From a virus: a stretch of 34,536 nucleotides of DNA. Below the pieces are notes generated by a model. It was given only the letters and a program-made list of their open reading frames with translations, did not search any database and was not told the DNA's origin. Below are positions 1 through 34,536 of this stretch, piece by piece. Location: the IMG/VR virus record IMGVR_UViG_3300020171_000086, positions 1-34,536 of that record, one strand, 5' to 3'. A program made the translations under genes and the position numbers. Each line of letters starts with the position of its first letter. Within the stretch, counting starts at the first letter, position 1.

Positions 1-116
1 CGGCCTGGGTTCAACTGAAACCATGATAAAATCTGATCCTGTTGTGTCTTAGCCTGCAAGCAGGATCGAGCGAGCTGGTCGCCGGTTTCGGCGTTTGTAT
101 TAAAATAAGTTCTCAT
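1..116 (-). CDS. partial small phage protein, N-terminus only (possible winged-helix protein)
   Basis: An open minus-strand frame starts at ATG 116-114 and runs off the window edge without a stop, giving about 38 residues that begin MRTYFNTNAETGDQL. The start shares an ATGA overlap with the stop of the C5 methyltransferase gene, so the two are probably translationally coupled. The piece ..QQDQILSWFQLNPG resembles the first helix of small phage winged-helix proteins, which continue with a second DNA-binding helix. That resemblance is from memory and cannot be tested because the rest lies outside the window. The frame and coupling are seen; the function is inferred. Confidence 0.6.
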   Translation of the reverse strand, partial: MRTYFNTNAETGDQLARSCLQAKTQQDQILSWFQLNPG

Positions 117-814
117 CTCTTCAAATAATCCATTAACTGCTTTCCGATATATTCCGTATAGTCCGGCGGTATTGATTGGGTTAATTCTTTGCGTGTCATC
201 CAGTCAATTCCCATTGCATCGCGCCACTCCGCAGCCGTACCCTTTGACACATTTCTATGCACCGTTCCCCATGACTTCCAGCGACCAGCACCGCCAGCGA
301 TAGAATAATAACCTTCTCCAATACGTTTTCCTTTATGGCTCAGGTGTGTCGGCTGAAAAATTAGATGGGAAATTTCAAAGTTCCGATGTCTGAAAACCTT
401 TAGGCCGAACATTAAACCACAGAGTTGAATAGTACTTTGCATCGGCGCATGAATGACGTTTTCGATTATCCAAAAACCACCGCGGCGGTAGAACTTTTCA
501 CGAATTGGCGATAGACAGTCAGGATATATTTTTCCGTTGTTTCGATGCACACTTGAAGCCTTGCTCCATTTCTGACACGGCGGGCTCGCATGAATTACGT
601 CAAAACCATCCAGCGGATAGGTGAGGGCGTCTGCTTGGTGAAATTCAAACGGGTAGTGCGGTTGTGGGTTTATATCGACCCCGACAACCTCAAACCCGGT
701 TCGATGGTATCCCATTGCCGCGCCACCAGCTCCGCAAAATAAATCAAGTAATTTTGGTTTCATCAAAACCCCGCTGTCATCGCCGGGACGCTCTCCGGCG
801 TAGTAGGATTTCAT
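113..814 (-). CDS. C5-cytosine DNA methyltransferase (phage type, short)
   Basis: This enzyme should transfer a methyl group from S-adenosylmethionine to C5 of cytosine in DNA. Motif I (LLDLFCGAGG), motif IV with the catalytic Cys (ASPPCQ), motif VI (IIENV), a motif VIII-like FRHRNF and the C-terminal motif X-like EYIGKQLMDYL are all present in order. At about 233 aa it is short for the family and the target-recognition region between motifs VIII and IX is small, as in other phage enzymes. The start at 814 overlaps the upstream stop as ATGA; a second start at 763, just before motif I, is also possible (216 aa). It probably protects phage DNA from restriction. It is the second methyltransferase in the window and of a different class from the one at 31.1-31.9 kb. 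Confidence 0.9.
   Translation of the reverse strand: MKSYYAGERPGDDSGVLMKPKLLDLFCGAGGAAMGYHRTGFEVVGVDINPQPHYPFEFHQADALTYPLDGFDVIHASPPCQKWSKASSVHRNNGKIYPDCLSPIREKFYRRGGFWIIENVIHAPMQSTIQLCGLMFGLKVFRHRNFEISHLIFQPTHLSHKGKRIGEGYYSIAGGAGRWKSWGTVHRNVSKGTAAEWRDAMGIDWMTRKELTQSIPPDYTEYIGKQLMDYLKR
764..799. repeat. copy 1 of a 36-bp duplicated segment
   Basis: This segment matches 1221-1256 at 33 of 36 positions; the three differences are adjacent. In copy 2 it encodes the C-terminus and stop of the small gene at 1220-1507. Here it lies across the start of the methyltransferase gene, and the alternative frame still reads PESVPAMTAGF followed by a stop. It therefore looks like a leftover gene end brought in by duplication or recombination. 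Confidence 0.75.
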
Positions 815-984
815 TTTATTTCTTCTTTGCAAAATTTATGGGATTCGGAAAACGCCTCGGCTTGCTTTATAAGGTCATTTACTGCCGCTGGAAGATGAAC
901 AGTCCGGCTTTCCCCGCAGCATTTACAAGTCATAACGGGCGGCTGCTTTTCGTGATTAAGGAATATCCAGCGCGGTATTTTCAT
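811..984 (-). CDS. small Cys-rich phage protein (57 aa)
   Basis: The reading frame starts with ATG 984-982 (another in-frame ATG lies at 987) and ends TGA 813-811. It encodes MKIPRWIFLNHEKQ.. followed by MTCKCCGES and a helical C-terminus containing one more Cys (..HKFCKEE). The CxCC cluster with a later His/Cys suggests metal binding. It overlaps the upstream gene by about 29 bases and the methyltransferase start by ATGA, typical of a tightly packed phage operon. Small proteins with a TCKxCG..HLP..DDxIKQ pattern occur in phages, but their function is unknown to me. Confidence 0.65.
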   Translation of the reverse strand: MKIPRWIFLNHEKQPPVMTCKCCGESRTVHLPAAVNDLIKQAEAFSESHKFCKEEIK

Positions 985-1207
985 CATCTTTTATCCTTTT
1001 GGTGCTGTCTTGTAGTTCGTTGTGGATGCTTATCCCCGGATTCGTTACCGCCCCGTTGTTACGAATATCAGCCCATGACCACGATTCAGCGCCATCAACA
1101 TGTAGATGAAAGTTAATTTCTCCTTTTGGTAGTTCTGGATGATTCGTTTCTTTTAAAATTGCTTGCACCTTATCCGCTATTTCTCTTTTTTGTCTTACTG
1201 AAAACAT
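956..1207 (-). CDS. hypothetical phage protein (83 aa)
   Basis: The protein is an 83-aa chain starting MFSVRQKREIADKVQAIL with a good ribosome site (GGAGGAG upstream of the ATG). The N-terminus is predicted helical; the middle (FHLHVDGAESWSWADIRNNG) looks like beta strands. There are no Cys pairs, membrane segment or known motif. It sits between two small Cys-rich genes in the leftward accessory operon and its end overlaps the next gene. I do not recognise the family and assign no function. Confidence 0.6.
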   Translation of the reverse strand: MFSVRQKREIADKVQAILKETNHPELPKGEINFHLHVDGAESWSWADIRNNGAVTNPGISIHNELQDSTKRIKDDENTALDIP

Positions 1208-1219
1208 TTTCTCCTCCTT

Positions 1220-1507
1220 TCAAAACCCCGCATCCATCGCCGGGACGCTCTCCGGCATCGTTTCTTTCGCCGCTTCCAATCGCCGCTGGAACAACATTTC
1301 TTCCAGCCATGTCGGATAAATCCGCGCGTACTCCGCGCACTTCTCGCAGACCGGCAATTTCATTTTGTCACAGTGGACGCTGTTAATCTCAGCATTGACG
1401 AAATATGTTGCATTCCCGTTCACTCCGTGGCAGCAGAAACATGGGAATGAGCCCGGCTCCGGCGTGATGGTTTTCCATACTATCGGTTCGATCGATGTGA
1501 TTCGCAT
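1220..1507 (-). CDS. small putative zinc-binding protein (95 aa)
   Basis: The product carries two Cys pairs, FPCFCCHG near residue 25 and LPVCEKCAEY near residue 55, spaced as in a treble-clef or zinc-ribbon fold. The remainder is helical (TWLEEMLFQRRLEAAKE). The start at 1507 has GGAG eight bases upstream. Its last 12 codons lie in the 36-bp segment that is repeated at the methyltransferase start. A DNA- or protein-binding accessory role is an inference from the Cys pairs only. Confidence 0.65.
   Translation of the reverse strand: MRITSIEPIVWKTITPEPGSFPCFCCHGVNGNATYFVNAEINSVHCDKMKLPVCEKCAEYARIYPTWLEEMLFQRRLEAAKETMPESVPAMDAGF
1221..1256. repeat. copy 2 of a 36-bp duplicated segment
   Basis: This is the partner of 764-799, differing at three adjacent bases. 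It encodes the last residues and stop codon of the small gene at 1220-1507, so this copy is probably the original. Confidence 0.75.
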
Positions 1508-1543
1508 GGCGTGATCTCCTTATGATTAGTAGTTAGTGATTTG

Positions 1544-1819
1544 TTATTCTGGATCGCTTTCCCAGGCATCGTCATTTTCAGCTTGGGTAGGAACACGAAC
1601 GCCCGGCTGTTCGACAACCGGCATATTCCAAATGTCATTAAAAAGCCCTTCGCCAATATAGCCCAGTTTGTTCCCGGCCGGATCTTTACAGACAAACCGG
1701 CCTAATAGTTTTTCAACCGTCAGAGTGTTCGGCGGCACAAACGCTGCGGGAACATCCTCTCCACGGTCAAAATATATTTCTCTTAGATCTATTTCAGACC
1801 GCTTGATTATTATTCTCAT
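1544..1819 (-). CDS. hypothetical phage protein (91 aa)
   Basis: A 91-aa acidic protein starting MRIIIKRSEIDLREIYF and ending in a polar, Asp/Glu-rich tail (..NDDAWESDPE). The middle contains FVCKDPAGNKLGYIGEGLF, with no recognisable motif. Start and spacing fit the leftward operon (GGAGATGACGCC upstream of ATG). The shorter frame at 1480-1695 on the same strand overlaps it and is taken as a shadow. Function unknown. Confidence 0.6.
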   Translation of the reverse strand: MRIIIKRSEIDLREIYFDRGEDVPAAFVPPNTLTVEKLLGRFVCKDPAGNKLGYIGEGLFNDIWNMPVVEQPGVRVPTQAENDDAWESDPE

Positions 1820-1832
1820 GGCGTCATCTCCT

Positions 1833-2357
1833 TTATCTTAGCGCGTTCATGATAATATCGATTGCTTCCCGCTCGGCCAATTTGTGGTAAATCTCCGGCG
1901 TTTCGGATAGGTCGATTGTGATAGTATAAGGACAATCCTTGAATATCGCTGGACCCTGGATAATTGCTCCCGGGTCGGCCTTTTTTGTGTACTTCCTCTT
2001 GTCACCAGCGGCTTTCTCGCGCTGCGCCTTGCGCCTGCAATCCTTGCAATTACTTACCCTGCCGCCTACCATTTCTTTATTTTTATCAAACTCGTCCAGC
2101 GGCTGCGGTTTCCCGCCATGCTTACAATCCGGCTTGCTGCAAATTTTAGTTTCTCCCATTTTTTTATAGTCCTTTCCGGCGTCATAATCGGCGCCGACTG
2201 ATACGGTTTGACCGCCGCCGTTGACCGCCAAAATAGGCTGCATGTCATTGGCTCTGCCCATGCTGCGGACGTATTCGATCCGTTTTTCGCATTGCGTGCA
2301 TTTCGGATCGTTTTTACTCTCCGTTAGATGCTCGCATTCTCGGCATGGATTTTTCAT
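1833..2357 (-). CDS. Cys-rich putative zinc-finger protein (174 aa)
   Basis: The N-terminus has two close Cys pairs (CRECEHL and CTQCEKRI), and the middle has a second cluster: CSKPDCKHGGKPQPLDEF followed by VSNCKDCRRKAQRE. The second cluster has the layout of HNH-associated zinc modules (CxxxxC, then CxxC followed by basic residues) but no His-Asn-His catalytic core follows. The C-terminus (DLSETPEIYHKLAEREA) is helical. It could be a DNA-binding regulator. Metal binding is inferred from the Cys spacing; the target is unknown. Confidence 0.7.
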   Translation of the reverse strand: MKNPCRECEHLTESKNDPKCTQCEKRIEYVRSMGRANDMQPILAVNGGGQTVSVGADYDAGKDYKKMGETKICSKPDCKHGGKPQPLDEFDKNKEMVGGRVSNCKDCRRKAQREKAAGDKRKYTKKADPGAIIQGPAIFKDCPYTITIDLSETPEIYHKLAEREAIDIIMNALR

Positions 2358-2369
2358 GGCGGGCCTCCG

Positions 2370-3062
2370 TTAAAAGTTGTATGTAAACCCAAGAGTGACA
2401 GCGTATCCGCTCAATTTCATGCTATCGTACTTCTGCCAATTCCATTTGCGGTTGTCGTAGTAAGCATCAACAATCGTGTCGAACGTCAAAAGCCGGTACA
2501 TGGCACCGGCCGTAAATGATAAATTTTTAGTGATTTCAGCGTTATAATTAAAGCCGAATATGCCGCCAAAATTCCCGCTTACATTCATATTGTATTCGTC
2601 CCATTCGTAAGGGACTCCGTTTAGTGGGACTGAATATTCTTTTGCGAGATATATGTGAAAACGATCCCAATAACTCCAGTTTTTATCGGTGGGCTTGATG
2701 CTGGAATTATTTAATTCCCAGATCGGCTCGAACCATCCGGCGTTCACGAATAATTTAAAATCTTTTACCAGTTCTTTTGAGAATCCAAGCCCGGCTCCGA
2801 TTACCTGAAAGTGCGGGAGCGGCTGACCGTTCAGGCCAAAGGATGATATATTTTCAAACGAAAGCCATGGGTAGATTTGCAGCGGATTGTCGTTGAATAA
2901 TTTTTCACCGGTGATGATGACCCCATCCGATGACGGATTGTTGATGTCCTCGGATGACTCCATTATCATTTTGAAATATGATGCGTTAAATTCTGCTGCG
3001 GATGCGGGGAGCGAGAACAATAAAATCAATAGTATCGTTATCGTGATGGTTAGTTTTTTCAT
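2370..3062 (-). CDS. secreted outer-membrane beta-barrel-like protein
   Basis: The 230-aa protein starts with a clear signal peptide: MKKL, a hydrophobic run of about 15 residues, and a cleavage site after PASA at about residue 22. The mature part has alternating hydrophobic and polar residues with many Tyr, Trp and Phe, and ends GFTYNF; a terminal Phe is the usual outer-membrane assembly signal. It has no Cys and no lipobox. The likely location is the host outer membrane. Phage outer-membrane proteins can alter the host surface or block superinfection, but this role is inferred. Its place directly downstream of the probable regulator suggests expression in the lysogen or early in infection. 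Confidence 0.7.
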   Translation of the reverse strand: MKKLTITITILLILLFSLPASAAEFNASYFKMIMESSEDINNPSSDGVIITGEKLFNDNPLQIYPWLSFENISSFGLNGQPLPHFQVIGAGLGFSKELVKDFKLFVNAGWFEPIWELNNSSIKPTDKNWSYWDRFHIYLAKEYSVPLNGVPYEWDEYNMNVSGNFGGIFGFNYNAEITKNLSFTAGAMYRLLTFDTIVDAYYDNRKWNWQKYDSMKLSGYAVTLGFTYNF

Positions 3063-3102
3063 GGTGGGCCTCGTTTTGGGTTAGAAAATCATGTTGCCAT
3101 TT

Positions 3103-3474
3103 CTAAACAATAACGGCCCTTAGAAACATCTCAACCTGTTTTTCGTCTTTTTCTGCCATTGCCATAACCATTAGCAGGATGCGCTCTCTCGCCGTCCTTG
3201 CCTCTTTTAACAAAAGCCCAATCTCTTTTGCCACGGTGTTTTCTCCTATTAGGTTTTTGAGTCCATCCAGCAGGGCAACGCACTTTTGGTATGAAAACGC
3301 CCTTCCAGCAATAGTTTCTTTAGTGTTTGCTTTTTTGCGGAGTTCTGAAATTCTGCTTTGGTATCGTGGATCATCCCAGGCGGCTTTGGCCCATTCCTGA
3401 TCGCGGACTTGGTGGTTTTTGGCGATTGTATCAAGCGCAGTAAAAACACTTATTTTTATAATTCCATTCTTCAT
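3103..3474 (-). CDS. probable phage regulator (123 aa)
   Basis: This is the first gene of the leftward unit and faces a divergent promoter region with repeated elements, the place where phage repressors usually sit. The N-terminal half (VFTALDTIAKNHQ.. then ISELRKKA) could hold a helix-turn-helix; the C-terminal half is strongly helical (VAKEIGLLLKEARTARERIL). I do not recognise a named family. The ATG at 3474 has no Shine-Dalgarno sequence and lies only about 11 bases from a putative -10 box, so the mRNA may be almost leaderless, like lambda cI from PRM. The regulator role rests mainly on context. Confidence 0.55.
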   Translation of the reverse strand: MKNGIIKISVFTALDTIAKNHQVRDQEWAKAAWDDPRYQSRISELRKKANTKETIAGRAFSYQKCVALLDGLKNLIGENTVAKEIGLLLKEARTARERILLMVMAMAEKDEKQVEMFLRAVIV

Positions 3475-3484
3475 TGTGACTATA

Positions 3485-3513
3485 CCTATAAAATATTAAA
3501 TAAACAAAGTCAA
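3485..3513 (-). promoter_or_regulatory. putative leftward sigma70-like promoter
   Basis: On the minus strand TTGACT (3513-3508) is followed after 17 bases by TATAGG (3490-3485). The expected transcription start is near 3478, only a few bases before the ATG of the regulator gene at 3474. Confidence 0.45.
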
Positions 3514-3518
3514 GAAAA

Positions 3519-3585
3519 ATATACCGCTTGTTAAAAAATAAAAATACCGCTATTGTAAATTAATGGTTGACAACATATACCGCTT
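3519..3585. promoter_or_regulatory. three ATACCGCT repeat elements (candidate operators)
   Basis: ATATACCGCTT occurs identically at 3519-3529 and 3575-3585, with an imperfect copy ATACCGCTAT at 3544-3553. The first is just upstream of the leftward -35 box and the third lies inside the spacer of the rightward promoter, so a protein bound to these sites could affect both directions. The arrangement resembles three-part phage operators. Binding is inferred. Confidence 0.5.
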
Positions 3586-3595
3586 CAAATAGTAT
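3567..3595 (+). promoter_or_regulatory. rightward sigma70-like promoter
   Basis: TTGACA at 3567-3572 and TAGTAT at 3590-3595 are separated by exactly 17 bases. The spacer contains one copy of the ATATACCGCTT element. It should drive the small rightward genes from 3683 onward. Confidence 0.65.
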
Positions 3596-3682
3596 AACTA
3601 AACATCAAGGAGAAAATAAAAATAGCAGGCGGCGGGGAAAGCCAAGCGAGTACCCGCCAGTCAAACTCACGGAGGAAATCAG

Positions 3683-3850
3683 ATGAAATATTTTTTAGAG
3701 ATTAAGCCAGCAATCAAACCGGAAGACAGGCACAAGATTGAAGATGCGCTCAAAATGGCGGGATACGATGTCCACGGCGGCGGACAAATGGTTGACGGGT
3801 CTTCCTGTGACATATCGTTTTTCAAGGAACCCCCCACGGCATCGGTATAG
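3683..3850 (+). CDS. small conserved phage protein (55 aa)
   Basis: The frame starts at ATG 3683, nine bases after GGAGGAAA, and ends TAG 3848-3850. It encodes MKYFLEIKPAIKPEDRHKIE followed by a GYDVHGGGQ turn and CDISF near the end. I recall short phage and bacterial proteins with the same EDRxKIEDALKxxGYxVHGGG..CDISF pattern, but not a function. It is the first gene after the rightward promoter. The strong ribosome site and biased codon pattern make it a real gene. Confidence 0.7.
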   Translation: MKYFLEIKPAIKPEDRHKIEDALKMAGYDVHGGGQMVDGSSCDISFFKEPPTASV

Positions 3851-4003
3851 CGGGGAGTACCCGCCAATCAAAAAAATCCCGATCGGCCCGAACGTTTGCT
3901 CTGGCTACGGCTGGGGCATCCAGTGAAAACCCGAGAAGGATAAAAAAGTAAGTGCCATGCAGGGGAGTTAGCCGTTAGCCATGGCAAGCCCGAAGCCTCA
4001 GAC

Positions 4004-4138
4004 ATGGTTCTCAGACCAAAACGTGGGGCGGAAGGCAAGTCAGAGAAGGAGTGTTGTGCCCCCTATCCACTGCGCTATGACGGCCCAGGAGCCGGGGGAC
4101 GGTGCGAGAGGAAAATCAAGGAGGAGGTGTTTGAATGA
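4004..4138 (+). CDS. small putative zinc-ribbon protein (44 aa)
   Basis: The frame MVLRPKRGAEGKSEKECC.. contains CCAPYPLRYDGPGAGGRC and ends KIKEEVFE. The three Cys residues could bind metal. The stop TGA overlaps the ATG of the next gene as ATGA, which supports translation of this frame. The frame is open upstream to about 3943, but no better start with a ribosome site is seen, so the start is uncertain. Function unknown. Confidence 0.45.
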   Translation: MVLRPKRGAEGKSEKECCAPYPLRYDGPGAGGRCERKIKEEVFE

Positions 4139-4839
4139 AACTAGAAGGCTGTACCAGTATAAGCTGTAATAATTTTAATTGTGATTATTGCAAAAGGTGT
4201 TCACACGCTGTCTATTTTGGCTTTGGAAAGGATGAGTTTGGTAAGGTATGGAGGTGGACCTTTAATTCAATGTTTGGGCCGATGTTTAAAGATAAAAAAG
4301 GGGATGATATTTTGTGTCAGCCAGAAGCTAATAGTCCTGCTTGGGTTCTGTTTGAATTGTGGCAATATCGTTTTTGCCATGACAAAAAACACCCACTTCG
4401 TAATGTTTTAAACAATATGAAAACGCGGTGCTACAATACAAAAGACAAATTATATTTCCGTTATGGTGGTCGAGGAATTAAGGTTTGTGAAAAATGGATG
4501 GAAAACTCCAACTCTTTCTATGCGTTTGCGTTGTCAAACGGTTGGGACGCAGGGTTACAAATAGACAGAAAAGACAATAATGGAGATTATGAACCAGATA
4601 ATTGTAGGTTTATTACATCTTTGGAAAACAATCGTAACAGACTTGGGACTGAGAAAAGCATAAAAACCCTTAGCGATAACGGGGAAAAATGCAGGAAGAA
4701 GGTTAAAAACATATCAACCGGAGATGTTTTTATTTCCGGCACTCACGCAGCAAGGAGTTTAGGCTTCCATGAAAACGCTGTTAGAAAAGCAATCAACAGA
4801 AATACCCGTTGTGGTGGTGATTATTGGGAATATGTATAA
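4135..4839 (+). CDS. HNH/AP2-type homing endonuclease fused to a Cys-rich N-terminal domain
   Basis: The 234-aa product has three parts. Residues 1-85 begin with a Cys cluster (CTSISCNNFNCDYCKRC) and a segment rich in aromatic residues that is not typical of endonucleases. Residues 88-175 match phage HNH/AP2-like nucleases: MKTRCYN, YGGRGIKVCEKW, QIDRKDNNGDYEPDNCRF and NNRNR. The C-terminal 50 residues (VKNISTGDVFISGTHAARSL.. YWEYV) form a NUMOD-like DNA-binding repeat. It should cut a specific DNA target and spread its own gene. The ribosome site is strong (AGGAGGAGG) and the start is coupled to the preceding small gene. The N-terminal part may be the remains of an invaded gene. Confidence 0.75.
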   Translation: MKLEGCTSISCNNFNCDYCKRCSHAVYFGFGKDEFGKVWRWTFNSMFGPMFKDKKGDDILCQPEANSPAWVLFELWQYRFCHDKKHPLRNVLNNMKTRCYNTKDKLYFRYGGRGIKVCEKWMENSNSFYAFALSNGWDAGLQIDRKDNNGDYEPDNCRFITSLENNRNRLGTEKSIKTLSDNGEKCRKKVKNISTGDVFISGTHAARSLGFHENAVRKAINRNTRCGGDYWEYV

Positions 4840-4865
4840 TATGTAGAGAGCTGGCAAGGTAGGGG

Positions 4866-4892
4866 GCATAACCGACCAGTTGAGCGGGTTGT
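4866..4892. repeat. 27-bp direct repeat, copy 1
   Basis: GCATAACCGACCAGTTGAGC continuing to GGGTTGT at 4892 is repeated identically at 4983-5009, with a unit spacing of 117 bases. In this copy the flanks (CATAAC before, GTTATG after) can pair to form a hairpin. Confidence 0.8.
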
Positions 4893-4982
4893 TATGTGCC
4901 TTGTTTTCCTGGCTATTTTGGTTGATGACCGAACGTTAGTAGCACTAATCAGCAAAAGCGGAAATAGCCCGGACAAGAGGGC

Positions 4983-5009
4983 GCATAACCGACCAGTTGA
5001 GCGGGTTGT
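4983..5009. repeat. 27-bp direct repeat, copy 2
   Basis: This is identical to 4866-4892. The 117-base spacing is a multiple of three, so two of the frames read the same peptide in both copies (HNRPVERVV or ITDQLSGL). The flanking hairpin arm of copy 1 is not preserved here. Confidence 0.8.
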
Positions 5010-5222
5010 GGGAAGCGTGGCAAACGGGGATCGTATATCCTAACATGGGAAGATGCCTTAATCGAAGAGGAGGGGGCGTTTCCCGCAACCGCTCACTTAA
5101 CCGTTGGATGCGCCTGGCAGGGTGAGTCGTCAGGCACGGACTGAAGGCATTTTAATCTTGTCGGGCGCAACCGCCAACCGCCGCTTAACTTTACGTTATG
5201 GAATAAATCCATTGTGACATTT

Positions 5223-5242
5223 CTAATCAACCCCTAATCAAC
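5223..5242. repeat. CTAATCAAC direct repeat (possible integrase arm sites)
   Basis: CTAATCAAC occurs at 5223-5231 and again at 5234-5242, an 11-base period. It lies about 50 bases from the 3' end of the tRNA-like segment. Short direct repeats at one helical turn near a tRNA-type core are typical of arm-type binding sites of tyrosine integrases. Confidence 0.4.
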
Positions 5243-5292
5243 AATTCGGGTGTTTCCGAAAACGATAAAGTGCTTGAATTTAAAGGAAAAAA

Positions 5293-5352
5293 TGGTGCCG
5301 AAGGCCGGACTTGAACCGGCACGTTAAAGCGTAATCCCTTACTGGTTAAGGG
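5293..5352 (-). other. tRNA-Leu-like 3' fragment, candidate att core
   Basis: Read on the minus strand, the segment ends with a complete T arm (GCCGG, TTCAAGT, CCGGC), the acceptor 3' strand CTTCGGC, discriminator A and CCA at 5295-5293. The T-arm/acceptor end is nearly the same as E. coli tRNA-Leu of the leuX type, a common integration target. Before it is a sequence fitting a long variable arm and a hairpin with a 5-bp stem and 7-base loop at 5352-5336, but that loop lacks the expected U33. No D arm or 5' acceptor strand (GCCGAAG) follows within tRNA distance. It is therefore a 3' fragment, as expected in attP or attR. Confidence 0.6.
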
Positions 5353-5396
5353 CTTGCATGGGTTATAATCAAGTTGTTAGAAGGTTTGGGGGAAGG

Positions 5397-5609
5397 ATGA
5401 AAGCGGAAGAATTGGCAAGGCTGTTCCATGAAACATACGAACAGTTAGCTCCTGAGTTCGGCTACAAAACCCGTAAAGGCACAAGAGAATTTTCGGAGCA
5501 CACATCAAACGGACAATTAATGATAGCGGTATGCCGTGAAATCTTAACTGCGATAGGCACGACCAGTTCACGAGTTAAGCCCATACCAGAGAGGATAACA
5601 AAGGGATAA
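5397..5609 (+). CDS. small conserved phage protein (70 aa)
   Basis: The protein starts MKAEELARLFHETYEQLAPE and continues FGYKTR.. then NGQLMIAVCREIL. This matches a widespread family of small phage proteins with the pattern LAxxxHExYExLAPxFGYxTR..LMIAVCxEI; their function is not known to me. The start at 5397 is preferred over the longer frame from 5358 because the family begins here and a purine-rich GGGGGAAGG precedes it. The gene lies on the phage side of the tRNA-like segment. Confidence 0.75.
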   Translation: MKAEELARLFHETYEQLAPEFGYKTRKGTREFSEHTSNGQLMIAVCREILTAIGTTSSRVKPIPERITKG

Positions 5610-5767
5610 CCCCGTCAGCGGATGCAGCGTTGGAGGATAGACGGGTGGTAGACATGGGGAGGGTGAAGGAGGGGAGTGGCTCAGCTTCCTCCGTGGTCCC
5701 GTAGGTGGCCCATTAATAGCCAAACGGCTGTCAACTGTTATCCCCGGTTATTTTGTCGCCAATTTCT

Positions 5768-6319
5768 TTAGTACGTTCCAATAGCTAAAACTGTTATTTG
5801 AACATTGCCAGTAGTGATATTGTTATTATCTGTTGTATTTGTTGCATAAAGTTGAAATTCATACGTACCTGCCGCAAGTCCTAATTCAACCCAAGATACA
5901 GATCCACTTGCCCTATTATTTGCCAATGGAAGGCCAGAATACGGCCCCGTAGCCTTAAGCGCTCCATCTCTGTGAATTGCTGTTCTAAATGTATATGCGT
6001 TAGTTCCGTAATAAGCATCCATAGCGGCCATTACCAAGACTGCGCTGGTTTTTGCTATTGTAATACTTACCTTGCATACCTTCGTGGCTGTTGTGTTAAA
6101 TGTTGCAGATTCAATAGTTGCAGAATATCCGGAAACAATAGGAGGAAACCCCGTACAGTTAGTCAATACCCCGGATGCTGGGGTGCCGAGGGCAATTCCC
6201 GTTTTATGTGTCCCGTCAACATCGTGCTCAAGATTATAAGCCCTATTAATAACATCCGCTTTTGTCGGATGGTTCGCGCCTACGGCCTCCTCCGTGTATT
6301 GTGGTCTGATATCTGCCAT
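5768..6319 (-). CDS. tail fibre-like protein, paralogue 1
   Basis: The first 40 residues (MADIRPQYTEEAVGANHPTK..) are nearly the same as those of the gene at 7536-8357, followed by one LGTPASGVLTNCTG unit, a repeat common in phage tail fibres. The C-terminal 130 residues (..YSATIESATFNTTATKVCKV) differ completely from the paralogue and look like a beta-sandwich. AGGGGG stands seven bases before the ATG. The shared N-terminus probably attaches both proteins to the same tail component while the C-terminal domains may bind different surface targets. It is the last gene of the late operon. Confidence 0.75.
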   Translation of the reverse strand: MADIRPQYTEEAVGANHPTKADVINRAYNLEHDVDGTHKTGIALGTPASGVLTNCTGFPPIVSGYSATIESATFNTTATKVCKVSITIAKTSAVLVMAAMDAYYGTNAYTFRTAIHRDGALKATGPYSGLPLANNRASGSVSWVELGLAAGTYEFQLYATNTTDNNNITTGNVQITVLAIGTY

Positions 6320-6328
6320 GATTACCCC

Positions 6329-7534
6329 CTAATATATTGTTGTGTCCCTGCCTCCGCCAAGTTTTTTTGACCCGTCTAAAATCCATGAGCCGTCGAGTAA
6401 AAATCCAGCCATTAAAAAATGATCTGTTTGCAATGCCCTGAATACGATATTGTTTTTCCCGTAGTCCGGCCGCACCGAAATGATTTTCCAAAAATTATTT
6501 AAAAGCTGTATACCGTCCTGACCATAAAGCGAATCGGCCGACCATGCGATAAAATCTCCGATATCGACACCGACCCGTTTTAATGTTGCATCGGTTATTT
6601 CAATCTCGTAAATGGGATTTTTTAGTTTCGCTACGATATAATCCTGAACCTTCTGAACGCTCGTTAGATCCCGACACCAGTAAAATTGATAAGGCGTGCT
6701 TGGCGTCCGCATTCCGAAAACGCTCTGTGATATCGCATCGGCATGGGCCGTTGCGTCCGTGTGTTTTTTAAACTCATAATTGGTATAGCTGTAAGCATAA
6801 TTACAAGGGCATTGGTTGATAATATTGTCGCGCTTGATTTTGGCATCGGTCAAAAATGCATCACCCTTTGGGATGATATCGGCCATCCCGAGCGGTATCG
6901 TGTTGACATCGATGTCGAGTATAAGCTCGCCCTGCCCGTTAATAAAAGCCGACCCCAAAAACGAGCCCATCATATTCATGATGGTTTCCCAAATCGGCAC
7001 ATCCTCAACTATGGCCCCCGCCGCCTTGTATGACTGCCCGGTAAAAATCGCCGCCGCCGTTGCTTTCGCGGTGGCCTCATAAAGTGCGGATGTGAAATCA
7101 TTTTCGACGGTCAGAAAATCATTGACAATATCGATGATGTTTTCCATCAGGGTCGCGCCGGCCGCCGCCGTCGGCTTCCCTTTTCCAGTAGCCGTAATAA
7201 TAGCGTTAAGTTTCGGATTGACCATATCGATGGTTGCGATTGTGCCGTGTCCCTCATAATTATTGGCCGCGTTAAACGTATAATCGACCCCGCCGCTGGT
7301 CAGCACAAGGCCGTTCTCATAAATTACAATCGTGTTCCCGTTAGCCACTGATAAGACTTCACTGCCAGCATAGGCATAAACCCAATCGGTCGCATTCAGA
7401 CAAGGCAGTTCCCAATTTCCGGCGATTCCGTCGGTCAAATTGCCGTAGATAATCGGCAGCCGCTGATTCGAATTTAGCGGGTTAGAGTATGATCCGGCGC
7501 GTTTTAAAAAATATGTATCTGATAGCTTTGTCAT
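6329..7534 (-). CDS. tail tip/baseplate-like structural protein (401 aa)
   Basis: The product begins MTKLSDTYFLKRAGSYSNPL and contains a repeated-looking YENGLVL..GGVDYTF module and a C-terminal part with mixed alpha/beta pattern ending LLDGSWILDGSKKLGGG. The start at 7534 directly follows the previous gene (stop at 7538-7536). The frame continues far upstream, but that part is antisense to nothing useful and overlaps the neighbour, so it is not counted. The position between two fibre genes, downstream of the tape measure, supports a tail-tip role such as a hub or fibre-attachment protein. I do not recognise a specific family. Confidence 0.65.
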   Translation of the reverse strand: MTKLSDTYFLKRAGSYSNPLNSNQRLPIIYGNLTDGIAGNWELPCLNATDWVYAYAGSEVLSVANGNTIVIYENGLVLTSGGVDYTFNAANNYEGHGTIATIDMVNPKLNAIITATGKGKPTAAAGATLMENIIDIVNDFLTVENDFTSALYEATAKATAAAIFTGQSYKAAGAIVEDVPIWETIMNMMGSFLGSAFINGQGELILDIDVNTIPLGMADIIPKGDAFLTDAKIKRDNIINQCPCNYAYSYTNYEFKKHTDATAHADAISQSVFGMRTPSTPYQFYWCRDLTSVQKVQDYIVAKLKNPIYEIEITDATLKRVGVDIGDFIAWSADSLYGQDGIQLLNNFWKIISVRPDYGKNNIVFRALQTDHFLMAGFLLDGSWILDGSKKLGGGRDTTIY

Positions 7535-7535
7535 T

Positions 7536-8357
7536 TTACCTAAAGCCAATAACAAGAAGTTGCGCAAATCCAGCCGTTCCGCTTGTTGACCATGTGATCG
7601 TAACGCCGTCCGCGTCAAAAGATGTACCGACTGCCGTTGCGTATTGAGATCCGCCAGAATTTCGATGGTGATATATAAAATGAGTAGCACTGCTATTATA
7701 TGTCTCTGCGGTTTGATTTTCATAATCGTAAACGACAAAATTGGTCGATCCGTTATAGGCCCCGATTGAAAGTCCGCCTATCTCTAAGTTGATGACGCTT
7801 ATTATAATCACTAACGAAGGCTTAAAGCTGAATCCGATAATATTTTGCGCTCCTGCATTAGCTATATTACGGTTTGTCACTACCAGGTTAATTCCGCCCG
7901 CCCATTCCGGCACGGCTCCGGCGGCATTCATAAACAACTTTAGGTTTGCTGCGCCCTTGGCAAGGTTGATAAGCGTATCGGCAGCGGTAGCATATAGCAA
8001 ATCCCCTGCCACAAGAGCCAATCCCTCAAGGCTGATCAGGGTGGCTGCTGGGGTTAAACCGGTAGCCAACGGCAGCCCTGTGCAATTGGTTAGGACACCA
8101 GATGCAGGTGTGCCCAAGGCACCGCTATTTACCAAAGCAGTGCCCACGACCCCTGCCGGTGGAAGCCCATTACAGTTCGTCAGTACACCAGATGCAGGTG
8201 TGCCAAGCGCGGGAGTTACTAAGGTCGGACTATTCATCGTTCCATGTGTCCCGTCAACATCGTGCTCGACATTCCACGCTCGGTTTGCCACATCCGCCTT
8301 CGTCGGATGATTCGCGCCGACGACTTCTTCAGTATGTTGCGGTCTTAAATCTGCCAT
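7536..8357 (-). CDS. tail fibre-like protein, paralogue 2
   Basis: The 273-aa product starts MADLRPQHTEEVVGANHPTK, the same head module as the gene at 5768. It carries two LGTPASGVLTNC units and a variant (VNSGALGTPAS), then a distinct C-terminal domain (..FKPSLVIIISVINLEIGG). These GTPASGVLTNC repeats are frequent in shafts of phage tail fibres. The start at 8357 is preferred over 8393 because AGGGGGTATT precedes it, as in the paralogue. The likely role is receptor binding or fibre shaft. Confidence 0.75.
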   Translation of the reverse strand: MADLRPQHTEEVVGANHPTKADVANRAWNVEHDVDGTHGTMNSPTLVTPALGTPASGVLTNCNGLPPAGVVGTALVNSGALGTPASGVLTNCTGLPLATGLTPAATLISLEGLALVAGDLLYATAADTLINLAKGAANLKLFMNAAGAVPEWAGGINLVVTNRNIANAGAQNIIGFSFKPSLVIIISVINLEIGGLSIGAYNGSTNFVVYDYENQTAETYNSSATHFIYHHRNSGGSQYATAVGTSFDADGVTITWSTSGTAGFAQLLVIGFR

Positions 8358-8373
8358 AATACCCCCTAAATTG

Positions 8374-8877
8374 TTATTCCTCGTTCGCCTCAATCGTCAG
8401 TGTAGGCATGACGGTCATTTCGGTTATGATCCCGCTGAATATTTTTAAATGTTCGATCTGCGGGTCTGTTTCAAATCCGACATAATACAGTATCGGTCTA
8501 CCGATAAACGGCTCCGTTGCAATCAATTTAGAAAAATATCGATCCGAATTGTCCAACTCGATGCTCATGTTCTGCAATGTTTTCGACTGATATGACGCTA
8601 AAATGTCCTCTTTCAGTGATTGCAAATTACGCTCAAAAGATCCGAAGCTGATCGCTCTGCCCTGTTTTTCTAAAACACCGGCGCTGTCTCCGCCGTAAGT
8701 TATGGTCCCGTCAAATAAATAAGTTCCATCATATAAATATGACACCGATGCAAAAACTTCCGTGAGTTCTTTTTCTCCATAAGCCCGATAGCCCATGTGC
8801 GTCTGAATCAGGATATAGCTGATCGGGATCTCTCCGCGCATCAAACGTTTATGAAAGTTGATTGAAGTCCGGTACAT
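8374..8877 (-). CDS. tail protein (167 aa), function not known
   Basis: The chain starts MYRTSINFHKRLMRGEIPIS and includes YLFDGTITYGGDSAG and a C-terminal half (..MSIELDNSDRYFSKL.. FIGRPILYYVGFE) that resembles parts of tail-tip proteins carrying a structural beta-domain. It overlaps no neighbour and lies one base from the next gene, so translation is probably coupled. Its position between the discoidin-like protein and the fibres supports a tail-tip role. Confidence 0.6.
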   Translation of the reverse strand: MYRTSINFHKRLMRGEIPISYILIQTHMGYRAYGEKELTEVFASVSYLYDGTYLFDGTITYGGDSAGVLEKQGRAISFGSFERNLQSLKEDILASYQSKTLQNMSIELDNSDRYFSKLIATEPFIGRPILYYVGFETDPQIEHLKIFSGIITEMTVMPTLTIEANEE

Positions 8878-8878
8878 C

Positions 8879-9493
8879 TCAGACGCTCCGCATGACTTCG
8901 GTTAGAGTCAGGACGGTATTATAAAGCGCCCGGGTGTTGTGGTCCTCCGGGATCGCCGTGACATCGACCAGCCAGGTATTTGTCGGTATTGCCGCGTCAT
9001 CATTAAACCAGAACGGTTTGAGTTCTCCGGTTGACCTGATCGCGATAGCATCAATCATCGTTTCCAAGAGCGTGATATCTGCCGCCACGATACAGCCAAA
9101 TTCAAAGTTAAATGTCCGTTGCCGATTGTAAAAGCGTTTTTTACTGACTCCGTAAGGCGTCCGGTTCGAGTCAAAGAGAAGTTCAAAACCCTTTGAAAAG
9201 CCCTCTTTGTAGTTTCTGGAAAGCTCCATGTATGGCCCCAGGAATAGCTCGCCGATTTCGATATAAACGTTCGGGTTCGCCGCGTCGGTGATTTGTAGTT
9301 GCCAATATCGTTTAGTGGTCGCCGCTGATAAATAATGAAGAATCTTGCCGCTGGCCCAAGTGACCGCCTCTGGAAAAATCGGCGGGTCAACTCCGACAAG
9401 CGTGATTGTCGCTGCCGATGTCATGTTGTGATCGAATATGATCAGCGCCTTGACTTCTTGTGCTGATTCAAGGTCAATATTTATTGTCAACAT
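8879..9493 (-). CDS. discoidin-like tail protein (204 aa)
   Basis: The N-terminal half (..SAQEVKALIIFDHNMTSAAT.. YWQLQITDAANPNVYIEIGE) has the strand pattern of discoidin/F5-8 type C carbohydrate-binding folds. The C-terminal half (..RTFNFEFGCIVAAD.. LKPFWFND) resembles the domain found in tail-tip components of phages of Gram-negative bacteria. It may contact host surface sugars or connect the tail tip. The start MLTINIDLES follows a purine-rich GGGAAACCGG stretch. The fold comparison is from memory. Confidence 0.6.
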   Translation of the reverse strand: MLTINIDLESAQEVKALIIFDHNMTSAATITLVGVDPPIFPEAVTWASGKILHYLSAATTKRYWQLQITDAANPNVYIEIGELFLGPYMELSRNYKEGFSKGFELLFDSNRTPYGVSKKRFYNRQRTFNFEFGCIVAADITLLETMIDAIAIRSTGELKPFWFNDDAAIPTNTWLVDVTAIPEDHNTRALYNTVLTLTEVMRSV

Positions 9494-9505
9494 GCCGGTT
9501 TCCCT

Positions 9506-10033
9506 TTACGCAATTCGATAACTGATAAATGTGTCTGCTGCTGTCTTTCGCGTCCTGAAAATTGCAGAATTACCATAGATGCCGCCTGTCGTGACGTGGG
9601 CTGATTGAACAATCGGATTGCCGACGATGGTATGGTCAGCCCCAGCCGTGACCGTGATCGTATCTATCGCCGCTGCTGATAGGTTTATTAATGACCAATC
9701 AAAACAGCTATCAACCGCAAAAGTAGCCCCGGCATCGCAAAGCGTTCCCGTTGGCAGCGTGTATGCCTGGGTTGCACCAGCCGCATGGGTTCCTGTTATA
9801 ATTTTAGTGAGTAAGTTTGCAATGGTTAATATTGCTGCAACCGTCTGAGCGTTCGGTGTCCCTTGTGACTTTATCAACATTAACTGGTCCGCTGCTAAAT
9901 CGTTCGGATTTATACTTTTAGTCGTTCCGCTTGCCGCGTCCGTTGTATCTGAAACATCGACATAAGGGATCAGGTCGCCCACTGCCAATGCTGCCGAACT
10001 TGCTGTCAATGCCGATATTTTTTTATCTGCCAT
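9506..10033 (-). CDS. phage structural protein, DKKISALTA type
   Basis: The product begins MADKKISALTASSAALAVGD, a start typical of phage structural or fibre-associated proteins, followed by a polar beta-rich segment and a C-terminal domain (..TITVTAGADHTIVGNP). It has no Cys pairs or membrane spans. It lies directly downstream of the 10035 gene. A decoration or fibre role is likely; the exact position in the tail is unknown. Confidence 0.65.
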   Translation of the reverse strand: MADKKISALTASSAALAVGDLIPYVDVSDTTDAASGTTKSINPNDLAADQLMLIKSQGTPNAQTVAAILTIANLLTKIITGTHAAGATQAYTLPTGTLCDAGATFAVDSCFDWSLINLSAAAIDTITVTAGADHTIVGNPIVQSAHVTTGGIYGNSAIFRTRKTAADTFISYRIA

Positions 10034-10034
10034 T

Positions 10035-10553
10035 TTATCCTGCCTCGGTTAAAAGTTTAGATGATCCATCCTCTGTAATTAAATAAAGGAGCCCCTCCGT
10101 CTCTAAAATAAACGTATCTAATTTTGCGGATCTATAAACGTCGTCGCGGTCCCTGGTGATCATTTTTCCGGAGTTGAAAAGGTTGACCCCTTTAAAATAC
10201 CACTTATCGCCCACAACAAAGTCGGCGCCGGTCCCGGTGGCAAATGCGATATAAGCCCCGTTATTTAAAAGCGTTGGAGCTGCCGCCGTCAGTGCTCCCG
10301 AAGCGTCCCATGTGCCGCCGCCGTCGCTCCATTTGTACGTCGCCTGGCCGACCTCTGCGCCGCCTGCGATGCTGTCAATTTCAACAATATATTCAAGGTC
10401 AGTCGCGCCGCTGAAATTACCCGATGGTGTCATTACCGCCGAGCCGGTTCCCTCTTTTTTGGCGCTGGTTACGATGCCGTTTCGCAGTGATGATACCGTT
10501 AGCATGGATTCGGTCGTGATAAGATTAGAATATAAAAATCTACAATCGGACAA
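10035..10553 (-). CDS. tail structural protein (172 aa), unassigned
   Basis: This is the first gene after the tape measure. It starts MSDCRFLYSNLITTESMLTV. The middle (GTGSAVMTPSGNFSGATDLE, then IDSIAGGAEVGQATYKWSDGG) is a beta-rich module found in several phage tail and fibre proteins, and the C-terminus includes DFVVGDKWYFKGV. Position directly downstream of the tape measure suggests a tail-tip protein. The family is not identified. Confidence 0.6.
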   Translation of the reverse strand: MSDCRFLYSNLITTESMLTVSSLRNGIVTSAKKEGTGSAVMTPSGNFSGATDLEYIVEIDSIAGGAEVGQATYKWSDGGGTWDASGALTAAAPTLLNNGAYIAFATGTGADFVVGDKWYFKGVNLFNSGKMITRDRDDVYRSAKLDTFILETEGLLYLITEDGSSKLLTEAG

Positions 10554-10561
10554 AATTCCCC

Positions 10562-13441
10562 CTATTGATAAACCCGCTTACTGTTTTTATTAATTGCAAC
10601 ATCGATTTTTTCCACAAAATCGTTGAATGTCTGCTTGTCTGCAATCAGGTTTCCGCCGATGTAAACCAGCGGCCCTCCGGTTCTGCCGGTGGATGTCGCC
10701 GCAACGAGTTGTTTAAGGATTTTCAGGTTTTTCTCAGTGACGACTTCTTCGCCCTTTTGACCGACAAAAAAGCCTTCATCATTTCGGAGATTCAGTTTCG
10801 CGCCCTTGTGAGCGTATCCGACCCCACTTTCACGGCCCATTGAGTCAACTCCGCCGAAATCGCCCAGGCCCAAACCGCCGCCTTCGCCGCCGCCGCCTTC
10901 GCCCCAATCTCTCGGGTTATAGGTTCCAAGGCCCCACATGGAAAAGTTTTTAGTCATGTCGTCAAAAGATATTTTTCCGTAGGGCATCGCTTTTGAAAGA
11001 CTGCTCGCGCCCCAGTCCATGTCGATGTCGCCGTAAATGGTTTTAAAGTCCCGGTACGCAGTATAGGCGGAATAAAGCCCGGATATTGCGGCCGCTGCAA
11101 ATGTTCCGAGCATCCCCATGGGATTTACGGTTGCAACTATTTGCCCAGTAGCTATCAAGCCAGCGATTTTGTTTAATCCGAATTTTCTTGCCGAACTCAA
11201 CAATGAGTCTTGGATGCTTTGCTCGACCTGGGCACCGTATGACCCCGGCGGAAAACTTTTTGATCCGCCCCAGCTTTCGCCCAGCGCCGCATTGCTGCCG
11301 CTTTCTGATGCGCTCCTGATTCTGCTCGCTTCATCGGCCGGCACGACCATCTCGCCCTTATGTAACTGCGCAATCTGATCTTTTTTAATGTCCCATGATC
11401 CAGCGGCCCACCATCCCATCGCGCTGCCCAGCCAGTCGACCCCGGTTACCGCTACTTCAAGGGCTTTGTCTGTGGCAATCTGAGCTAATTTATCCGATGC
11501 CGTCCGCGCCATGCCCTGCCACATGCTCTCCCAATCGAGCGATAATTTATCCATATTCCCGGTAAAGAGGTTGAAAAAATTATCTGATAGCATGTTTGTA
11601 GTTTCAGCGGTAAACGACTCAAAGGTGCTTTGACCGACCCGTGCAAATGTGACGGCGGATTCCTGGGCTCGCTCGTAGCCGATCTTGATCCCGCCGAAAA
11701 AGTCGTTTGATGAAAGCGTTAATTCACGATCCAAATCTTTCTTTTTTCGTGCGTACCAGGCGTCGGTGACGGCGTTTTTACCGACCAATGTTTCATAATT
11801 TCTGCGCTGTTCATCCAGGGCGTCCAACTGGTAATTGTAATAATTAGCCGCGTCGCCTTTCATGTCGCCGTACATTTTGCCGTAGGCTTTGGCTTTCTCG
11901 GATGCGAGTTTTTTATTATCATCAACATCTAAAACGGCCAGCTTGCCGATGTTTTCATTCATTACTCGGTTAGATTCTGTACGGGTATCGACAACGCTGA
12001 GCCATTTTTTCAACCAAGCGTCGCCATGCTCAACTGTACTCTGGTAGTTTTCTGTTTCATACTTGTTCTGAAGGATAGCAACCTCGCCGATAGACTGACT
12101 TCGAAGCCTGTCGGCCTCAATCGCTTTTTTTGTTGAATCAAGGTATGTTTTTAGCCAAGCATCGTCAAATGGAGCTACGGCTGACGGCGGGGTGGAAACT
12201 ATTTCAAGTGGCAATGGTGGTTTGTATATATCATACCCCTTTGTCCTTGGCCCAATTTTTCCGCCGGCCGGATAGGTCGACTTTGGCGCTCCGAACTCAT
12301 AATCACCAGGCAGAGGCATGCCCATTAATAAACGCATAACGCGCAAAGACTTGCTTGCCTTGTCGTAAGCATCTGCAATAGCCAATACCGCACTCGTTGC
12401 TCCCCTGAACGCAGCACCAATATTATCAATTGCTTCGTATGTTTTCTGGGCGATCAACTCGTCATTAGCTTCAACCCATAAACCAATATTTTCGGCCCAC
12501 TCTAACAGGGTTCTTTTTCCCGTTTCCATTAAATCAAGCAATGCTTGGTTTTTAACAACAACGTCACCGATGCGCTCAAATACATCCCCGTAAAGATTTT
12601 TTAACTGGTCAAGGCCTCCCGAGAATGTCTTTGCGTTCTCCTGGGCTACCAGAAAACCTCTCGCTGCAAACTCTGTGATAATTTTCAACTGTTCAGTTTT
12701 GTCAGTGGTTGACCTCAATGCTGGGATGTATCTTCTGAGCATAGTAAATTCGCCCTGCTCAGCCAAGGCGATATACATTGCCATAGAGTCAACATCGCGC
12801 CCCGTTGCCGCAGCAAGTCCGATGCTCATTTTTGTTGCTTCTTCCAATCTATCGGAAGTGACGCCCAAATTTTTCTGAAGCGCCATTAATTTTAAAACTT
12901 GCTCATCGCCATATGTTGTGACCTTCTGGATGCCGGATGCAAATTTGGTATATTTTCCCATCAGCTCGTCAGTATATCCACCGCTTGCCCTTAACGCTGC
13001 CCCTAAAGCAATTTGTGCTTTCTCCTGTTCCATCGATGCAACAACGGCTTTCGTGCCTACGGCTACGATTGAATACACGGCAGCCGTTGCAGCTACCGCG
13101 TACCCCTTCCAGTGTTCCTTGAGGTTTTCGATGATAGTTTTCTGATGTCCGTATTGTTCCTCGTTTATCTGCCGAATTTTATCGGCCTTGGCTTTTTCTG
13201 CTCTGACAAGATCATCAGCGGTCGCCTTCCCGCTTTTTTTAATAGCTTCCAGGGATTTCTCGGCCTGACTCCGCATAAGGTCGAAGGTTGCATTTGATTT
13301 AATACCGAGATTTTTGAAATTCTTTTCGAGGATTTCCGCGCCGCTCTTGGACTCTCTTAATAGGGTTTGCTGGCCCTTCATGTACCTGCTTGGGTCAAGG
13401 TCCAGCTCAACAAATAAAGTCCCTATTGGTTTTCCAGCCAT
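10562..13441 (-). CDS. tail tape measure protein
   Basis: At 959 aa this is the longest gene in the window. It starts MAGKPIGTLFVELDLDPSRY, followed by a long helical region, a hydrophobic stretch near residue 115 (YAVAATAAVYSIVAVGTKAV), and later Lys/Glu-rich helices typical of tape measure proteins. A Gly-rich linker (GGGEGGGLGLGDFGG) lies near residue 865. A second hydrophobic segment (..NKIAGLIATGQIVATV) occurs near residue 770. The protein sets tail length and passes through the membrane on injection. The start at 13441 overlaps the upstream stop as TGATG; a GTG three bases upstream is the alternative. Confidence 0.9.
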   Translation of the reverse strand: MAGKPIGTLFVELDLDPSRYMKGQQTLLRESKSGAEILEKNFKNLGIKSNATFDLMRSQAEKSLEAIKKSGKATADDLVRAEKAKADKIRQINEEQYGHQKTIIENLKEHWKGYAVAATAAVYSIVAVGTKAVVASMEQEKAQIALGAALRASGGYTDELMGKYTKFASGIQKVTTYGDEQVLKLMALQKNLGVTSDRLEEATKMSIGLAAATGRDVDSMAMYIALAEQGEFTMLRRYIPALRSTTDKTEQLKIITEFAARGFLVAQENAKTFSGGLDQLKNLYGDVFERIGDVVVKNQALLDLMETGKRTLLEWAENIGLWVEANDELIAQKTYEAIDNIGAAFRGATSAVLAIADAYDKASKSLRVMRLLMGMPLPGDYEFGAPKSTYPAGGKIGPRTKGYDIYKPPLPLEIVSTPPSAVAPFDDAWLKTYLDSTKKAIEADRLRSQSIGEVAILQNKYETENYQSTVEHGDAWLKKWLSVVDTRTESNRVMNENIGKLAVLDVDDNKKLASEKAKAYGKMYGDMKGDAANYYNYQLDALDEQRRNYETLVGKNAVTDAWYARKKKDLDRELTLSSNDFFGGIKIGYERAQESAVTFARVGQSTFESFTAETTNMLSDNFFNLFTGNMDKLSLDWESMWQGMARTASDKLAQIATDKALEVAVTGVDWLGSAMGWWAAGSWDIKKDQIAQLHKGEMVVPADEASRIRSASESGSNAALGESWGGSKSFPPGSYGAQVEQSIQDSLLSSARKFGLNKIAGLIATGQIVATVNPMGMLGTFAAAAISGLYSAYTAYRDFKTIYGDIDMDWGASSLSKAMPYGKISFDDMTKNFSMWGLGTYNPRDWGEGGGGEGGGLGLGDFGGVDSMGRESGVGYAHKGAKLNLRNDEGFFVGQKGEEVVTEKNLKILKQLVAATSTGRTGGPLVYIGGNLIADKQTFNDFVEKIDVAINKNSKRVYQ

Positions 13442-13830
13442 CACCGCACCCCTATAATTGATTTGATTTCTGAAATAGAACTATTGAGCGAGGTTCGTAA
13501 AAATGGATGATTAAATTCTTCAACATAATGATAATTTGTTTCTTTACCGCCTGCATAAATTCTGACGTTCCGCTTTTTAGAAAACGCCTTTCCGCTTTTT
13601 GTTTTTTTTCTATATACACGGATGCTTTTTTTTAAACGCCCTGGCTCACGCGATGTCCAGAACTGTCCCGCGTATGGACCTGTTTTGTATATTGGCCTTG
13701 ATATAGTTCCTGTCCTAACCGTTGCAACCGCTTTTGTTTTAACAACATACGCGGCCTCTACAAGCCGTTCCATGACGACATTCTCAAATGTTTCATCCAT
13801 GCGGTTCGGGTCCCACCGTTCTATTCTCAT
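13441..13830 (-). CDS. HK97 gp10-like head-tail/tail completion protein
   Basis: The 129-aa product (MRIERWDPNRMDETFENVVM..) has the layout of gp10-like minor proteins: an N-terminal helix, a basic TGTISR..YKTGPYAGQFW middle, and ..GRLKKSIRVYRKKTKSGK. This family takes part in joining head and tail. The start at 13830 fits family starts; a longer start at 13842 adds four residues. In HK97-type phages this gene is normally next to the head-closure gene; here it is displaced to between the tail chaperone and the tape measure. Confidence 0.65.
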   Translation of the reverse strand: MRIERWDPNRMDETFENVVMERLVEAAYVVKTKAVATVRTGTISRPIYKTGPYAGQFWTSREPGRLKKSIRVYRKKTKSGKAFSKKRNVRIYAGGKETNYHYVEEFNHPFLRTSLNSSISEIKSIIGVR

Positions 13831-13924
13831 TTGGTACCCCATAATACTTGTGATGAGGTTGATAAACTATATTTTCGCCGCATCCACAGGCACATTTAGC
13901 GATAATTTTATTTTCGACTCTCAT
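13793..13924 (-). CDS. HNH-type zinc module remnant (43 aa)
   Basis: A frame from ATG 13924 to TGA 13793 encodes MRVENKIIAKCACGCGENIV followed by YQPHHKYYGVPNEN. The KCACGCG..Y..HHKYYG pattern matches the N-terminal zinc module of phage HNH endonucleases, which normally continue into NUMOD repeats and the nuclease core. Here the chain stops after 43 residues and no core follows. The start overlaps the chaperone stop as ATGA, and the end overlaps the gp10-like gene by up to 50 bases. It is either a small working zinc protein or a remnant of a homing gene. Confidence 0.5.
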   Translation of the reverse strand: MRVENKIIAKCACGCGENIVYQPHHKYYGVPNENRTVGPEPHG

Positions 13925-14289
13925 TTTTTAGCAGCCCTTTCCCTACGTTCCGCGCTAATGATGTCTATCAGGCTTGTTATGCTTTTAAAAAACTGCGGCC
14001 GCCTCGCCTGTTCGATTTCGTGGATATCAAAAGTGACCTTGATCGCGTTATAGTCATATCCTTCCATTCTCATCAGTCCCGGCAACATCAGTGAAAACAA
14101 GCCCCAAATCTCATAATTGTCCCGGCTTAAGGTCGGGATCTTACCGTCCGGGCATTCTCCGTCGGTGTATTGAATACCCTTACACGCTGTCGCCCGCTTT
14201 GGGGCTTCGTCTTTCTGGACTAACTGGCAAAGATCGCAATCAAACTTTTTGTCTGCGAAATACCACTTAGCCCACTCGATCAGTTTTTT
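13921..14289 (-). CDS. tail assembly chaperone, downstream (T-like) part read after -1 frameshift
   Basis: This frame has no start with a ribosome site of its own and joins the upstream chaperone at the slippery A AAA AAC. Joined, the product is about 274 aa: the first 153 residues of the upstream protein, then KKLIEWAKWYFADKKFDCDL.. to the stop at 13921. The extension contains Cys residues (CDLC, CKG, GEC) and a helical C-terminus. In lambda the G and GT proteins work together on the tape measure during tail assembly, and the same G/GT arrangement is common in siphoviruses. The apparent ATG at 14406 lies inside the upstream coding frame and is not a real start. Confidence 0.75.
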   Translation of the reverse strand, partial: KKLIEWAKWYFADKKFDCDLCQLVQKDEAPKRATACKGIQYTDGECPDGKIPTLSRDNYEIWGLFSLMLPGLMRMEGYDYNAIKVTFDIHEIEQARRPQFFKSITSLIDIISAERRERAAKK

Positions 14290-14744
14290 TCCGATGCTTC
14301 CTTTTGCTTGACTCCGGCCTCGGAAAGAATCTGAAAAACACGAGTAATGAATCGCAAGAAAGCCGGTACTTCGTCGATGAATTTCAGCTTGCTTTCCCGG
14401 TCGCATTTGATCTCGACCCCTGGCGCTGAAAAGGCGTTTTTCATTCCGGTGATTGCATAATCCCAGGCGTCCTCATTCTCTTTTTGTGCTTGGTCAGATG
14501 GCAGGTCCTCGTAATAACCGACTCGTTCCATCTGCCGGTTCCCCGGATTCAAAACCATCTTATATTCCTTTTTGCGGTCCTTCCGGCGGTCCTCCCAAAA
14601 CTTGCCCATGCTGCGGATTCGGAACTCTGCCGCCTCCGGTTCCGGCGGATCGTAAACGATTTCGCCGGTGGTCGTGTCAAGCCGTGAGTTAAAAAAAGCG
14701 AACCAGTCACCCTGGTCGTCTTTGGTAAAATCAAAAACGGTCAT
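14280..14744 (-). CDS. tail assembly chaperone (G-like)
   Basis: The 154-aa protein starts MTVFDFTKDDQGDWFAFFNS and is acidic and helical, ending ..GVKQKEASEKN. It lies between the tail-tube gene and the tape measure, the standard place for the G-like chaperone. The last codons GAA AAA AAC TGA contain the slippery heptamer at 14289-14283, so a fraction of ribosomes should continue in the -1 frame. It is expected to bind the tape measure during tail assembly and not to remain in the virion. The start has a purine-rich AGGAGACTT upstream. Confidence 0.85.
   Translation of the reverse strand: MTVFDFTKDDQGDWFAFFNSRLDTTTGEIVYDPPEPEAAEFRIRSMGKFWEDRRKDRKKEYKMVLNPGNRQMERVGYYEDLPSDQAQKENEDAWDYAITGMKNAFSAPGVEIKCDRESKLKFIDEVPAFLRFITRVFQILSEAGVKQKEASEKN
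14283..14289 (-). promoter_or_regulatory. -1 frameshift slippery heptamer A AAA AAC
   Basis: On the minus strand GAA AAA AAC TGA is read in the G frame. The heptamer A AAA AAC (14289-14283) allows re-pairing on AAA AAA, after which the -1 frame CTG ATC GAG TGG continues openly to 13921. This is the classic slippery sequence and it is placed one codon before the stop. The surrounding gene order is exactly that of the lambda G/GT pair. Confidence 0.85.
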
Positions 14745-14759
14745 AAGTCTCCTTTCTGA

Positions 14760-15896
14760 TTATGCGTTAGCTAAGAATGAGGGCTCCCCGATCACCTGGA
14801 AGTTGAGGGACTCTTTAACTACCGAGCCAATATCTGCCGATAAACTGAATCCGGTAAACGTCGCCCATGCAAGATAATGGTCGCCGGTCTGGTCCTGGTC
14901 CGGATCATAGTTATACAGTTCCATAAAGAAAAACTTGGGACCCTCGGCCGCCAGGTGGTTCTGTAAATTAAAGAACATGGTTTCCGTGCCGATAAAATAA
15001 CCGTTTGCCCCTCCGGTTGCTCCGGCCTGACCCGGCAGCGCCTCTTTCCAGTTCTGGCCCATGCGGCTGGCGTCCGCCATATCAAGAGATACGCTCAGAT
15101 TCCAGTCGATCAGGTAGGCCACTTTTTGCAGCGCCGCTCTCGGCACCATGCCGTTATTTCCTCCGACCGTTGTAACTCCCGGAGGGGCATCGTATGTCGC
15201 CATGCCGGTCGTATAATTCACCGATATAAGATTGACCGCGTTTGTCGGAGTCCAGATAGGCGGAGCGTTCGGATTGATGATCCGTGACGCCGCTGCGGTG
15301 ATCTGTGCCGTGTTGCCGGCGACAGTTGTCGGCTCAACCTTGAGGTTTCCGATTATCCATTGATCGGCAAGCGTGTGGCCGGTAGTTGCTGCAAATGTTA
15401 TAGTCTGTCCTTCGTCCAGGGTTTGGGCTGCGCCGGTAATTGTCACCAGCGTAGTCCAGCCTCCGCCATTTTTGCGCCATTTCATACTGTCCGCTATTGC
15501 AGTAACATTAATGGTTGCGCCGGCCCCCGTTCCGCCAGTAACGGCAAGTCCATTTGCTATACTGTATCCCGTTCCGCCCGTAGTAAGAGATACGCCGGTA
15601 ATCACACCGGCAGCGACAGAGGTTACCGTCACAGTTCCGCCGCTGGCCCCGGATTGAACCACGGTCAGAACATCGTTAACGGTATATCCCGTTCCTCCGG
15701 CTCCCAGGGTTACAGTCGCCATAAGATCGATACCGTCGATCACGGCTTCATAATATGCAGAAGCCGCATTAGCCGCCGCCAATCCCCAGGTGACGTCGTT
15801 AAGGCCAAGCGTCGCCGCCCCGCCTATATAACCGTTTGGCCGCAAAACATACAATGCGCCGAGCTTGCCATGGTTTGGCGTAGTTGGTGAAGTCAT
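14760..15896 (-). CDS. tail tube protein paralogue with inserted GGTGY domain
   Basis: The 378-aa protein has an N-terminal ordinary part (MTSPTTPNHGKLGALYVLRP), a Gly/Thr-rich module with GGTGYTVNDVLTVV and GGTGYSIANGLAV, and then the tube core (WNLSVSLDMADASRMGQNW.. ALPGQAG). The core matches the gene at 15912, including a 35-bp identical DNA stretch. GGTGY modules of this type are common adhesive or decorating inserts in phage structural proteins. It probably forms or decorates the tail tube. The start follows AGGGGG. Confidence 0.75.
   Translation of the reverse strand: MTSPTTPNHGKLGALYVLRPNGYIGGAATLGLNDVTWGLAAANAASAYYEAVIDGIDLMATVTLGAGGTGYTVNDVLTVVQSGASGGTVTVTSVAAGVITGVSLTTGGTGYSIANGLAVTGGTGAGATINVTAIADSMKWRKNGGGWTTLVTITGAAQTLDEGQTITFAATTGHTLADQWIIGNLKVEPTTVAGNTAQITAAASRIINPNAPPIWTPTNAVNLISVNYTTGMATYDAPPGVTTVGGNNGMVPRAALQKVAYLIDWNLSVSLDMADASRMGQNWKEALPGQAGATGGANGYFIGTETMFFNLQNHLAAEGPKFFFMELYNYDPDQDQTGDHYLAWATFTGFSLSADIGSVVKESLNFQVIGEPSFLANA
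15025..15059. repeat. 35-bp identical stretch shared by the two tail-tube genes, copy 1
   Basis: This DNA is identical to 16168-16202 and encodes the WKEALPGQAG part of the tube core. Such exact identity within otherwise diverged paralogues suggests recent duplication or gene conversion. Confidence 0.8.
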
Positions 15897-15911
15897 ATTG
15901 CACCCCCTTTA

Positions 15912-16328
15912 TTAAGCAGCGTCAGTCGTTACCAGTGCGCCGTCGCCCTGGAAGTTGACCGTTGCAGAAACAACTCCGCCCATTGCCGCGTTGACTGAAA
16001 TGCCGGTAACAAAGAAACTTCCGACAAGCGCGTTGGTGGCGACGTCTAACAAGAACTTGCTGGCAGCGATTTTTGTCCCTGGCGCCGCGATTATTAGATT
16101 GTTATAAACAAGAATTTGCTGCGCATTTCCGGCGACATAGTACATCTCAAACGAGCCAGTCCAACCAGCCTGACCCGGCAGCGCCTCTTTCCAGTTCTGG
16201 CCTGCCCTCGAAGCGTCGGCCATGTCCAGACTGACTGAAATATTCCAGCCCTTCTGGTACGCAATCGCTGTGCCTTCCCATTCGACCAAACACACCTTGC
16301 CGTGAAACGGCAGCACGTTAAAAGCCAT
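15912..16328 (-). CDS. tail tube protein, short paralogue
   Basis: The 138-aa protein MAFNVLPFHGKVCLVEWEGT.. has GWNISVSLDMADASRAGQNW and ALPGQAGWTG, the same core as the larger paralogue at 14760. Its length is near that of plain tail-tube subunits. It lies after the Vsr-like endonuclease gene and before the larger paralogue. It probably forms the main tube, while the larger one may be a second, decorated subunit. Which one is the major tube protein cannot be told from sequence. Confidence 0.75.
   Translation of the reverse strand: MAFNVLPFHGKVCLVEWEGTAIAYQKGWNISVSLDMADASRAGQNWKEALPGQAGWTGSFEMYYVAGNAQQILVYNNLIIAAPGTKIAASKFLLDVATNALVGSFFVTGISVNAAMGGVVSATVNFQGDGALVTTDAA
16168..16202. repeat. 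35-bp identical stretch shared by the two tail-tube genes, copy 2
   Basis: This is the partner of 15025-15059, in the same frame and at the same position in the protein core. Confidence 0.8.
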
Positions 16329-16380
16329 GATAACCCCCTGTTTTAATTAGTTTTTTGCTTTTTGTTAGATTTTCTATTGC

Positions 16381-16403
16381 TGGCAAAAATTGAAGATTTG
16401 CCA
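16381..16403 (-). terminator. hairpin between endonuclease and tail-tube gene
   Basis: TGGCAAA (16381-16387) and TTTGCCA (16397-16403) form a perfect 7-bp stem with a nine-base loop, 20 bases downstream of the endonuclease stop. A T-rich run is not directly next to it, so it may be a weak terminator or an RNA-processing site. Confidence 0.35.
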
Positions 16404-16422
16404 ACCCCCAACACTCTTTAAA

Positions 16423-17217
16423 CTATTTAATCTCGTGAAATTCCCGGATTCTATTTTTTACATTTTCAATATTCTTCATTTCACTTTCCCAAATAACGAG
16501 TGTTTCAAATCCAAATGGTTTAAATTCATTGATCCTGTCTTGCGGGTTTTCTCCCCGGTGCCAGTAGTCGCCAAAAAGCTCAATTATCTTTTTTTGGCCG
16601 TTACAATTTACAAAATCAGGGCATTTCCCATTGATGGTGAAACTAAAATCTCCGGTATATCTCCATTGGCCCGGATAGAGATTTTCAAGTAATGAAAATA
16701 ATTTTTTTTCTGGTTTATTGGGAGTTGTGTTCATGCCTTTGTAATATTTATTTAAAAATTCAGGGTCTTTAAATTTCCTTTTTTGACTTTCACTTAATTT
16801 TTTTCTTGTTTCATCGGAAACCACAACGCCTTTTCTAAACCAACCGATTCCCTTTATTTTTATACCCTCTTCTTTTAATCTCATTGTTATTGAATGCCTG
16901 CCAGCGCCTAATTCGTCTGCAATGGCCTGCACTGTCATCCCGTCAACAATATACATTTTACAGATTTCAGGAATAGCCTTACTTGTGAAATGCCGCTTTT
17001 TGTTACTTTCACCGATACGCCCTGCCCATTCGGAGGTTAGCTTACCGCCCTTATTCCAACCCGGCCTTGGTGCCGTTCCAGATTCAGCTCTTGTTTTCCA
17101 TCCCTTCTTGTAGCACTCGCCGTCGGGGTCGTTCTTTTTTAACGTAGCCAATCTCTTTACCTGGCTTTCTCTGGCGTGTTTTCTCCCATTATTTATTTTA
17201 TGTCCTTTTTCAAACAT
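16423..17217 (-). CDS. Vsr-fold homing endonuclease with NUMOD3 and helix-turn-helix
   Basis: The 264-aa protein has basic NUMOD-like segments in the first 90 residues, a helix-turn-helix (MTVQAIADELGAGRHSITMR) near residue 100, a NUMOD3 motif (SDETRKKLSESQKRKF) near 140, and a C-terminal nuclease domain with GKCPDFV, KKIIELFGDYWH and FGFETLVIWESEM. The last part matches Vsr-like nucleases, as in the homing enzyme I-Bth0305I. It is free-standing between the tail terminator and tail tube genes and probably serves only its own spread. AGGAATAG precedes the ATG. Confidence 0.8.
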   Translation of the reverse strand: MFEKGHKINNGRKHARESQVKRLATLKKNDPDGECYKKGWKTRAESGTAPRPGWNKGGKLTSEWAGRIGESNKKRHFTSKAIPEICKMYIVDGMTVQAIADELGAGRHSITMRLKEEGIKIKGIGWFRKGVVVSDETRKKLSESQKRKFKDPEFLNKYYKGMNTTPNKPEKKLFSLLENLYPGQWRYTGDFSFTINGKCPDFVNCNGQKKIIELFGDYWHRGENPQDRINEFKPFGFETLVIWESEMKNIENVKNRIREFHEIK

Positions 17218-17225
17218 AACTATTC

Positions 17226-17651
17226 CTAATCCTTTACGATCCAGCCGTCATATTCTTGAGAATAATGATAAACGCTTCTGGTTCCCGATGGTGTCGTAAG
17301 CGTCGTGTGATCTTCCATCATTTCAATTAAGTTTCCCCGTATAAAATAAATCGGTTTGTAGCCGGTTATCGTAAAAATCACGTCATCGTAAAGCGTCCAA
17401 AGGTCTGCCAGCATCCCTTCGGCTTCTGTTGAGTCGCCCGGCGTTGCTGAAAACAAAGAAAATTGAATCATGAACTGCTCAATCGTCTTTTCTCCGGGAT
17501 ATTCCGGGCTGTTGTAAACGATAAAATAAACGCCGTACGGGTATTCGGCCCCGCCCTCTGGCGCTTCAATATCGAACAGGCGGCCAGCGATATGCGCGTC
17601 AAGTGCGCTGCCGCTTAGTTTTCCGTATATGGCTTTTTTTAGGGCAAGCAT
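17226..17651 (-). CDS. tail terminator/completion protein
   Basis: The 141-aa product begins MLALKKAIYGKLSGSALDAH and has PYGVYFIVYNSPEYP and a terminal YHYSQEYDGWIV. This is the layout of DUF3168-like tail completion proteins: an N-terminal helix followed by a beta-rich core. It lies immediately downstream of the head-closure gene, the standard position. It should cap the tail tube before head joining. Confidence 0.7.
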   Translation of the reverse strand: MLALKKAIYGKLSGSALDAHIAGRLFDIEAPEGGAEYPYGVYFIVYNSPEYPGEKTIEQFMIQFSLFSATPGDSTEAEGMLADLWTLYDDVIFTITGYKPIYFIRGNLIEMMEDHTTLTTPSGTRSVYHYSQEYDGWIVKD

Positions 17652-17981
17652 TTAAGCCGATTCCTTTACTTTGATCTCAAAAAACTTACGCTCGCCAAAT
17701 AGGTTGACCGGCGGCCCGGCGATGTTTAAATAAATGTTTCTGCTTATCAGCCGGATTCGCCAGGACGTTTTGATCTGGATAGGACGGTATCTGATCCGCA
17801 CCTTGCCGTCAAGTAGTCCGCCTGCCGCCATGTTCGCTATGGCTTCCGCGCCGTTCAACGGCCAATATGCCCCGGTAGTTGTGAACACGGTTGAAAATGA
17901 GGTAATAAAACCCCCCATATCGTTTGAGACTTTCGACGGTGCCTGAAATTCCAATCGCTCATTTAGTGATCCGATCTGCAT
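17652..17981 (-). CDS. head closure/head-tail joining protein
   Basis: The 109-aa protein MQIGSLNERLEFQAPSKVSN.. contains DMGGF..W and ..RYRPIQIKTSWRIRL, matching the phage head-tail joining family (Pfam Phage_H_T_join, SPP1 gp16-like). It seals the connector after packaging. The gene overlaps the connector stop by one base and the next gene starts directly after it, so the three connector genes are coupled. Confidence 0.85.
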   Translation of the reverse strand: MQIGSLNERLEFQAPSKVSNDMGGFITSFSTVFTTTGAYWPLNGAEAIANMAAGGLLDGKVRIRYRPIQIKTSWRIRLISRNIYLNIAGPPVNLFGERKFFEIKVKESA

Positions 17982-18928
17982 CAGTATTCATCCCAAAGCC
18001 TGGCGCTGGCCAGCAATCGCATATATTTGGTGTCCTCGATCATCGTCACCCCGGTAAAATCGTCACCGCGCGACCTGTAAAACTTCGCGCAAAGCATCTT
18101 GACCGCTTTTCGGATCGTGCCTGGTATCAGGTTTGCCGCCGTCCAGCCGCACACGAACCGGATCACAATCGGGTTTGACGGATAGGCCGTAAAGCTCGGC
18201 CATGATACCCCATAGGGCAGAACGATTCTGCCGCACTGTTCGCCGTTTAGCTCAACAATATATTCGGTCGTGACGACCATCGTCGTTTCGGTCCCGGCTG
18301 AATTTGTGTATTTGATATGCGTAACCGATTGTAAATTGCCGAAAGGGATCTTGATAAAATTATCACCTGGAAAAGCATTAAGGTAAGCGTCCCAGGTCTG
18401 CGTGAGTAAACACCTGCGCGTGATGTCCTCGACGTGCCATCGCGCAGCGGCGATATCGTCATTTAAAAGGTCGTCCTCGGTAGATGTCGGCTCCCAAACC
18501 AGAACCGATGTTCCAAATTCGCAGGCAGCTACAAGGATATTTGCAACCGTCCTGATCCATTGTTTCGTCCCGGTATACTGCTTTTCTTGAATGACGGTGT
18601 CGTTCGCCTCGGTGACCTGCGTGAACGCTCCCCCGGTCCAGTCGGTCCATGGTCCGGCTGCCGCGTCCGCCTCCTGAATTTTAACGTCAACCGTTCCGCC
18701 TGCGCCGTTATCGACCGGCTGCAAAAAGACGACGGCGTTATGGCCCAGGACGTCAATGGCGGTCCCCAAAAGCACATAGCCGACATTTGCCGCATGGGAC
18801 CCGGCTGCAATCGAAGTGTAAAGCGTCGTGTTGTCCGCCAGGGTGCCGCTGTCGAGCGTGAGTTGGAGCTTCAAGGCTGAAAGGCTTATAGGTTCCAGCG
18901 TTGGAGCCGTCGCTTGTACCAGTTGCAT
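17981..18928 (-). CDS. gp6-like head-tail connector with inserted domain
   Basis: The first 25 residues (..LEPISLSALKLQLTLD) and the part after residue 150 (EDDLLNDDIAAARWHVEDIT.. LLTQTWD.. IKIPFGNLQSVTHIKY) match gp6-like connectors, which are normally about 190 aa. Between them lie about 120 extra residues (..AGGTVDVKIQEADAAAGPWT, then AFTQVTEAND.. YTGTKQWIR) that resemble a beta-sandwich decoration module seen as separate phage proteins. The connector fold forms a ring at the portal. The insert probably projects outward. There is no frameshift or stop at the borders. Confidence 0.8.
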   Translation of the reverse strand: MQLVQATAPTLEPISLSALKLQLTLDSGTLADNTTLYTSIAAGSHAANVGYVLLGTAIDVLGHNAVVFLQPVDNGAGGTVDVKIQEADAAAGPWTDWTGGAFTQVTEANDTVIQEKQYTGTKQWIRTVANILVAACEFGTSVLVWEPTSTEDDLLNDDIAAARWHVEDITRRCLLTQTWDAYLNAFPGDNFIKIPFGNLQSVTHIKYTNSAGTETTMVVTTEYIVELNGEQCGRIVLPYGVSWPSFTAYPSNPIVIRFVCGWTAANLIPGTIRKAVKMLCAKFYRSRGDDFTGVTMIEDTKYMRLLASARLWDEY

Positions 18929-18943
18929 GCGCTTTTCTCCTGG

Positions 18944-19204
18944 TTACTTTTTAAATAACAGCGTTGCGGCCAGGTCGATGCCCTTGTCAATAACCGCACC
19001 AAACAGCGGATAAACCGCGTCAAAGGTTTCTTTCTGCCCGCCGGTGCTGGCTTCCCTTGCGCCGTCGAACATTGCGGTCAAGCCCTCTTTGACAGCGGCC
19101 TTTTTCTCCGCGCCCGCTTTTTCTTTGTCAAAAGCCGTTTCTGCCGCTTTCACCAAAGAGAAAATGAACGGAATTAGCTTTATAAAAATTGCGAAATACT
19201 GCAT
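18944..19204 (-). CDS. small phage protein near lysis genes (86 aa)
   Basis: The chain MQYFAIFIKLIPFIFSLVKA.. has a hydrophobic N-terminus, then a Lys/Glu/Ala helix (EKAGAEKKAAVKEGLTAMF) and a hydrophobic C-terminal helix (GIDLAATLLFKK). Small proteins of this pattern occur beside endolysin genes in phages. A holin-like or membrane-associated role is possible but no family assignment is made. AGGAGG precedes the ATG. Confidence 0.6.
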   Translation of the reverse strand: MQYFAIFIKLIPFIFSLVKAAETAFDKEKAGAEKKAAVKEGLTAMFDGAREASTGGQKETFDAVYPLFGAVIDKGIDLAATLLFKK

Positions 19205-19219
19205 GTTAAACCTCCTTTT

Positions 19220-19399
19220 TTAGATTGCTAATTTACCCAAATAAAAAACGGTTAATAAAATGCCGACGATAATTCCGGCTATAAAAGCTGCTATTATCCA
19301 CAAAACAATATTTGACGGCCTGTTTGTCTTGGCGCTGACCTTAGCGATTATAGGATTCGAGCTTTCAGATTTGAAACTATTAACCGACATCCTACACAT
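19220..19399 (-). CDS. single-span membrane protein, possible holin (59 aa)
   Basis: The frame starts ATG 19399 after GGAGGACGATAAA and ends TAA 19222-19220. The sequence MCRMSVNSFKSESSNPIIAK leads to a basic stretch and one long hydrophobic segment (IVLWIIAAFIAGIIVGILLT, then VFYL) near the C-terminus. The N-terminus is polar, so a type II/III orientation is possible. Its place beside the M15-like peptidase suggests a holin or membrane helper for lysis. The gene is clearly supported by its ribosome site. Confidence 0.65.
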   Translation of the reverse strand: MCRMSVNSFKSESSNPIIAKVSAKTNRPSNIVLWIIAAFIAGIIVGILLTVFYLGKLAI

Positions 19400-19400
19400 T

Positions 19401-19607
19401 TTATCGTCCTCCTTTTCTCAAAAATCCGGTTAGTGCCTTTTGTCCTGCAAGAACCATCCTGACATGATCTGCCGCGCTCTGCGTAACCTTCCCCTCGTCA
19501 CATTGTTTCGCAAGTGAGATCAGAACATTTTCTGACGCTATCGAAATCGGTACTGTTTCTTTTGGTATTTTGCAGTAGCCGAAAAATGCAAGGATTGTCT
19601 GGATCAT
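19401..19607 (-). CDS. small protein of the lysis region (68 aa)
   Basis: The product MIQTILAFFGYCKIPKETVP.. has a hydrophobic N-terminus and a helical rest (VTQSAADHVRMVLAGQKALT). The start overlaps the upstream stop as ATGA. It is unrelated to any family I recognise. It lies between the peptidase/Cys-rich pair and the membrane protein, so it may take part in lysis, but that is context only. Confidence 0.6.
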   Translation of the reverse strand: MIQTILAFFGYCKIPKETVPISIASENVLISLAKQCDEGKVTQSAADHVRMVLAGQKALTGFLRKGGR

Positions 19608-19804
19608 GGTTTTCCTTCCTTTGATTTTATTTTTCCGTCCTTAAATTCCCAGCATCCGCAAAGGTTTCTCGGATCTTTCATTTCGCCGCACATCGGGCAT
19701 TTACGCTCGTCTCCGGGTGGCCGGATGAACCTGGATGTGGAAATGGGAGCCGTGCCCTGAATCATGAAACCAAGCGACATTTTTTTCCGGTCTTTTCGGG
19801 TCAT
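19604..19804 (-). CDS. small Cys-rich protein (up to 66 aa)
   Basis: The C-terminal half contains CPMCGEMKDPRNLCGCWEF, a zinc-ribbon-like cluster, followed by a basic tail. The first third overlaps the peptidase gene in another frame, so the true start may be one of the internal ATGs at 19780 or 19765. None of the starts has a strong ribosome site. The ATGA overlap with the next gene and the Cys pattern support that the frame is used. Confidence 0.5.
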   Translation of the reverse strand: MTRKDRKKMSLGFMIQGTAPISTSRFIRPPGDERKCPMCGEMKDPRNLCGCWEFKDGKIKSKEGKP

Positions 19805-20054
19805 ATTCCCATGCCTGGTTGATTTTCATTTCAACAAGTTTAGGCTCCTTAAAAACCCATGACCTCAGATCAAACGCTCTCAGCGGATTCGTGCAATGGA
19901 CATCTGCGGTATGCAGCGACAGCCGCCAGCCTTCGGTTATGACAGTCCCGCTGCAATTTTCGCATATCCATACCAAGACTTCTATCAGCTTTGGGTGCCA
20001 GCCGTTACGGAAGCAGTTTTGCAGGGTTTCTTTGTCTTTAAATTCGATGATCAT
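19701..20054 (-). CDS. M15-like peptidase, probable endolysin
   Basis: The 117-aa product has ITEGWRLSLHTADVHC near residues 39-54, AFDLRS near 60-65 and HGSHFHIQVH at 101-110. The order His, Asp, His-x-His with GSHFHIQ matches the zinc site of M15/VanY-type cell-wall peptidases. It is short and has no signal peptide, so it would need a holin to reach the wall. It should cut peptide cross-links of peptidoglycan. It overlaps the membrane/coiled-coil gene by ATGA. The lysis role is inferred from family and neighbours. Confidence 0.6.
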   Translation of the reverse strand: MIIEFKDKETLQNCFRNGWHPKLIEVLVWICENCSGTVITEGWRLSLHTADVHCTNPLRAFDLRSWVFKEPKLVEMKINQAWEYDPKRPEKNVAWFHDSGHGSHFHIQVHPATRRRA

Positions 20055-20389
20055 TGCCTGCGCTCAATCCTTATCTTGTTGACCGTATCTAAAATTTTCT
20101 CAATATTAACTTTCATCTCTTTTTGGTCTTCTCTGATCATTCCCTGAACTGTGACAACCTCAATTAGCTTGTCAGACGATACGCCAAATTTTTTTGTTTG
20201 TTCTTCAAGGACTGTAACGCGATTAGGGAGCGCGACGTTCGCGCTGGTAAACTTGTGCGCGTTCTGCGCCATGCTCGCCGTCTGCGCCCCTCTCCAAACA
20301 AGCCCGGCAAGGGTAAGGGATAGCAGAATAAAACTGATGATCAGACCAGCGTTGAGTCGTCTGGCGCCTTGTCTTCTTTCTGGCTGCAT
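20051..20389 (-). CDS. membrane-anchored coiled-coil protein (112 aa)
   Basis: A basic N-terminus (MQPERRQGARRLNAG) is followed by one membrane segment (LIISFILLSLTLAGLVW) and a long charged helical region (..VLEEQTKKFG, REDQKEMKVNIEKILDTVNK). This is the shape of an inner-membrane spanin (Rz-like) or a holin-associated protein. It is translationally coupled to the downstream peptidase (ATGA). An outer-membrane spanin partner is not seen. Confidence 0.6.
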   Translation of the reverse strand: MQPERRQGARRLNAGLIISFILLSLTLAGLVWRGAQTASMAQNAHKFTSANVALPNRVTVLEEQTKKFGVSSDKLIEVVTVQGMIREDQKEMKVNIEKILDTVNKIRIERRQ

Positions 20390-20395
20390 TCGGGT

Positions 20396-20746
20396 TTATT
20401 CAACCCTGCCCTGGATAAAGATGCAGATTGCGCCTGCGCCGGAAGCATCAACCGTTAGCGACGTTGCTGCTGTTACCCACAGGCCATGTCTAAAATCCCA
20501 TTGCATCGACGCATTGGCCGCAAAGCTGATTGGCCCCAGCAAGGCGGTCGTTACCGCCCCGGTTGTTTCGCCCGCTCCGATGGTGATCGTGATGGCCGCG
20601 CCGCTGTTGATCGTAATATGGTCAATAATGATTGACTTGCCGGCAACGGCCGCCTTTAATTCCTCACACGCGCTGGCATCCGCGCTGGTGGCGTTGACAA
20701 TAAAGCCGAATTTCCCCGGCTGGGGTGTCGTGATTGCGATTGCCAT
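20396..20746 (-). CDS. small beta-rich structural protein, possible capsid decoration (116 aa)
   Basis: The product MAIAITTPQPGKFGFIVNAT.. has a repetitive beta pattern (..INSGAAITITIGAGETTGAV, then FAANASMQWDFRHGLWVT). It lies between the fibre-like gene at 20781 and the lysis genes. Capsid decoration and head-fibre-associated proteins of this size are common next to the capsid gene. AGGGGGTAAACC stands before the ATG. Family unknown. Confidence 0.6.
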   Translation of the reverse strand: MAIAITTPQPGKFGFIVNATSADASACEELKAAVAGKSIIIDHITINSGAAITITIGAGETTGAVTTALLGPISFAANASMQWDFRHGLWVTAATSLTVDASGAGAICIFIQGRVE

Positions 20747-20780
20747 GGTTTACCCCCTTTTATATAACTTGTGGAACTCT

Positions 20781-21494
20781 TTACGTCCCTATCGCTATCC
20801 AGTCAATCGCGCTCCATGGTGTAATAGATGCAAGCGGAGTGACGTCGGCGGCAGCCGTCGGTTTGTAAGTTTTAATTAAAATTGAACCGGCAGCCGGTGT
20901 TCCCGCCTGATCGCCTATATCAGCGGCAACAAACATGCATGTAAGTGTGGGCGCACCTTTTAACGATGCCACGACTGCTACCACCGTTGTTAATCCGGTT
21001 ACAACAGTATCGCTCGCACTGGCCGGCGCTATTGTTCCGCGTGCTATTTTATAGCCGCCCGCAACCCCCTGCGTTAAAAGATTAATCTGCGCTGCTGTCA
21101 TCGTCACGGCTGTCCCCGCGCCTGCTCCAATCTTTAAACCACTGGCAGCAATAACAATTGTATCTATGTTTTTATTCGCACCCAACGCAAGGGCCTTGCT
21201 TGCTACGGCAGTCCCGGCAATCGAACCATCAATGAGATTAATTTCAGCCGCTGAAGCGGTGATGCCTTCCAGGAGAGCCAACTCTGCATCCAAATTGGAC
21301 AGGGCTTTGAGTTCAGTAGAAATGTCTTGCCCATCAACTGTAACTATTCCACCAGATGCAATATTGAGCGTACTACCTGATGGAAATGTCAATTTCCGAT
21401 TCGTCCCGTCCCACGTGGCAATGATATTTCCATCAGCATCCTTAAAATTTAGATTTCCACTTATCCATTCAGCTTTTACTTTTGTTACTGGCAT
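20781..21494 (-). CDS. head fibre-like structural protein (237 aa)
   Basis: The sequence MPVTKVKAEWISGNLNFKDA is followed by ..NRKLTFPSGSTLNIASGGIV and ITASAAEINLIDGS, motifs typical of phage head-fibre or tail-fibre shafts, with a C-terminal domain that also looks beta-rich (..VAVVASLKGAPTLTCMFVAA). It sits in the head gene block, so a head fibre is more likely than a tail fibre. AGGAGG precedes the start. No catalytic motif is seen. Confidence 0.65.
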   Translation of the reverse strand: MPVTKVKAEWISGNLNFKDADGNIIATWDGTNRKLTFPSGSTLNIASGGIVTVDGQDISTELKALSNLDAELALLEGITASAAEINLIDGSIAGTAVASKALALGANKNIDTIVIAASGLKIGAGAGTAVTMTAAQINLLTQGVAGGYKIARGTIAPASASDTVVTGLTTVVAVVASLKGAPTLTCMFVAADIGDQAGTPAAGSILIKTYKPTAAADVTPLASITPWSAIDWIAIGT

Positions 21495-21550
21495 AATTGT
21501 CCTCCTATGCGATTTTTACACGCTTATGGCAGTAGTTCTGCCTATGGTGA

Positions 21551-21572
21551 GGCGGTCATATTTCAGACCGCC
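21551..21572. terminator. intergenic hairpin (7-bp stem)
   Basis: GGCGGTC (21551-21557) and GACCGCC (21566-21572) form a perfect 7-bp stem with an eight-base loop, in the 100-bp gap between the genes at 21596 and 21494. There is no T run after it on either strand, so it may be an RNA-processing site or a weak terminator that lowers expression of the downstream fibre gene. Confidence 0.4.
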
Positions 21573-21595
21573 CCTGTTGGTTAATAACGCTTAGT

Positions 21596-22099
21596 TTAGA
21601 TCACGGCCATGTTGGTGGTGCCCTTGTCGGCGTACCGCGCCCCGCTCAAAATTGCGATGGCTGACATAACCGAAGCCGCTGCCGGATCGGCAATGCAAAG
21701 CCTGAACCCGATGTCGCCCATGACCAGCAAGTCGTCGTCGAGTTCGATGACATAAATAGCCTCGGCCCCGGTTGCTACCGGGATCAGTCCGGCGGCTGCC
21801 GTGGTCGTCCAAGTCAATGCGCCGTGAACGTCGCCATTGGCCAGCTTGCTGGATGTCTCATATCTGTAATATGGGAACATGACAGCGGTTTCCGTACCAG
21901 GGACAACCGTATCGCACGAATTAACCGTGATCACTCCGGCGGCTCTCGGAAGCTGCCCGATGCTGATGATAATCGATGCGTGAGCAAAGTTTTTCATCAG
22001 GCAAACAACCGGACTTTTCGCAGCGGCCAGGGTGTCGACGTCAATCGGAGTGTACAGAGGGACAATCGCCCCGTTTTCTACAATGTTAAATCCTTTCAT
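21596..22099 (-). CDS. capsid-adjacent structural protein (167 aa)
   Basis: The product MKGFNIVENGAIVPLYTPID.. is beta-rich with Ala/Val segments (..DDDLLVMGDIGFRLCIAD) and no catalytic motif. It would directly follow the capsid gene but for the inserted HNH gene. Its place and composition fit a capsid decoration or stabilising protein. The ribosome site GGAGGATTTACC is good. Confidence 0.65.
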   Translation of the reverse strand: MKGFNIVENGAIVPLYTPIDVDTLAAAKSPVVCLMKNFAHASIIISIGQLPRAAGVITVNSCDTVVPGTETAVMFPYYRYETSSKLANGDVHGALTWTTTAAAGLIPVATGAEAIYVIELDDDLLVMGDIGFRLCIADPAAASVMSAIAILSGARYADKGTTNMAVI

Positions 22100-22114
22100 G
22101 GTAAATCCTCCTTG

Positions 22115-22807
22115 TTATAATTTGATTGCTAATTGTTGATTCGTTTCGTACTTCAAGCGAATAAGCTCTTTATATCCTGCCTCCCAAAACTCCCTGTTAA
22201 AATTAGCCCGCGCATTACAGCTTGTGCAAAGGGTTATTAAGTTTTCGGGTTCGCAGTTCTTTTTGTCATAGTCAACATGATGAATTGTTAAGCCGTCACT
22301 GTTCCCCCGGCAATCCGGATTCTGACAAGTGAAGCCGTCCCGTTCCCGGATACCGGCCTTAAATCTTTTATCAATCCAAATCGGAGCGTAAGGTTCGTGA
22401 GTTATTCCGCCTTTCCAGTTTGGATTATTGTCGCCGGCCAGAACTGAATTGCCGTGGTTTGGGTTCGACTCTCCTTTAAAATTCTCCGCTTTCCATTGGC
22501 CATAACAGGAATGATTGCAAAAATTGTTGTCAAATATTTGACACTGGAACTTTTGCAATTCCTTACCGCACGCATCACATCGAACAGCTTGTTTTCCGCC
22601 TTTCCAACCAGCTCCCGCCTCACCGTTTCGGCCTTTATTTATCTGGTTGCCTTTCTGAAATCTGGAAGGACGAGCAGTAATGCCAAATTTTTTCAGTCGC
22701 CAAGATATTCCACCAGACGTAGGCAGTCCTAACGCTTCAGCGCATTGCCGAATATTCAATCGCTGGTTGATATAGAGTTTTTCAAGCTGTTCTTTTGTGA
22801 TGCTCAC
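22115..22807 (-). CDS. HNH homing endonuclease
   Basis: The 230-aa product has an N-terminal helix-turn-helix (LNIRQCAEALGLPTSGGISW), a zinc cluster (RCDACGKEL and FCNHSCYGQW), a NUMOD3-like NPNWKGG motif, and a C-terminal HNH core: IRERDGFTCQNPDC, LTIHHVDYDKKNCEPENLI and TLCTSCNARAN. The two Cys pairs and HHVDY..N..LCxxCN are complete, so the enzyme should be active. The start is GTG. It lies between the capsid gene and the next structural gene, a usual insertion place for free-standing homing enzymes. Confidence 0.9.
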   Translation of the reverse strand: MSITKEQLEKLYINQRLNIRQCAEALGLPTSGGISWRLKKFGITARPSRFQKGNQINKGRNGEAGAGWKGGKQAVRCDACGKELQKFQCQIFDNNFCNHSCYGQWKAENFKGESNPNHGNSVLAGDNNPNWKGGITHEPYAPIWIDKRFKAGIRERDGFTCQNPDCRGNSDGLTIHHVDYDKKNCEPENLITLCTSCNARANFNREFWEAGYKELIRLKYETNQQLAIKL

Positions 22808-22823
22808 GGGTTAATTTACCTCG

Positions 22824-24152
22824 TTATCTCGCAGCTAACGCAATGAAGTGACTTTGCGTATCCAGTGTGGACGAGCCTTTATAAGGAGCAAGCGCGGAAG
22901 CCCGCACCGGCTGGCCATCTACACGGAGCACGAATCTAAACACGCTCTCATCATACTCAAAACGAACGTGTATGCTCATATCGCTCTGAATCCCGCCCTT
23001 TTCCGCCAGGATATACCCGCCAGGCAGATCGGCAAAGATGATGTCGCCCAGGTCGCCGAGTGTTGCCGCTTGCTCGATCGCGATAACCGGACGTCCGAAC
23101 AAGGTTGCGTACGGCTGACCGCTCAATCCGCCCGCTGGCATATAGATCGGAATGCCGCCGGTCCCGACCGCAAGGCTCATGGTGAACAGTTGCGGTTCGA
23201 TGTTCTGATTGATCAGCCATACCGCGTTTGTCCGGCTGGTTGCGAAAATACGTGAATACATCTTGATCACGTTTTCGGCGACAACCGTATCGGCTGCTTG
23301 GCCGGTTTCCTTCGCGACCGACACAAGGCACCCGGCATTCAGGATGCCAAGCGGCTGCCCGGCGCCGGTCCCGTTGATAATCGCATCGTCCAGAAGAAAA
23401 CCAAACTCGGAAGCAAACCCGGATCGGATCACGCCTTCAAGCGCTGTCGCGTCCTGCAGAAGTTCATCGGTCGCGTAGCAAAGGCCGATCAGCTTTTTCA
23501 GGTTCAGCTCGATCTTGCGAAACTTCGGCTTACTTTTGGTTTTCAGCGCGGCCTCATCTTCCCAATAACCGACGATCCCACCATAACGGCTCGCTGCCCG
23601 GCTGGTTTCGTCGATGCCGGGGATCTTGATGCTGTTCGAGTTTGAACTGATCGGTATCCTCCGGCAGCGTGAAGCCAGAACGCCGGTTGTAAACACGTCC
23701 TGCAGAAGCGCCGTGGAAAAATCTTGCTGAACCAAAAATCCGCCGTCGCTGGGTACGCTTTCGGAAAGTCCGCTTGCTGCTGCGTTGTAAAGCCTGGCAT
23801 CGACATGCGCGTTCGGCAGTCCAGCCCTCATAACAGCGGCCATCTGCTCGCCAAAACTGGCAAAGCGGTCTTTGCTGGCTCGATCAATGCCGACTACCCC
23901 GCCCGAGGCTTTAACCGGGCCGGGATTGGTTTGCGCCGGTTCCGGTGCTTCCAGGGCCCTGGCAATACGATCCTGCCGCGCCATTGCCGCAACGATTTTG
24001 TTGATGTCCTCGACGGTATCAAGCATCTCGTTTTTGAGTGCAAGTTCGCCCTCGGTGATTTCGCGGTTTTCGGCGACACACTTGGCGTCGATATCCGCTG
24101 CTTTTTTCATCAGGTTCTTAATGTCTTCCCTGTACTGGCTTAAAGTCTTCAT
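22824..24152 (-). CDS. major capsid protein, HK97 fold
   Basis: The 442-aa protein has an N-terminal charged coiled-coil delta domain (MKTLSQYREDIKNLMKKAAD..), which the head protease removes, then the typical capsid body: ASGLSESVPSDGGFLVQQDF, SRCRRIPISSNSN, ELNLKKLIGLCYATDELLQD, and ..LGILNAGCLVSVAKETGQ. The C-terminus contains GGIQSDMSIHVRFEYDESVF and ends ..FIALAAR. Upstream are the protease and portal genes, as in HK97. The start follows AGGAGGGAAAATAGT. Confidence 0.93.
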   Translation of the reverse strand: MKTLSQYREDIKNLMKKAADIDAKCVAENREITEGELALKNEMLDTVEDINKIVAAMARQDRIARALEAPEPAQTNPGPVKASGGVVGIDRASKDRFASFGEQMAAVMRAGLPNAHVDARLYNAAASGLSESVPSDGGFLVQQDFSTALLQDVFTTGVLASRCRRIPISSNSNSIKIPGIDETSRAASRYGGIVGYWEDEAALKTKSKPKFRKIELNLKKLIGLCYATDELLQDATALEGVIRSGFASEFGFLLDDAIINGTGAGQPLGILNAGCLVSVAKETGQAADTVVAENVIKMYSRIFATSRTNAVWLINQNIEPQLFTMSLAVGTGGIPIYMPAGGLSGQPYATLFGRPVIAIEQAATLGDLGDIIFADLPGGYILAEKGGIQSDMSIHVRFEYDESVFRFVLRVDGQPVRASALAPYKGSSTLDTQSHFIALAAR

Positions 24153-24175
24153 ACTATTTTCCCTCCTGTAAATTT

Positions 24176-25075
24176 TTAAATTACTGATGGAGCCACAACT
24201 TCGGCTCTGGTTAATAGATCACTCACTCGATCCTTTTTCGGCTTCGATGGCTCAACGTCCCGTTGAACTACTTTGACCGGCGGCGGATTGGCAGGCGGCT
24301 CAACGTCCCGTTGATCGTCTTTGAATCCCTCCGCAAGAATCTTTTTTGCCTCTTTATTCGATAACCCTGCGTCCCGTAGGGCCTTTTCAAGCGTGCGTTT
24401 AGAAGTTTTTGCGCTTCGCTGTTTAAGCTGATCCGGCACATTGTCATAAATAGAAAGATCATAGTTTCCTTCTACGGGCGTGCCGTCATAAATTCTATCT
24501 ACAAGCCCGGCGTCAAGAGCTTCCTTTGCGGTAAACCATGTACCTTTTCCATCCATCCATGCGGATGCTTCCGCTAAGGTTTTACCGCTTTTTTTTGCAT
24601 AATCGGTGGCGATTGATTGATTAACTTTCCCGTGTAAACCGACTTCTTGCGTCAAATCATCAATTACCTGCCGCAAATCGTCTTCATTGAAAAATCCAAG
24701 AATATCAATAAGGCTTAAAGACTTGTGAACCATTATAAAACCACCATCAACAATCTCTATTTCGTTTGCTCCCATAACAAGAAAACTTGCTGACGATGCC
24801 GCAAGCCCATCAATATGAGCTATAACCGTTGCCTTATGCTGCATAATAGCCGTTTTCATCGCCCTGGCAGTAAAGATGTCGCCTCCGTCAGAATCAATCC
24901 GAAGGTGAATGGTTCCGGCGTCGATGGCGTTAAATTCTTTTATCCATTCCTGGTGATCTATTCCAAACCATCCGCCGATAACGCCATATAAATAAACCGT
25001 AGCTTCGTTCTGCTTGTTTTCGATGTTTCGGCGATTACTGATTGTTCGCGTTGCCGTTTTTCTGACTGTTAGCAT
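24176..25075 (-). CDS. head maturation protease, ClpP-like
   Basis: The 299-aa protein has the ClpP/SppA fold pattern: LRIDSDGGDIFTARAMKTAI near residue 60, the nucleophile region DGLAASSASFLV near residue 94, and MVHKS with the catalytic His near residue 117. The C-terminal third is charged and contains two near-identical QRDVEP units (..DDQRDVEPPANPP and VVQRDVEPSKP). It should cut the capsid scaffold domain during prohead maturation. It lies between portal and capsid as expected. Confidence 0.9.
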   Translation of the reverse strand: MLTVRKTATRTISNRRNIENKQNEATVYLYGVIGGWFGIDHQEWIKEFNAIDAGTIHLRIDSDGGDIFTARAMKTAIMQHKATVIAHIDGLAASSASFLVMGANEIEIVDGGFIMVHKSLSLIDILGFFNEDDLRQVIDDLTQEVGLHGKVNQSIATDYAKKSGKTLAEASAWMDGKGTWFTAKEALDAGLVDRIYDGTPVEGNYDLSIYDNVPDQLKQRSAKTSKRTLEKALRDAGLSNKEAKKILAEGFKDDQRDVEPPANPPPVKVVQRDVEPSKPKKDRVSDLLTRAEVVAPSVI

Positions 25076-25079
25076 TTAA

Positions 25080-26402
25080 TCACCCCCGGTTTTTGTTCAA
25101 TTCAATCAAATTTGTTGGCGCTGGGTTTGTTTCTCCCGGTGCTGGTAACTGTTTAGGCGCTGGTTGCCCCTGGTTTTTCGATAAGTATTCGCTGAATTTC
25201 GACAAAGGGATGTTCCCGGTCGGCATCCACAGTTCATCTGCCAGCGGGTCCGTGCTTGGGTTCATGTCCTCTTTTGCTCGCGCCTCGTTTGGTGTCATCA
25301 CCCCGGTTCCGATCATGGCTTTGTAATAAGCCGCCCGGTCCGCTGAATTTGCCCGTAGGAGCCCCTCAAAATTATGCTTGAAAAAAAACCCTTGCTTTAG
25401 CTGCGCCTCTGACAGGAGCTGCATGTTATAATTTTGCTCATGCCGGATGAACCACGGCAATAAAGAGTCAACGACATAGCTGGCGTTCTCGGACTCGATG
25501 TTGTTAAATGAGCTTTTTGACATTTCCTTTAATTTATGGACTGGTAAATTCATCCATCTGGCCATGTCCGTGATCTGAAATTGCCTTGACTCTAAAAACT
25601 GTGAATCGTTGGGTGGGATGCCGACATTTTCAATCTTCATGCCGTCTTCAAGCAACATTAAGCGGTGGGCTTTACCCAACCCGCTATATGTTTCTGTCAA
25701 TGAGTTTTTAAGATTCTTATGGGAGTCGCCTTTTAGCTGATTCGGATGCGACACAATTACGCCCGGATGCGTCCCCTGCCCGAAGTATTCGCTCCCGAAT
25801 GTTTCCATGGCCATACCCAGTCCGATTGACTTACGCGCCATTGCAACGACAGTATAACCGATAAAGCCGTCAAATCCCATCCCTGGAACATGCAGGACCT
25901 GCTCTCTTTTTAAAGTTATTTCTTCATTGCCAACCCTGATCTTGTAGACCAAGGCGCCATCTTCCATTTTTGGCGTAACCCGGTTCGGTGGGATCGGCCA
26001 AAGCTCGACCACGTCGCCTATTCTGTTTCTGACTATTTCGGCGTATCCGTTCCCCCATGTAAGGGCGTGCCCGGAAAGACACTCGCGTCCAGCCATTGCG
26101 GTCATATATGGATTATATCGGGTGTGCATTACGTGGTAAAGCGTTTGATCTGTTGCGTTTTTCTTGTTTTTGCCTTTTTGCTGGATTAAGTTAAGCGGCA
26201 TTGATCCGAGCGGCCCGGCAATCAGCGTTATAGCATTCCAAAATGCTGAATAAGTAAGTGCGGTTTCTTCGGTGACGACTTCGCCGGATAGGGATTGGGA
26301 GCCGTGTAGGTTCCAGAGCGAGGGATTCCACGCTTTAGGATCATTCAAAGCAAGGTTTTTGATGTTGCGGACAATGTTTTTTACTCTGCTGAATATACTC
26401 AC
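25080..26402 (-). CDS. portal protein, HK97 family
   Basis: The 440-aa product starts MSIFSRVKNIVRNIKNLALN with GTG and has family motifs: YSAFWNAITLIAGPLGSMPL, GNGYAEIVRN, ELWPIPPNRVTPK, HVPGMGFDGFIGYTVVAMAR and FGQGTHPGVIVSHP. It ends with a Pro-rich tail. It forms the dodecameric portal through which DNA is packaged. A GAGGAT ribosome site lies before the GTG, inside an inverted repeat that may control its translation. Confidence 0.93.
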   Translation of the reverse strand: MSIFSRVKNIVRNIKNLALNDPKAWNPSLWNLHGSQSLSGEVVTEETALTYSAFWNAITLIAGPLGSMPLNLIQQKGKNKKNATDQTLYHVMHTRYNPYMTAMAGRECLSGHALTWGNGYAEIVRNRIGDVVELWPIPPNRVTPKMEDGALVYKIRVGNEEITLKREQVLHVPGMGFDGFIGYTVVAMARKSIGLGMAMETFGSEYFGQGTHPGVIVSHPNQLKGDSHKNLKNSLTETYSGLGKAHRLMLLEDGMKIENVGIPPNDSQFLESRQFQITDMARWMNLPVHKLKEMSKSSFNNIESENASYVVDSLLPWFIRHEQNYNMQLLSEAQLKQGFFFKHNFEGLLRANSADRAAYYKAMIGTGVMTPNEARAKEDMNPSTDPLADELWMPTGNIPLSKFSEYLSKNQGQPAPKQLPAPGETNPAPTNLIELNKNRG

Positions 26403-26442
26403 ATAATATCCTCAAGATGGTTAATCGTTTTGCGATATTATG
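26402..26442 (-). promoter_or_regulatory. inverted repeat over the portal translation start
   Basis: CATAATATC (26402-26410) and GATATTATG (26434-26442) are perfect 9-bp inverted repeats. The arm next to the portal gene covers the bases between the GAGG ribosome site and the GTG start, so pairing in the mRNA could hide the start. Confidence 0.4.
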
Positions 26443-26523
26443 CGTTTTTAAAAATAGGGATGTAAAGAAAATCTGAGGCGGGATTCTTAAAAAGTGTCTA
26501 ATTTTATATAAATCTTACTAAAA

Positions 26524-26835
26524 TTATATAAGGCGCGGCTTCGATTTCAGCCTAAAGCTGACAATCGAACGCCTTAAAACCCTAATCGACCCATGCAGTT
26601 TTTCAATTTCAAAGTGGCCATGATCGATCCAAAGCCTTATAGTTTGATCGGTTACTGAAAAGTAATTTGCCACCTCGTCAATCCGGAAAAGGTCTTTTGC
26701 TGGCAGCGTGATGTCGTTTTCTTCCATGTTTTCAGCCTCTTTTATTAAATCGTCGGTCTGTTTTTCTAAATCTTCCAATTTTCCAAGCTGTTTTTCGATT
26801 TTAATCTTCGCCTTGCTGATATATTTTTGTTTCAT
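26524..26835 (-). CDS. MerR/excisionase-type helix-turn-helix protein (103 aa)
   Basis: Residues 1-42 form a charged coiled coil (KIKIEKQLGKLEDLEKQTDD). Residues 48-95 (LFRIDEVANYFSVTDQTIRL, then WIDHGH.. GSIRVLRRSIVSF) match the helix-turn-helix of MerR/excisionase-family proteins (HTH_17 type). AAGGAGAACC precedes the ATG. It lies between the terminase and portal genes. It may regulate late genes or act in packaging-site recognition; both are inference. Confidence 0.75.
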   Translation of the reverse strand: MKQKYISKAKIKIEKQLGKLEDLEKQTDDLIKEAENMEENDITLPAKDLFRIDEVANYFSVTDQTIRLWIDHGHFEIEKLHGSIRVLRRSIVSFRLKSKPRLI

Positions 26836-26998
26836 GGTTCTCCTTTATTTTTGCGAATCTTTTTTGTTTATGTTCTTCTGTTTGTTTTTTTCCTTTCCAC
26901 CACGATCCAACCCGCGTTGCTTTTCCGGTAAACTTCCAAACGCTGTGGTTGTTATCATAACGTTTTCGGCACAAAATTACAAGCTGCGCCCCTGTCAA
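26801..26998 (-). CDS. NUMOD3-like short frame, probable homing-gene remnant
   Basis: The frame (start TTG at 26998) contains GSWWKGKKQTEEHKQKRFAK, a good NUMOD3-type motif as found in homing endonucleases, but no nuclease domain. It fills the gap between two neighbours and overlaps both ends slightly. No ribosome site is evident, so it is either a small DNA-binding protein or the trace of an earlier homing-gene insertion. Confidence 0.4.
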   Translation of the reverse strand: MTGAQLVILCRKRYDNNHSVWKFTGKATRVGSWWKGKKQTEEHKQKRFAKIKENHETKIYQQGED

Positions 26999-27197
26999 CC
27001 GGCCATATTCCCCTATCGACCCAGTCGTTAAATGCCGTTACGGCGTCTTTGACATCTTTCCACTTCACCCATTCGCCCTCTGGGTGCTCGTATATTTTAG
27101 GCTCAAAATGGTCAACTATTGGGGTGCTATATCCTGCAAATGGCCTGCCTGCTGCAATTGGAGATACTGCAAATAATTCTATCTTATATCTTTTCAT
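26955..27197 (-). CDS. hypothetical phage protein (80 aa)
   Basis: The protein MKRYKIELFAVSPIAAGRPF.. has a mixed alpha/beta pattern with PEGEWVKWKDVKDAVTAFND, and ends in a short basic tail. The start overlaps the terminase stop as ATGA, so the two are coupled. There are no metal-binding or catalytic signatures. Function unknown. Confidence 0.6.
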   Translation of the reverse strand: MKRYKIELFAVSPIAAGRPFAGYSTPIVDHFEPKIYEHPEGEWVKWKDVKDAVTAFNDWVDRGIWPVDRGAACNFVPKTL

Positions 27198-28888
27198 ATC
27201 GCCATCCTCTCCTTAATTTCCTCGGCACTCATGCCGTCATAAATTGATTTCTTATTTTTCGCCTCCGGGTTCATGGCCATCAGGGCAACCGCTGAAAAAG
27301 TCGCCATCAACGGATCAATTTTTCCGGTCCCGCTGGCCTGCTTGGTAATAATTATGGCGTTCCCCCTCGGCTCAACCCTAGCATTTCCGACACACCAGGC
27401 CATAAGCGCCTGGCCGCCGTGAAGGATCGCCTTTTCTGCCACACGGCGCTCTAAGGTCTTGATTGCGCCGCTCAATCGCCATCCCTGCGGGATTCCCACA
27501 ATCCGATCGTGTTCAAGCCCCCTGAACTCCACTTCGTCAACGATGTCGCCAATCCCGACCGGGTCCACCCCGATCCGGTCCAGAAGTCCGGACGCTTCGC
27601 ACCTTTCCACGATGTCGCCTATCTGCTGCACGTCCTGGCCGATCTCATCCACGATGATCAGGTCGCCGTCTTTGGCAAAATCCTTGTACCTGGCCGCCTC
27701 AGACTTGCGCCGCTCGAGGGCGATCGGGTTCGCCCATGCCCGGGTCCATAAAAGCCAGTTTTGCGACTCCGTAAGCCTGCCCAGTACCGCGAGCCCTAAA
27801 AGGTCGTCGAGGCCTCCGCCGTCGATTCCGATCTCGATCACTTCGCATTTTTCGAATATCAGTTCCAGGGTGACGATGCCCGCGGCGTCCTGCCAGAAGT
27901 CGGCGCCCGACCAGCGTTTTGATTTAAGCGTAAGGCCCATTTCGACGTTCAAATGCTTTGCAAGAAAGCCGCACATCGAATCGTCGCCGTTTTCCTCCGC
28001 CTTTTTAAACTCGCGCTGAATGAACTCTTCGTCGACCGACGCGCCCAGATTGGGATTTGTCACATAAAACATTTTAGGGTCAAGGTGCCGCTTTTCTTTT
28101 AAAATATCCTCCGGAAACTCATAGATCACTGGTAAAAAGCGGTTGTCGTCTATCCGGCCATCGCGGACGCCTCGAGCATAGTCCAACTTCTGTTTGAATA
28201 CTCCCGCCGGCGCTTCGTCTGATTGTGTCGACAGGTAAATAACAAACCCCTCCGGCCTGCTGGCAAGCCCCCCGCAAGCCTCCCGGAGCATGTTTTCTGC
28301 GTTCGGCTTCTTGCCCATGAGCCATAATTCGTCGATCAGGACGCCTGTGGCCTTCTTCCCGCCCACTGTTTCGGAGTCTGCAGCAACTACCTTCAGGACC
28401 GCCCCGGTCCCCCGGTGTGTGATCTGTCGGTAATGATCTTGAACGTGGAGCAGGTCGGAAAGCTCTTGATCGGCTTTGACCATATCCCGGGCAGGAAAAA
28501 AGCTATTATTGGCCACCTCCACGGTAGGGGAAAGGATTAAAAATTCAGCGGAATCGCGCCAGTTGAGCAATAACGCCGTCAACATTATTCCAGACGCAGA
28601 GCTTGATTTCGAGTTTTTCTTAGATATTAAAAGGAAAAATTCCGTTATCAGACGACGCCCAGACTCAGCGTCGTATGCACCGAAAATGGCCGATACAAAA
28701 TCAAATACCCATTGCCTGCCAATTTCGCCATACTTGGGCCGGTCCTGGACATCCACCAGGCGAAGTTCTTTAAAAACCGCAAGAGCTGCGTCGGCCTCAC
28801 CCGGAAACAGCGGCGGGAATGTGATCAGGGTTTCGCCGGATATGACGCGTTTTTGCCAGTCAGGGCATGATGTGGACCAGTTTAGCAT
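27194..28888 (-). CDS. terminase large subunit
   Basis: The 564-aa product has an ATPase part with a Walker A-like SKKNSKSSSA near residue 90, a Walker B VLIDEL near residue 185, and the coupling motif STQSDE, followed by a nuclease part with IGIDGGGLDDLLGL and the terminal GKIDPLMATFSAVALM. This is the HK97/Terminase_1 layout. It cuts and translocates phage DNA into the prohead. The start overlaps the upstream small gene. The layout suggests an HK97-like (cos) packaging line, though packaging type is not proven. Confidence 0.93.
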   Translation of the reverse strand: MLNWSTSCPDWQKRVISGETLITFPPLFPGEADAALAVFKELRLVDVQDRPKYGEIGRQWVFDFVSAIFGAYDAESGRRLITEFFLLISKKNSKSSSASGIMLTALLLNWRDSAEFLILSPTVEVANNSFFPARDMVKADQELSDLLHVQDHYRQITHRGTGAVLKVVAADSETVGGKKATGVLIDELWLMGKKPNAENMLREACGGLASRPEGFVIYLSTQSDEAPAGVFKQKLDYARGVRDGRIDDNRFLPVIYEFPEDILKEKRHLDPKMFYVTNPNLGASVDEEFIQREFKKAEENGDDSMCGFLAKHLNVEMGLTLKSKRWSGADFWQDAAGIVTLELIFEKCEVIEIGIDGGGLDDLLGLAVLGRLTESQNWLLWTRAWANPIALERRKSEAARYKDFAKDGDLIIVDEIGQDVQQIGDIVERCEASGLLDRIGVDPVGIGDIVDEVEFRGLEHDRIVGIPQGWRLSGAIKTLERRVAEKAILHGGQALMAWCVGNARVEPRGNAIIITKQASGTGKIDPLMATFSAVALMAMNPEAKNKKSIYDGMSAEEIKERMAI

Positions 28889-29157
28889 TGTTCAACATTC
28901 CCGTCATCGTGTGGATATTGTAACGGCCCGAACCATCGCTCAGTCCAGCTTGGTTCACCCGGATCAATATTCCCAAATTCCTGCAATGGTATTCTGTCGG
29001 GAAGTCCGCACCGTTGAACATAGGCGCATTCGATCACTCCATCATAAGTTACATGCACAATAAACGGGTGCTCCCAGTGCGTTTCGTCAGAATCAAGCAT
29101 GTGGAACCAATAATATCCGCTTCTGCCTTGTTTCGGTTTCTCGCTTGTCCATTTCAT
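28882..29157 (-). CDS. hypothetical phage protein between terminase genes (91 aa)
   Basis: The protein MKWTSEKPKQGRSGYYWFHM.. has a beta-rich pattern with PFIVHVTYDGVIECAYVQRC and ends WFGPLQYP. I recall similar small phage proteins with a WTxEKP..GYYW start, but no function. Its stop overlaps the start of the large terminase, and it begins just after the small terminase gene, so it is part of the packaging operon. Confidence 0.65.
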   Translation of the reverse strand: MKWTSEKPKQGRSGYYWFHMLDSDETHWEHPFIVHVTYDGVIECAYVQRCGLPDRIPLQEFGNIDPGEPSWTERWFGPLQYPHDDGNVEQC

Positions 29158-29160
29158 AAT

Positions 29161-29649
29161 TTATTTCACCCTCCTTAACGGCGGCGCTCCGGCTCCGAAT
29201 TTCCCGGCACCTGCAGCGCGTGCCCTATCATCTTTATCCTGCTTCTTGCCTGCGCCTTCGCCCTTGCGTGGGTGTACGAATGGCGCTGCGGCTATGGCCA
29301 TTCGCGCCCTCGCCTCTTTGTCCTCGTTCGGATCGTTCATAATTTTCAGCATATAGGTTAAAGGGTCCAGCTCTTCGGCACTGCCGACCTTGCCCGGCGC
29401 TCCGTCCACTTCGGCCGCCAGTTCCGCCCCTAATTTCTCCATCAGCTTCTTTTCGGCGATGGATAGCTTTTCGCCCTTGCCCATCCGCACCAAAAACTCT
29501 TGATAAAACCGGGACTTGGCCTTTGTTCTGTAGGCCAGCATTTCCCGGATCTTGTCTTGTTCTTCTGATCTCGGCGATCCCTTGCGTGGTTTCGCGTCCT
29601 TTTGGCCTTTTTTCCTTCCCGCCCCCGGTCTGTAACCGCCTCGGCTCAT
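29161..29649 (-). CDS. terminase small subunit
   Basis: The 162-aa product starts MSRGGYRPGAGRKKGQKDAK, the basic GGxRPGAGRKKG start common in small terminases, followed by a helical core (..RFYQEFLVRMGKGEKLSIAE) and a later KEARARMAIAAAPFVHPR. It should bind the packaging site and regulate the large subunit. A GGGGGG ribosome site stands before the ATG and a promoter-like element lies about 40 bases upstream. Confidence 0.85.
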   Translation of the reverse strand: MSRGGYRPGAGRKKGQKDAKPRKGSPRSEEQDKIREMLAYRTKAKSRFYQEFLVRMGKGEKLSIAEKKLMEKLGAELAAEVDGAPGKVGSAEELDPLTYMLKIMNDPNEDKEARARMAIAAAPFVHPRKGEGAGKKQDKDDRARAAGAGKFGAGAPPLRRVK

Positions 29650-29685
29650 GGTTTTTTACCCCCCTTTTTAATATATTTTTACCAT

Positions 29686-29714
29686 ATCATAACAACCTCT
29701 TGATATTATTACAA
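29686..29714 (-). promoter_or_regulatory. putative leftward promoter for packaging and head genes
   Basis: On the minus strand TTGTAA (29714-29709) and TATGAT (29691-29686) are separated by 17 bases. The start of transcription would be near 29679, 30 bases before the small terminase ATG. This and the strong rightward promoter are divergent in the 321-bp gene-free stretch 29650-29970. Confidence 0.5.
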
Positions 29715-29745
29715 AATAAAAAATCAAAATAATTGAAAATAATGC

Positions 29746-29773
29746 TTGACATTATAACCGTTATATATATAAT
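29746..29773 (+). promoter_or_regulatory. strong rightward sigma70-like promoter with palindrome
   Basis: TTGACA (29746-29751) and TATAAT (29768-29773) are both consensus, with a 16-base spacer. The spacer contains the palindrome TATAACCGTTATA (29753-29765), a good operator candidate. A weaker TTGACT/TTAAAT pair occurs at 29865-29893. The promoter faces the small genes that begin at 29971. Confidence 0.7.
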
Positions 29774-29792
29774 AGGTACAACGATAACAAAT

Positions 29793-29822
29793 CGGGTTAA
29801 GGCCCGGCCGGGAATCAACCCG
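29793..29822 (+). promoter_or_regulatory. structured mRNA leader with hairpin
   Basis: CGGGTT (29793-29798) pairs with AACCCG (29817-29822), and inside lies the palindrome CCCGGCCGGG (29803-29812). It begins about 15 bases after the expected transcription start. It may be an attenuator or mRNA-stabilising structure. No long T run follows directly. Confidence 0.45.
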
Positions 29823-29970
29823 AGCGTTGTTTTCAATAAGGGACCTCACTTTTTTAAATTTATTTTGACTTTTTTTCATTTATTTTGTTAAATTTGCATA
29901 GTTGGCACGGTTTTCTCGCTGTAATAATGAGAGGCAAAAAAAACTTAAACCCAAAAAGGAGATTAAAACA

Positions 29971-30138
29971 ATGAAAAAACAAACTTATGAAATAAAAAAC
30001 GAAAAGGGCGACACAATCAAAACAGTTACGGCCTGGACAGCAGAAGCTGCAATAAAAGCAGTGCCCAACTACAGAATTATGTGTGTTAACAACAGGCCGG
30101 GAAAGACATCCATTATTGACGCCCAGAAAAAGGATTAG
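29971..30138 (+). CDS. small phage protein (55 aa), first of the rightward set
   Basis: The frame starts at ATG 29971 after AAAAAGGAGATTAAAACA and encodes MKKQTYEIKNEKGDTIKTVT.. with TAEAAIKAVPNYRIMCVNN. The beta-turn-beta start and AEAAIKAV helix suggest a compact domain. A terminator follows directly, so it can be made at a high level from the strong promoter. The longer in-frame start at 29902 is not preferred. Function unknown. Confidence 0.7.
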   Translation: MKKQTYEIKNEKGDTIKTVTAWTAEAAIKAVPNYRIMCVNNRPGKTSIIDAQKKD

Positions 30139-30158
30139 TAAATTTTAAAAGAGCATGG

Positions 30159-30192
30159 GGGTCGCCAATGTTGGCGGCCCTTTTGTTATTTG
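30159..30192 (+). terminator. rho-independent terminator
   Basis: GGGTCGCCA (30159-30167) pairs with TGGCGGCCC (30172-30180) with one G-T pair and a four-base loop, followed by TTTTGTTATTTG. It lies 20 bases after the stop of the 29971 gene. It is probably partly read through to reach the following genes. Confidence 0.75.
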
Positions 30193-30263
30193 TCAGTCAA
30201 TAATGATCTCGTTAAACATTCGAGCGGTGAATGCTCGCCAGCGCCGCCGCTAAGGAGGGTGAA

Positions 30264-30488
30264 ATGAAATACCGGTTAGAAGGAACGACGATTGAGGCGA
30301 TTGATACATTCGTGCGTATAACAGTGGGAGGGAAAACGGAAGTAACGGCGCGACAGCTTCCCAGGTCCATCGATGTCGCCTTGATGCTGAGACGGATGCA
30401 GGGATATGAACCAAACCGCGCACAGCTGCAGGTATGTGGGCGGGCGGCTGACGATGCGAGAAATAACAAGATTGAGTTGATATTGTAA
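30264..30488 (+). CDS. small phage protein (74 aa)
   Basis: The frame starts at ATG 30264 after AAGGAGGGTGA and encodes MKYRLEGTTIEAIDTFVRIT.. with a later ALMLRRMQGYEPNRAQLQV. A beta-rich start and a helical end are suggested. No Cys pairs or known motif. The start at 30264 is preferred over 30231 because of the ribosome site. It is the second gene of the rightward set. Function unknown. Confidence 0.65.
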   Translation: MKYRLEGTTIEAIDTFVRITVGGKTEVTARQLPRSIDVALMLRRMQGYEPNRAQLQVCGRAADDARNNKIELIL

Positions 30489-30500
30489 AGGAGAATAGCG

Positions 30501-30647
30501 ATGGCAAGCGCCATTCGTAATCTTGTCGGGGAAAGAGATACGCTGATTGGTGCGAGGCGCCTTGCTAATAGCACACGATCAGACCGCCCTATAATTATTG
30601 AAGAATGCGGCAAGCCCGTCCCACGTAAAGGCAAGTTTCTGAAATAA
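30501..30647 (+). CDS. small phage protein (48 aa)
   Basis: The frame starts at ATG 30501 after AAAGGAGAATAGCG and ends TAA 30645-30647. It encodes MASAIRNLVGERDTLIGARR.. with a basic C-terminus (GKPVPRKGKFLK). Too short for a confident fold. It is placed between two other small genes with regular spacing of 12 and 21 bases. Confidence 0.6.
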   Translation: MASAIRNLVGERDTLIGARRLANSTRSDRPIIIEECGKPVPRKGKFLK

Positions 30648-30668
30648 ACCGCGTTATTGGAGGCTCAC

Positions 30669-30803
30669 ATGAAAAAAACCTACATTTTAGAACACAACGA
30701 CCCGCCGCTTTGGCGAAAAGTCCGGCTCCAAGCCGAAACCGAAGGGACCAGCATCAAGGCAAAAATCCTTGACTTGCTCCGCAAATGGCTATCGGATAAA
30801 TAA
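30669..30803 (+). CDS. ribbon-helix-helix-like small protein (44 aa)
   Basis: The protein MKKTYILEHNDPPLWRKVRL.. continues QAETEGTSIKAKILDLLRKW. The pattern of a short strand, then a helix, the EGTS turn, and a second helix matches ribbon-helix-helix (CopG/Arc-type) DNA-binding proteins. It would dimerise and bind an operator, perhaps the palindrome in its own promoter (inferred). A GGAGGCTCAC ribosome site stands before the ATG. Confidence 0.6.
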   Translation: MKKTYILEHNDPPLWRKVRLQAETEGTSIKAKILDLLRKWLSDK

Positions 30804-30842
30804 CGTCAAGCAAATTTTCAAAGAGCGAAAGGAGTTGCAAAG

Positions 30843-31097
30843 ATGCAAGCCCTTAGATTAACGCTTCACCGCCACTGGTTCGACCAAATCGCCAGCGGCG
30901 TTAAAAAAATCGAATACCGGCAGATCAAGCCATACTGGACGGCCCGCCTGGAAGGGAAGTCCTTCGACGAGGTCCACTTCCGTAATGGCTACACATCCCG
31001 CCGCCCCTTTATGCGTGTTAAATGCCTCAAGATCACAAAAAGCCGCAAACGATATATAATCCGGCTCGGCAAGATCCTCGAAATTACAAACCATTAA
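30843..31097 (+). CDS. ASCH-domain protein (84 aa)
   Basis: The product begins MQALRLTLHRHWFDQIASGV and continues KKIEYRQIKPYWTARLEG with FDEVHFRNGYTSRRPFM. This is the phage ASCH-domain pattern (LxLxxxWFDxIxSGxKKxEYRxIKPYW..FRNGY). ASCH domains are thought to bind RNA or nucleotides; the exact role in phages is unknown. The gene ends 14 bases inside the convergent methyltransferase gene. The ribosome site GGAGTTGC lies before the ATG. Confidence 0.85.
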   Translation: MQALRLTLHRHWFDQIASGVKKIEYRQIKPYWTARLEGKSFDEVHFRNGYTSRRPFMRVKCLKITKSRKRYIIRLGKILEITNH

Positions 31098-31851
31098 ATC
31101 TTTCCTTTATTCTATTGCAGCGCTCCTGGTTGATTTCTATCAGGAGCGTTTTTCTTTTTAATTGCTCCGCGACTATTAAAACCGTACCCGTCCCGCCGTA
31201 CGGGTCAAACACATAATCGCCTTCCTTGGAGCATGAGATCATGCACCGATGCGCCAATTTGTTCGGGAAGGGTAAACAGTCGTCATGAATTACCGCCCTG
31301 TCGGTAATAGGCCAGATCGTCGAATAACGCTTTTTTGAATCGTCAAAATAAAACTTGCCGCTTTTGATAAGCCAATATATTCTTTCATCAACCGGCATGA
31401 ACATTTTAGCGTTCTGAATTATTGTTGAGCTTTTATTCCAGATGATTTCCTGCCTTAAATCGAATTTGGTTTTTAATATCCATTCCAAGGGATTGATGGC
31501 TTTTTTGTTTCGGTATCTTATCTTGTGATTATAAAATAGTGAGCCATCACGATCGAGATATTTATAAATATTATTGATCACTAATATTTGTTCGGTTTGA
31601 TAATCACTCTCGGGTAAATCATCATCGTAAGCCGTCGCCATTTTGAGTAAAAACTTCTTGTTATTTTTAAACATCCCGCCAGAAGACTTTTTTGATATCG
31701 CCTCGAGCCTTTTATTTAAGCCCTGATTATATGGTGGACTTGTAATGCACAAACTCGCTTTTTTATCCTGAAATAATAAGGCAAGATCATCTTCTTTCCG
31801 GCAGTCACCACAAACAAGCCTATGGTCGCCAATTTCATATAATGTCGCCAC
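31084..31851 (-). CDS. DNA methyltransferase (SPPY class, adenine-N6 or cytosine-N4)
   Basis: The 255-aa product has GDHRLVCGDC at the start, the catalytic TSPPY near residue 40, and a C-terminal SAM-binding segment (VFDPYGGTGTVLIVAEQLKR). The order catalytic motif first, then SAM motif, is that of group beta enzymes. The GDHRLVCGD opening is often seen in enzymes paired with ParB-like proteins. SPPY is compatible with m4C or m6A; the sequence alone does not decide. It probably modifies phage DNA together with the upstream ParB and ABC-GNAT proteins. Confidence 0.85.
   Translation of the reverse strand: MATLYEIGDHRLVCGDCRKEDDLALLFQDKKASLCITSPPYNQGLNKRLEAISKKSSGGMFKNNKKFLLKMATAYDDDLPESDYQTEQILVINNIYKYLDRDGSLFYNHKIRYRNKKAINPLEWILKTKFDLRQEIIWNKSSTIIQNAKMFMPVDERIYWLIKSGKFYFDDSKKRYSTIWPITDRAVIHDDCLPFPNKLAHRCMISCSKEGDYVFDPYGGTGTVLIVAEQLKRKTLLIEINQERCNRIKERFNGL
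31121..31159 (+). terminator. rho-independent terminator inside the methyltransferase gene
   Basis: CGCTCCTG (31121-31128) pairs perfectly with CAGGAGCG (31141-31148), followed by the tract TTTTTCTTTTT. It ends the rightward small-gene transcript while also being part of the antisense coding sequence of the convergent methyltransferase. Confidence 0.8.
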
Positions 31852-31852
31852 A

Positions 31853-32983
31853 TTATCCTCCTGTTTGTTTTATAATTTTGGTTGCTTCGTCAACCGGAGC
31901 CGCCGGACCACAATATCTAAACGTGGCCGCTATTCTATAATGATAGTTTTTAGTTCTGCTCTCCATTTTTCCAGTCCCGGCATTATTTTTTGTTAAGCTT
32001 GGCTTTCTTATCATCTTCCATTTTTCAGATTTCATACAGTATGCGTTTCGCGCCGGATGACTTGACGTTCCGATATAATCCCATTTTAACGCTTTTAGAC
32101 ATGATGCCACATATTCCTCTAGTTTAAGTCCAATTCCGGCTCCTTGATAATCAGGAAGGCAAACAACCCGATGCCCCCGTTTTGTCCGCTTCAAACGATT
32201 ATTGACAAACTGAAGGTATGAATAAAATGCAACCGGAGCCCCTTCCCAAAAAGCTATAAAGCACTGCGCAGCCCTATTCAAATCTGCGCTTAGATAATGA
32301 TGCTGTTTGAATATTTCCCAAGCCTGATGATGCACGCGGGCAATCTCAAGTTTGATATCTGGGCGTCGCTGAACCAACCTCCAATGGAATTTATTATCTA
32401 CCGGGCAGTAAACCCAATCCGGCTGAAGCCAATCCTCAATATCATAATGGCATGATATCGCTATGAATTTTTTACCATATCGCCGCACTGTTTTTGCAAC
32501 TGCAGCACTTCCGCATTTTGCCACTACCCGATCAACCACTGACGTAAATTCATCAATAACGCATAGCTCTTGTGATTCTACCAGTGCTCGCGCAATAGTA
32601 ACCCGGAATTTCTCACCATTTGATAGAACACGGAACGGCTTAAACCATGATGGCGGCGAAGAAAAACCAACCGAATTTAAAATTGTAGATATGTCTTTGA
32701 TGCCCATATCTTTAGGGAATGCGTCAAGGATTGATTTCTCTTTATCCCATTGAAACGAATCATAAACATGGTCCTTAAAAAGCTCATCCTTGATGACTGA
32801 CTTACCGCAGCCCGAAGGTCCAACAATCAACCCGACATTCCAGGGTTTCTCATCAAGCGGTAAACTTACATCCCACTCATGGATTGTGTTTTCGCTCGGG
32901 GGGATATCAAACATTCCCTCAAGTTGTTTCACCCTCGGGGATTTTACAATTTTCGTTTCTCTTACGATATGAGAGCACGACAC
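31853..32983 (-). CDS. ABC ATPase-GNAT acyltransferase fusion
   Basis: Residues 1-190 form an ABC-type ATPase: Walker A GPSGCGKS (55-62), signature LSNGEKFRVTIARALV, Walker B LCVIDEFTS, and a switch His in AISCHYDIED. Residues 205-330 are a GNAT domain with IFKQHHYL, IAFWEGAPVAFYSYLQF and the CoA-binding VVCLPDYQGAGIGLKLEEYV. All key ATPase motifs are intact. There are no membrane segments, so this is not a transporter. The C-terminus (..KNYHYRIAATFRYCGPAAPV) is basic. The likely substrate is nucleic acid or a modified base, by analogy with Mom and TmcA, which are GNAT enzymes acting on nucleic acids. That analogy is inference. It overlaps the ParB gene by 22 bases. Confidence 0.8.
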   Translation of the reverse strand: MSCSHIVRETKIVKSPRVKQLEGMFDIPPSENTIHEWDVSLPLDEKPWNVGLIVGPSGCGKSVIKDELFKDHVYDSFQWDKEKSILDAFPKDMGIKDISTILNSVGFSSPPSWFKPFRVLSNGEKFRVTIARALVESQELCVIDEFTSVVDRVVAKCGSAAVAKTVRRYGKKFIAISCHYDIEDWLQPDWVYCPVDNKFHWRLVQRRPDIKLEIARVHHQAWEIFKQHHYLSADLNRAAQCFIAFWEGAPVAFYSYLQFVNNRLKRTKRGHRVVCLPDYQGAGIGLKLEEYVASCLKALKWDYIGTSSHPARNAYCMKSEKWKMIRKPSLTKNNAGTGKMESRTKNYHYRIAATFRYCGPAAPVDEATKIIKQTGG

Positions 32984-33480
32984 TTTAATCCCTCCTTTTC
33001 GAATCTATCCAATAATTCCAACTGATTGCCTTCTGATTCGCATTCGATATAAATTCCATATTCTTCCGGGATATTTTCGGTTTTTGGAATACCTAATTTT
33101 TCCTTCAACCAGTCCTTCGGTAAGTCAATTCCCCAGTCGATAAGCGGTAGTTCCCCCCAGTTGTTCGCCAGGGCGTCAAAGTCAAATTCACCGTTGGAAA
33201 CATTGTCACGGATCACGATTTCCCTTTCCTTTTCCTCGGTTAGACCCTCAATTAGGAATGTCGGCACCTCTTTCAGCTTCGCGGACTTGGCCGCCTCATA
33301 TCGCTGGTTCCCTGCAATAATAACAAGATCCCCCGTTCTGTTCGATAGAATCAAGGGACGTGCCTCAAAATATTCCTTATTATCCCGAATAGAATCACAA
33401 AGGGTTTTGAATTGCTTTTCCTTTATAATCCGTGGGTTGCCTTCCAGTTTTTTAAGGTCTTTTATTTTGCGGTATTGCAT
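32962..33480 (-). CDS. ParB-like nuclease-domain protein
   Basis: The 172-aa product begins MQYRKIKDLKKLEGNPRIIK and contains the ParB/Srx signature ILSNRTGDLVIIAGNQRYEA followed by AKSAKLKEVPTFLI and EKEREIVIRDNVSNGEFD. The GNQRYEA part is the conserved ParB box II. Phage ParB-like proteins of this kind occur next to DNA methyltransferases and are thought to guide or assist DNA modification or regulate packaging. AGGAGGGCCGG precedes the ATG. It lacks the helix-turn-helix of true partition proteins. Confidence 0.85.
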   Translation of the reverse strand: MQYRKIKDLKKLEGNPRIIKEKQFKTLCDSIRDNKEYFEARPLILSNRTGDLVIIAGNQRYEAAKSAKLKEVPTFLIEGLTEEKEREIVIRDNVSNGEFDFDALANNWGELPLIDWGIDLPKDWLKEKLGIPKTENIPEEYGIYIECESEGNQLELLDRFEKEGLKCRALIS

Positions 33481-34399
33481 CCGGCCCTCCTGTGAATGAA
33501 AAAACGTACCCCTTACACCTGCCTTGCCGTTTTTTTATTGACCTGTAAATGCTTGTAAAATTTATGTTTAGTTCCCTGGCCGCTTCCATCGCTGAATGAA
33601 AAATTGAAACTACCTCGCCGTTTTTAATAGCCTTTATTCCACGGCCATTGGTTAACATTTTCCTGCGCCATGTTGCGCGTGATTTCTCGGTTGCCGCCGG
33701 GTCTTGTGGTATTCCATATTTTGGATTGTTTGGTCCCTTAACGTCACGATGGGATTTAATCATTTTCTGAATCGTTTCCGGCCTGTGCCTTTTGCCCCAA
33801 TTCGGGCTTTTCCCATACATAGGATTGTTTTTACCGGACAGGGCGATTGACATCCGCCTCTTATAATCATCACCGTGCCGGATCTTCATCGCAAGCCGCG
33901 TCTCGCTTAACCTTTTGCGCGTTTCTGGTCTTCTTTTAATACCCAGGGAAGAATCCGCCTTTAGGTTTATGTTGAATGCTGGCCGCAGGGCGTCAATAAA
34001 AAATTGTTCTACACTGATAAGATGTTCTTTTTGAACTTCACGGATTAGGGCGAAGTGGAGCGACGCAGGGCCATATTTATTAAAAAATCTTTGAAGGTGG
34101 ATATTTTTATGGCGACTGGCGCAGAGGTCGTTTTTGTGTTCACGGATTCTTTTTCCTATCAATACGGCGCTTCCAATATAAATTCTGTCGTCAATGGAAT
34201 TAAAAATAGCATAGACGCCGCTTGTGTTTTTATGCGTCATGCTCTCATCGACCACGATTTCCCGCAGCTCCATCATTTCCGGGAAGTCTTTAAGGGATTT
34301 GATCAATTTATCCAGCGCCGGGCCGGTTATCGTTCTCGGATTATCCGGATTCAACTGGATTTGTGAAATCTTGACGGTTTTAATTGTTATTTCAGCCAT
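33452..34399 (-). CDS. ParB-like N-terminus fused to GIY-YIG homing endonuclease
   Basis: The first 52 residues (MAEITIKTVKISQIQLNPDN.. KSLKDFPEMMELREIVVDE) are the N-terminal part of a ParB-like domain, cut before the GG(N)MR box. Then a GIY-YIG nuclease follows (SGVYAIFNSIDDRIYIGSAV, KRIREHKND, FFIDALRPAFNIN), NUMOD3 motifs (RRPETRKRLSETR, NPMYGKSPNWGKRH), and a C-terminal NUMOD1 (FHSAMEAARELNINFTSIYR). The start at 34399 has AAAGGACCGAA upstream; the extra in-frame start at 34447 repeats AEITIK. The nuclease appears to have inserted into a ParB-like gene and replaced its C-terminus. Confidence 0.85.
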   Translation of the reverse strand: MAEITIKTVKISQIQLNPDNPRTITGPALDKLIKSLKDFPEMMELREIVVDESMTHKNTSGVYAIFNSIDDRIYIGSAVLIGKRIREHKNDLCASRHKNIHLQRFFNKYGPASLHFALIREVQKEHLISVEQFFIDALRPAFNINLKADSSLGIKRRPETRKRLSETRLAMKIRHGDDYKRRMSIALSGKNNPMYGKSPNWGKRHRPETIQKMIKSHRDVKGPNNPKYGIPQDPAATEKSRATWRRKMLTNGRGIKAIKNGEVVSIFHSAMEAARELNINFTSIYRSIKKRQGRCKGYVFSFTGGPDAIPQNKRP

Positions 34400-34536
34400 T
34401 TCGGTCCTTTGGTTTTTGATTGTGATTTCAGCCTTTCGTGTCGCCAAATATTTTTAACGCCAATAGTGGTCAGATACTTAATTCGTTTGATTTTTATATA
34501 CAACAATCAAAGAACACAATTAATTCTGTGCGTGCG

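Follow-up and report, generated by a model that had tools for sequence, protein, structure and literature searches.

The window analyzed here is the whole of a 34.5-kb virus record (IMGVR_UViG_3300020171_000086), which carries three intact genes on its minus strand between positions 33480 and 31084 (Table 1). These genes encode a ParB-like protein, a single chain in which an ABC ATPase is joined to a GNAT domain, and a beta-type DNA methyltransferase, an arrangement that had been put forward in a preliminary description of this DNA and that is confirmed by domain matches and coordinates. The ParB-like and ABC-GNAT genes overlap by 22 nt, and one base separates the ABC-GNAT gene from that of the methyltransferase. 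Downstream of this operon follow the ASCH-like gene, the genes for the small and large terminase subunits, and a portal gene. No match to this segment of the window was found in a phage nucleotide collection.

Table 1. Features of the ParB-like/ABC-GNAT locus and its surroundings in the window
Feature	Position	Strand	Basis
ParB-like protein (ParB/Srx N-terminal domain)	32962..33480	-	172 aa; PF02195 E 3.6e-6
ABC ATPase-GNAT, one chain (core of the finding)	31853..32983	-	376 aa; PF00005 8.5e-8, PF00583 4.9e-4, phrog_11143 2e-105
ABC ATPase part, residues 1-203	32375..32983	-	invariant alignment columns; ABC ATPases matched in the PDB by both fold and sequence
Walker A GPSGCGKS	32821-32798	-	90-sequence alignment
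Signature LSNGE	32626-32612	-	90-sequence alignment
Walker B/DE	32566-32549	-	90-sequence alignment
H-loop His (His179)	32449-32447	-	90-sequence alignment
GNAT part, residues 204-376	31853..32374	-	separate model pLDDT 90.8; Foldseek matches are GNAT enzymes
GNAT HHYLS motif	32302-32288	-	
GNAT CoA-loop QGAGIG (Q/RxxGxG type)	32146-32129	-	conserved (90-sequence alignment)
Beta-type N6/N4 amino DNA methyltransferase	31084..31851	-	255 aa; PF01555 3.6e-29
ASCH-domain-like protein	30843..31097	+	84 aa; PF04266 weak (E 0.006), phrog_625 3.6e-17
GIY-YIG/NUMOD homing-endonuclease ORF	33452..34447	-	PF01541, PF07460
Terminase small subunit (context)	29161..29649	-	phrog_641 6.5e-17
Terminase large subunit (context)	27194..28888	-	PF20441, PF03354, phrog_9

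The fusion protein was originally described as a complete ABC ATPase and a GNAT domain with a QGAGIG motif in one chain, and the Pfam matches, an alignment of 90 relatives, and a structural model all agree with this description. The ABC motifs, including the D-loop (SVVD), are complete and are invariant or nearly so among the aligned relatives. The AlphaFold2 model of the whole chain is confident (pLDDT 93.6, pTM 0.88) and displays a clear ABC domain and GNAT fold. A fold search with the whole chain returned ABC ATPases, alongside which the tRNA cytidine acetyltransferase TmcA (2zpa) also appeared (E 2.8e-7 over 467 aligned columns, with a low TM-score of 0.27). TmcA likewise combines an ATPase and a GNAT domain in one chain and acts on a nucleic-acid base, but its ATPase is of the helicase type and its substrate is tRNA, whereas the ATPase encoded in the window is of the ABC type. 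When modeled alone, the GNAT part matched many GNAT enzymes. No permease-like gene that could supply a membrane-spanning partner was found among the recurrent neighbors of ABC-GNAT loci, which upholds the earlier view that the ABC part does not belong to a transporter. The fusion is not a chance occurrence, because relatives are encoded by 77 phage records and by hundreds of viral and bacterial contigs; the phages infect Gordonia, Pseudomonas, Streptococcus, Lactococcus, Aeromonas, Leptospira, Porphyromonas, and other hosts.

We compared 188 loci taken from the window, IMG/VR, bacterial genomes, and named phages, a collection whose members are not independent and include some near-copies. In 159 of the 176 loci with enough sequence, the gene immediately 5′ of ABC-GNAT encodes ParB, usually with an overlap (median 19 nt); in a single case (L083) the two proteins are fused. 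The conserved unit is ParB plus ABC-GNAT. No ParA-like gene was seen among the recurrent neighbors of these loci. The ParB of the window bears a C-terminal extension (..IYIECESEGNQLELLDRFEKEGLKCRALIS) that recurs in other ABC-GNAT-linked ParBs; the type ..CxxExxQxxLLxRLxxEGxxCRAL was recognized by eye in 25 displayed examples, which is an impression and not a count, and a strict pattern for the extension matched only 25 of 162. The ParB associated with a Mom-like gene in phage Grekaycon ends differently.

The same components also occur as separate genes. In Lactococcus P335 and Oenococcus phages, the ABC and GNAT parts are encoded by two overlapping genes. SSU5-type phage-plasmids, Nickievirus, and Rhizobium phages carry, upstream of TerL, a ParB gene followed by genes for an ABC ATPase homologous to that of the window (phrog_11143 8e-24) and a 296-aa, weakly GNAT-like protein; phrog_930, phrog_293, and phrog_886 are the families of these split genes. 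This order resembles that of the fused module, from which it differs in that ABC and GNAT are separate and the GNAT is much diverged. The ABC part alone has matches in hundreds of enterobacterial plasmid records, which correspond to SSU5-type phage-plasmids.

In 117 of the 159 loci with enough downstream sequence, a TerS/TerL-like gene is no more than 3 kb away, a proximity that fits DNA packaging as well as DNA acylation and that is to be counted among the points against the latter. In a packaging role, ParB and the ABC ATPase could work on terminase or on DNA at the pac/cos region, and acylation by the GNAT domain could be confined to the pac site or to a packaging protein. The split genes, which in SSU5-type phage-plasmids, RHEph10, and Nickievirus also lie just upstream of TerL, are consistent with such a role. 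However, the ABC-GNAT genes of pT24, P12024S, Komp, and Aeromonas PX29 are far from terminase, and the recruitment of PanD/CoA-transferase and formyltransferase donors and the exchange with Mom-like genes, both described below, are hard to account for by packaging, which we regard as unlikely.

The methyltransferase presents its motifs in the beta order, with SPPY (motif IV) preceding FDPYGGTG (motif I) as read from the sequence; its earlier assignment to the beta group of amino methyltransferases is consistent with this order and with the PF01555 match. The preliminary description placed this enzyme within the unit and proposed that acylation works together with methylation. The one-base spacing of the two genes speaks for a combined unit in which both enzymes act on the same site. 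By homology, however, a methyltransferase of this family is found within 3 kb of ABC-GNAT in only 1 of the 188 loci, the window itself, and by motif search in at most 3. It is also missing from locus L001, the closest relative, whose ABC-GNAT is 68% identical to that of the window. Because L001 passes directly from ABC-GNAT to a convergent ASCH gene, the methyltransferase of the window appears to have been inserted between the two. It is a lineage-specific local extra outside the conserved unit and is rejected as a conserved third component (1–3 of 188 loci), and a combined methyl-and-acyl unit is very unlikely. The methyltransferase would instead provide a separate protective mark that happened to land beside the module.

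Besides the position of the methyltransferase outside the conserved unit, the preliminary description had overlooked the convergent ASCH gene, the upstream GIY-YIG ORF with its ParB fragment, and the nearby terminase genes. The ASCH-like gene of the window is arranged tail-to-tail with the methyltransferase gene, and a tail-to-tail ASCH arrangement recurs in 30 of the 188 loci. The catalytic residues of YqfB-type N4-acylcytosine amidohydrolases are Lys21, Thr24, and Glu74 (PMC9599836). In the ASCH motif GVKKIEYR, which was compared by eye with the YqfB motif, a Glu occupies the position of Thr24; the active-site Thr is thus not conserved, and the identification of this protein as a YqfB-type acylcytosine hydrolase was discarded. 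It is possible that the convergent ASCH protein serves as a reader or eraser of the modification.

Ahead of its endonuclease part, the GIY-YIG ORF has approximately 53 residues that correspond to the N-terminus of another ParB; they end exactly at IVVDESMT and share 72% identity with the ParB N-terminus of L001. Because this fragment matches the L001 protein and stops at IVVDESMT, an older copy of ParB seems to have been cut at that point, with a second, intact ParB now serving the operon. A group I intron surrounding this ORF was considered and rejected, as nothing in the window reached Rfam gathering scores.

A coupling of GNAT with an ABC ATPase has been predicted previously by Aravind and colleagues to produce an uncharacterized acyl modification of a DNA base, and a passage that refers to earlier work for this prediction gives Tenacibaculum phage pT24 as the example (PMC7824862). 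The pT24 protein is 35.6% identical to the ABC-GNAT of the window over 80% of the query (E 2e-52) and shares its domain architecture (phrog_11143). Because the protein named in that prediction is a clear homolog, the window protein is, on the basis of sequence, a new member of the predicted pT24-type family. Thus, the idea of ABC-GNAT acyl modification, which the preliminary description had offered as new, was already in print (in the same passage of PMC7824862). That passage contains no analysis of partners, whereas the partners and the slot exchange are documented here. Relative to that passage, what is added is the ParB coupling statistics, the slot exchange with Mom, and the donor cassettes. 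Our searches of the literature turned up no experimental work on the ABC-GNAT family. The likely source of the prediction is the 2013 work of Iyer et al. One annotated record bears a related label, 'MK0520 protein, ABC-type ATPase fused to a predicted ...'.

That Mom, a protein with an acyltransferase fold, modifies DNA is known from experiments, and in two groups of phages the slot that holds the ABC-GNAT module in one member is occupied by a Mom-like GNAT in another. Among Arthrobacter phages, EastWest carries ABC-GNAT and Grekaycon a Mom-like GNAT between shared flanks, which consist of a conserved protein and ParB at one end and, at the other, of a DNA-binding protein and sliding clamp (55%, 55%, 80%, and 43% identical between the two phages). 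Among Porphyromonas phages, 006a carries ABC-GNAT with a formyltransferase gene, and 015a has a Mom-like GNAT in the same slot; the flanking DNA is 71% identical on the left (1.09 kb) and 83% on the right (87 bp). Mom-like genes also adjoin ParB in Pickles13 and Grekaycon. Since Mom is described as a DNA-modifying enzyme of acyltransferase fold in passages of PMC7824862 and PMC6483171, the exchange argues by analogy that ABC-GNAT may do a job equivalent to that of Mom.

The likeness between the two proteins extends to the GNAT fold, the ParB neighbor in some phages, and the shared slots, and perhaps to a motif of the H-Y-S kind close to where the GNAT domain starts: HHYLS in the window protein was placed against the HYS-type motif of Mom (first helix region) by weak alignment only. 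The Mom of FSL SP-031 is among the fold-search matches of the GNAT part (E 2.8e-4). In contrast, Mom has no ATPase domain and no significant sequence similarity to ABC-GNAT. The window protein did not match phrog_1384, which contains Mom and Mom-like proteins, and alignment with the Mom profile gave an hhalign probability of 7%; membership in the Mom family by sequence was rejected on these grounds. That the GNAT is not recognizably Mom by sequence is a point against DNA acylation, as is the observation that the closest PDB folds of the GNAT part are mostly protein or small-molecule acetyltransferases (RimI/NAA50/IAA-type).

These folds would be in keeping with a GNAT domain that acylates a protein or small molecule, such as host RNA polymerase, the ribosome, an antibiotic, or a nucleotide, in the course of host takeover, and a precedent exists in phage GNATs such as Rac, which modify host proteins (cited in a passage of PMC7824862). 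Such a target would nevertheless leave aside both the slot exchange with Mom-like genes and the strong linkage of the GNAT domain to two DNA-associated classes, ParB and ABC ATPases, and we judge it quite unlikely.

In other phages, the operon continues 3′ of ABC-GNAT with genes for the aspartate decarboxylase PanD (PF02261) and a short CoA-transferase III (PF02515), or alternatively for a type I CoA-transferase subunit (PF01144) or a formyltransferase (PF00551), and these genes often overlap the preceding one by 4 nt. Searches in the reverse direction recovered ABC-GNAT adjacent to the CoA-transferase III in 27 of 28 viral contigs, the exception starting inside the gene, and adjacent to PanD in 22 of 23, with L233 being a real exception; with near-copies discounted, these contigs amount, by our count, to about 17 distinct lineages. 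Within the phage collection, the CoA-transferase III was found only in Jace (two records), where it adjoins ABC-GNAT, and 11 of the 14 formyltransferase matches are the gene after ABC-GNAT. The type I CoA-transferase scan returned its own contig alone, and this partner rests on one locus, L109. The Gly–Ser site at which PanD cleaves itself is kept, and an invariant Asp occupies the catalytic position of the CoA-transferase III within a GDT motif. No link of PanD or the CoA-transferase to phage DNA modification was reported in the literature that our searches covered.

Because these genes continue the ABC-GNAT operon, they point to a dedicated acyl-CoA donor, for which beta-alanyl-CoA would be the simplest candidate. 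The window itself has no visible donor gene, which is a further point against DNA acylation. PanD also invites a different reading, since PanZ is a GNAT-fold protein: the GNAT part might be a PanZ-like activator of PanD, in which case the module would make beta-alanine and CoA rather than modify DNA. The adjacency of PanD in some loci and one BFVD GNAT-fold match labeled aspartate 1-decarboxylase are in keeping with this idea, but PanD is absent from most ABC-GNAT loci, and ParB, the ABC domain, the formyltransferase partners, and the CoA-transferases that occur in the absence of PanD (L192, L196, L202, and L212) would be left unexplained, making a PanZ-like role extremely unlikely.

We therefore consider it reasonably probable that ParB and ABC-GNAT constitute an ATP-driven, Mom-like module with which the phage acylates its own DNA, ParB being the DNA-side partner. 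The earlier reading stands insofar as it envisaged a non-transporter ABC–GNAT protein, coupled to ParB, that most likely acylates phage DNA, and does not insofar as it included the methyltransferase and claimed novelty; the swap with Mom-like genes and the recruitment of CoA-donor enzymes support such an acylation. The comparison itself documents which genes are present, that their domains are intact, that ParB and ABC-GNAT are coupled, that the module and Mom-like genes exchange slots, and that donor genes are linked to it. That DNA is the target, which base and acyl group are involved, which donor the window phage uses, what ATP does, and that the module protects against restriction are all inferred. 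In such a mechanism, the ParB-like protein would bring the enzyme to DNA or regulate it, the ABC domains would dimerize on ATP and thereby open or grip DNA, and the GNAT domain would transfer an acyl group from acyl-CoA to the exocyclic amine of a base, which might be adenine by analogy with Mom or cytosine by analogy with TmcA. The acylated DNA would be resistant to restriction and hidden from host enzymes. In some relatives, PanD would make beta-alanine from aspartate and the CoA-transferase would convert it to beta-alanyl-CoA, from which the base would be acylated, and other relatives would have recruited a type I CoA-transferase or formyltransferase for the donor. Because no donor gene is visible in the window, its phage would draw on host acyl-CoA.

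A more specific proposal, which we advance tentatively and consider doubtful, is that operons containing PanD and the CoA-transferase install an ATP-driven amino-acyl mark on DNA, namely a beta-alanyl group, by means of interchangeable donor cassettes, with the formyltransferase operons yielding a formylated relative. If this is true, the beta-alanyl group would constitute a positively charged base adduct on phage DNA, and we know of no such adduct elsewhere in nature. The exchange with Mom-like genes singles out virion DNA as the material to measure and supplies pairs of matched phages that can serve as controls. No chemistry has so far been assigned to the widespread ABC-GNAT family, and the donor genes turn what was an unspecified acyl group into a specific prediction that is ready for mass spectrometry.

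In six loci (L197, L198, L200, L201, L203 and L211), the PanD-CoA-transferase pair of proposed acyl-donor enzymes is flanked by two ABC-GNAT genes within one operon. Directly 3′ of another ABC-GNAT gene, whose product is 59% identical to the window protein, lies a type I CoA-transferase alpha-like subunit, at which the contig (L109) stops. The sole phage-type PanD without an adjoining ABC-GNAT (L233) has neighbours resembling oxygenases, a radical SAM enzyme and a desaturase. A family of 143-171 aa proteins bearing the motif SGCGIM occurs near ABC-GNAT, mostly directly after it (L111, L126, L143, L164, L188, L030); it matches nothing in Pfam or PHROG, and possibly represents another donor enzyme or an accessory enzyme. 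Regardless of which enzyme is last in the ABC-GNAT operon, an ASCH-domain gene converges on its 3′ end in 30 of 188 loci (the window, its closest relative L001 and 28 others).

The ParB fragment fused to the homing-endonuclease ORF of the window ends at a conserved ParB position, and a second, intact ParB follows; Rfam found no intron in the window. The HNH endonuclease gene lies on the strand opposite to the majority of window genes.

The phrog_886 proteins of SSU5-type phage-plasmids are labelled 'ABC transporter ATP-binding', which is likely a misannotation, because they appear to be diverged GNATs lacking an ABC domain.

Coordinates of the features discussed
Feature	Locus	Position	Strand	Remark
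ABC-GNAT, first	L197	878-1978
ABC-GNAT, second	L197	3035-4138
Type I CoA-transferase alpha-like subunit	L109	4708-5274
PanD	L233	4001-4357
ASCH-domain gene	window	30843-31097	+
ASCH-domain gene	L001	1673-1927
GIY-YIG/NUMOD3 homing-endonuclease ORF	window	33452-34447	-	in-frame fusion to 53-residue ParB N-terminus
HNH endonuclease gene	window	4135-4839	+
phrog_886	L236	4362-5252
phrog_886	L237	4705-5589
phrog_886	L238	3925-4806
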